A stretch of DNA of 37,264 nt from Frankiaceae bacterium. Lineage in GTDB: Bacteria > Actinomycetota > Actinomycetes > JAFAQI01. This document shows positions 1-37,264 of the stretch, in pieces. A model generated the notes under the pieces. That model was not told where the DNA came from. It ran no database searches and saw only the letters and a list, made by a program, of their open reading frames with translations. Made by a program: the position numbers and the translations under genes. The DNA is taken from positions 1 to 37,264 of the forward strand of contig JAICMG010000010.1 in the NCBI GenBank assembly GCA_025929365.1. Reading direction: 5' to 3'. Every line of letters begins with the position of its first letter. Position 1 is the stretch's first letter.

Positions 1-54
1 CGCGACGGCTGGACCAGCATCGCCGGCAAGCTCGCGGCGCTCTTGGCGCAGTAG
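1..54 (+). CDS. C-terminal end of an unidentified protein (partial)
   Basis: Frame 1 is open from the left edge and ends in TAG at 52-54, giving 17 residues ending GKLAALLAQ. It is followed within 15 bases by a strong hairpin, which fits the end of a gene. Too little remains to name a family, and the tail could be chance reading in a GC-rich sequence. Confidence 0.4.
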   Translation, partial: RDGWTSIAGKLAALLAQ

Positions 55-66
55 CGCGCAAGCAAG

Positions 67-100
67 AGGGCCCGCACCGGCTGGTTTCGGTGCGGGCCCT
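67..100. terminator. Bidirectional stem-loop terminator
   Basis: A perfect 13-bp inverted repeat (AGGGCCCGCACCG at 67-79, CGGTGCGGGCCCT at 88-100) encloses an 8-nt loop. It lies between the plus-strand gene tail ending at 54 and the minus-strand MFS stop at 116, so it probably ends transcription from both sides. There is no clear U-tract, as is common for actinobacterial terminators. Confidence 0.75.
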
Positions 101-115
101 CGGCCTGTTGGATCG

Positions 116-1588
116 TCAGGCGCCGACGAGTACCGGCTCCAGCTCGTGCCGGACCTCGGCTTCGGCCTCGACTCCCTCGCCACCAACCGGCGGCGCCGGT
201 CGGCGGATCAGCGAAGCGACGACGACGAACGCCAGCGCCATGATCCCTGCCGAGATCGCGAAGGCCGTCGTGAAGCCGTGCACCTCCGCCGCCTTCGAGA
301 AGCCGCCGTGCGATCCGGCGTACGCCGCCGTCGCACTGGTCGCGATCGTGTTGAGGAAGGCGACGCCCAGCGAGCCACCGACCTGCTGCATGGTGTTGAC
401 CAGCGCGCTGGCCGCACCCGCGTCGTGGTTGGGCACACCGAGCAGCGCGGTCGACGACAGGGGAACGAACACGTGTCCCATGCCGAGGCTGATCAACAGC
501 TCCGCGGGCACGATGTGGATCCAGTACTCCGACCCGGGCGTCAGCTGGGTGAGCCACAGCACACCGAGCGTCGCCGAGGCGAAGCCAAGCATCGCGAGTG
601 TCCGCGGACCGAACCGCGGCAGCGTCTTCGACGCGATGACCGACGACGTGATGACGCCGAGCGGGAACGGCAGGAACGCGACGCCTGCCCGCAACGGCGA
701 GTAGCCGAGCACGTTCTGGAAGTCGAACGACAAGAACAGGAACATGCTGAACATCGCAAGCGTCGCGAGGAAGAACGCCGCGTAGGAGCCACCACGGTTG
801 CGGTCGAGGATGATGCGCAGCGGTAGCATCGGGTTGGGTGCGTGGGTCTCCCACACGACGAACTGCGCGAGCAGGATCACGGCGAAGCTCAGGGTTGCGA
901 TGGTGCGTCCAGTCGCCCAGCCATGCAGCGAAGCCTCGGTGAAGCCGTAGACGAGCAGCGCAAGTCCGCCCGTAGCCGCAATCGCACCCGGTACGTCGAG
1001 CTCGCGGTCACCCTCGGCGCGGCTCTCCTTCAGCAGCGGGAACGCCGCGGCAGCGACGGCGATCGCAATCGGGGTGTTGACCAACAGCGTCCAGCGCCAC
1101 GACAGGTAGGTCGTCAAAGCACCGCCAGCGAGCAGGCCGAGCGCCCCGCCGGTGCCGGAGATCGCGCCGTACACCGCGAACGCCTTCGCGCGTTCCTTGG
1201 CCTCGGTGAAGGTGGTGGTGATCAGCGACAGGACGGCCGGGGCGAGCAACGCCGCGAAGACGCCCTGGATCGCGCGGGCAGAGAACAACATCGCGCCGTT
1301 CTGCGCGGCGGCGCCGAACGCCGAAGCGCCGGCGAAGCCGAAGAGTGAATAGAGGAAGGTGCGCTTGCGCCCGAAGTAGTCGCCGATGCGGCCACCGAGG
1401 AGCAACAGCCCACCGAAGGTCAGGGTGTACGCCGTCAGCGCCCACTGGCGGTCGGCGTTGGAGATGTTCAGGGCGCGCTGCGCATGCGGCAGCGCGATGT
1501 TCACGATGGATGCGTCGAGAATGATCATCAGCTGCGCGACGCCGATGACGGCGAGCGCCAGCCAGCGGCGGTCATGGTCTGCGGTCAT
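116..1588 (-). CDS. MFS drug-efflux transporter, DHA2 (EmrB/QacA-like)
   Basis: A 490-residue integral membrane protein, of the size and hydrophobicity expected for the 14-helix DHA2 branch of the major facilitator superfamily (proton-driven export of drugs or metabolites). After helix 1 (LMIILDASIVNIALP, with the membrane-embedded Asp typical of the family) comes motif A, GGRIGDYFGRKR. A glycine-rich GTGGALGLLAGG stretch follows, resembling motif C but with Leu where Pro is usual. The ATG at 1588 is chosen because AGGGGG sits 9 nt upstream; an in-frame ATG at 1615 would precede that Shine-Dalgarno. It is divergent from a TetR regulator with a shared palindromic operator, the classic repressor-controlled exporter pair. 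The substrate cannot be read from the sequence. Confidence 0.93.
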   Translation of the reverse strand: MTADHDRRWLALAVIGVAQLMIILDASIVNIALPHAQRALNISNADRQWALTAYTLTFGGLLLLGGRIGDYFGRKRTFLYSLFGFAGASAFGAAAQNGAMLFSARAIQGVFAALLAPAVLSLITTTFTEAKERAKAFAVYGAISGTGGALGLLAGGALTTYLSWRWTLLVNTPIAIAVAAAAFPLLKESRAEGDRELDVPGAIAATGGLALLVYGFTEASLHGWATGRTIATLSFAVILLAQFVVWETHAPNPMLPLRIILDRNRGGSYAAFFLATLAMFSMFLFLSFDFQNVLGYSPLRAGVAFLPFPLGVITSSVIASKTLPRFGPRTLAMLGFASATLGVLWLTQLTPGSEYWIHIVPAELLISLGMGHVFVPLSSTALLGVPNHDAGAASALVNTMQQVGGSLGVAFLNTIATSATAAYAGSHGGFSKAAEVHGFTTAFAISAGIMALAFVVVASLIRRPAPPVGGEGVEAEAEVRHELEPVLVGA

Positions 1589-1681
1589 GTGGTGGTGCCC
1601 CCTACTGGGTCTCAATGCGTTTCGTGTCTCGCGTGTTCGCGTTGCGGAATGTCTGCCACCGACTTACGCTTGTGACATAAG

Positions 1682-1728
1682 CGGAGGCGGCTTCCGTTAC
1701 GCTACCGGAGGCAACCTCCGGTTAGCAA
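1682..1728. promoter_or_regulatory. Divergent TetR operator overlapping the MFS promoter
   Basis: A palindrome CCGGAGG-CAA-CCTCCGG spans 1705-1721. A weaker copy (GGAGGCGGCTTCC) begins about 24 bp upstream at 1683. On the minus strand TTGCTA (1728-1723) and TAGCGT (1704-1699) are 18 nt apart and fit a -35/-10 pair, so the main palindrome fills the spacer of the predicted exporter promoter. A bound repressor would occlude polymerase. Assignment to the adjacent TetR protein is inference from position. Confidence 0.6.
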
Positions 1729-1794
1729 GGGGTTATTCCCGTGACCTGCACCACACGGGCAACCACCTCTACGGCCTACAGGAAGGCACCGACA

Positions 1795-2415
1795 GTGACG
1801 ACGCGGGAGCGCAGCGCCGACGCCGCTCCCCGCCCGCTGCGCGCCGACGCCGCCCGCAACCGGGACAAGCTGGTCGAGGTCGCCGCGGCTGCCTTCGCCC
1901 GGGACGGGATCGAGACCTCGCTCGAGGAGATCGCCCGCACGGCCGGTGTCGGAATCGGCACCCTCTACCGCCACTTTCCCACTCGTGACGTGCTCCTTGA
2001 AGCGGTTTTTCGGCGCAACGTCGACGACATCGCCGCGCAGGCCGACGAGCTGCTCGAGACGCTGCCGGGCGATGCGGCGCTGGCCGAGTGGATGAGCCGC
2101 TTCGTCCGCTACGTCGCCACCAAGAAGGGCCTCGCGACTCACCTCAAGTCGGTGGTGTCAGCGGATGCCGAGATCTTCGCCTACAGCCACGCCAAGATGG
2201 ACGGCGTCATGAAGCGACTGGTCGAGGCCAGCCAGCGCGAGGGCACGATCCGCGCCGACGTCGACTACCACGACGTCCTCAAGGGACTGTCGGGCGTCTG
2301 CATGATGTCCGACGCGCCGGGCTGGCAGGACCAGGCCTGTCGCATCTCCGGGCTCCTGATGGACGGACTCCGGTACGGCGTCGCCCCGCTGCCGAAGAAG
2401 AGCCGCGCTCGCTAG
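1795..2415 (+). CDS. TetR/AcrR-family transcriptional regulator
   Basis: A 206-residue repressor. The N-terminal helix-turn-helix reads TSLEEIARTAGVGIGTLYRHFPTR at about residues 40-63, matching the TetR DNA-binding consensus. The C-terminal half is helical and ligand-binding, with several Met and Tyr residues. GTG 1795 is preferred because AGGAAGG lies 8 nt upstream; a longer GTG start at 1741 lies before that site. It is divergent from the MFS exporter and probably represses both genes through the palindrome at 1705-1721, with an export substrate as likely inducer. The C-terminal region suggests the SbtR-like group of TetR proteins, but that subfamily call is tentative. Confidence 0.9.
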   Translation: MTTRERSADAAPRPLRADAARNRDKLVEVAAAAFARDGIETSLEEIARTAGVGIGTLYRHFPTRDVLLEAVFRRNVDDIAAQADELLETLPGDAALAEWMSRFVRYVATKKGLATHLKSVVSADAEIFAYSHAKMDGVMKRLVEASQREGTIRADVDYHDVLKGLSGVCMMSDAPGWQDQACRISGLLMDGLRYGVAPLPKKSRAR

Positions 2416-2444
2416 CGAGTGCTTCCTCGACGGAGGAGGTGACC

Positions 2445-2497
2445 CGCCGAGCGTTCGGCAAGCCCGTGGCCGTGAAGACGGCGTGGCGCGCTCGGCG
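2445..2497. terminator. Possible hairpin after the TetR gene
   Basis: Perfect 9-bp arms CGCCGAGCG (2445-2453) and CGCTCGGCG (2489-2497) enclose 35 nt. They lie 30 nt after the TetR stop and over the most upstream possible start of the next gene. It may be a weak terminator or a leader structure, or chance in GC-rich DNA. Confidence 0.3.
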
Positions 2498-4939
2498 TTG
2501 ACATGGCCCGACATGGCCACTGCAGGTAGTCCGTCGGTGCGGTGGATCCTGCCCGAGTGGACGATGGTGCGCCGATTGCCCCGAACCCACACTTGGCGGA
2601 TGAGACGTTGGGCGGCGCCGTTCACCCGCGCGCCGCACCTTCGCACCACGGTCGCCGTCCTCGCCGCGGCGGGTTCGCTGTTCCTCGTGCAAACCGGCTC
2701 GACGATGCTGGCGCTGGTCACGACCGTCACGCTGATCTCTCTCGCTGCTCTGCTGCTGCGCGGCGAGCGGCGCCATGACGCGCTTCGGCGCAGCAGGTTC
2801 TTGCTTCTCGCCGCGTTGGCGTGTGCGTTTACCTCGGCCCTGATGGCCGCGCTGTATGAGCTGCTGTCGCACCACCTGCCACCGCTGCCCTGGGTGGGCG
2901 ACGGCGTGTCCCTCGGCTACGTGCCGTTCACGATTGCGGGACTTCTCCTCATCCCCGCCGGATCGCGGCGCACCGGGCACCGATCCCGCGCGTTCGCCGA
3001 CGGTCTGCTCGCCGCGAGCTCACTGTGGTTCCTGCTGGTCGCCGTCAGCCGCGCGCCGCGCGGCCCGGGTGCGGCCGCGGGGGGCCTGGAGACCCTCGTT
3101 GCGTACGCCTACCCGGTGGGCGACGTGTTCGTGGTGGCGACCGGCCTCACCGTCTTGGCGCGCTGTGCGGCGGTGACGACGAGGACGGTGGCCTGGATGG
3201 TGGCGGGCCTGAGCGTGGTCGCCGGCGTCGACATCTGGCTGTTCCTGTCCGGCGGTGTGCAGGCTGACCGCGGCCCGGCGCTCATCTATCAAGCCGGGCT
3301 CCTGCTGCTGGTAGGAGCAGTCGCAGCCCCGCCCATCCCGCTCGACGCACCCATGACGCGGCGCCCGTCTCTTGGTTCGGTCCTGGAGATGTTCCCGTTC
3401 CTTCCATTGCTCGGCTGCATCGTGCTGACGACCCGGATGGTGCTCCAGGGCAACTCCATGCGTCCCGCGCTCGTCCTTCCGGCGCTCGTCATCGCGATCG
3501 CGTTGCTGCTTCGCCAGCTCGCCGGTGCGCGCGACAAGCAACGCCTCGTGGACCAGCTCGAGGGCAAGCGCACCGAGCTCGAGTCGGCGCTGCGGGTGGA
3601 CGAGCTCACCGGGCTCGCCAACCGGCTCGGCCTCACGGAGACGCTCGCGGCAGCGCTGTCCGACCAGGACCAGTGGCCGGTCACGCTGATCCTCGTCGAC
3701 CTCAACGGTTTCAAGCTCATCAACGACAACCACGGGCATGCGACCGGCGACGAGGTCCTCCGCACCTTGGGCCGAAGGCTGTCCGCCCGGCTGCGCGGCG
3801 CGGACACCATCGCGCGTCTCGGCGGCGACGAGTTCGCCGTACTCGCGTGCCGGGTGGACGACGTACGCCGCGCCACCGTGATCGACCGCTTGGTCAGCTG
3901 CTTCGACGACCCGATCAACATCCGAGACCACGCGTTCACCGTGCACGCCAGTGTCGGCGTGGTCACCGGCCAACCGCCGGAGACGGCAGGCCAGCTGCTC
4001 GCTCACGCCGATGCCGCGATGTACCGCACGAAGGCGTCGCGCCGCAACACCACCTCGGTCACGGTTCTCGATGCCGCCAGCCGCGCCGACATCGCCAAGC
4101 AGCTTCGGATCAGCGAGGACATCGCGCACCCTGACCCCACCCAGTTCCATGTGCTTTACCAGCCGGTCGTTGACCTCGCGACAGGCGCCATCCGCAAGGT
4201 TGAGGCGTTGTTGCGATGGCAGCACCCCGAACTCGGAACGGTGAGCCCCACCGTCTTCATTCCGCTCGCGGAACAAGTCGGTTCGATCGCGCCTCTCGGC
4301 GCGTTCGTTCTCAGAACTGCCGCGACCGACTTCGCTCGGCTCTGCCGCGCCGGCAAGCACCCGGGCCTGCGGATGGCCGTCAACGTTTCGCCTCGACAGC
4401 TCGCCGAAGAAGGCTACGTCGACTTCGCGCTAGCAACGATCAGCAATGCCGGACTCCGCCCAGAGCAGTTCGTTTTCGAAGTGACGGAACAGGCCTTCGA
4501 AGCCAACCTGCAGCAAGCCAGCGACACGGTCGGCAAGTTGCGCGCGGCGGGCGCTGACACCGCTGTGGACGACTTCGGCACCGGCTACTCCTCGCTGCGC
4601 TACCTGCAGCAGCTCGACCTGTCCCTGTTGAAGATCGACAAGCTGTTCGTCAGTGACCTCCGCAAGCCGAAAACGCGACAGCTCGTGCAGTCCGTGATCG
4701 AGATGGCGGCCGGGCTCAACCTCCAAGTTGTCGCCGAGGGAATCGCATCGATCGACCAGCTGCGCACACTCCAGGAGCTCAACTGCGAACTCGGTCAGGG
4801 GTACTTGTTCAGCCCGCCGGCGCCGGTCGAAGAGATCGAGGCCTTGTTGCTCAGTGGACACACCTATCCGGTCGGCCTCGGCGACGCCGCGCCGATCGTT
4901 CCGACGCCGAGACGTCCGGGCGAGCTCACCCACCTGTGA
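2483..4939 (+). CDS. Membrane-bound GGDEF-EAL protein (cyclic-di-GMP turnover)
   Basis: Up to 818 residues. About ten hydrophobic segments lie between residues 55 and 345, an integral sensor with no obvious soluble sensor domain. A short coiled linker (DKQRLVDQLEGKRTELE) leads into the GGDEF domain. Its signature RLGGDEFAVLA is intact at 447-451 and an RxxD inhibitory site (RGAD) sits five residues before it. The EAL domain follows, with E574-A-L, NVSPRQL, FEVTEQ, DDFGTGYSS, LLKIDK, VAEGI and QGYLF all present, so both diguanylate cyclase and phosphodiesterase sites look usable. The start is uncertain: GTG 2483 is the longest, while ATG 2513, 2564 or 2600 are possible and leave the membrane domain intact. 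None has a good ribosome site. Confidence 0.93.
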   Translation: MARSALTWPDMATAGSPSVRWILPEWTMVRRLPRTHTWRMRRWAAPFTRAPHLRTTVAVLAAAGSLFLVQTGSTMLALVTTVTLISLAALLLRGERRHDALRRSRFLLLAALACAFTSALMAALYELLSHHLPPLPWVGDGVSLGYVPFTIAGLLLIPAGSRRTGHRSRAFADGLLAASSLWFLLVAVSRAPRGPGAAAGGLETLVAYAYPVGDVFVVATGLTVLARCAAVTTRTVAWMVAGLSVVAGVDIWLFLSGGVQADRGPALIYQAGLLLLVGAVAAPPIPLDAPMTRRPSLGSVLEMFPFLPLLGCIVLTTRMVLQGNSMRPALVLPALVIAIALLLRQLAGARDKQRLVDQLEGKRTELESALRVDELTGLANRLGLTETLAAALSDQDQWPVTLILVDLNGFKLINDNHGHATGDEVLRTLGRRLSARLRGADTIARLGGDEFAVLACRVDDVRRATVIDRLVSCFDDPINIRDHAFTVHASVGVVTGQPPETAGQLLAHADAAMYRTKASRRNTTSVTVLDAASRADIAKQLRISEDIAHPDPTQFHVLYQPVVDLATGAIRKVEALLRWQHPELGTVSPTVFIPLAEQVGSIAPLGAFVLRTAATDFARLCRAGKHPGLRMAVNVSPRQLAEEGYVDFALATISNAGLRPEQFVFEVTEQAFEANLQQASDTVGKLRAAGADTAVDDFGTGYSSLRYLQQLDLSLLKIDKLFVSDLRKPKTRQLVQSVIEMAAGLNLQVVAEGIASIDQLRTLQELNCELGQGYLFSPPAPVEEIEALLLSGHTYPVGLGDAAPIVPTPRRPGELTHL

Positions 4940-4973
4940 CATCAGGCGTCAGCGCCTCTAGCAGAATGCCCGA

Positions 4974-5969
4974 GTGGACTCCGGCGCGCTTGCGAGTGTC
5001 GTCGCGGGCGCGCTCGGCGTGGCCGTCGTCGAGATCTCCGGACTGGCGCGGCTCTCGGGCGGCGCGAGCCGGCAGTCGTGGTCGTTCGACGCGATCCACG
5101 CCGATGGCGTCGAGGAGCTGATCCTTCGGCTCGCGCCCGGCGGTGCCATCGATCTCGGGGGCGTTGGGTCCAATGACGTCGGGGCGACGATGTTGCTCGA
5201 GGCCGCCGCGATGCGCGAGGCGAAGCGGGTTGGCGTGCCCGTACCCGCGGTGCTCGTGGCGAGCGCTGACCCAAAGCCGCTCGGCGGGTCCTTCATCGTG
5301 ATGAGCCGGATCGCCGGCGAGACGATCGCACGCAAGATCCTTCGGGATGACACCTTCGCCGACATCCGGCCTTCACTCGCCGCGCAGTGCGGCGACATCC
5401 TGGGCAAGCTGCACCAGATGAACCCGGCAACCCTGCCGCCGATGAACGACTCCTACCAGCTGGACGGGCTGCGCGCCGTACTGGACGGCAGCGGCGTGGC
5501 CTCGCCGATGCTCGAGCTCGCGTTGCGCTGGCTCGATCAGCACCGTCCACGCGAGACCCGCAGGACGGTCGTGCACGGCGACTTTCGCAACGGCAACCTC
5601 GTGATCTCCCCCGAAGGCGTGCGGGCCGCGCTCGACTGGGAACTCGTGCACCTGGGCGACCCGATGGAGGACCTCGGCTGGCTCTGCACGCGGGCCTGGC
5701 GCTTCGGCGGCAAGCCGCCGGTCGGTGGGTTCGGCGAGTACGACGAGCTGTTCGGGGCGTACGAGCAGTCGTCCGGCGTCGCGGTCGATCCCACGGTCGT
5801 GAAGTGGTGGGAGCTGCTCGGCACCGTGAAGTGGGGCGTGATCTGCATCGTGCAGGCCAACCGTCACCTTGTCGGTGGGCAGCGGTCGGTTGAGCTCGCG
5901 GCAATCGGCCGGCGGCTCGCGGAGCAGGAGTACGACTGCCTCAACCTGCTGGAGGAGCTCACCTCATGA
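4974..5969 (+). CDS. APH-fold kinase, LvaA/ACAD10-type (4-hydroxyacyl-CoA kinase candidate)
   Basis: A 331-residue aminoglycoside-phosphotransferase-fold enzyme. The catalytic loop HGDFRNGN has H201, D203 and N208, and the Mg-binding DWE begins at D221. An N-terminal lobe has a Gly-rich segment (LSGGASRQSW) near residue 28. It begins with GTG 35 nt after the preceding gene and overlaps the DUF6285 gene by ATGA. In Pseudomonas the LvaA kinase with small LvaB phosphorylates 4-hydroxyvaleryl-CoA, and LvaC, an acyl-CoA dehydrogenase homologue, then eliminates phosphate; ACAD10/11 fuse the same parts in animals. The same three-gene order here makes that role far more likely than antibiotic resistance, but the substrate chain length is unknown. 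Confidence 0.85.
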   Translation: MDSGALASVVAGALGVAVVEISGLARLSGGASRQSWSFDAIHADGVEELILRLAPGGAIDLGGVGSNDVGATMLLEAAAMREAKRVGVPVPAVLVASADPKPLGGSFIVMSRIAGETIARKILRDDTFADIRPSLAAQCGDILGKLHQMNPATLPPMNDSYQLDGLRAVLDGSGVASPMLELALRWLDQHRPRETRRTVVHGDFRNGNLVISPEGVRAALDWELVHLGDPMEDLGWLCTRAWRFGGKPPVGGFGEYDELFGAYEQSSGVAVDPTVVKWWELLGTVKWGVICIVQANRHLVGGQRSVELAAIGRRLAEQEYDCLNLLEELTS

Positions 5970-6316
5970 CAGACAGCCGCTACCCCAGCGCCGCACAGCT
6001 CGCCGAAGCGGTCGAGGGCTTCCTGCGCGAGGAGGTCATGCCGTCGGTCGAGGGCCGGCTGCAGTTCCAGACGCTGGTGGCTGCGAACGTCATGGCGATC
6101 CTCGGCCGCGAGCTCACCGACGGACCGGCGGCCGCGGCCGATCATGCCGAGCAGCTCGCCGCCCTGGGCTTCGCGGACGACGTGCAGCTCGTGGCCGCAA
6201 TCCGCAGCGGTGACCTCGACGGGCGCATGGGCGAAGTCCTCGCGACGCTGCGTCCGTCAGTCGAGGCGAACGTCAAGATCGCCAACCCCAAGCACCTTGG
6301 CCCCAGAGAGGGCTAG
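5966..6316 (+). CDS. DUF6285 protein, LvaB-like partner of the APH kinase
   Basis: A 116-residue all-helical soluble protein. Recognisable features are the N-terminal SAAQLAEAVEGFLREEVMP segment and the central LVAANVMAILGREL segment, typical of the small DUF6285 proteins found between APH kinases and acyl-CoA dehydrogenases. Its ATGA start overlaps the kinase stop by 4 nt, implying translational coupling and a stable complex. By analogy with LvaB it probably supports the kinase and has no catalytic site of its own. The family call rests on pattern and context. Confidence 0.78.
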   Translation: MTDSRYPSAAQLAEAVEGFLREEVMPSVEGRLQFQTLVAANVMAILGRELTDGPAAAADHAEQLAALGFADDVQLVAAIRSGDLDGRMGEVLATLRPSVEANVKIANPKHLGPREG

Positions 6317-6326
6317 GTTCCGCCTC

Positions 6327-7595
6327 ATGGACTTCGCGCTGCCGAAAGATCTCGCCGACTACCTAGACGAGCTGGACGCATTCATCGAGCGCGAGATCAA
6401 ACCGCTCGAAGCCGAGAACGACAACATCCGGTTCTTCGACCATCGGCGCGAGGACGCCCGGACCGACTGGGATCGGGGCGGACTGCCCAACCACCAGTGG
6501 GAGGCGCTGCTCGGCGAGGCGCGCCGGCGCGCCGATGCGGCCGGCCACTACCGGTTCCCCTATCCCAAGGAGTACGGCGGCAAGGACGGCTCCAACCTCG
6601 CGATGGCGGTGATCCGCGAGCACCTCGCCGCGAAGGGACTCGGCCTGCACTGCGACTTGCAGAACGAGCACTCGATCGTCGGCAACAACGTCGGGCTGCT
6701 GCTGATGCTGCACTACGGCAGCGAGGAGCAGAAGGCGACGTGGATCGACGACCTGCTCAATGGCCGCAAGTTCTTCGCGTTCGGCATCACCGAGCCCGAG
6801 CACGGCTCGGACGCGACATTCATGGAGACCAACGCGGTCCGCGACGGCGACGAGTGGGTGATCAACGGCGAGAAGACGTGGAACACCGGGATCCATATTG
6901 CCGCCTACGACATGATCATGGCGCGCACGTCGGGCGAGCCCGGTGACGGTTCGGGCATCACCGCGTTCCTCGTCCCGACCGATGCTCCGGGCTTCAAGGT
7001 CGAGGAGTACCTCTGGACCTTCAACATGCCGACCGACCATGCGCACGTCAGCCTGACCGACGTACGCGTCCCGCACTCCGCGATCTTCGGGGAAGAGGGC
7101 CGCGGTCTGGCGATCGTGCAGCACTTCTTCAACGAGAACCGGATCCGCCAAGCCGCCTCCAGCCTGGGCGCCGCGCAGTTCTGCATCAACGAGTCGGTCG
7201 AGTACGCCAAGGTGCGAGCTCCTTTCGGCAAGCCGCTCGCCACGAACCAGGCGATCCAGTTCCCGCTGGTCGAGCTGCAGACGCAAGCCGAGATGCTGCG
7301 GGCGCTGATCCACAAGACCGCGTGGCGCATGGACACCGAGGGCGTGTTCGCTGCCTCACGCGAGGTCTCCATGTGCAACTACTGGGCAAACCGGCTGTGC
7401 TGCCAGGCCGCGGACCAGGCGATGCAGGTGCACGGCGGACTCGGCTACTCGCGCCACAAGCCGTTCGAGCACATCTACCGCCATCACCGCCGCTACCGGA
7501 TCACCGAGGGGTCGGATGAGATCCAGATGCGGCGCATCGCCGGCTACATGTTCGGCTTCATGAAGCAGCGCGCGCCCAAGGGCGTCAGCGAGTGA
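6327..7595 (+). CDS. Acyl-CoA dehydrogenase, LvaC-like
   Basis: A 422-residue flavoprotein starting at ATG 6327, 10 nt after the DUF6285 stop; the open frame extends upstream but only inside that gene. Acyl-CoA dehydrogenase signatures are FGITEPEHGSDA (FAD/substrate loop), VINGEKTWNTG, and the C-terminal helix with QVHGGLGYS and RITEGSDEIQ. The Glu of the TEG segment occupies the catalytic-base position of medium-chain enzymes. With the upstream kinase and DUF6285 protein it fits the step that converts a 4-phosphoacyl-CoA to an enoyl-CoA; alternatively it is an ordinary FAD dehydrogenase. A long polar N-terminal insert (about residues 30-60) is typical of this sub-branch. Confidence 0.92.
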   Translation: MDFALPKDLADYLDELDAFIEREIKPLEAENDNIRFFDHRREDARTDWDRGGLPNHQWEALLGEARRRADAAGHYRFPYPKEYGGKDGSNLAMAVIREHLAAKGLGLHCDLQNEHSIVGNNVGLLLMLHYGSEEQKATWIDDLLNGRKFFAFGITEPEHGSDATFMETNAVRDGDEWVINGEKTWNTGIHIAAYDMIMARTSGEPGDGSGITAFLVPTDAPGFKVEEYLWTFNMPTDHAHVSLTDVRVPHSAIFGEEGRGLAIVQHFFNENRIRQAASSLGAAQFCINESVEYAKVRAPFGKPLATNQAIQFPLVELQTQAEMLRALIHKTAWRMDTEGVFAASREVSMCNYWANRLCCQAADQAMQVHGGLGYSRHKPFEHIYRHHRRYRITEGSDEIQMRRIAGYMFGFMKQRAPKGVSE

Positions 7596-7602
7596 GTCCG
7601 CG

Positions 7603-8448
7603 ATGACCGACGAGCTCGCCGACCGCCTCACCTGGTGGCAGCGCATGGCGCTTCGCAAGATGCGCCGCCAGGCGGGCCGACGGCCGGACGAGCCGCTGCA
7701 GCCCGAGGACTGGGAAGCGGTCTGGAACTTCACCCACACCAACGGCAAGGTCATGCAGCGGTTGTGGCTGTCACTGCCGAGCAGCCCGCGGTGCGGCGTG
7801 TGCAGCGCACCTTTTGCCGGCGCCGGCCGGCTGATCGCCGGCACGCTCGGCTACCGGCCGTCCCGCAAGAACCCGCACTTCTGCTCCACGTGCATCGAGA
7901 TGTCCCCGCCCGGGGGCGCAACGATGGTGATCGGCGTCTTGTTCGCCGACATCCGCGGCTTCACGGCCGCCTCGGAGGGCGCCGACCCGATCGAGCTGTC
8001 GAAGCTGCTGCGCCGCTTCTACGGGTGTGCGGAGTCGGCGTTGTTTCCCGAGGCCATCATCGACAAGCTGATCGGCGACGAGGTCATGGCGCTGTATCTG
8101 ACTCCGCTGCTTCCGGACGTCGACATCCCGGCCGTGATGCTGAGCCACGCGAACAAGCTGCTCACGTCGATCGGCTATGGCAGCTCGGACGGGCCGTTCG
8201 TGAACGTCGGCGTTGGCCTCGACTACGGCGAGGCGTTCGTCGGCAACATCGGCGACCGTGCGGTCTACGACTTCACCGCCATCGGGGACGTCGTGAACAC
8301 CGCCGCGCGGCTGCAAAGCCACGCGAAGTCGGGCGAGGTCATGGCGTCGAGCAGAGTCGTGACGGACGGCAAGACGGGCAAACGGGTGGAGCTGAAGCTC
8401 AAGGGCAAGCGGGAGCCGGAGGTGGCGTACCGCGTCGGTGCCGGCTAA
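7603..8448 (+). CDS. Class III adenylate/guanylate cyclase with N-terminal Cys cluster
   Basis: A 281-residue soluble protein 7 nt downstream of the dehydrogenase. The cyclase domain (about 105-278) has metal-binding Asp in VLFADIRGFTA and in KLIGDEVMALY, the substrate Lys in the latter, and TAIGDVVNTAARLQ with the transition-state Asn and Arg. Thr rather than Asp fills the second base-contact position, as in several mycobacterial adenylate cyclases. All catalytic residues appear present, so cAMP synthesis is likely. Upstream are two CxxC pairs (CGVC near 65, CSTC near 97) that could bind zinc or another metal and act as a sensor. Location within an acyl-CoA operon suggests metabolic signalling. 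Confidence 0.9.
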   Translation: MTDELADRLTWWQRMALRKMRRQAGRRPDEPLQPEDWEAVWNFTHTNGKVMQRLWLSLPSSPRCGVCSAPFAGAGRLIAGTLGYRPSRKNPHFCSTCIEMSPPGGATMVIGVLFADIRGFTAASEGADPIELSKLLRRFYGCAESALFPEAIIDKLIGDEVMALYLTPLLPDVDIPAVMLSHANKLLTSIGYGSSDGPFVNVGVGLDYGEAFVGNIGDRAVYDFTAIGDVVNTAARLQSHAKSGEVMASSRVVTDGKTGKRVELKLKGKREPEVAYRVGAG

Positions 8449-8463
8449 GGCTCGTCCTTTTCC

Positions 8464-8556
8464 TCGAAGTAGCACACAAAGTCCCCTGTTCGCGTAACGG
8501 CTGATGCCACGAGGCACCGATGTCCGAATCGGCGGGAGCTTTGTGTGCTACTTCGA
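8464..8556. repeat. Long intergenic inverted repeat, element 1
   Basis: Perfect 18-bp arms lie at 8464-8481 (TCGAAGTAGCACACAAAG) and 8539-8556, extended by about 4 bp with one bulge. They surround a 57-nt interior that can itself fold (CCGAT/ATCGG and TGCC/GGCA hairpins). It sits between the cyclase stop and the crotonase gene. Next to the arm is CCCCTGTTCGCGTAACG, nearly the same as in the repeat at 11493-11562, so the two look related. It may act as terminator or attenuator, or be a REP-like non-autonomous element. Confidence 0.8.
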
Positions 8557-8584
8557 ACTGGGAGGGGCGTCGTACGCTGCGGCG

Positions 8585-9583
8585 GTGAACGAGGACGAGG
8601 ACGACCACGCTGCGCCCTGGTACGACGACGCCGACCTCGCCGCTGTGGCCGGCGAGCCTGCCGAGCCGCCGTCGTACCGGACCATGACCTACGAGGTGAC
8701 CGGGCGGATCGCGCGGATCACCTTCAACCGGCCCGAACAGGGCAACGCGATCACCTACGACACCCCGATCGAGCTCGCCGACGCGGTCGAGCGCGCGGAC
8801 CTCGACCCGCGGGTGCACGTGATCGTGGTGTCGGGGCGCGGCAAGGGGTTCTGCGGCGGCTACGACCTCGCGGCGTTCGCCGAACGGATGGACGAGACAA
8901 GCCGGGCCCCGTCGGCCCGGCGGTCGGGAACGGTGCTGGCCTCCGGCGTACAGATGGCCAACCACGACCCGAACGCCACGTGGGACCCGATGATCGACTA
9001 CGCGATGATGAGCCGCTTCAACCGCGGCTTCGCCTCGCTCCTTCACGCGAACAAGCCCACGGTCGCGAAGCTGCACGGGTTCTGCGTCGCTGGCGGGACG
9101 GACATCGCGCTGTACGCCGACCAGATCATCGCCGCCGACAACACGAAGATCGGTTACCCGCCGACCCGGGTGTGGGGCATTCCGGCCGCCGGCATGTGGG
9201 CGCATCGGCTCGGTGACCAGCGCGCCAAGCGGCTGCTGTTCACCGGCGACACGATCTCGGGAAAAGAAGCTGCAGAGTGGGGGCTGGCGATCGAGGCACC
9301 GTCACCGGAGCAGCTCGACGAGCGGACCGAGACCCTGCTGGAGCGAATCGCGCGGATGCCGATCAACCAGCTGATGATGGCGAAGCTCGCGTTGAACAGT
9401 GCGCTGCTGGCGCAAGGTGTCGCGACGTCGACGATGGTGTCGACCGTCTTCGACGGGGTCTCACGTCACTCGCGGGAGGGTTACTCGTTCCAGCAGCGCG
9501 CCGCGGCCGTCGGCTTCCGGCAAGCGGTCAAGGAGCGCGACGAACCGTACGGCGACCACGGCCCGTCTACCTTCAAAGGCTGA
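8585..9583 (+). CDS. Crotonase/enoyl-CoA hydratase-family protein
   Basis: A 332-residue crotonase-fold protein. The first oxyanion-hole segment is GRGKGFCGGYDL, the second HGFCVAGGTDIALYAD, followed by the family's IGYPPTRVWGIPAAGM and C-terminal helices. The two catalytic Glu residues of classical enoyl-CoA hydratase are not kept: Asp replaces the first (GGTD) and Pro the second (YPPT). Hydratase activity is therefore doubtful; an isomerase, hydrolase or other crotonase chemistry is possible. GTG 8585 is chosen because the longer ATG 8504 would lie inside the inverted repeat. GGAGGGG lies 17 nt upstream of GTG 8585, so the start is not settled. It may be transcribed apart from the cyclase because of the intervening repeat. 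Confidence 0.87.
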   Translation: MNEDEDDHAAPWYDDADLAAVAGEPAEPPSYRTMTYEVTGRIARITFNRPEQGNAITYDTPIELADAVERADLDPRVHVIVVSGRGKGFCGGYDLAAFAERMDETSRAPSARRSGTVLASGVQMANHDPNATWDPMIDYAMMSRFNRGFASLLHANKPTVAKLHGFCVAGGTDIALYADQIIAADNTKIGYPPTRVWGIPAAGMWAHRLGDQRAKRLLFTGDTISGKEAAEWGLAIEAPSPEQLDERTETLLERIARMPINQLMMAKLALNSALLAQGVATSTMVSTVFDGVSRHSREGYSFQQRAAAVGFRQAVKERDEPYGDHGPSTFKG

Positions 9584-9611
9584 CCCCGGCCCAGCAACCC
9601 CTTGCAGGATT

Positions 9612-9628
9612 CTTATACAGCGTATAAG
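9612..9628. promoter_or_regulatory. Palindromic TetR operator
   Basis: CTTATACAGCGTATAAG is a perfect 7-bp inverted repeat around AGC. It ends 11 nt before the ATG of the TetR gene at 9640 and is markedly AT-rich against its surroundings. It resembles the TATAC-GTATA type of operator used by TetR-family repressors and probably mediates autoregulation of the TetR-MBL pair. Confidence 0.6.
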
Positions 9629-9639
9629 TTTCTCGACTG

Positions 9640-10263
9640 ATGGTTAAAGCCGCGGCGCCGGGGGTCGACTGGCGGGAGGACCGGAGACGGTCCGCCCGCG
9701 AGGCCATCGTTGCCGCGGCGTGGGCACTGGTCGAGCAGGACGGTCTTGCCGGTCTGTCGCTGCGGGACCTGGCGCAGCGTGCCGGGATCACCACGCCGAC
9801 CGTCTATGCGTACTTCGACTCCAAGAACGCGATCTACGACGCGATGTTCGGGCAGGCCGCTGAGCAGTTCCTCGCCCACATGTCCGCCGTCGAGGTCACC
9901 GGCAACGCGCGGTCCGACCTCGTCGCGGAGCTGAGCCAGTTCGCCGAGTTCTGCATCAGCAACGTCGCGCGCTACCAGTTGTTGTTCCAGCGCACGATCC
10001 CCGGCTTCGCACCGTCCGCGGACTCCTACGGCCACGCGGTGGCCGCTCTCGACCGGGTTCAGGTACGGCTCGCCGCACTCGGCTTCACCGACCCACGCCT
10101 GCTCGACCTCTGGACCGCGATGGGAACCGGGCTGGTGGACCAGCAGATCTCCAACGACCCCGGCGGGGACCGATGGCTGCGCCTGATCGAGGACGCCGTC
10201 GACATGTTCCTCGCCCACTTCCCGCCCGAGCCACCACCAAAGAGAAAGCGAGCCAAGCGATGA
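9640..10263 (+). CDS. TetR-family transcriptional regulator (WHG-type C-terminus)
   Basis: A 207-residue TetR protein. The helix-turn-helix LSLRDLAQRAGITTPTVYAYF lies at about residues 45-65. The C-terminal region contains FAEFCISNVARYQLLFQ and LWTAMGTGLVDQQ, as in TetR proteins with the WHG-type ligand domain. The C-terminus is strongly basic and Pro-rich (PPEPPPKRKRAKR). Its stop overlaps the start of the MBL gene by 4 nt (ATGA), so the two are one transcription unit, and the palindrome at 9612-9628 is the likely operator. The inducer is unknown. Confidence 0.9.
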   Translation: MVKAAAPGVDWREDRRRSAREAIVAAAWALVEQDGLAGLSLRDLAQRAGITTPTVYAYFDSKNAIYDAMFGQAAEQFLAHMSAVEVTGNARSDLVAELSQFAEFCISNVARYQLLFQRTIPGFAPSADSYGHAVAALDRVQVRLAALGFTDPRLLDLWTAMGTGLVDQQISNDPGGDRWLRLIEDAVDMFLAHFPPEPPPKRKRAKR

Positions 10264-10982
10264 CCACGAAGGTCGACGAGATCGCCCCGAGCATCTACCG
10301 GCTGTCCACGCTGGTGCCCGACATCGGGCCGAACGGCTTCACGTTCAACCAGTTCCTCGTTGTCGACGACGAGCCGCTGCTGTTCCACACGGGGCCGCGT
10401 GCGATGTTCCCCGCGGTGCGGGAGGCAATCGCGACGGTCGTGCCACCCGAGCGGCTGCGCTGGATCACATTCGGCCACGTCGAGGCAGACGAGTGCGGGT
10501 CGATGAACGAGTTCCTCGCCGTGGCTCCCAACGCGCAGGTCGCGCATGGCGCGACGGGCTGCCTGGTCTCGCTCAACGACATGGCCGATCGGCCGCCGCG
10601 GCCACTCGCCGACGGCGAGGTCATCGAGACCGGCGCCAAGCGCTTCCGGCACATCGACACCCCGCACGCGCCGCACGGCTGGGAGGCCCGCGTGCTCTTT
10701 GAGGAGACGACCGGCACCCTCTTCGCCGGGGACCTGTTCACCCACCTCGGTGACGGGCCTGCCCTCACCGACGCCGACATCCTCGGGCCGGCCGGACAGG
10801 CCGAGGACATCTTCCGGTTCAGCAGCCTCGCGCCGACGACACCGGCGACCGTCGAGCAGCTGGCCAAGCTCGCCCCCACGACGATGGCGCTCATGCACGG
10901 CTCGTCGTACAGCGGTGACTGCGCCGACGCGCTGACCATGCTCGCCGAGGACTACCGGCGTCGCATCGCGACAGCCGCCTGA
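10260..10982 (+). CDS. MBL-fold protein of the flavodiiron/ODP-like type
   Basis: A 240-residue metallo-beta-lactamase-fold protein. Instead of the hydrolase HxHxDH signature it carries H73-V-E75-A-D77-E78, close to the HxExDH motif of flavodiiron and oxygen-sensing ODP proteins. Further ligands are visible in HAPHGWE, LFAGDLF (Asp) and LMHGSSYSG (His). A di-iron site that binds or reduces O2 or NO is therefore possible; the last His of the motif is Glu. There is no flavodoxin domain. The start is the ATG overlapping the TetR stop; a longer open frame upstream lies inside the TetR gene. Confidence 0.87.
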   Translation: MTTKVDEIAPSIYRLSTLVPDIGPNGFTFNQFLVVDDEPLLFHTGPRAMFPAVREAIATVVPPERLRWITFGHVEADECGSMNEFLAVAPNAQVAHGATGCLVSLNDMADRPPRPLADGEVIETGAKRFRHIDTPHAPHGWEARVLFEETTGTLFAGDLFTHLGDGPALTDADILGPAGQAEDIFRFSSLAPTTPATVEQLAKLAPTTMALMHGSSYSGDCADALTMLAEDYRRRIATAA

Positions 10983-11013
10983 CACCCCGCCGAGGACGAC
11001 GAGTGGAGGCCTG

Positions 11014-11484
11014 ATGGTCAGCGCACGCACGGGAGAAGAGCGGATTCATGTCGAGGCGCCACCCGAGGCTGTCTGGGACCTCCTCAGCGACGTGGAACGG
11101 ATGGGCGAGTGGAGCCCGGAGTGCTATCGCGTCGCGTGGGTCGACGGTGCCACCGCGCCGGCGGCGCCCGGTAAGCGGTTCAAGGGCTGGAACCGCTACG
11201 GGCCGATGCGCTGGACGATGACCTGCGAGGTGAAGTCGGCGGTGCCGAGCAAGGAGATCTCGTGGTCGACCCTGCAGGGCGACCGCGAGGTCGTCCGCTG
11301 GACCTACCGGCTCGAGGCTGCTGCCGGCGGGACCGACCTCGTCGAGTCCTTCGACGTCAAGTGGCTGCCGTTCGGCCCCCGGATCTTCGAGGACTACCTG
11401 ATGGTTGGCCGCGACCGGCGTCGCGCCGCAGCCATGGCGGCGACCCTGCAGCGGATCAAGACCGCCGCGGAGTCGGCGCCCTGA
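11014..11484 (+). CDS. SRPBCC (START/polyketide-cyclase-like) family protein
   Basis: A 156-residue helix-grip protein with the usual entry ERIHVEAPPEAVWDLLSDVERMGEWSPE (shown here as its key parts: an Ala-Pro-Pro turn, then VWDLLSD and the GEWSPE segment). A central strand series includes KGWNRYGPMRWTMTCEV, and a long C-terminal helix ends the fold. GGAGG lies 4 nt before the ATG. It follows the MBL gene by 31 nt and probably shares its transcript. The family binds hydrophobic ligands; no catalytic residue can be assigned. Confidence 0.85.
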   Translation: MVSARTGEERIHVEAPPEAVWDLLSDVERMGEWSPECYRVAWVDGATAPAAPGKRFKGWNRYGPMRWTMTCEVKSAVPSKEISWSTLQGDREVVRWTYRLEAAAGGTDLVESFDVKWLPFGPRIFEDYLMVGRDRRRAAAMAATLQRIKTAAESAP

Positions 11485-11492
11485 CCCCGCAC

Positions 11493-11562
11493 AGCAAAGT
11501 GGCTTTACCCCCCTGATTTCGCGTCACGACAGCGCAACTTACGGGGGTAAAGCCACTTTGCT
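11493..11562. repeat. Long intergenic inverted repeat, element 2
   Basis: Perfect 20-bp arms (AGCAAAGTGGCTTTACCCCC at 11493-11512 and its complement at 11543-11562) enclose a 30-nt loop. It fills the space between the SRPBCC stop (11484) and the end of the convergent peptidase gene (11573), so it can end both transcripts. The junction CCCCTGATTTCGCGTCACG closely matches the arm-loop junction of the repeat at 8464-8556. Confidence 0.85.
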
Positions 11563-11572
11563 TACGCGGGTC

Positions 11573-12385
11573 TTACGGGGTCGGGCAGCTTTGGGCGTAG
11601 GTGCAGACGTTGAACGACTGGCCGTCACCCCCGAGTGCCGACGGCGTCGCCTCGTTGATGCCGATGCCCGGACCCATGTCGATCACCGTCGGATTGCCCG
11701 CCGCGATCGTGTGGGTGCCCGTCCCATCGGTGTACGTCGAGGTCGGGCCGAAGTGCGCGACACCGGTGTTGGCGGGGATCGTCTGCACCGCCACGGTCGG
11801 TGCCTCGAGGATCCACTCGGCCGAGGACAGCGAGGATGCGTACGCGATCGACTTGTCGAAGGTCCAGCCTTCGGCCGGGTCGGCGAGATTGACATCCCAT
11901 TGCCCCGGCGAGGTCTGGCTGATCGACACCGTCACCACATCGCCCGGCTTGACCGTGCAGGCTGCGTTTCCCGAGCAGTTGGTCAACGGCGTCTCCGAGG
12001 CGGGCAGGATCTCGTACCAGGCGTTGTACTGGCCGCCGCTGAGCGGACCCGTCAGCGCGGAGTTCTCGGACGTGCCGGCCTGGATCAGGTCCGAGGTGTT
12101 GTAGCCACCGATCCCCGTCCAGTTCGCGGTGAACCCGGGCGGGAGCGCGGCCGCCGACGGGACGGTGAACGTCGACTTCACGGCAGTGATGCCGCCGCCG
12201 GTGACGGCATAACCGCTCCAGTTCAGGCTCGACGTCGTGCCGCCATGGGTCGGGAGCACCTCACTTGCGCTGGTCTTGAGCAGCCGATTCGAGGTCACGG
12301 AGACCGCGGCAGACGGTACGGCGGCCAGGGCGGTGGCGCCCAGTGCGAGCACGGTCGCCGCAGTGCCCAGGAGTCGTCGGTACAT
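11573..12385 (-). CDS. Secreted G1-family (eqolisin-like) glutamic endopeptidase
   Basis: A 270-residue exported protein. It begins MYRRLLGTAATVLALGA and runs to a likely signal-peptidase site near AVPSAAVS. The mature part carries the G1 landmarks: LNWSGYAV, NWTGIGGYNTSDLIQAGT with the catalytic Gln, and SSAEWILEAPTV with the catalytic Glu, plus paired Cys residues (NCSGNAAC) that may form a disulfide. Such enzymes work at acid pH and resist pepstatin. ATG 12385 has GGATGGGG five nt upstream; the frame extends to 12583 but without signal-peptide sense. It is divergent from the thiolase homologue and convergent with the SRPBCC gene. Confidence 0.88.
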   Translation of the reverse strand: MYRRLLGTAATVLALGATALAAVPSAAVSVTSNRLLKTSASEVLPTHGGTTSSLNWSGYAVTGGGITAVKSTFTVPSAAALPPGFTANWTGIGGYNTSDLIQAGTSENSALTGPLSGGQYNAWYEILPASETPLTNCSGNAACTVKPGDVVTVSISQTSPGQWDVNLADPAEGWTFDKSIAYASSLSSAEWILEAPTVAVQTIPANTGVAHFGPTSTYTDGTGTHTIAAGNPTVIDMGPGIGINEATPSALGGDGQSFNVCTYAQSCPTP

Positions 12386-12572
12386 GAAAGCCCCATCCAT
12401 GAGTTGCTGGGTGAGTAACGGGATGGGCGCCCCGAACCCAACCAATCGATGACAGATGACGCGCCGTCCCTGCCCACCTTCTGCTCCCTCGAAACCTATA
12501 ACGACCGTCCGATTCGGCCGGTTACGCCCGCTTCGTGAACCCGGTACTGACCGAGATGGCATCGTTGCGGGC

Positions 12573-13991
12573 GTGAGCCACACGCCCGTCGACGGCAGGA
12601 CGCCGGCGATCGTCGGCGCGGCTCAGGTGATCCAGCGTCCGGATCCATCGATCGACTTCGCCGACCTGCGCGGGCCGTACGAGCTGATGCTGGACGCGGC
12701 CCGCGCCGCAGGCGCAGATTCAGGCGTGGCGCGCCTGCTCACCAAGCTCGACTGGATCGGCGTGGTCGGCGGCTTCTGGAGCTTCCAGAACCCAGCGCAG
12801 GTGATCGGCGAGAAGCTCGGCTCACCAGATGCCGGCACGTGCCTCACGATGATGAGCGGCAGCGCGCCGCAGGAGCTGGTGTCGCTTGCTGCGCAACGGA
12901 TCGCGGACGGCGAGCTCGACGTCGCGCTGGTCGTCGGCGGCGAGGCGCGCGCGACCACCGAGCGCCTGAAGCGTGCGGGACAGGACCCGCCATGGTTGCG
13001 TGAACCCGGAAGCACTCTGCCGGAGCGGGTCGCCGACTTCCCCGACGAGATGATCGTCGAGACCCTCGAGCTCGGCGGTCCAGCCGTCTTCTACGCGTTG
13101 TTCGAGGACAGCCTGCGCCGCGCGCTCGGCCAGTCGGTCGACGAGCATCGCGATCACCTCGCCGCGTTGTGGAAGCGGTTCAACGACGTCGCGGTGACGA
13201 ATCCGTATGCGTGGGACCGCACCGACTATGACCTCGCGGCGATCCGCGATCCTTCACCGACGAACCGCATGGTCGCCTTCCCGTACACCAAGTCGATGGT
13301 CGCCTTCAACGTGGTCGACATGGCGTCGGCGGTGTTGATGTGCAGCGTCGACACGGCGCGTGCGGCGGGGGTCTCGCTCGACCGCATGGTCTTCCCGCAG
13401 GCAGGGACGTCGAGCCACGAGACGTGGAGCGTCGCCGAGCGACGCAGCCTGCACGAGTCGCCCGCCTTGGTCACCGCCGGGCGCGCCGCACTCGGGGCGT
13501 CGAACCTCCACATCGACGACATCGAGCATGTCGATCTCTACGCCTGCTTCCCGTCGATCGTGCAAATGTCGGCGGCGGGGCTCGGGCTCGGCCTCGATCG
13601 ACAGCTGACGGTCACCGGCGGACTCGGCTTCGCCGCGGCACCGATCGCCAACAGCTCAGGCCATGCGATCGCCGCAATGGTCCCGCTGATCCGCGAGGGC
13701 GGGCACGGGCTGGTTCACGCGAACGGCGGCTGCGCCACGAAGCACGCCTTCGGCATCTACTCGGCGACTCCGCCGAAGCAGTTCCGCTCGATCGACTGCA
13801 ACGACAGCGTCGACCGCCAGGCACGACCCCGCGATGGGTCCGAGCCCTCCGGCGAGGGCATCGAGGAGGCCACGACGGTGGCCTACGACCGCGACGGCCC
13901 GACATACACCGCCACTTCGATGCTGTACGCCGACGGGCGGCGGCGGTTCGTCAAGAGCCCGGTCGCGGACCCGCTGACGACCCGGGTCTAG
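12573..13991 (+). CDS. Thiolase-like protein, TLP1-type with extra C-terminal domain
   Basis: A 472-residue thiolase-superfamily protein beginning VSHTPVDGRTPAIVGAAQ. The strand-loop at the usual nucleophile is TMMSGSAPQELVSLAAQ, which has no cysteine in the expected place, so ordinary thiolysis or condensation is unlikely. Later segments are DLYACFPSIVQ, ANSSGHAIAAM and NGGCATKHAFGIYS. The final 60-70 residues form the added domain seen in thiolase-like protein type 1 of mycobacteria. It may bind acyl-CoA or steroid ligands. The GTG start is the first that gives a family-like N-terminus and lacks a clear ribosome site. Its stop shares CTAG with the convergent gene. Confidence 0.87.
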   Translation: MSHTPVDGRTPAIVGAAQVIQRPDPSIDFADLRGPYELMLDAARAAGADSGVARLLTKLDWIGVVGGFWSFQNPAQVIGEKLGSPDAGTCLTMMSGSAPQELVSLAAQRIADGELDVALVVGGEARATTERLKRAGQDPPWLREPGSTLPERVADFPDEMIVETLELGGPAVFYALFEDSLRRALGQSVDEHRDHLAALWKRFNDVAVTNPYAWDRTDYDLAAIRDPSPTNRMVAFPYTKSMVAFNVVDMASAVLMCSVDTARAAGVSLDRMVFPQAGTSSHETWSVAERRSLHESPALVTAGRAALGASNLHIDDIEHVDLYACFPSIVQMSAAGLGLGLDRQLTVTGGLGFAAAPIANSSGHAIAAMVPLIREGGHGLVHANGGCATKHAFGIYSATPPKQFRSIDCNDSVDRQARPRDGSEPSGEGIEEATTVAYDRDGPTYTATSMLYADGRRRFVKSPVADPLTTRV

Positions 13992-14752
13992 TACCACCAC
14001 CAGGGGCTTTGTCCCGACGGCGCGCTCTGGCTGGGAGCGGTCTGCGTCGACGAGCCGTTCGGGTCGGGGATCGCGTACGCGGTCGGCGCCGGCGCCGGCT
14101 GGGGTGCCGCAGGCGCGGGTGCAGGCGCCGAGGCCGCGGGTTTGTGCGGGTGCTTGTGCTTCGGCTTCGTCACCACTGCCGCGGGCGTCACGCTCTTGTG
14201 CACGTGGCGGTGCAGCCCGCCGAGCCGGTGGCCGGCCAGCAGGCGCTTCGCGTAGTGGCGCCACTTCTTGTTGTGGCACGACGTGTAGTCGGTCCAGGTG
14301 GCCCCCTGCATGATCGCCATGCAGTCCGCGGAGTACTCGACACCTCGCTGGCCGGTGGCACCGCCACCGCCGAAGTGGCGGTTCAGCGACCGCACGATGC
14401 TCGGGAAGTCGCGGTGGTAGTCGTAAGCCTGCACCTCGTGGCTCCACTCGTGCGCCACGACGGAGTAGAGCAGGTTGGCCGGTGTGAAGGCCGAGATCCG
14501 GATCGTGTTGGTGTTCCAGTCAGTGGTGCCGTAGTGCCGCAACGACGTCGACACCTCCCAGTGCACAACGCCGGGAAAGTAGTGGGGCAGTCGGTTGACC
14601 GCCGACAGAACGCTGGCGTGATGCAGCGCGGTCGGGGTCAGCGACGGTGTCGCGGCGGCGCCGCCAGACGCGGCGGCGGTTGCCGCGGCGGCTGCCGCCG
14701 CGACGGCCGAGGCGACCGCGCCGACACGGACCCGGTGAGGCAGGCGGGACAT
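13988..14752 (-). CDS. Secreted HExxH metalloprotease-like protein with Pro-rich tail
   Basis: A 254-residue exported protein. After MSRLPHRVRVG comes an Ala-rich hydrophobic signal segment. The catalytic-type motif VAHEWSHEVQAYDY supplies HExxH, and GVEYSADCMAIM downstream offers a Glu/Asp third ligand, as in neutral zinc peptidases with ELQADC. Two Cys (DC near 165, SC near 180) could form a disulfide. The last ~85 residues are low-complexity, rich in His, Lys, Pro and Ala (KPKHKHPHKP), ending PWWWY. This may be a cell-wall-spanning or surface anchor segment. ATG 14752 has GGAGA 10 nt upstream; ATG 14785 is an alternative. The stop overlaps the thiolase stop. Confidence 0.8.
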   Translation of the reverse strand: MSRLPHRVRVGAVASAVAAAAAAATAAASGGAAATPSLTPTALHHASVLSAVNRLPHYFPGVVHWEVSTSLRHYGTTDWNTNTIRISAFTPANLLYSVVAHEWSHEVQAYDYHRDFPSIVRSLNRHFGGGGATGQRGVEYSADCMAIMQGATWTDYTSCHNKKWRHYAKRLLAGHRLGGLHRHVHKSVTPAAVVTKPKHKHPHKPAASAPAPAPAAPQPAPAPTAYAIPDPNGSSTQTAPSQSAPSGQSPWWWY

Positions 14753-14829
14753 CGAGATCTCGTCTCCAAGCTGGGCGTCCGGCACCGGCAGGGCGGGCGA
14801 ATGGGCCTAAATACCCATCGAGGGAGTTA

Positions 14830-14880
14830 ACGAGCCCGTGGCCACGAGGTTGCGGAGGCAGTCCTGGGCCACGGGCTCGT
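14830..14880 (-). terminator. Long stem-loop terminator
   Basis: Perfect 14-bp arms ACGAGCCCGTGGCC (14830-14843) and GGCCACGGGCTCGT (14867-14880) flank a 23-nt loop. It begins 14 nt beyond the stop of the minus-strand gene at 14894 and separates it from the next minus-strand gene. Unlike the repeats at 8.5 and 11.5 kb it lacks the shared CCCCTG-CGCGT motif. Confidence 0.7.
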
Positions 14881-14893
14881 CAGCGATCTGCGA

Positions 14894-15463
14894 TCAGGTG
14901 CCGTCCCCGTCGCCACCCCGGCCACCATCAGCACCGGGAGCACCCGGACCACCAGGACCACCAGGACCACCCGGTCCACCCGATCCACCCGGCGGCGGCC
15001 GGTGCCCGCCGGGTCCTCTACCGGCCGGTGGCTTGCCGTCACCGATCACATCTGCGGTCGACGTGCCGTCCTCGTCCTCGGCCCGCACGAACACGGTGTC
15101 GCCCGTCGCGACGTCGCCGATCGCCGCCTTCTTGCCGTCCTTCATCACGTGGGTGCCGTCGTCGACGACGTACGTCGCGGAGTACTTGTCATCACTCACG
15201 ACGGTGATCGAGGTGTCACTGACGGCAGCCACCGTGCCGATCTGCGTGGCGTACTCCTCGAAGGTTCCCGCGGCGTTCTCCACCGTCGCGATGTCGTGGA
15301 GGAGATGGGGCCGCGGGGGCGGGGCCGTGCTGTCACTACCGGTCGCCGCGTGCTTCTTGTGAGCGGTCACCGCGCCGGCCGTGCCGGCCGCGGCCCCCAT
15401 CAGGAGCAGCGCGCTCGTCGACCACGCTGCGGTTCGCAGCACGGTCTTCATGCCTGCCTTCAT
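14894..15463 (-). CDS. Secreted Gly/Pro-rich protein with DUF5666-like domain
   Basis: A 189-residue exported protein starting MKAGMKTVLRTAAW with a hydrophobic signal segment (ALLLMGAAAGTAGAV). The middle (residues 70-150) is a small beta domain with ATQIGTVAAVSDTSITVVSDD and GDVATGDTVFVRA, the pattern of DUF5666-type OB-like domains that wrap a Thr/Ser-Asp turn. The C-terminal 40 residues are collagen-like glycine repeats (GGPGGPGGPGGPGAPG) ending in an acidic DGDGT tail. GGAAGG lies 7 nt before the ATG. It is divergent from the sigma factor gene with a 163-bp gap, so the sigma factor may control it. Function is not known. Confidence 0.75.
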   Translation of the reverse strand: MKAGMKTVLRTAAWSTSALLLMGAAAGTAGAVTAHKKHAATGSDSTAPPPRPHLLHDIATVENAAGTFEEYATQIGTVAAVSDTSITVVSDDKYSATYVVDDGTHVMKDGKKAAIGDVATGDTVFVRAEDEDGTSTADVIGDGKPPAGRGPGGHRPPPGGSGGPGGPGGPGGPGAPGADGGRGGDGDGT

Positions 15464-15626
15464 GTCTCGTCCTTCCGTATGTCCGGGAGCCGTCGGCATC
15501 CGAGCGGTAATCGCGCTGTTCTCCGCCGGTCGTAACAGCGCCGTCCCAACTCACAGGAAGGTCACAGCAAGCACCCAGGGGACGTCCGGATCCCCTCGTT
15601 ACCGTTCGCCCGCCGGGGAGCGATGT

Positions 15627-16250
15627 ATGGGGGTGAGACACGTGGTGCGACGTACGTCGGGCCACACCTCGTCCGAGGGCGGTGACGCGCCGGCGGACGG
15701 GCTCAGCATGCTGGTCAGCCGCGCGCAGCTGGGCGACGTCGGAGCGCTCGACACGCTGATGCGCGAAGTGCGGCGCGCGGTCCTGCGCTACGCCGCGGCG
15801 CAGCGCGTGGCACGAGACGACGCCGAGGACCTCGCGCAGGAGGTGTGCCTCGCGGTCGTGAAGGTCATCCCCGACTGGCGCGACACCGGCCGGTCGATGT
15901 GGGCATTCGTCTTCACGGTCGCGCGCAACAAGGCGACAGACAGCATCCGCCGGCAAATGCGCCAAGGCGGCCTCGGCCGGCTGGTCGCCATCGACGACGG
16001 CGCCGAGACCGGCGCGGTAGCAGTGCCGGACCGCGACCCCGGACCCGAGGATCGCGCGTTGGTGAGCGATGGCACCCGCCAGATGGACCGGCTGCTTCGG
16101 ATGCTGCCCACGACGCAGCGCGATGTCCTGGTGATGCGAACCGTCGTCGGCCTGACCGCCAAGGAGACGGCGCAGGCGTTGGGGCTGACCCCCGGCAGCG
16201 TCCACGTGTTGCAGCACCGAGCGGTGACCCGGCTGCGCGGGAGGGCCTGA
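15627..16250 (+). CDS. ECF RNA polymerase sigma factor, SigD/ShbA-like
   Basis: A 207-residue sigma factor. Region 2 includes DDAEDLAQEVCLAVVKVIPDWRD and WAFVFTVARNKATDSIRR, very like SigD of Mycobacterium and ShbA of Streptomyces. Region 4 reads MLPTTQRDVLVMRTVVGLTAKETA followed by GSVHVLQHRAVTRLR, the -35-binding helix-turn-helix. ATG 15627 has GGGGAG six nt upstream; the frame is open further upstream but inside the divergent promoter region. In relatives this gene is followed by its anti-sigma factor (RsdA in M. tuberculosis). Here only a short remnant of such a gene is seen, so control may differ. Confidence 0.9.
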   Translation: MGVRHVVRRTSGHTSSEGGDAPADGLSMLVSRAQLGDVGALDTLMREVRRAVLRYAAAQRVARDDAEDLAQEVCLAVVKVIPDWRDTGRSMWAFVFTVARNKATDSIRRQMRQGGLGRLVAIDDGAETGAVAVPDRDPGPEDRALVSDGTRQMDRLLRMLPTTQRDVLVMRTVVGLTAKETAQALGLTPGSVHVLQHRAVTRLRGRA

Positions 16251-16260
16251 CCACCTCGCG

Positions 16261-16353
16261 TTGGGTCGGACCGATGCCCTGCTGGCCGCAGTCGAAGCAC
16301 GTCGTAGTCCGGCGGGCTCGGCGGACGATGCATGGTCCGGCTGGCTCAGGACG
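16261..16353 (+). pseudogene. N-terminal stub of an RsdA-like anti-sigma-D factor
   Basis: In the +1 frame after the sigma stop the sequence reads LGRTDALLAAVEARR, then [16 protein letters not shown]. This strongly recalls the sigma-binding start of M. tuberculosis RsdA (LARTDLLLDAL, then DDALAALLGQW). The likeness stops where the opposite-strand chemoreceptor gene ends (16354). The frame runs on to TGA at 16438-16440, but only as that gene's antisense. No transmembrane or C-terminal part is left. The only in-frame start is TTG 16261, with GGGAGGG 15 nt upstream. I read it as a gene cut off by a rearrangement that brought in the receptors; a functional mini anti-sigma is the alternative. Confidence 0.5.
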
Positions 16354-17919
16354 CTAGGCCGTCGACTCGACCCGGAACTTCGCGATCGCGGCACGAAGCT
16401 CCGCAGCGAGATTGTTCAGCTGCGCCGCGGCCGCGGCTGACTGCTTCGATCCTTGGGCGTATTGGCGAGACACATCCGAAACCTGGGTCATCGCCGACAC
16501 GACTTGATCCGACGCACTGCGCTGCTGCTGGGTCGCGACCGAGATCTCCTTGCTGGCCGTCGTCGTCTCCTCCACCATGCCGGAGATCCGCTCCAGGGCA
16601 TCGACAACCCCGCGGGCAAGCTCGGAGCCCGTGCTGGCCTCTTTCGCTCCCTCTTCACTCGCCATGATCGTCGCCGCGGTCTCGGCCTGGATCTCACTCA
16701 CGATCGCCGCGATCTGGCCGGTCGACTCCTGAGCCCGCTCGGCAAGCTTGCGGACCTCGGCCGCCACGACCGCGAAGCCGCGACCGTTCTCGCCGGCGCG
16801 CGCGGCTTCGATCGCGGCGTTGAGGGCGAGCAGGTTCGTCTGGTCGGCGAGGTCGTTGATCACATCCAGGATCCGGCCGATCTCCTGGCCCTTCTCGCCG
16901 AGCGAGAGAGCACGTCCGCCGATCTGGTCGACCCGCGCCGCGATCGCGTCCATCGCGGCGACCGAGGCGGTCACCGCCTCCCGTCCCTCCTCGGCGTGCC
17001 GCAACGTCTCCCCGGCGTAGCGGGCGACCGCCTCCGACGTCTCCGCGATCTGGGCCGCGGTCGCAGCCAGCTCCTCGATGGTCGAGGTCGTCTGCGTCAC
17101 CGCGCTCGACTGCTCCGTTGCGCTCGCCGCATGCTGCTCGGCGGACGAGAGGAGCTCATGGGCGGATGCCACGATCTGCTCCCCACCGGACCGGATCTGC
17201 CCGGCGAGCTCACGAAGGCTGCGAAGCGTCGCATCCATCGCCTCACACAGCGCAGCCACGACCGGGTTCGTCTCGTCGTCAGCGCGAACGTCGACGGCGA
17301 GGTCGCCGTCGGCCACCCGCCCGAGTGCGTCGCTGAGGGTCCGCACCCGCTGCTCGAGTGCGCGCCGCTCGTCGCGCGCGTCGCTGCGCATCGTCCACAG
17401 CGACGAGCTCAATGCCCCGCTGAACCATGCGCTCAACGGCAGCAGCGGCAGAGCGATCGCGAGAAATGGATAGTCCCGCTCGTGCAGGGTGCCGGCGATC
17501 GATGAGCTCACCACGACGCCGATCGAGGAGACGACGCCCAGCACGAGACTGCCACGCTGACGCATCGACACGGTCGCGAAGAGAACGGTCGGTACGTAGA
17601 GAACCCAGAACGGTCCGCGCACCCCTCCTCCGAAGGTGACGAAGCCGCTCGTGTAGACGAGGTTCGCGGCCAGCAGCACACCACGGAAGACCTTGATGTG
17701 GTCACGGACGAAGACGTTCGAGTCGACCAGCCCAGGCATGAGACTCTGCGCAATGGCGCACAGCAACCCGAGACCGGCGGAGGCCATGAACGGCGCCAGG
17801 TGGATCGGGATGCCGGCTTGAGGGAAGTGCCGGAACAGCAGGCCGGCGGCCACGCCGATCACGACCTTGGCCCAGACGGAGACGACGGCGATGACCGCGA
17901 GGCGCTTCGAGAAGTCCAT
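16354..17919 (-). CDS. Methyl-accepting chemotaxis protein, tandem paralogue 3
   Basis: A 521-residue receptor, third in the minus-strand order. The N-terminal ~195 residues hold about six hydrophobic helices with no large extracellular sensor domain, so the membrane part itself probably senses. A HAMP-like stretch (about 205-260) precedes the long coiled-coil signalling domain. Its hairpin tip contains [19 protein letters not shown] and [17 protein letters not shown], the CheA/CheW contact region. No C-terminal CheR-docking pentapeptide is seen. Its start lies 7 nt after the stop of the upstream paralogue, so the three form an operon. No che or flagellar gene is in the window. Confidence 0.93.
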
Positions 17920-17926
17920 CGTTCCG

Positions 17927-19486
17927 CTACTCCGCCTCGACCCGGAACTGAGCGATTGCCGCGCGCAACTCGGCCGCGAGGTTGTTCAGCTGCGCCGCGG
18001 CTGCGGCGGCCTGCTTCGAGCCTTGTGCGTACTGGCGGGACACGTCGGACACCTGGGTCATGGCCGACACCACCTGATCCGACGCCGACCGCTGTTGTTG
18101 CGTCGCGATCGAGATCTCCTTCGCGGCGGTCGTGGTCTCCTCGACCATCCCCGAGATCCGCTCCAGGGCCGCAACCACGCCGCGCGCGAGCTCCGACCCC
18201 GTGCGCGCCTCCTTGACCCCCTCCTCGCTGGCGAGGATGGTCGCCGACGTCTCGGCCTGGATCTCGCTGACGATGGCCTGGATCTGGCCCGTGGACTGCT
18301 GCGCCCGCTCGGCCAGCTTGCGCACCTCGGCGGCGACGACCGCGAACCCGCGACCGTTCTCCCCGGCACGCGCCGCCTCAATCGCCGCGTTCAAGGCCAA
18401 CAGGTTGGTCTGGTCGGCCAGGTCATTGATGACGTCGAGGATGCGACCGATCTCCTGGCCCTTCTCGCCGAGCGACAGCGCACGACCCCCGATCTGGTCC
18501 ACGCGGGCCGCGATCGCATCCATCGCGGCGACGCTGGCCGACACGGCGTCCTGACCTTCCTCGGCGTGCCGCAGCGTCTCGGCGGCGTACCGTGCCACGG
18601 ACTCCGAGGTTTCGGCGATCTGCGCCGCGGTGGCGGCAAGCTCCTCCACCGTTGAGGTGGTCTCGGTGACGGCGCTGGACTGCTGGGTCGCCGACGCCGC
18701 GTGCTCCTCCGCCGACGCAACGAGCTCGTGCGCCGCGGCAACCAGCTGCTCACCGCCGCCGCTGATCGACCCGACGAGGGTGCGAAGCGAACCGAGCGTG
18801 TGCGACAGCGACGCGCTGAGGGCGCGAAGCGAGTCGTCGTCGAAGGCCTCCAGGGCGACGCCGGCCCCGAGGTCGCCGTCCGCGGCTCGGGCCATGACGG
18901 TCGACAGCTGCTCGACGCCGCTTCCCAGCTGCTCCTTGTCGTGGACGGCGCGCTCCTGCGCCCTGCGAATGGCATCCGTGATCGTGCCGATGTAGTAGGC
19001 GGTCACCGGCAGCAGCGTGCCGACGAAGATCAGCGAACCGCGGTTGTTGGCGGTGAGGGTGCCGGCAACGGACGACGCGACCACGACCCCGCCCGTCGCC
19101 AAGAACCCGAACGCCACCGTGACGAAGATCGGGACACTCAGCGCTGCCGGCACAAGGGCGACGATGAAGAACAGCCAGAACGGCCGTTCGATCCCGTCCG
19201 TGATGGCGCAGAGCCAGGTGAGGCCGGCGGTGCTGACGGCGAGCTGGATGGTCGATCCGATCGGGCTCAGCCGCAGGCTGCCCACTCGCCCGAAGGCGGA
19301 CTGGACGCTATAGCCGAGCGCGATCGCACCGATGATTCCCATCAGCAACACGTAGACCCAGTGCCGCAGGTGGTGGTCTGAGCCGTACTGGTCAACGCTG
19401 AGCGTCACCGCCAGCGCGACCGTCGTGATCCACGCAACGTACGTGCCGACCTGGTCGAAGCGCTTCTCGAAGTCGTAGTCCTTCAT
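17927..19486 (-). CDS. Methyl-accepting chemotaxis protein, tandem paralogue 2
   Basis: A 519-residue receptor starting [12 protein letters not shown], middle gene of the array. It has the same plan as its neighbours: about six membrane helices (residues 15-185), a HAMP-like linker ([18 protein letters not shown]), then a signalling domain with the conserved hairpin [19 protein letters not shown] and [17 protein letters not shown]. From about residue 240 onward it is nearly identical to both neighbours, while the membrane part is divergent. This suggests different inputs to one shared output. Seven nt separate it from the gene on each side. Confidence 0.93.
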
Positions 19487-19493
19487 CTGCCCG

Positions 19494-21038
19494 TCAGGCC
19501 ACCTTGAACTGCGCGATCGAGGCCCGAAGCTCGGCCGCGAGGTCGTTGAGCTGTGCTGCGGCGGCTGCTGACTGCTTGGAGCCCACCGCGTACTGCTGGG
19601 AGACGTCGGACACCTGGGTCATCGCAGCGACCACCTGATCCGACGCCGAGCGCTGCTGCTGAGTCGCCACACTGATCTCCTTCGCGGCGGTCGTCGTCTC
19701 ATCGACCATCGCGCTGATGCGCTCCAGGGCATCGACAACCCCCCGTGCCAGTTCCGACCCCACGCGTACCTCCTTGGCACCCTCTTCGCTGGCGATGATG
19801 GTCGCCGACGTCTCGCTTTGGATCTCCGACACGATCGTCTGGATCTGGCCGGTGGACTGCTGCGCCCGCTCGGCGAGCTTGCGGACCTCCGCGGCGACGA
19901 CGGCGAAGCCGCGGCCGTTCTCCCCGGCCCGGGCTGCCTCGATCGCGGCGTTGAGCGCGAGCAGGTTGGTCTGGTCCGCGAGGTCGTTGATCACATCGAG
20001 GATGCGGCCGATCTCCTGGCCCTTCTCCCCCAGGGACAGCGCCCGACTGCCGATCTGCTCGACCCGCGTCGCGATGGTGTCCATCGCTGCGACGCTGGCC
20101 GTCACGGCGTCCTGACCCTCTTCGGCGTGGCGCAACGTCTCCGCGGCGTACCTCGCAACGGCCTCCGACGTCTCCGCGATCTGGGCAGCGGTGGCGGCGA
20201 GCTCCTCGATCGTCGAGGTCGTCTCGGTCACCGCCGAGGACTGCTGCGTCGCGCTGGCGGCGTGCTGCTCGGCGGAGGCCAGCAGCTCGTGCGCAGCGGT
20301 CACGAGCTGCTCACCACCGGTACGAATCTGCCCGACCAGACCACGCAGGTTGCTGAGCGTGTCGTCGAACGAGGCGGCGAGCTGGGCCAGCAGCTCCTGT
20401 GCCATCTCCTCCGAGGCGACCTGCACGGACAAGTCGCCCCGCGCGGCCCGCGCGAGGGCGACGGAGAGCTCTTCGACGGTTCGATGAAGGTGGGCGCGCT
20501 CGGCATCGGACCTGACCGCCTGCTCCTGCAACCGCGTCGCGACCGCGCTGCCGAGCAGCGCGATCAACATCGTCGAGACGCCGATGAGTGCGAGCGGGCC
20601 GGCAGTGTGCCGGTTCAGCGTGTGGGCGAGCGCCGTCGCGGCGACCAGAGCACCGACATAGAAGGTGGACGCGCCGAGGGCGAGTCGCCGGTTGGGGGCG
20701 ATCACCGCCGCGGCGGTCGTGTTGACGAGGATCAACGCCCAGAAGGGCCCCGCAGCGCCCCCCGTCAGCGCGATGAGGGCGAACAGCGCGGCGAAGTCGA
20801 TACCCGCAATGAGCGCGAGCATTGGTATGTCGAGGGACGGTGACGCCGCGACGACGCGCGGATAGATCGGCACCAGGATCGGCGAGACGAGCCCCGCGGC
20901 AACCCAGATCAAGATCACGTTGCGGTGGTCGTGCGTGGGACCGGTCCCGTAGTGCGCCATCAGCAGAACGGCGATCGCCGCCCCGATGAACTTGCCCCCG
21001 GAAGACAGGGCGCTCTCCCCGCGCATCCGATCGATCAT
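19494..21038 (-). CDS. Methyl-accepting chemotaxis protein, tandem paralogue 1
   Basis: A 514-residue receptor, first gene of the array. ATG 21038 is chosen because AGGGGG stands about 6 nt upstream; ATG 21053 lies before that site. About six membrane helices (residues 10-190) carry no extracellular domain. The HAMP-like linker ([16 protein letters not shown]) leads to the signalling domain with [19 protein letters not shown] and [18 protein letters not shown] perfect 6-bp palindrome CTCGCG-TG-CGCGAG (21060-21073) sits just upstream and may be a regulator site for the operon. It is divergent from the thiolase operon. Confidence 0.93.
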
Positions 21039-21147
21039 GGACGGCCCCCTCATACGTCACTCGCGTGCGCGAGCGACACCCTCAGTCTCCTGAGATTCGC
21101 CAACCGGCGCCACGGTCCTTGCACCACCGTTGACGCACGCGGGCAGA

Positions 21148-21167
21148 AACAGTCATCCTTGACTGTT
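21148..21167. promoter_or_regulatory. Palindromic operator upstream of the thiolase operon
   Basis: AACAGTCATCCTTGACTGTT is a perfect 8-bp inverted repeat around TCCT, ending 57 nt before the thiolase ATG. It contains TTGACT, which could be a -35 box, so a bound repressor would block the promoter. The TetR protein encoded last in the same operon (24499) is the natural candidate to bind it. Confidence 0.6.
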
Positions 21168-21224
21168 AGCGGGTCCGAGCCGGTCGCCGGACACCGAGCG
21201 CACAACGACCTCTCGAGGAGCGCA

Positions 21225-22421
21225 ATGCCTGCCAAGACCTACGTCGTCGGTGTCGGGATGACGAAGTTCGAAAAGCCCGGCAGCCGGGAGTGGGACTACC
21301 CCGACATGGCACGCGAGTCCGGATCGAAGGCGCTCGAAGACGCCGGGATCCGCTACGACAAGGTCGAGCAGGCCTACGTCGGCTACGTCTATGGCGAGTC
21401 GACCTGCGGTCAGCGCGCGGTCTACGAGCTCGGACTGACCGGCATCCCGGTCATCAACGTCAACAACAACTGCTCGACCGGATCGACGGCACTGTTCCTC
21501 GCGGCGCAAGCCGTGCGCAGTGGCGTTGCCGAGTGCGCGCTCGCGCTGGGGTTCGAGAAGATGCAGCGCGGTTCGCTGCAGTCGACCTTCGAGGACCGCG
21601 AGAACCCGATGCAGCGTCACGTCCTCGCCCTCAACGAGAAGTACGACATCGCGATGCCCCTGGCGCCGTGGATGTTCGGAGCGGCAGGCGTCGAACACAT
21701 GGAGAAGTACGGCACGACGCCGGACCACTTCGCGAAGATCGGCGAGAAGAACCATCGCCACTCGGTCAACAACCCGTACGCGCAGTTCCAGGACGTCTAC
21801 ACGCTGGAAGAGATCAAAGAGTCGAAGGTCATCTACGACAAGCTGCCGTTGACCAAGCTGCAGTGCTCGCCGACCTCCGACGGCTCGGGGGCCGCCGTCG
21901 TCGCAAGCGAGCGCTTCGTGGAGGAGAACGGCCTCGGCGACCGCGCGATCGAGATCGTCGGCCAGGCGATGGTCACCGACCTGCGCAGCACGTTCGAGAA
22001 CAACTCCGCCGCCACGCTCGTCGGCTACGACATGAGCAAGGAGGCGGCGCGCAAGGTCTACGAGCAAGCGGGCCTCGGCCCGGACGACGTCGATGTCATC
22101 GAGCTGCACGACTGCTTCTCCGCCAACGAGCTCCTTACTTATGAGGCGCTCGGGCTGTGCGCGGAAGGCGAGGGCGGCAAGCTGGTCGACAACGGCGACA
22201 CGACGTACGGCGGCCGTTGGGTGGTCAACCCGTCGGGTGGGCTGATCTCCAAGGGCCATCCGCTCGGCGCCACCGGGCTTGCGCAGTGCGCCGAGCTCAC
22301 CTGGCAGCTCCGCGGCGACGCCGACGCGCGTCAGGTCACGGACGCGAAGGTGGCGCTGCAGCACAACATCGGGCTCGGCGGGGCCGCGGTCGTCACGGCG
22401 TACCGCCCGGCCGCCCGGTGA
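21225..22421 (+). CDS. SCP2/SCP-x-type thiolase (acetyl-CoA acetyltransferase family)
   Basis: A 398-residue thiolase. The nucleophile segment is [13 protein letters not shown] with the expected Cys, and the second half has [34 protein letters not shown] and [11 protein letters not shown], which provide the catalytic His residues and the glycine loop. This pattern matches the SCP-x branch, which cleaves 3-keto or branched acyl-CoA, including sterol side chains. ATG 21225 has GAGGAG seven nt upstream; the longer open frame lies in the promoter. Its stop overlaps the MaoC start by 4 nt (GTGA). First gene of a four-gene acyl-CoA operon. Confidence 0.93.
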
Positions 22422-23272
22422 CCGAGGTCAAGTTCGACTCGTCGGGCGTCGGCGTGTGGGGCGAGCCGACGACCTTCGAGGTCCGTGCTGAACGGATCGC
22501 GGAGTACGCCCGCGCGACGAACGACCCGATCGCGGCTCATCTCGCCGGCGAGATCGCACCGCCGGTGTTCGCGATCGTCCCCTCGTTCAGCAGCCTCGCG
22601 CAGATCTTTGCGGTTGCACCTGACAGCACCCTCCCCTTCGTGCTGCACGGCGAGCAGGACTTCACCTTCCACCGGCCGATCCGCGCGGGTGACGTGCTGA
22701 CGTCGCGCGCACGGGTGACCGGATACGCAGGGAAGCCCAGCGGCACGGTTGGCTCGGTATATGTCGAGACCCACGACGCGGACGGCGCGCTCGTCAACGA
22801 GCAGTACGTGTCGACGTTCATCCGCGGGGTCGACGCCGGCGAGACGGTCGGGGACCTCGCGCCGCCGCACACGTTCGACGAGTCCGTTCGGGCGCACGCG
22901 CCCGTGGCGAAGATCGTGCAGCACGTCGACGAGGACCAGACGTTCCGTTACTCGCCGGCTTCGGGTGATCCGATCCCGATCCACCTCGACGCGGAGTTCG
23001 CGAAGTCCGTCGGGCTGCCGGGAATCATCGCGCACGGGTTGTGCACGATGGCATTCACGTCGTGGGCGGCGCTGACCGAGCTCGGCAACGGCCACACAGC
23101 CCGGCTCCGCCGACTCGCCGTCCGCTTCTCCAAGCCGGTGCTTCCGGGCCAGGACATCGAGACGACGTTCTTCGCGACCGGCGCCTCGGCGGGAGCGACG
23201 AGCTACGCCTACGAGACTCGTGTCGGTGACGACGTGGTCATCAAAGACGGTCTCGCCGTGATCGCTGACTGA
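22418..23272 (+). CDS. Double-hotdog MaoC-like enoyl-CoA dehydratase
   Basis: A 284-residue protein of two hotdog folds. The N-terminal hotdog (about 1-140) is of the FAS1-dehydratase type, with [20 protein letters not shown] and [15 protein letters not shown]. The C-terminal hotdog has the hydratase signature [15 protein letters not shown] then [10 protein letters not shown], so the catalytic Asp and His are present only there. This suggests one active half and one that widens the pocket for bulky acyl chains. GTG 22418 overlaps the thiolase stop. It probably hydrates the 2-enoyl-CoA made by the downstream dehydrogenase. Confidence 0.9.
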
Positions 23273-23276
23273 CGCG

Positions 23277-24488
23277 ATGTACGCCTGGTCCGACACCGAG
23301 CTCGCGATCCGCGACGCCATCCGCGACTTCGTCAACGCCGAGATCCGCCCGCACGTCGACGCCCTCGAGTCCGGCGAGATGCCGCCGTACCCGCTGATCC
23401 GCAAGATGTTCTCGGCGTTCGGGATCGACGCGATGATGGCGGCCTCGGTCGACAAGCAGATCGCCCGCGATCGCGATCCGAAGAAGGAGGCGCAGGGCGA
23501 GCGAGGCTCGGATGACGCGATGCACCTCTTGCTGTCGATCGAGCTGTGCAAGGTGAGCATGGGCCTGGCGACCGCGATGGGGGTGAGCGTCGGCCTCGCA
23601 GGCGGCACGATCATGTCCCGCGGCGACGTGGAGCAGAAGGAGCGCTGGGCTCGCGACCTGATGACCTTCACCAAGGTCGGCGCGTGGGCGATCACCGAGC
23701 CCAACTCCGGCTCCGACGCGTTCGGCGGGATGACGACCACCGTGCGCCCGGAGGGCGACGGCTATGTCCTCAACGGCGAGAAGACCTTCATCACGAACGG
23801 CCCGTTCGCTGATACGGCGGTCGTCTACGCAAAGCTCGACGACGGGAGCAGTGACGACAAGCGGCGGCGCCCGGTGCTCACCTTCGTGCTCGACGCGGGC
23901 ATGGACGGCTTCACCCAGTCGGCGCCACTGGCGAAGATGGGCATCCACTCCTCGCCGACCGGCCAGCTGTTCTTCTCGGACGTCTACCTCGAGCGCGACC
24001 GGCTGCTTGGCGGAGGCGGCGAGGGGGCTTCGGACGGCCGTGAGAGCGCGCGTTCAAACTTCACGACCGAACGAGTGGGCATCGCTGCGATGTCACTCGG
24101 CGTGATCGAGGAGTGCCTGTCGTTGTGCATCGACTACGCCAAGAACCGCGAGCTGTGGGGCCAGCGGATCGGTGACTTCCAGCTGATCCAGCTGAAGATC
24201 GCGAACATGGAGGTGGCCCGGCAGAACGTCCAGAACATGGTGTTCCGGACCATCGAGCTGCGGCGCGCGGGCAAGACGCCCACGCTCGCCGAGGCCTCGG
24301 CGATGAAGTACTACGCCTCGCAGGCCGCGACCGAGGTCGCGATGGAGGCGGTCCAACTCTTCGGGGGCAACGGCTACATGTCGGAGTACCGCGTCGAGCA
24401 GCTCGCGCGCGACGCGAAGTCACTGATGATCTATGCAGGCAGCAACGAGGTGCAGATCACCCACGTCGCCCGCGGCCTGCTCAGCTGA
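23277..24488 (+). CDS. Acyl-CoA dehydrogenase with relocated catalytic Glu
   Basis: A 403-residue flavoprotein starting 4 nt after the MaoC stop. FAD/substrate segments GAWAITEPNSGSDAFGG and YVLNGEKTFITNG are standard. The C-terminal active-site helix reads IYAGSNEVQITH, with Ala where medium-chain enzymes have the catalytic Glu. Instead FTTERVGIAAMSLG has Glu at the position used by isovaleryl-CoA and long-chain dehydrogenases. A branched-chain or long-chain substrate is therefore more likely. An insert rich in Asp/Lys (DDGSSDDKRRR) precedes the beta domain's end. Confidence 0.92.
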   Translation: MYAWSDTELAIRDAIRDFVNAEIRPHVDALESGEMPPYPLIRKMFSAFGIDAMMAASVDKQIARDRDPKKEAQGERGSDDAMHLLLSIELCKVSMGLATAMGVSVGLAGGTIMSRGDVEQKERWARDLMTFTKVGAWAITEPNSGSDAFGGMTTTVRPEGDGYVLNGEKTFITNGPFADTAVVYAKLDDGSSDDKRRRPVLTFVLDAGMDGFTQSAPLAKMGIHSSPTGQLFFSDVYLERDRLLGGGGEGASDGRESARSNFTTERVGIAAMSLGVIEECLSLCIDYAKNRELWGQRIGDFQLIQLKIANMEVARQNVQNMVFRTIELRRAGKTPTLAEASAMKYYASQAATEVAMEAVQLFGGNGYMSEYRVEQLARDAKSLMIYAGSNEVQITHVARGLLS

Positions 24489-24498
24489 CCTTCCGTCG

Positions 24499-25095
24499 AT
24501 GACGACCGCCGCCATCCGGCGTACCCAGGCCGAGCGAAGCGCCGCGACACGAGCGCGAATCCTGGCCGCGACGGTCGACTGTCTGGTCGAGGTGGGGCAC
24601 GCGGGCACGACCACGCTCGAGGTACAACGTCGCGCGGAGGTCTCCCGAGGCGCGCTCCTGCACCACTTCCCTTCTCGTGCCGAGCTCTTGGTCGCCGCGG
24701 TCTATCAGCTGTTCGAGGCGCAACGTGAGGTCGTCGGGCCAGCGGTGCTGAGGGCACGGGAAGTGGGAGGTATCGATGCCGGCATCGACGTGTTGTGGAT
24801 CGCGTTCAACAGCCCGCTCGCAGTAGGAATCGACGAGCTCTGGGCGGCAGCGCGTGACGATGCCGAGCTGCGTGAGGCGATCGCGAAGCAGGACCGCAAC
24901 GCGCGGGTCGAGATCCGAAACCTGTGCGATGCCCTGTGGCCCGGGTACGTCGACCACCCGAACTACGAACTGGCTCTGCCGATCATCATCGACGCGATGC
25001 ACGGGGCAGCTCGTGCCCGAGTTGTGCGGAGCGACCGCACGACCGCGAAACGGCTCGCCGGATGGAAACAGCTCCTTCACGAGCTCTGGGACTAG
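24499..25095 (+). CDS. TetR-family regulator of the acyl-CoA operon
   Basis: A 198-residue TetR protein. The helix-turn-helix begins ATRARILAATVDCLVEVGHAG and continues TLEVQRRAEVSRGALLHHFPSR (residues 35-56). The C-terminal half is a helical ligand domain with LWAAARDDAELREAI, as in regulators of fatty-acid genes. It begins 10 nt after the dehydrogenase stop without a visible Shine-Dalgarno, so it is co-transcribed with the enzymes. It probably binds the palindrome at 21148-21167 and responds to an acyl-CoA pathway intermediate. Confidence 0.88.
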   Translation: MTTAAIRRTQAERSAATRARILAATVDCLVEVGHAGTTTLEVQRRAEVSRGALLHHFPSRAELLVAAVYQLFEAQREVVGPAVLRAREVGGIDAGIDVLWIAFNSPLAVGIDELWAAARDDAELREAIAKQDRNARVEIRNLCDALWPGYVDHPNYELALPIIIDAMHGAARARVVRSDRTTAKRLAGWKQLLHELWD

Positions 25096-25130
25096 GACGC
25101 CCCGGGCCGCCGGGCACCTGACTGGGCGAG

Positions 25131-25502
25131 TCAGCCGATGCCGAAGCTGTTGACCTTCTCGACGTGGATCCGGATGAAGGCGCTGCCGAACCCGTTGCCG
25201 AGCGCGTCGCCACCGTCGGCGATGGCTTCGGCCCGCCCACGGATCTCGAGCATGCGCGGACGCCACGGATCGACCGTCTCCAGGTCGTCGACGACGATGG
25301 CTGCCCATCCGTTTGCCTGAACGTCGCGATACTTCTTCGTCGTGGCGACCCGCATCCCGCCGACATCAACCGTGCCGAGGTCGGGGTTGTAACGAAACGA
25401 GGTCGGGACCACGTGCGGCTTTCCGTCGGCTCCGGTCGTCGCGATCCGGCCCAGCCGCTGGCTCGCCAGGTAGTCGATCTGTGCGGACGTGAGTTCTGCC
25501 AT
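25131..25502 (-). CDS. PPOX-fold flavin/F420-dependent oxidoreductase
   Basis: A 123-residue split-barrel protein. ELTSAQIDYLASQRLGRIATT and GKPHVVPTSFRYN match the start of the pyridoxamine-phosphate-oxidase-like family of actinobacteria. TKKYRDVQANGWAAIVVDD and PWRPRMLEIRGRAE follow, as in F420-binding members. ATG 25502 is preferred for the family-like N-terminus; an in-frame ATG at 25541 would add 13 residues. It is divergent from the UbiB-like gene across 59 bp. Confidence 0.85.
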   Translation of the reverse strand: MAELTSAQIDYLASQRLGRIATTGADGKPHVVPTSFRYNPDLGTVDVGGMRVATTKKYRDVQANGWAAIVVDDLETVDPWRPRMLEIRGRAEAIADGGDALGNGFGSAFIRIHVEKVNSFGIG

Positions 25503-25533
25503 GTCTGCGCCAACGCTTTCGCGCACGCGTTGC

Positions 25534-25551
25534 TTCCCCACGATCGGGGAA
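25534..25551. promoter_or_regulatory. Inverted repeat in the divergent PPOX/UbiB promoter
   Basis: TTCCCC-ACGATC-GGGGAA is a perfect 6-bp inverted repeat lying in the 59-bp gap between two divergent genes. Position suggests a shared operator; no regulator is adjacent, so the role is uncertain. Confidence 0.3.
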
Positions 25552-25561
25552 TGCCCTCCCC

Positions 25562-27223
25562 ATGAAGGTGGCGACCGCGAGCCGGCATCTCGGGCGCTAT
25601 CGCGACATCGGGCGACTCCTGCTGAAGTACGGCCGGTCCGATCTGGTGCAGCAGGCGGGAATCGACACGACGTTGCTCGACGACGTCGAGCCCGAGGGCG
25701 CCCGCGCGGAAGGCGTCGAGCTCGCGGCCGACCTGGAACGGCTCGGGCCGACCTTCATCAAGCTGGGCCAGCTGCTCTCGACCCGGGCGGACCTCCTGCC
25801 GGCGCCGTATCTCGAGGGGCTGTCTCGGCTGCAGGATCGACTCGAGCCGTTCCCGTTCGACGACGTGCGCACGACGATCGAGGACGAGCTCTGCGTCCGC
25901 CTCTCGCGCGCCTTCAGCGACTTCGACGAATTGCCGATGGCCGCCGCGTCGATCGGGCAGGTGCACGCCGCCGTCCTGCGTGACGGTCGGGAAGTCGTCG
26001 TGAAGGTGCAGCGTCCCGGCATCCGCCATCAGGTCTTCGACGACCTCGAGGTGCTCGATGATCTCGCCGAGCGGATCGAGGCGCATTCCCAACGAGGGCG
26101 GCTCATCGGGGTCACGGGACTCATCACCCAGTTCCGGAAGTCGCTGCTGGACGAGCTCGACTACCGCAAGGAAGCCAGCAACCTGCTGCGGCTGAATCGG
26201 ATCGTGGACGAGCGTCCGGAGCTCGTCGTTCCCAAGCCGTACGACGACTTCACCACGGGCCGCGTTCTCACCATGGAGCGAATCCGCGGTCACAAGGTCA
26301 CCGACATCTCACCGCTGGCACGCCTCGAGCTCGACGGAGAGGCGCTGGCCCGGGCGCTCTTCGACGCCTACCTCGACCAGATCCTGGTGGAGGGCTTCTT
26401 CCACGCTGACCCGCATCCGGGCAACGTCCTGCTCACGCCGGACAAGCGGCTCGGCCTGATCGATCTCGGGATGGTGGCGCGCGTCGCCCCCGAGATGCGT
26501 GACCGGCTGCTCCGCCTGCTGCTCGCCCTCGGCGAAGGCCGCGGCGAGGAGGTCGCGCGCGTCGCCGCCGAGATGTGCGAGTCGACGTCGAGGTACGACC
26601 CGCGTCGCTTCACGGCAGACGTCGCAGACCTGGTCGAGCGCACGGCGACCTCGACCATGGAACAGATCGAGGCGGGGCGGCTCGTCCTCGACCTCACGAG
26701 AGCGTCGGCGGCAGCCGGCCTTCGCCCGCCGCCCGAGCTGTCGATGGTCGGCAAAGCGCTGCTCAACGTCGACCACGTCGCCCGCTTCCTCGACCCTGAG
26801 GTCGAGCCGGTGCAGATCGTGCGCGAGCGCGCCGTACGCCTCGCGGGCGGCGGGGTCCGACCGTCGCTGTCCGGGGTGCTGAACGCGGTGCTCGAAGCGA
26901 GGGAGTTCGCCGAGCAGCTCCCCGGCCGGGTCAACCGCGCGATGGACGCGCTTGCCGGCGGCCGCTTCGAGCTGCAGATCCGAGCCTTCGACGAAACCGA
27001 GCTACTGCGCGGCCTGCACCGGATGGCCAACCGGGTGGCGACCGGAGTCATCCTCTCGTCGCTCATCATCGGCGCGGCCCTGTTGTCGAACGTGCACACC
27101 ACCGCCCGGATCGCGGGCTACCCCGCGGTGGCGTTCGTGTGCTTCCTCATCGCCGCCATCGGGGGCGCCTACCTCGTGCTGAGCATCGTCATCGGCGACC
27201 ACAAGCTGCGCAATCGGGAGTGA
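25562..27223 (+). CDS. ABC1/ADCK/UbiB-family atypical kinase
   Basis: A 553-residue UbiB-family protein. The family's KxGQ motif is K67-LGQ, followed by the Ala-rich nucleotide loop AAASIGQVH (127-135), catalytic Lys148 in VVVKVQRPG, and DELDYRKEASN. The catalytic loop HADPHPGN is at 281-288 and the metal-binding DLG begins at D301. Two C-terminal hydrophobic helices (about 490-550) anchor it to the membrane. Homologues support ubiquinone or other isoprenoid lipid homeostasis by ATPase activity; in menaquinone-using actinobacteria the substrate is unclear. The ATG has only GGGGA about 13 nt upstream. Confidence 0.93.
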   Translation: MKVATASRHLGRYRDIGRLLLKYGRSDLVQQAGIDTTLLDDVEPEGARAEGVELAADLERLGPTFIKLGQLLSTRADLLPAPYLEGLSRLQDRLEPFPFDDVRTTIEDELCVRLSRAFSDFDELPMAAASIGQVHAAVLRDGREVVVKVQRPGIRHQVFDDLEVLDDLAERIEAHSQRGRLIGVTGLITQFRKSLLDELDYRKEASNLLRLNRIVDERPELVVPKPYDDFTTGRVLTMERIRGHKVTDISPLARLELDGEALARALFDAYLDQILVEGFFHADPHPGNVLLTPDKRLGLIDLGMVARVAPEMRDRLLRLLLALGEGRGEEVARVAAEMCESTSRYDPRRFTADVADLVERTATSTMEQIEAGRLVLDLTRASAAAGLRPPPELSMVGKALLNVDHVARFLDPEVEPVQIVRERAVRLAGGGVRPSLSGVLNAVLEAREFAEQLPGRVNRAMDALAGGRFELQIRAFDETELLRGLHRMANRVATGVILSSLIIGAALLSNVHTTARIAGYPAVAFVCFLIAAIGGAYLVLSIVIGDHKLRNRE

Positions 27224-27385
27224 CTGACGCCGTGCGCCTCGGAGTCGCCCACGCTTGAGCAGTCGCTGCCCGGCACGCTCCTGCCGGCGCAGGTCGTACG
27301 CGATCATCGCGAAGGGCACGAGAAAGAATCCGGCGACCACGCCGGCGATCGTGATCCAGGTTCGAGCATCGATTGCTCCGTCCAT
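27002..27385 (-). CDS. Small single-pass membrane protein overlapping ubiB antisense
   Basis: ATG 27385 has an ideal ribosome site (GGAGG six nt upstream). The first ~45 residues look real: MDGAIDARTWITIAGVVAG, a hydrophobic helix to VPFAMIAYDL, then a basic stretch (RRQERAGQRLLKRGR). The frame has no stop until 27002, so the last ~70 codons run antisense through the UbiB C-terminus and read like a shadow (many His, Arg, Asp and Gly). Either the protein truly overlaps, or a frameshift has removed a stop near 27224. No known family. Confidence 0.5.
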   Translation of the reverse strand: MDGAIDARTWITIAGVVAGFFLVPFAMIAYDLRRQERAGQRLLKRGRLRGARRQSLPIAQLVVADDDAQHEVGAPDGGDEEAHERHRGVARDPGGGVHVRQQGRADDERREDDSGRHPVGHPVQAAQ

Positions 27386-27563
27386 GATTTGCCTCCGTCC
27401 GTCCCAACTCTCGGGGTTGCTGGTTGTGACGAAACCAGCGCGAGGTCGTCCCGCCGTGTCGGTGGTGTGGAGCGGCTGTGAAGATGGATCAGGAACGCAG
27501 ATCGGCGGGCGGCCGGCAATTTCGATCGGCCGAGGCCGTTGGATCGGTGCGGAGGTCCAAGCG

Positions 27564-28259
27564 GTGGCGACGATCCTGGTGGTCGAGGACGAACGCAAGC
27601 TGCGGGAGCTACTGCGCTCCTACCTGGAGCGGGAGGGGTTGTCGGTGTTGTCGGCCGGCACCGGCGCGGAGGCGCTGTCCATCGCCGACGAGGCCAGTCC
27701 CGACCTTGTCGTGCTCGACCTCGGCCTCCCGGACATCGGTGGTGACACGGTCGCGATTGAGCTGCGGCATCGGTCCAGCGTCCCGATCGTCATGTTGACT
27801 GCGCGTGCCGACGAGGCCGACCGCATCCGCGGCCTCCAGCTTGGCGCCGACGACTATGTGACCAAGCCGTTCAGCCCGCGTGAGCTGATGCTTCGGATAC
27901 GCGCGGTACTGCGTCGCACCGCACCGGAAGGCACGGAGCCGCGGCGCAGCTACGGCGCGGGCGCGATCGTCATTGATGAGCCGACCCGGTCAGTGCGGGT
28001 AGGCGGCCAGGAGGTGCGGCTGACGCCGACCGAGTGGGGATTGCTGCTCGCCCTCTCCGGTGCCCCCGGGCGGGTCTTTTCAAGGGCCGAGCTGATCAAC
28101 CGGGTACGCGCACATGAGTTCGAAGGTTACGAACGCAGCGTCGACTCGCACATCAAGAACCTGCGCCGAAAGATCGAGGCGGATCCCGCAAACCCCGCCG
28201 CTGTACTGACCGTGCTGGGCGCCGGCTACCGGTTCGGCCTGCCCCGCGACCCTTCGTAG
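27564..28259 (+). CDS. OmpR/KdpE-family response regulator
   Basis: A 231-residue two-component regulator. The receiver domain has acidic E8/D9, phospho-acceptor D52 in VVLDLGLPD, T79 in VMLTARAD and K101 in VTKPFSP. The winged-helix output domain includes LTPTEWGLLLALSGAPGRV and SVDSHIKNLRRKIEADP. GTG 27564 is chosen on GGAGG eight nt upstream; the frame extends to 27255 without family sense. It converges on the ATP synthase b-like gene with a 10-bp gap. The nearest kinase (30356-31720, opposite strand) is probably its partner although four genes lie between. Confidence 0.92.
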   Translation: MATILVVEDERKLRELLRSYLEREGLSVLSAGTGAEALSIADEASPDLVVLDLGLPDIGGDTVAIELRHRSSVPIVMLTARADEADRIRGLQLGADDYVTKPFSPRELMLRIRAVLRRTAPEGTEPRRSYGAGAIVIDEPTRSVRVGGQEVRLTPTEWGLLLALSGAPGRVFSRAELINRVRAHEFEGYERSVDSHIKNLRRKIEADPANPAAVLTVLGAGYRFGLPRDPS

Positions 28260-28269
28260 ACCGGCGAGG

Positions 28270-28833
28270 TCACGGGACCATCGCCGGCACATGCGGTGAT
28301 ATGGAAGGCGCGGCCTTACCGGCAGGAGAAGCACGATTGCCATCGCCTCCGTCGAGCCGCTCGTCGACCAGGCGCGACAGCGAGGCGACGTCGACATCGG
28401 TGCCGAGATAAGCCTGCGCTGCGGTGATCGCAGCGGTCCGCGCCTGCTGACGGAAGCGCCGCGAGGACAAATCGGAGCGGCGCTGCAGTTCTCGGCCGGC
28501 CCGCCCGGCGAGCCAGCGGTACTCCTCCACACCAGCGGTGCGCCCTTCGGCGATCAGATGATCGCGCACCGCACGCGCCTGGTCGGTGATCGCCCTCGCG
28601 TCGCGACGCGCATCCGCCCGGATCCGGGCCGCCTCAGCCTCGGCGTCCTCGGTCCGTGCTTCGGCTGCCTCAGCGGCGGCCAGCGCGGCAACGATGCTGT
28701 TCTGCCGCTCGGCCATCGCGTTTCGGATCCGCGGCACGACGTAGCGGGACATCACAGCGAGTACCGCGATGAAAGCCGCCATCTCGATGAAGAAGGTCGC
28801 GTCGGGGACGAGGAAGTTGCGGGTGGTCATCAT
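28270..28833 (-). CDS. Orphan F-type ATP synthase subunit b-like protein
   Basis: A 187-residue protein with the b-subunit plan. A single N-terminal membrane helix (FFIEMAAFIAVLAVMSRYVVP) is followed by RIRNAMAERQNSIVAALAAAE and a long Ala/Glu/Arg-rich helix (AEAEAARIRADARRDARAI) that forms the peripheral stalk. The C-terminal 30 residues are Pro/Ser-rich. It lies 19 nt after the subunit a-like gene. No subunit c, delta or F1 gene is nearby, so it must pair with parts from elsewhere or do something else. A weak AGGA lies 8 nt before ATG 28833. Confidence 0.85.
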   Translation of the reverse strand: MMTTRNFLVPDATFFIEMAAFIAVLAVMSRYVVPRIRNAMAERQNSIVAALAAAEAAEARTEDAEAEAARIRADARRDARAITDQARAVRDHLIAEGRTAGVEEYRWLAGRAGRELQRRSDLSSRRFRQQARTAAITAAQAYLGTDVDVASLSRLVDERLDGGDGNRASPAGKAAPSISPHVPAMVP

Positions 28834-28852
28834 CAGCGGTTTCCTTTGACGG

Positions 28853-29548
28853 TCATCGGCTCGGGATTGGGCGCGGGGGACGAGTAAGGCCGCCGCCGCT
28901 GCTTGGCAACACGGCCTGGAAGTACAGAATGGTCAGCAAGGCGAAGATGAATGCCTGAATCGCGCCGATGAACACGTCGAACAGCGACCACAGCACGTGC
29001 GGCACGACAGCGGCCGGAGTCGGGAGGATCTCCCCGATGAGCAGGAGCATCAGGGCGCTGGCGAAGACCATGCCGAACAGTCGCAGCGCCAGCGTCATCG
29101 GTTTGATTGCTTCCTCGGCGATTTTGACGGGCGCAAGCCACCACGGCGACAGATAGTGGCGCCAATAACCGCGCGGCCCTCGCACTTGTATTCCCGTCAG
29201 GTGCACGACTCCCATTGCGGTGAGCGCCAACGCCAGCGTCAGGTTGATGTCGGAGGTGGGAGCGGGAAGCGGTGATCCTGGGATCAGGTGCAACCAGTTC
29301 GCCGCCGCCACGAACCAGAACAGCGTGACCGCCGTTGCTGTGACGCGGCCCCGTACCTCGTCAGGTAGGTCTGCCGCGGCCCGGTCGGCTACGTCGATGC
29401 TCATCTCCCACAACAGTCGGATCCCGCGGGGGGTCGCCGGCCGCGATCCGGGCCGTGCCAGCAGGCCGAGCGTGACGACCAGGACGCCAACGGCCAGGGT
29501 TGCGATCGCGATGTCAGCTTGGATCGAGACTGCTTTCAACGCGGACAC
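28853..29548 (-). CDS. Orphan F-type ATP synthase subunit a-like protein
   Basis: A 231-residue membrane protein with about five or six helices. The proton half-channel helix reads EEAIKPMTLALRLFGM, giving the essential Arg (R156), and the last helix IQAFIFALLTILYF keeps Gln198. Against E. coli subunit a, Asn214 is Met160, Glu219 is Ala165 and His245 is Asp191, so several polar channel residues differ. Upstream helices include FWFVAAANWLHLIPG, as in true a subunits. GTG 29548 overlaps the upstream finger-protein gene by 13 nt, so translation is coupled. The normal gene order a-c-b is broken by the missing c. Confidence 0.88.
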   Translation of the reverse strand: MSALKAVSIQADIAIATLAVGVLVVTLGLLARPGSRPATPRGIRLLWEMSIDVADRAAADLPDEVRGRVTATAVTLFWFVAAANWLHLIPGSPLPAPTSDINLTLALALTAMGVVHLTGIQVRGPRGYWRHYLSPWWLAPVKIAEEAIKPMTLALRLFGMVFASALMLLLIGEILPTPAAVVPHVLWSLFDVFIGAIQAFIFALLTILYFQAVLPSSGGGLTRPPRPIPSR

Positions 29549-29745
29549 CCTGCTGTTTCTGACTGGCGCGCCCGTGGTGCTGCGTCCGACTGTGGCTTGG
29601 CGCTGACGGCGGGTTCGGCGGGTGAGTCAGGGTCGTGTGTTACCACCTCCGGATTCCTGGGTCGGTGGTCGGTCGCGAGGTGCGCCTCGACCTCGGTCCG
29701 GAACGAGAACTTGAGCTCGCAGCGCGGGCACTGGTGGGCGGACAT
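29536..29745 (-). CDS. Small C2H2 zinc-finger-like protein
   Basis: A 69-residue protein. The first 27 residues hold a single C2H2-type finger: C6-x2-C9, x12, H22-x4-H27 (QCPRCELKF, then AHLATDH), followed by a disordered Pro/Ala/Ser tail. GGAAGGAAG lies 6 nt before the ATG, and the stop overlaps the ATP synthase a-like start by 13 nt. Single C2H2 fingers are uncommon in bacteria; it may bind DNA, RNA or a partner protein in a zinc- or redox-dependent way. Confidence 0.75.
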   Translation of the reverse strand: MSAHQCPRCELKFSFRTEVEAHLATDHRPRNPEVVTHDPDSPAEPAVSAKPQSDAAPRARQSETAGCPR

Positions 29746-29775
29746 GGGTGACTTCCTTCCGATGGTGACGGCATT

Positions 29776-30234
29776 TCACGGGCGGCCGGAGCTCGCCGCG
29801 GCGGGGACGATGACGATCGGGCAGCGGGCACGGTGCGACGGAGCCGTCCCGCCTACCTCGGCTGGGTCACCGAGAACGAGGACGTCACCCGGCTCGATCG
29901 CCTCGGCGAGCAGTCCGCTGAGACTGCCGCGCCGCACGATGCAGTCGGCCTCATCCAGCCACGGCCGGCTCTTCATCAAGTCGCGCCGCAGCCGCTGCTG
30001 GCACCGGATCGCCTGTTCGATGGTCTTCGGCGCGTGCTGTGACTCTGGGTCGGCGAATGCCGTCACGATGCATAGCGGCACACCGCGGCACCAGGCCTCG
30101 TCCGCCGCCCACGCAAGGGCCTCTTCCGAGGCCAGTCGGCGGTCCACGGCGACCACGACCCTTGGCACCGTCGGCTCAGGCCGCTCCGTCGAGGCGACGG
30201 CAGTGCCAGGCGTCACGCTGTCGATCAATGGCAT
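29776..30234 (-). CDS. Universal stress protein (UspA family)
   Basis: A 152-residue Usp-fold protein. The opening strand is PRVVVAVDRRLASEEALAWAADEA with the usual Asp after VAV. The C-terminal region is VLVLGDPAEVGGTAPSHRARCPIVIVPA, where the ATP-binding Gly-rich motif is only partly kept (GxxxxGG, Ser absent at the usual place), so nucleotide binding is uncertain. GGAG lies 7 nt before the ATG. It heads the sub-cluster with the finger protein and the ATP synthase a/b-like genes, 30 nt away, and follows the kinase gene by 121 bp. Confidence 0.9.
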   Translation of the reverse strand: MPLIDSVTPGTAVASTERPEPTVPRVVVAVDRRLASEEALAWAADEAWCRGVPLCIVTAFADPESQHAPKTIEQAIRCQQRLRRDLMKSRPWLDEADCIVRRGSLSGLLAEAIEPGDVLVLGDPAEVGGTAPSHRARCPIVIVPAAASSGRP

Positions 30235-30343
30235 TTGACTGCTCCATCCGCGTTGGGGCCGGAGTGCCCTTGTGGCTCATCGCGATTTCAGCGAGAGATC
30301 GCGGAGACGGCGCGCGCAGCGAGTGGAGATCGGATGGAGACGT

Positions 30344-30363
30344 CCGGTTGAGCTGTCAACCGG
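30344..30363 (-). terminator. Hairpin spanning the histidine kinase stop codon
   Basis: CCGGTTGA-GCTG-TCAACCGG is a perfect 8-bp stem with a 4-nt loop. It begins in the last codons of the kinase gene, whose TGA is in the stem. It could partly terminate or stabilise the kinase transcript and set a different level for the downstream genes. Confidence 0.4.
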
Positions 30364-31720
30364 TCCAGTTAGGCAACTTCACCGTGACCGTCGTTCCGGC
30401 ACCTGGTTCGCTGACGACCGAGATGGTCCCGCGATGGGCGCGGACGAGGCCGGCCACGATCGGCAGGCCGATGCCGGTACCCGGCCGTCCCGCGGCGTTC
30501 GGGCCGCGCCAAAACCGATCGAAGATGTTCGGCAGGTCGTCGGCGTGGATTCCCACGCCGGAGTCCGCAACCGTCAGCAGGACATGATCGTCGACGGGCT
30601 CGACGATGAGGTCGACCGTCCCCTCTTCGGGAGTGAACTTCACGGCGTTGGTCAGCAGATTCAGGACTACTTGGCGCAGTCGGTCGGAATCGCCAACCAC
30701 GATCGCGGGATGCAACCTACGGTGCAGGTCGATGCGCGCCGCGTCGAAGCGGGAGGCGAGCGAGTCTGCGGCAGCGGCCGCGATCTCGGACAGATCCGTG
30801 GTCGTCAGCGTGAGGTTCAGCGCTGCCGCGTCGGCGGCCGCGAGCGTTTGCAGATCCGCGACGAGCCGGCCGAGTCTCAGCACCTCGCCATGCAGTGAGT
30901 TGAGTTCCTCCGGCGTCGGGGCCGTGATTTGGTCGAGCAACGCTTCGCATCCGGCTTGCAGGACCGCCACCGGAGTGCGCAGCTCGTGGGCCACGTCGGC
31001 GACGAGGTCGCGGCGCAACTGCTCCTGCCGCGCGAGGTCGTCCGCCATCGCGTCGAGGCTTCCGGCGAGCTCACGAATCTCCCCGGGAGCGTCGATGGCA
31101 CCGACGCGCGCGCCTCGGTCGCCTCGGCCGACGGCGCGGACCATCCCGATGAGCTGCGAGATCGGGCGGGTGAGCCGGCGTGATGCCACTGCTGCCACGA
31201 GCAGCGCAAGCAGGCCGGCGAGGCCGGCCGCGGCGAGTACGGCGAGCAACAACGACTTCTGAAGGTGGCGGGCGGAAGCGTCGATGCCGCGGTCGCTGAA
31301 CCGGATCAGCAAGGTGCCGACCGTCGCATTGTCGACCCGGATCGGGAAGCGTGCGGCGTCGTCGGCGCGGCCGATTCCGGGCTGAGATTCGGTGACCAGC
31401 TTCCGGCTCAGGTCGATGACCGCGATCTGCGCCCCGGTCTGGCGCGCGAGCACCACAGCGGGGCGCAGGTCGGCGTCGGTCCAGCTCGGTCTCCCGGTGT
31501 TGTAGGCCGATGCCGCGTCGGCGACCAGCGAGCGGGCGAGGTCGTTGCGGCGCTGGTCGGCAAGGGTCGAGAGGTCGTGGTCGGCGAAGATCACGGCGAG
31601 GGAGGCGACCAGCCCGAGCGACACCGCTGCGACCAGAACGAACGCGAGCATGAGCCGCCACCTGATGCCCCACCGCCGACCTGCCCTGTCACCTCCGCGA
31701 ACTGCTAGTGACGGCAGCAC
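30356..31720 (-). CDS. Sensor histidine kinase (HAMP, HisKA, HATPase)
   Basis: A 454-residue membrane kinase. Two transmembrane helices (about 22-46 and 154-178) bracket a ~105-residue extracytoplasmic sensor. A HAMP domain follows, then the H-box VADVAHELRTPVAVLQ (phospho-acceptor H245), N-box LLTNAVKFTP (N358), G1 VADSGVGI and G2 RPGTGIGLPIV. GTG 31720 is chosen to keep the basic stretch before helix 1; ATG 31651, with AGGTGG six nt upstream, is an alternative and the open frame runs back to 31972. It follows the DedA gene by 44 nt. Likely partner is the OmpR-type regulator at 27564. Confidence 0.9.
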   Translation of the reverse strand: MLPSLAVRGGDRAGRRWGIRWRLMLAFVLVAAVSLGLVASLAVIFADHDLSTLADQRRNDLARSLVADAASAYNTGRPSWTDADLRPAVVLARQTGAQIAVIDLSRKLVTESQPGIGRADDAARFPIRVDNATVGTLLIRFSDRGIDASARHLQKSLLLAVLAAAGLAGLLALLVAAVASRRLTRPISQLIGMVRAVGRGDRGARVGAIDAPGEIRELAGSLDAMADDLARQEQLRRDLVADVAHELRTPVAVLQAGCEALLDQITAPTPEELNSLHGEVLRLGRLVADLQTLAAADAAALNLTLTTTDLSEIAAAAADSLASRFDAARIDLHRRLHPAIVVGDSDRLRQVVLNLLTNAVKFTPEEGTVDLIVEPVDDHVLLTVADSGVGIHADDLPNIFDRFWRGPNAAGRPGTGIGLPIVAGLVRAHRGTISVVSEPGAGTTVTVKLPNWTG

Positions 31721-31764
31721 ACCCGCTGAGTTCGGGTTCGACACGAGCCTGACGTTAGACCCGC

Positions 31765-32373
31765 TCAACGCGTGGCTGACGCCGCGCGCCGCCGGATCAA
31801 CCAGCGAGCCGCTTCGGTGGCGGCCGCGACCGCAAAGGCGATACCGAGGGCGACGAGAACCCCCTTCCAGGCCTGATGTTCGAACGCCCGTCCCCCGAAG
31901 TAGCCGAGCAGCGCGGCGTAGGCGGACCAGAGAAGTGCGGCGCCTGCGTCGTACGCGGCGAACTCGCGCCACGGAAAGTGCGTGAGGCCCGCGGTGAGGG
32001 TGACGGCAGTGCGGCCGCCCGGGATGAAGCGACCGACAGCGATGAGTTCGCCGCCACGTTGTTCAAGCTGCCGTGCCGCCCAATCGATCCGCGGGCGTGT
32101 CTTCGCCCCGTTGGTGAACCGGTCCCCGGCCCGGCGGGCGTAGCGGCGGCCGACGCCGTAGGCGAGGTTATCTCCGAGAAACGCGCCAATCGCGGCGGCC
32201 ACGATGACAAGAAGGAGGACGAGGTCGCCGCCGGCCGCGACCACGCCAGCGGTGATCACGGCGGTCTCGCTGGGCACGAGCGGCAGGAGTGCGTCAATCA
32301 GCGCCAAGAGCAGCACGACGGCGTACGCCCACCCGGACGCTTGACTGACGAGGTGAGTGAACTGGTCGAACAT
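31765..32373 (-). CDS. DedA-family membrane protein
   Basis: A 202-residue integral membrane protein of the DedA/VTT family. Typical signatures are LLPLVPSETAVITAG near residue 30 and GRFIPGGRTAVTLTAGL near 115, the re-entrant-loop motif with its conserved Arg. Members move polyprenyl- or phospholipid head groups across the membrane using the proton or sodium gradient. Its ATG shares one base with the TerC stop (TGATG), so translation is coupled. Confidence 0.92.
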   Translation of the reverse strand: MFDQFTHLVSQASGWAYAVVLLLALIDALLPLVPSETAVITAGVVAAGGDLVLLLVIVAAAIGAFLGDNLAYGVGRRYARRAGDRFTNGAKTRPRIDWAARQLEQRGGELIAVGRFIPGGRTAVTLTAGLTHFPWREFAAYDAGAALLWSAYAALLGYFGGRAFEHQAWKGVLVALGIAFAVAAATEAARWLIRRRAASATR

Positions 32374-33371
32374 CAGCGAGTAGTGGCTCGCTCGTGAGAG
32401 GGGCTATCTCCCGCCCCACCTTCGGTCACGCTCCCTCCCTCGCGGCGGTGGGAGGCGCGCAGACTCGTCACGGCCGTCACGCCGAGCACGCCGAGCACGA
32501 CGAGCAGGGAGACGAGGGTCGAGATCTCCGGGACGGCCGGGTTGACCGTGTGCGCGTAGTGCAGGACAAGCTTGACGCCGATGAACACGAGGACGAGCGC
32601 GAGCCCATAGTGCAGGTGTACCAAGCGGTTGAGCAGGCCGACCAGCAGGAAGTACAACGCCCGGAGTCCGAGTAGTGCGAATGCGTTGGCGGTGAAGACG
32701 AGGTAGCCGCTGTCGGTGATTCCGAAGATGGCCGGAATCGAGTCGAGCGCGAACAAGATGTCGACCGAGAGGATCGCGATGGCGGCGACAAGCAGTGGTG
32801 TGGCGGCGCGCCGGCCATCGACCCGTGTAAGGAGCACGTCCTGCTGGTAGCCGTCGGTGACGGGCATGACCTTACGGAGCAACCGGACAGCACGGTTGTT
32901 GGCGACATCCGGGGTCTGTCCGTGCGCGCGGACCAGGTGGACGCCGGTGTACAGCAGGAACCCGCCGAACACGACGAAAGTCACAGCGAACCGCTGAACG
33001 ACGGCGGCACCGGCGGCGATGAAGGCGGCGCGCAGGGCAAGCGCGCCAACTACGCCGATGAGCAACACCCGCTGCTGGTTGCGGGCGGGAACCGCGAACT
33101 GGGCGAGGATGACCGCGAAGACGAAGAGGTTGTCAACCGAAAGGCTCTTCTCGACGAGGTAGCCCGCGAAGTAGGCGGTGGCCGGCTTACCGCCGGCGAA
33201 AACGGCGAGTGCGGCGCCGAACAGCACGGCAACGCCGACATAGACCAGCGACCAGGTCAGCGCCTCGCGGAACTGCACTTCGTGCGGCCGTCGCGCCTGC
33301 CACGCGTCCGCCGCGACCAGCAGGCCGACGCCGGCAACGGTCACGAACCAGCCCCAGAGCGGCACGGTCAC
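32373..33371 (-). CDS. TerC/Alx-family membrane metal transporter
   Basis: A 332-residue TerC-family protein with about nine helices. Both halves carry the acidic metal-site motifs: EKSLSVDNLFVFAVI in the first and SVDILFALDSIPAIFGI in the second. Alx/TerC proteins export manganese or insert metal into secreted enzymes. The C-terminal 30 residues are hydrophilic. GTG 33371 has GGGAG six nt upstream. It heads the minus-strand cluster and has a structured leader between it and the tRNA-Arg gene. Confidence 0.93.
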   Translation of the reverse strand: MTVPLWGWFVTVAGVGLLVAADAWQARRPHEVQFREALTWSLVYVGVAVLFGAALAVFAGGKPATAYFAGYLVEKSLSVDNLFVFAVILAQFAVPARNQQRVLLIGVVGALALRAAFIAAGAAVVQRFAVTFVVFGGFLLYTGVHLVRAHGQTPDVANNRAVRLLRKVMPVTDGYQQDVLLTRVDGRRAATPLLVAAIAILSVDILFALDSIPAIFGITDSGYLVFTANAFALLGLRALYFLLVGLLNRLVHLHYGLALVLVFIGVKLVLHYAHTVNPAVPEISTLVSLLVVLGVLGVTAVTSLRASHRREGGSVTEGGAGDSPSHERATTR

Positions 33372-33394
33372 TGGCGACTCCCGTCATGGGTGGT

Positions 33395-33502
33395 GGGTCC
33401 ATCGGACCCCGGCCAACCCCATAGGTGTTCCCGGAGAGCACACCGCGATAGCTCGCGCCCGCTTGAGCGGAGAGCGAAACCACTCGCCATCGCGGTTGGC
33501 CG
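33395..33502 (-). promoter_or_regulatory. Possible structured 5' leader of terC
   Basis: On the minus strand CGGCCAACC (33502-33494) pairs over 9 bp with GGTTGGCCG (33418-33410), closing about 75 nt that holds smaller hairpins (CCGCT/AGCGG, GGTGT/ACACC). Directly next comes GGGTCC-GAT-GGACCC (33409-33395), 24 nt before the start codon. Position before a metal-transporter gene suggests regulation by RNA structure. The conserved bases of the manganese (yybP-ykoY) riboswitch are not seen. Confidence 0.35.
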
Positions 33503-33544
33503 TCGCGAACGCGTTCGGCGCCTACGTGGACCGACGAAGCGTGG

Positions 33545-33617
33545 CGCGCTCGGAGGGACTCGAACCCCCAACCTTCTGATCCGTAGTCAGATGCTCTATC
33601 CGTTGAGCTACGAGCGC
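33545..33617 (-). tRNA. tRNA-Arg (anticodon ACG)
   Basis: The reverse complement folds as a cloverleaf. The 7-bp acceptor is GCGCTCG/CGAGCGC, the D-stem GCTC/GAGC, the anticodon stem TCTGA/TCAGA with loop CTACGGA (anticodon ACG), and the T-arm has TTCGAGT between GGGGG and CCCTC. CCA is not encoded. The ACG anticodon, read as ICG, decodes CGU/CGC arginine. Its 3' end faces the terC cluster. Confidence 0.95.
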
Positions 33618-33709
33618 TGGAGCATCGGACAGTGTAGTGGGCGGCTCAGGACGGCGACCTCGGCGTTGGGATGGACGCTGCAGGAGCGGTTCAATCCTGC
33701 CGACCTGCT

Positions 33710-33739
33710 TTTACAGGACAACCTTCCAGCCCCTACCGT
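33710..33739 (+). promoter_or_regulatory. Candidate promoter for the deacetylase gene
   Basis: TTTACA (33710-33715) and TACCGT (33734-33739), 18 nt apart, fit an actinobacterial housekeeping -35 and the TAnnnT -10. They lie 50-80 nt before the deacetylase ATG in the gap after the tRNA gene. Confidence 0.35.
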
Positions 33740-33790
33740 CGTCTACCGCACGTCCACTTCCCCAACGAACGACACAGGTCAACCGAGCAC

Positions 33791-34849
33791 ATGTCGCAGT
33801 TCCCGGGTCCCGCGCGCCCGTCCCGCCGAGGTTTCGTCGGCGGGCTCATCGTCGTGGCGGTCGCCGGCACCGCTGAGCTGGTGCGAATCGTGACGCGAGG
33901 CAGCAGCGCTCAGCCGGTCGGCTCGCCGCGGGGGCTTTCCCCGCGCGTGGTCAGGCTGCTCACCGGAAGCAGCCGGCCGCAGCCGGCCTCGCCGAGCGCT
34001 ACCCCGAGCCACTCCGCCTCACCGGCGCCGAGTCCCGCGCATCACCATGCGCCGGTTCCTCACCACCGCGCCGGTCATACCCACCATGCCGGCAGCCGGC
34101 ATGACCACTCGAGCCACCACCTGACCAAGCAGGAGCGCCGGGCGCGCGAGCACGTGACACTGCCGCCGGCTCAGCTTCGAGTGCGCACCGGTCCGGCCTA
34201 CCGCGTCGACCAGCTGATCCCGAACGCGCCGCAACAGGCGATCGCCTTGACCATCGACGACGGGCCGGACCCCGAGTACACCCCCGACGTGCTCCGGCTG
34301 CTCGACCGGTATCAGACAGTGGCGTCCTTCTGCGTCGTCGGAATCCACGCCGACGCATACCCGAAGCTGGTCCGTGACATCGCCCGCGCGGGCCACGTGA
34401 TCGTGAACCACAGCTACACGCACGCGTTGCCGTTCAACAAGCTGCCCGAGAAGCGGATCGTCACCGAGATCACCAGGACGCAGCGCGCCATCGAACGCGC
34501 GGCCGGCGTGACACCTCAGCTTTTCCGGGCGCCGGGCGGCGACTGGTCGCGGTTCATCCTCCGCGCCTGTGCGTCGTACGGCCTCGAGCCGCTCGACTGG
34601 GACCTCGACCCGCGCGACTGGGCGCGACCCGGCACCAAGAAGATCACCCGCCGGATGCTGCGCGCACGCCCCGGCGAGATCGTGCTGTGCCACGACGGCG
34701 GAGGCAACCGCATCGAGACGGTTCGCGCGCTGCGCAAGGTGCTGCCCAAGTGGCAGAACAAGGGCCTTCAGACGATCCCGCTCGCGATCACGCCGCACTA
34801 CACATCCAGTGGCTCGAGCCCGTCACCCTCATCGAGCCCCACCTCATAG
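33791..34849 (+). CDS. Exported polysaccharide deacetylase (NodB domain)
   Basis: A 352-residue exported protein. The N-terminus SRRGFVGGLIVVAVAG resembles a twin-arginine signal. A low-complexity Pro/Ser/His spacer (residues 60-125, with runs such as AHHHAPVPHHRAGHTHH) may cross the cell wall or bind metal. The NodB domain has TIDDGPDPEYTPDV (catalytic base and metal Asp), HSYTH (metal His), FRAPGGDWS and VLCHDGGG (catalytic His), so deacetylation of peptidoglycan or other N-acetylated glycan is likely. A second low-complexity Ser/Pro tail ends it. ATG 33791 gives the signal; the longer frame from 33671 lacks sense. Ribosome site is weak. Confidence 0.9.
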   Translation: MSQFPGPARPSRRGFVGGLIVVAVAGTAELVRIVTRGSSAQPVGSPRGLSPRVVRLLTGSSRPQPASPSATPSHSASPAPSPAHHHAPVPHHRAGHTHHAGSRHDHSSHHLTKQERRAREHVTLPPAQLRVRTGPAYRVDQLIPNAPQQAIALTIDDGPDPEYTPDVLRLLDRYQTVASFCVVGIHADAYPKLVRDIARAGHVIVNHSYTHALPFNKLPEKRIVTEITRTQRAIERAAGVTPQLFRAPGGDWSRFILRACASYGLEPLDWDLDPRDWARPGTKKITRRMLRARPGEIVLCHDGGGNRIETVRALRKVLPKWQNKGLQTIPLAITPHYTSSGSSPSPSSSPTS

Positions 34850-34859
34850 CCTGACGGCC

Positions 34860-37264
34860 ATGACGGCCGAGAGGGCGGCGTTCGCGCCGCTGCACGACGA
34901 CGTGCGCCGGCTCGGCGCGCTGCTGGGGCAGGTCGTCGCGGAATCCGACGGCACCGATCTGTACGACGACGTCGAGCGGTTGCGACGCGCGTGCCGCGAT
35001 GCACGACGCGGCGAGCCGAACGACGACCCGGCCGCTCTGGTCGCCGGCCTCCCCCTTGAACAAGCCGAGCGCGTCGCACGCGCGTTCACCGTCCTCTTCC
35101 ACCTGGTGAACCTCGCCGAGGAGCGACATCGGGTACGGGTCTTGCGCAGCCGCGACAGGGACGGCGGCACTCCGGCTGCCGACTCGATCGCGGGGGCGGT
35201 CGCCGCGCTCGGCGTGGACGGCGCAGTCACCGCACTCCGTGAGATGGAGCTGCATCCCGTCCTCACGGCGCACCCCACTGAGGCGCGCCGTCGCGCGGTG
35301 GTCACCGCCGTCCACCGCATCGCCCACGAGCTCGACCGAAGCGACGACCCGCGGATCGGCGACAGCGAGCGGCACGACGCCGACCGCCGGCTCCGTGAGG
35401 AGATCGCGACGCTCTGGCGCACCGCCCTGTTGCGCGGCCACAAGCTCGATCCGCTCGACGAAGTCCGCGCCACGATGGCGGTGTTCGACGAGACCTTCTT
35501 CCGCCTCGTCCCGAGCCTCTACCGCGCCACCGAAGCCGCCGTCGGTGGCGACGGCAAGACCGCAGCCGTGACGCCGGCCTACCTGCGGCTCGGATCCTGG
35601 GTCGGCGGGGACCGCGACGGCAACCCGCACGTCACGGCGGAGCTCACCCGGGAGACGTTGGAGATCCAGGCCGACCACGTGCTTCGGGCGCTGGAGAACG
35701 CGGCAACCCGCATCGGTCGAGGCCTGTCGCAAGCAAGGGAGCTCGCGCCGCCCAGTCGCGAGCTCGTCGCCGTCCTCGAGGCCGACGCGAGCCGCTATCC
35801 CAAGGCGGTCGCCGCGATCGTGCAGTCGGCCGCGGATCAGCCACACCGGCAGAAGCTGATGCTCGCGGCGGAGCGGATCCGCGCGACGCGCACCCGTGAC
35901 GCCGACCTTGCGTACCGCTCGCCGAGCGAGCTGCTCGCCGACATCCGGCTGGTGCAAGCCTCACTCGCCGAGGCAGGGGCGGCACGAAGCGCGTACGGCG
36001 AGCTGCAGCACCTCGCCTGGCAGGTCGAGACCTTCGGCTTCCATCTCGCCGAGCTCGAGGTGCGGCAGCACAGCGCGGTCCACGCCGCCGCGCTCGCCGA
36101 TCTCGAGGCCCACGACGGCAGCCCGACCGAGGACATGACACGGGAGGTGCTCGCCACGATCCGCGTGATCGCCGCCTTGCAGGACCGCTGGGGCGTACGG
36201 GCATGTCACCGCTACGTCGTGTCGATGTGCTCCAGCGCCGACGACCTGGCGGCAGTCCGCCGGCTGGCCCGCTACGCGCTCGGCGACCGGGCGGAGGAGA
36301 TCGAGCTGTCCGTCGTCCCGCTGTTCGAGACCGGTGCCGACCTCCGTGGATGCACCGGCGTGCTCGACGAATGGCTCACCACTCTTCCTGCGCCACCGAC
36401 CCGGCTCGAGGTGATGCTCGGCTACTCCGACTCCGCGAAGGACATCGGGCCGCTGTCGGCGAACCTGCTGCTGTACGACGCGCAGGCTGCCCTCGCCGAC
36501 TGGGCGCAGCGCCACGACATCGCACTCACGCTGTTTCACGGCCGCGGCGGCTCGCTCGGCCGCGGCGGCGGCCCGGTCAACCGCGCGATCCTCGCCCAGC
36601 CGCCGGGAAGCGTCGCGGGGCGCTTCAAGGTGACCGAGCAGGGCGAGGTCATCCACGCGCGCTACGGCAACCCGCAGATCGCCGAACGCCATCTCGAGCA
36701 GGTCGCGGCCGCGGTGCTGCAGTCGGGGACCGCGGCAATCGCGGACCGAAACGTCGCGGCGGCGACCCGCTTCGCCGACCTCGCCGCCACGATGGAGGCC
36801 GCCGGACGCGTGGCGTACCGCGAGCTGGTCGAGACCGAGGGCTTCGCCGACTACTTCGCGCGCGTCAGCCCGCTGGAGGAGCTCTCCGACCTCGCACTCG
36901 GCTCGCGGCCCGCACGCCGGCCCGGCGGCAGCGGGCTCACCCTCGCCGACCTGCGCGCAATCCCCTGGGTGTTCGCGTGGTCCCAGACCAGGTGCAACCT
37001 GACCGGTTGGTTCGGGCTCGGGTCGGGCATGGCGGCCGCCCCGATCGACGAGCTGCGGACGGCATATGCGGAATGGCCGCTGTTCACGGCACTGATCGAC
37101 AATGCCGAGATGTCGCTCGCGAAGACCGACCGGACGGTTGCTGAGCGCTACCTCGCGCTGGGCGACCGGCCCGATCTGACTCAACGGATTCTCGCCGAGC
37201 TCGACCTCACGACGTCGCTGGTGCTGGCCGTCCTCGACGTGCCGCGGCTGCTCGCCAGCCGCCG
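34860..37264 (+). CDS. ppc: Phosphoenolpyruvate carboxylase (3' end outside window)
   Basis: At least 801 residues of PEP carboxylase, which makes oxaloacetate from PEP and bicarbonate to refill the TCA cycle. Catalytic segments are VLTAHPTEARRR (active His), GSWVGGDRDGNP, GYSDSAKDIGPL and FHGRGGSLGRGGGP, with the essential Arg and Lys in place, and FKVTEQGEVI. The usual length is about 880-930 residues, so only the C-terminal part is missing. ATG 34860 lies 10 nt after the deacetylase stop with no good ribosome site, and the two may be co-transcribed. Confidence 0.95.
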   Translation, partial: MTAERAAFAPLHDDVRRLGALLGQVVAESDGTDLYDDVERLRRACRDARRGEPNDDPAALVAGLPLEQAERVARAFTVLFHLVNLAEERHRVRVLRSRDRDGGTPAADSIAGAVAALGVDGAVTALREMELHPVLTAHPTEARRRAVVTAVHRIAHELDRSDDPRIGDSERHDADRRLREEIATLWRTALLRGHKLDPLDEVRATMAVFDETFFRLVPSLYRATEAAVGGDGKTAAVTPAYLRLGSWVGGDRDGNPHVTAELTRETLEIQADHVLRALENAATRIGRGLSQARELAPPSRELVAVLEADASRYPKAVAAIVQSAADQPHRQKLMLAAERIRATRTRDADLAYRSPSELLADIRLVQASLAEAGAARSAYGELQHLAWQVETFGFHLAELEVRQHSAVHAAALADLEAHDGSPTEDMTREVLATIRVIAALQDRWGVRACHRYVVSMCSSADDLAAVRRLARYALGDRAEEIELSVVPLFETGADLRGCTGVLDEWLTTLPAPPTRLEVMLGYSDSAKDIGPLSANLLLYDAQAALADWAQRHDIALTLFHGRGGSLGRGGGPVNRAILAQPPGSVAGRFKVTEQGEVIHARYGNPQIAERHLEQVAAAVLQSGTAAIADRNVAAATRFADLAATMEAAGRVAYRELVETEGFADYFARVSPLEELSDLALGSRPARRPGGSGLTLADLRAIPWVFAWSQTRCNLTGWFGLGSGMAAAPIDELRTAYAEWPLFTALIDNAEMSLAKTDRTVAERYLALGDRPDLTQRILAELDLTTSLVLAVLDVPRLLASR

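Follow-up and report, generated by a model that had tools for sequence, protein, structure and literature searches.

A solitary spaced palindrome in a Frankiaceae genome is probably a REP-like copy of a genus-specific mobile family that also brackets an AbiEi-DUF559 nuclease gene

The REP/RAYT systems, or REPtrons (PMC2817692, PMC3116915, PMC3733652), are the closest described counterparts of the palindromes dealt with here. A RAYT gene invariably lies between two REPs in inverted orientation (PMC2817692), and both systems exhibit a gene located between two palindromes, many solitary extragenic palindromes per genome, several enzyme-palindrome pairs within one genome and a palindrome sequence that tracks the enzyme. 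The present system differs, however, in its enzyme, which combines AbiEi-like parts with a DUF559/MTES_1575 nuclease domain and is unrelated to the HUH Y1 transposase; in having the arm CGAAGTAGCACACAA at both ends rather than a GTAG/GTRG head with a short, GC-rich REP palindrome of 20-40 bp directly behind it; in its bracketing copies, which are not always inverted; and in an interior of near-fixed length and variable sequence. The Y1 tyrosine transposase of the RAYT kind (PF01797) was found in none of 15 genomes, those of the window and its congener included, the control genomes being positive. The nuclease-palindrome system works like a REPtron, but is not classed as one. In the TIRYT/TIRtrons (PMC3733652), too, the longer terminal repeats of a transposase-like gene recur in dispersed form; their enzymes, however, are again tyrosine transposases, to which the present enzyme is unrelated, and the units that bracket the present gene are palindromes in their own right. 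As to the 3' ends of genes, Bradyrhizobium japonicum possesses dozens of dispersed spaced palindromes, GAATCCAT(N)23ATGGATTC, of unknown function (PMC5217627); these are similar in spacing and position, but belong to another taxon and have another sequence, and the portion of that source consulted reports no associated gene.

The element studied lies within the window, i.e. the whole stretch of 37,264 nucleotides analysed, which belongs to a 3.27-Mb draft genome (G000; completeness 92%); the sole congener available for comparison (G001; completeness 98%) is a draft assembly as well. Element 1 (8464..8556, no strand) possesses the perfect 18-bp inverted arms that had been claimed for it, at 8464-8481 and 8539-8556, with 57 nt between them; when the window was shuffled 40 times by dinucleotides, the longest arm (loop up to 60) was 14 bp, compared with the real 18 bp for element 1 and 20 bp for a second palindrome, element 2. 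The fold energy of element 1 is -52 kcal/mol for one strand and -51 kcal/mol for the other, and no match above the gathering score was obtained for it in an Rfam search. The conserved 15 bp of the arm, CGAAGTAGCACACAA, hereafter arm A, occupy positions 8465..8479 (+ strand) and, inverted, 8541..8555 (- strand), with the variable interior at 8480..8540; measured from AAGT to ACTT (8467-8553), the element is a solitary arm-A palindrome of the 87-bp class. It is preceded by a gene with an adenylate/guanylate cyclase domain (7603..8448, + strand; Pfam PF00211), the stop codon of which ends 15 nt 5' of the element, and followed by a gene for enoyl-CoA hydratase (8585..9583, + strand; Pfam PF00378). 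The GTG start of the latter (8585) and the GTCGTACGCT directly upstream of it are common to the window and the congener (locus L216), where the hydratase gene is found without the element and the cyclase gene does not adjoin, hence this site offers no clean empty-site comparison. A TACGCT (window 8573-8585) kept in the congener a few bases 5' of that GTG looks like a leaderless promoter that would begin directly after element 1.

Element 1 is one of many copies. A search of G000 with AAGTAGCACACAAAGT, allowing at most two mismatches, gave 15 forward and 14 reverse matches, nearly all of them forming inverted pairs, and the exact paired arm pattern was counted 15 times in G000 and 30 times in G001, whereas the 146 further genomes examined from the family, order and class had none; a reversed-pattern control gave no match. 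With one arm and at most one mismatch, about 50 arms per strand were found in G001, and nearly every perfect arm listed for that genome is matched by a partner at the usual short distance. No exact arm pair was found in viral contigs or in contigs of public genomes, although records near the window's genome may be absent from those collections. Altogether 68 distinct copies were collected, 18 from G000 and 50 from G001, these counts being partial where stretches were sampled, and arm-based searching would miss copies with badly decayed arms. The collection required at least one good arm; the partner arm, for which there was no selection, is nearly as intact.

The copies are 77-79 bp long (AAGT to ACTT) in 59 of the 68 cases and 87-88 bp in the remaining nine, with none between. 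Most positions of arm A are conserved to at least 97%, some variation being seen at positions 4, 12 and 13 (AAGT numbering), whereas the interiors, about 51-62 nt between the arms, are highly variable in sequence and weakly structured. The earlier note was accordingly right in proposing a dispersed, extragenic, REP-like family, but not in describing it by changing arms and a constant junction, since it is the arm that is near-invariant and the interior that changes. Nor is the interior as foldable as was claimed: the 68 interiors barely beat their shuffles (mean z -0.3 to -0.6), and clear excess pairing inward of the arms is limited to the next two base pairs. An interior hairpin serving as a terminator was rejected on account of the weak structure and the little pairing past these two base pairs. 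The interior of element 1 is most closely related to that of the copy at G000:C99:4536-4622, with 78% identity when 104 bp, arms included, are compared. In G001, near-identical interiors with different flanks occur in a pair on contig C30 and in a pair on contig C106, the latter 38 kb apart (loci L112 pair, L137/L138); the element has therefore been copied or converted between loci, and these pairs point to recent copying.

In both genomes, two arm-A palindromes bracket a nuclease gene (G000:C178 13630-14754; G001:C30). A third gene, G000:C2, bracketed by the related arm CACACAAACGTT, codes for the same kind of protein. The bracketed proteins consist of AbiEi_4/AbiEi_1-like winged-helix N-terminal parts and a C-terminal DUF559/MTES_1575 nuclease domain of the PD-(D/E)XK type, the curated cut-off not being passed by every domain in every protein. 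The bracketing copies of G001 (L151:9375-9451 and 10409-10485) share about 97% identity, while those of G000 (L206:13633-13710 and 14675-14752) differ from each other; the likeness of the former pair is presumably local homogenisation.

Concerning the class as a whole, a protein search revealed relatives of the AbiEi-DUF559 protein in 139 of 394 genomes. Of 52 nuclease genes, 41 have a homologous, usually palindromic, element on both sides at E<1e-3, the number falling to about 33 at E<1e-5; 11 genes show no bracketing at the sensitivity used. Among 150 control genes of similar size, eight were positive at E<1e-3, all of them weak and non-palindromic, and none below 1e-5; combining flanks from different loci gave 11/150, a figure inflated by real likeness among relatives. 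In an exact-arm test (k>=8), 19 of the 52 nuclease genes were positive as compared with 1/520 shuffles. The association of palindrome and nuclease thus holds in many lineages, some of which have their bracketing copies in direct and some in inverted orientation. The nuclease residues E228, Q246, D261, E272 and D274 (positions as in the open frame of L255) are retained by 49-52 of the 52 proteins, and no solved structure credibly resembles the nuclease by sequence. In the small 2-Mb genome G344, from another family, a nuclease gene (L280) is bracketed by 65-bp palindromes, TGGGTTAGTGTCTTCTG.., and the arrangement is therefore not limited to one family.

The tree of the 52 proteins shows that the palindrome arms track the protein clade and not the genome. 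The nuclease pairs L255/L256, L286/L287 and L301/L302 have arms that are common across G000 and G001 (AGCACACAA; ACACAAACGT; CGGTGATCTTGACGT), different nucleases within one genome having different arms, and two further nuclease arms also occur as solitary copies in these two genomes. In another clade, family f5, the nuclease gene is bracketed by the arm GAGCGTGCG; in the corresponding genus, dispersed GAGCGTGCG-N-CGCACGCTC pairs are present in 29 of 41 genomes, with up to 49 per genome, and these palindromes are also of near-constant length and variable interior.

The thrB-rho locus illustrates the history of one such unit. It carries one solitary palindrome in G001 and the succession palindrome-nuclease-palindrome in G000, the neighbouring genes on both sides being the same in the two genomes and the homology stopping at the palindromes. 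The nuclease unit of G001 is located elsewhere, beside an ABC-transporter gene, and the genome-wide arm list has no arm A near the matching place on the G000 contig. The unit has therefore moved or been lost, the palindromes being its boundaries.

Taken with the bracketing, element 1 is probably a solitary, non-coding, REP-like copy of a genus-specific mobile palindrome, whose cognate AbiEi-DUF559 nuclease gene is bracketed by the same palindrome. We infer that the nuclease drives the spreading. Its winged helix would bind the palindrome arms and its nuclease domain would nick or cut at the palindrome, after which repair or recombination would copy the unit to new sites and homogenise the interiors. 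The near-fixed spacing, together with the step of about one turn between the two length classes, suggests that both arms are recognised together. Solitary copies could be mobilised in trans, in the way that RAYTs mobilise REPs, or could be left behind, like solo LTRs, when the two bracketing palindromes recombine with each other, and the inserted copies would be tolerated, or kept, as hairpins at the 3' ends of genes.

It is this position that lends itself to a different explanation, namely that the palindromes are host 3'-end elements under selection (bidirectional terminators or protectors of mRNA 3' ends) and that the nuclease gene came to lie between two of them by chance. When gene ends were placed by a simple gene caller that relies on codon usage, the stop codon was no more than 70 bp away for 57 of the 58 copies that face the 3' end of a gene, and convergent junctions are enriched (27/64 copies vs 98/594 neighbouring pairs); in 25 of 64 copies the stop TAG is even inside the arm itself (CGAAG-TAG). 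Copies at orthologous places in both species, one beside a tRNA gene, which it follows in both, another between divergent genes, have kept both arms, their interiors being not or only poorly alignable, in spite of a near-saturated neutral divergence, with only 53.7% of fourfold-degenerate sites identical between G000 and G001. That several sites are shared with intact arms despite the 54% fourfold identity means that individual copies have long been resident and under selection, more than plain selfish spread would predict. The absence of copies from orthologous sites in relatives, a check proposed in the earlier note, applies to one convergent junction, empty in G000 and occupied in G001, but not to several other sites, which are occupied in both. 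No target-site duplication could be recognised in the single syntenic occupied/empty pair aligned, the flanks of which have diverged. Against the palindromes being host elements in the first place, however, a terminator needs no invariant 15-bp arm at near-fixed spacing; as for intrinsic-terminator features, the U-tract is absent, the stem ends with TTGTGTGCTACTTCG, the outer flank is G-rich and the interior is little structured; and the bracketing of 41/52 nuclease genes by clade-tracking arms is left unexplained. This explanation is thus regarded as unlikely, although termination or 3'-end protection may be a secondary use of the palindromes, and the retention of arms at old common sites suggests that some copies have come to serve the host at the 3' ends of genes.

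Still less probable is a role for the AbiEi-like protein as autoregulated repressor or defence nuclease, with the palindromes as its operators or as regulatory or self-DNA-marking binding sites. The AbiEi domains are DNA-binding antitoxin/regulator domains, the PADLOC AbiEi models match the bracketed protein, the AbiEi promoter contains inverted repeats to which the protein itself binds (PMC7319586), and spacing classes about one helical turn apart would suit such binding. Operators would, nevertheless, be expected at promoters, whereas the copies follow stop codons and the gene carries one at each end, not upstream alone, and the near-identical interiors at unlinked sites mean that the element itself has been copied. 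The protein shares the N-terminal winged-helix and AbiEi_1-like domains with the AbiEi antitoxin of type IV toxin-antitoxin systems, but differs from it by the C-terminal nuclease domain, and no adjacent gene for the partner toxin AbiEii was seen at the three A/A-prime nuclease loci inspected. Finally, it is very improbable that the palindromes are ordinary MITEs moved by an unfound DDE transposase, since, although they are similarly short, non-autonomous and dispersed, with inverted ends and lineage-specific bursts of amplification, nearly all the perfect G001 arms listed pair at the usual short spacing, no parental DDE transposon was found in the two draft genomes and no arm pair 1-3 kb apart around a transposase was seen, no target-site duplication was recognised in the one syntenic pair with diverged flanks, and all the genes that the arms were found to bracket encode AbiEi-DUF559 proteins.

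Beyond the mobile palindrome represented by element 1, it may be proposed with moderate confidence that Actinomycetes possess a large superfamily of palindromic mobile elements, not described before, with the AbiEi-DUF559 proteins as candidate mobilising enzymes. These would copy their own bracketing palindrome to gene 3' ends, and the system would parallel RAYT/REP without being homologous to it, each genome having many independent pairs of palindrome and nuclease. In the open literature, no paper was found that links DUF559 to repeats or mobility, and the proposal provides a first functional hypothesis for the common actinobacterial architecture AbiEi-like + DUF559/MTES_1575. It also suggests where the spaced palindromes near gene 3' ends that have lacked an explanation may come from. 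Should the palindromes indeed be moved by the nuclease, REP-like systems must have arisen on two or more occasions, with enzymes unrelated to each other; in that case, the orthologous copies, in which the arms have stayed constant while the interiors were replaced, amount to a natural experiment on selfish repeats becoming fixed parts of the host.

Element 2 (11493..11562, no strand), located between convergent genes, belongs to another arm family, with the arm GCAAAGTGGCTTTAC. This family has two copies in G000, the second at G000:C62:13403-13471, both 62 bp from AAGT to ACTT; no cognate nuclease gene was found for it, and the plasmids searched for element 2 yielded none. The likeness of its arm-loop junction to that of element 1, pointed out previously, is real (CCCCTG-TTCGCGTAACG vs CCCCTGATTTCGCGTCACG, i.e. 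one substitution and a 2-nt indel). In the genome-wide search, this junction motif was present at only these two places and therefore defines no family, while the arms of the element do recur, hence the outcome named in the earlier note as refuting applies to the motif but not to the element; a family based on the junction was accordingly discarded, with two copies only in the 3.27-Mb draft and a relaxed search dominated by chance.

Several other palindromes were observed in the course of the comparison. One with the arm AAGCAATGTGGCATTGC, resembling the arm of element 2 (AGCAA-GTGGC), occurs in three genera, at L051:990-1062 (G000), L155 and L158 (G002) and L165 (G003). Long near-perfect hairpins with the arm TTGTGAAGxCCT, unrelated to arm A, are found in two genera, at L128:17741-17792 and L131:5652-5703 (G001) and at L172:15947-15988 (G003). 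Clusters of CCAGCAACG(C/G)..CGTTGCTGG repeats are present in G001 at L131:14419-14504 and L139:1432-1517.

Follow-up and report, generated by a model that had tools for sequence, protein, structure and literature searches.

The usual view of ATP synthase is of a machine whose stator is single and fixed. In flagella, conditions choose among alternative stators (MotAB/PomAB) acting on one rotor; to our knowledge, stator exchange has been described for flagella but not for any bacterial ATP synthase. The MotAB and PomAB proteins are unrelated to Fo subunits a and b, and the comparison with the gene pair described here is a functional analogy only. That extra Fo subunits can be encoded outside the main operon is already known: genes duplicated off the main operon include subunit a in Saccharopolyspora erythraea and a full Fo, comprising a, b and c, in Desulfococcus oleovorans (PMC4154653). 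Operons of N-type ATPases (Na+ or alternative F1Fo) add a second set of rotary-ATPase genes to the usual one and encode c, F1 subunits and atpR of their own. An engineered multi-stalk FoF1 offers a single c-ring more than one a-b stator and depends on a delta-alpha fusion that lacks the delta N-domain (PMC12229609).

The pair analyzed here lies in a stretch of 37,264 nt (the window, to which all coordinates refer unless another locus is named) belonging to a 92% complete genome of 246 contigs (G000). Like housekeeping Fo a (PF00119) and b (PF00430), the orphan proteins show the expected fold families, the catalytic Arg and Gln, the a-b gene order and the b anchor and tether. Unlike them, they are encoded without c or F1 genes, within a two-component cluster, and they combine a Met at the position of E. 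coli N214 in subunit a with a b that lacks the delta-binding signature. The S. erythraea case involves a alone and is a species-level duplicate, whereas the orphan pair comprises a and b, occurs in two genera and is linked to a regulator; the D. oleovorans set includes c, which the orphan pair does not. An N-ATPase is ruled out, as the cluster has no c, F1 or atpR gene, and the multi-stalk enzyme, although it resembles the pair in having an additional stator, is artificial. In the open-licence papers searched and in our surveys, we found no other a-b pair that lacks c, crosses genera, is linked to a regulator and has lost the F1-docking signature. We consider it fairly probable that the pair forms a regulated alternative a-b stator acting on the housekeeping ring. 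If this is true, bacteria could change the gearing of a single rotor, vent it or brake it as needed, and the natural variant bears on two textbook questions, the role of N214 and the working of an uncoupled Fo in living cells.

An a-b pair additional to the housekeeping operon

Profile searches of G000 gave exactly two matches to subunit a, two to b and one to c. Contig C178 carries housekeeping a, c and b together, followed by full-length delta, alpha, gamma and beta genes. Given this complete operon with its own a, c and b, and the single c, the orphan pair is extra to the housekeeping enzyme and not the only a and b of the genome, a point that the first-pass annotation of the window had left to be checked. 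That annotation described adjacent a and b genes with no F1 gene nearby, and this arrangement is borne out: both reading frames are intact and lie 19 nt apart (28270-29548, minus strand), a gap with no space for atpE, and no c or F1 gene was found in the cluster near the pair. A missed atpE between the two genes is therefore ruled out. The same annotation raised the possibility that the pair works with another ring, for which there is no candidate, because only one c gene was found in each of the two genomes that carry the pair, G000 and G002.

The features of the cluster are collected in Table 1. The zinc-finger ORF (ZnF) and the start of a share 13 nt; the Usp-like gene lies 30 nt further upstream. 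On the basis of this spacing, Usp-ZnF-a-b looks like a single operon, of which the Usp-like gene is likely the first gene. The best NCBIfam matches of the histidine kinase are BaeS models, under their cut-off. Near the pair, an Rfam scan returned tRNA only, and promoter and terminator scans around it gave nothing useful.

Table 1. Features of the orphan a-b cluster (window positions unless a locus is named)
Feature	Position	Strand	Remarks
UbiB-like gene	25562-27223		
Weaker repeat copy	27468..27484	-	Two mismatches; 5' of response regulator; alone could be chance
Response regulator, OmpR/PhoB type	27564..28259	+	PF00072 and PF00486; convergent with b; start likely GTG 27564
Orphan Fo subunit b-like gene	28270..28833	-	PF00430, 46.5 bits; 187 aa
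Orphan Fo subunit a-like gene	28853..29548	-	PF00119, 137.4 bits; 231 aa; GTG start; alternative start codon TTG at 29539
Small C2H2-like zinc-finger ORF (ZnF)	29536..29745	-	69 aa; under Pfam cut-off
Usp-like gene	29776..30234	-	PF00582, 23.6 bits, just below cut-off of 24
Predicted operator TCTCCA-N5-TCTCCA	30324..30340	-	Exact; 90 nt 5' of Usp-ZnF-a-b
Sensor histidine kinase	30356..31972 (ORF as listed)	-	HAMP, HisKA, HATPase_c; true start probably near 31.7 kb
DedA-family (VTT domain) membrane protein	31765..32373	-	PF09335
TerC/Alx-family membrane protein	32373..33371	-	TIGR03718, 351.9 bits; clears Alx subfamily cut-off of 246.4
Further repeat positions	L133 9611-9627; L133 8788-8804; L077 6149-6165		

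Conservation, distribution and origin of the pair

A survey of the family found the pair in 2 of 12 genomes, G000 and G002, which belong to different genera. Both known members come from metagenome assemblies. Orphan a is about 54-55% identical between the two genomes and orphan b 45%, and in G002, too, no c lies alongside. Synteny extends to the regulator (69%), the kinase (51%), the ZnF ORF, a, b, the DedA gene (47%) and the TerC gene (47%), with DedA adjoining b and TerC near the pair in G002. An assembly chimera is unlikely, as the pair lies well within its contig and is syntenic in this independent genome. The ZnF ORF occupies the same position in both, with conservation (70% identity over 27 aa) confined to the zinc-finger part; the G002 version (L035 6773-7195) is longer, at 140 aa versus 69 aa in the window, and carries a membrane helix at its C terminus. 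A UbiB-like gene was not found near the G002 pair. The first-pass annotation had suggested looking in relatives for the same pair next to a Usp gene. The pair does recur, in one other genus, but Usp is not its fixed partner: in G002 this position is taken by DksA-like and CBS-domain genes.

Orthologs of the regulator occur in three other genera at 69-72% identity (G002, 69%; G005, 72%; G006, 71%), and no a-b pair was found beside those of G005 and G006. In G006, Usp and DksA-like genes adjoin the regulator, the Usp-like protein being 57% identical to that of the window. The pair is also absent from a 98% complete genome of the same genus as G000 (G001).

Searches at higher rank, with the window protein as query against 395 genomes of the class and with a two-sequence profile against 396 genomes of the phylum, returned no further close relative; the other loci examined in the class search were a-c-b operons. 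Scans of contigs gave no match in a first round and the G002 contig alone in a second; because such scans need exact short peptide patterns, distant members may escape them. No close relative was seen among plasmids and viral contigs, and a plasmid or viral origin is unsupported, the one Tsukamurella plasmid match being a full operon. In a PF00119 survey of the class, 16 genomes had at least two matches, and on follow-up six of these multi-a genomes carried an additional a for which neither c nor b was detected within about 1.5 kb (L100 in G241, L102 in G135, L103 in G143, L104 in G299, L105 in G094 and L107 in G315). The lone second a proteins keep the H/E half-channel pair and, in the five that were aligned, N214; where placed on the tree, they cluster with the housekeeping a of their own lineage. 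One example of such a lone second a, that of S. erythraea, has been published (PMC4154653). At L103-L105 the lone a is followed by a gene for a 94-aa two-helix membrane protein. Among the genomes surveyed, a limited sample, an a-b pair without c is found in G000 and G002 alone.

Two other multi-a loci deserve brief mention. An a-c-a-c-b tandem on one contig (L056 and L110, G082:C294) is either a local a-c duplication or an assembly artefact. The second "a" of G028 (L020, contig C140) resembles plant mitochondrial atp6 and reads as contamination.

A tree of 74 a proteins places the two orphans together in a clade of their own (support 100) that has a long stem and lies outside the family housekeeping clade. 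A recent duplication of the housekeeping genes is not seen in this tree, although grouping the orphans with the family housekeeping a is not rejected by an AU test (p 0.516). The pair may have arisen by either ancient duplication or transfer. Between the two genera, housekeeping a is 86% identical and orphan a 55%, indicating that orphan a evolves faster or split earlier. In both orphan a and orphan b, codon positions 1 and 2 are far better conserved than position 3 between G000 and G002, a pattern consistent with purifying selection.

Channel residues of a and the C-terminal end of b

The window's orphan a matches the whole PF00119 domain (positions 4-217 of 217). Against the TIGR01131 cut-off of 102.6, the window copy scores 101.8 and the G002 copy 110.5. 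We compared the orphans with 66 housekeeping a proteins, using E. coli numbering. The essential Arg and Gln noted in the first-pass annotation, R156 (E. coli R210) and Q198 (Q252), both of which face the rotor, align with the same residues in 66 of 66 housekeeping proteins, and the half-channel acids E145 (E196 column) and D191 (H245-type) are likewise kept. That annotation also listed Met, Ala and Asp at three polar channel positions of E. coli subunit a. Of these, only the Met stands out: Met160 occupies the N214 position in both orphans, compared to Asn in 64 and Thr in 2 of the 66 housekeeping proteins, so that Asn is common here and not strictly defining. There is nothing unusual among actinobacteria in Ala (E219) or Asp (H245): housekeeping a proteins often have Gly at 219 and Asp at 245, as does G000's own. 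Further departures common to both orphans are Ser at G218 and His at the variable D119 site. E. coli mutants in which Val, Leu, Gln or Glu replaces N214 still grow on succinate but show a marked drop in ATP-coupled proton conductance (PMC11121307). With N214L, the fitted pKa values are 0.7 higher (PMC8754430, table 1); the substitutions in these two studies do not include Met. AlphaFold models of subunit a (pLDDT 59 and 52) were too weak for use. In G000's housekeeping a (L036 5382-6521), the last helical hairpin, FDSGLIAPIQAF, is one residue longer than the FDVFIGAIQAF of the orphan.

In known enzymes, the C-terminal segment of b binds delta. To score orphan b, models were built from housekeeping b proteins with the orphan's family left out. 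Over residues 1-118, comprising the membrane anchor, hinge and tether, the orphans score 86.6 and 81.6 bits, close to E. coli b (89.7). Over the C-terminal segment, they score -0.5 and -4.0 bits. E. coli b reaches 34.6 bits here, the family's housekeeping b proteins reach 48-58, and other housekeeping b proteins, scored by leave-one-out, range over 23-80. This end is the least conserved part of b between the orphans and among the most conserved parts between housekeeping b proteins. The Pfam b match is full-length in the window copy and limited to positions 1-87 of 132 in the G002 copy; both proteins have an EYRWxAG motif in mid-stalk. Orphan b thus retains the membrane and tether half and has lost or replaced a recognizable F1-docking end, with the caveat that an absent delta-binding signal is not proof of lost binding.

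These results bear on the suggestion, made in the first-pass annotation, of a replacement stator brought into the housekeeping enzyme under stress. Here, orphan a and b2 would take the place of housekeeping a and b2 in a full FoF1 that stays coupled, with an altered pH optimum, slip or speed; such a coupled spare would be an example of ATP-synthase stator exchange. The a residues thought essential for rotation are all present, housekeeping delta and c are available, over its first 118 residues orphan b is no less b-like than E. coli b, and the window b gives its full-length Pfam match. However, the lack of a delta-binding C-terminal signal in either orphan b argues against a simple swap, as do the poor conservation of this segment between the orphans and the shortened Pfam match in G002. 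The suggestion is weakened but keeps some force, chiefly in the event that orphan b and housekeeping b pair with each other, and we regard it as possible but unlikely.

Less probable again, and in our view quite doubtful, is a decoy or assembly inhibitor, in which orphan a-b would bind c-rings or assembly factors and so reduce the number of active enzymes while passing no protons. The surfaces needed for interaction, helices 5-6 of a and the membrane half of b, are kept and the F1-docking end is not, and the Met at position 214 might close off the inlet (PMC11121307). A pure decoy, however, would not need R210, Q252 and the half-channel acids, which are kept in both genera.

Probable regulation and possible role of the pair

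Direct repeats with a period of about one helical turn are the form bound by PhoB/OmpR-type regulators. Side-by-side reading of the cluster intergenic regions revealed such a direct repeat, TCTCCA-N5-TCTCCA, with an 11-bp period. In addition to the window, exact copies lie 5' of a DksA-like gene in G002 and in G006, and these are the only three places with an exact copy among the 138 loci examined. In G006 a weaker copy lies 5' of Usp; G002 has weaker copies 5' of both ZnF-a-b and the regulator, and the window has one 5' of the regulator. The cluster intergenic DNA, 1.7 kb in all, contains 8 sites with at most two mismatches, compared to 0.09 expected and a maximum of 2 in 400 simulations, figures that overstate the significance of the repeat because the motif was spotted by eye before counting. 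Other spacers yield 0-2 sites, and none was found in the stretch of the housekeeping atp operon examined. The stronger argument is the independent recurrence of the repeat at cluster promoters in three genomes.

This recurrence, 5' of the operon and at related cluster promoters, suggests that the adjacent two-component system probably controls orphan a-b through the predicted operator. The presence of the repeat at DksA-like and Usp promoters without adjoining a-b, in G006, indicates a regulon older or wider than the pair. The link to stress proposed in the first-pass annotation is strengthened by the common operator-like repeat and the conserved two-component system.

By analogy, the neighbors of the pair point to stress affecting pH or the proton-motive force. 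The genes listed as base-induced in E. coli include alx, dedA, ubiB, cpxAR and several atp genes (PMC1626474), and mutants of the DedA family show sensitivity to alkaline pH (PMC10846249). It is the tie of DedA and Alx-type TerC to alkaline pH in that organism that suggests the theme, an analogy that reaches across distant bacteria.

Given the Met at position 214 and the lack of a clear delta-docking end, we propose that the alternative stator is a throttled proton valve or brake. A membrane signal would activate the kinase and regulator, and binding of the regulator to TCTCCA-N5-TCTCCA would induce the operon. The a-b module would then insert and engage the cell's only c-ring, its presumed partner. 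With an inlet half-channel that has Met where E. coli has N214, proton entry may be slowed or shifted in its pH dependence, and a b without a recognizable delta-binding end may couple to F1 weakly or not at all. The outcome would be slow proton passage without tight coupling, or a held ring, serving proton-motive-force or pH homeostasis and not a full ATP-synthesizing spare. Taken as a whole, this chain (a conditional a-b stator, controlled by the two-component system, working on the housekeeping c-ring as a throttled valve or brake) is tentative, and somewhat more likely to fail at one of its steps than to hold throughout. Its more specific form, in which a signal-regulated, F1-uncoupled Fo stator turns the ordinary c-ring into a switchable throttled proton valve that adjusts proton-motive force or internal pH under stress, is distinctly unlikely as it stands. 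Two points run counter to the proposed chain: an a-b complex not anchored by F1 might simply rotate with the ring, and orphan b could pair with housekeeping b.

The pair could also be a relict or weakly selected duplicate that rides with the regulator cluster and has no distinct role. Its patchy occurrence (2 of 12 family genomes, with a nearly complete genome of the same genus lacking it), the divergence of orphan a between genera (55% identity versus 86% for housekeeping a) and the lone extra a genes of several other Actinomycetes are what such a duplicate would lead one to expect. Yet two genera have kept both a and b intact, with unchanged gene order and a purifying-type codon pattern; the orphans have the derived Met160 and EYRWxAG in common, and the operator-like repeat accompanies them. 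We give this explanation little credence. A natural multi-stalk enzyme with two a subunits per ring is thought unlikely because the housekeeping delta of G000 is full length (275 aa).

Elsewhere in the window, at 16354-21053, lie three similar tandem genes of ~520 aa whose translations have the look of methyl-accepting chemotaxis-type receptors; they look like a recent tandem duplication.
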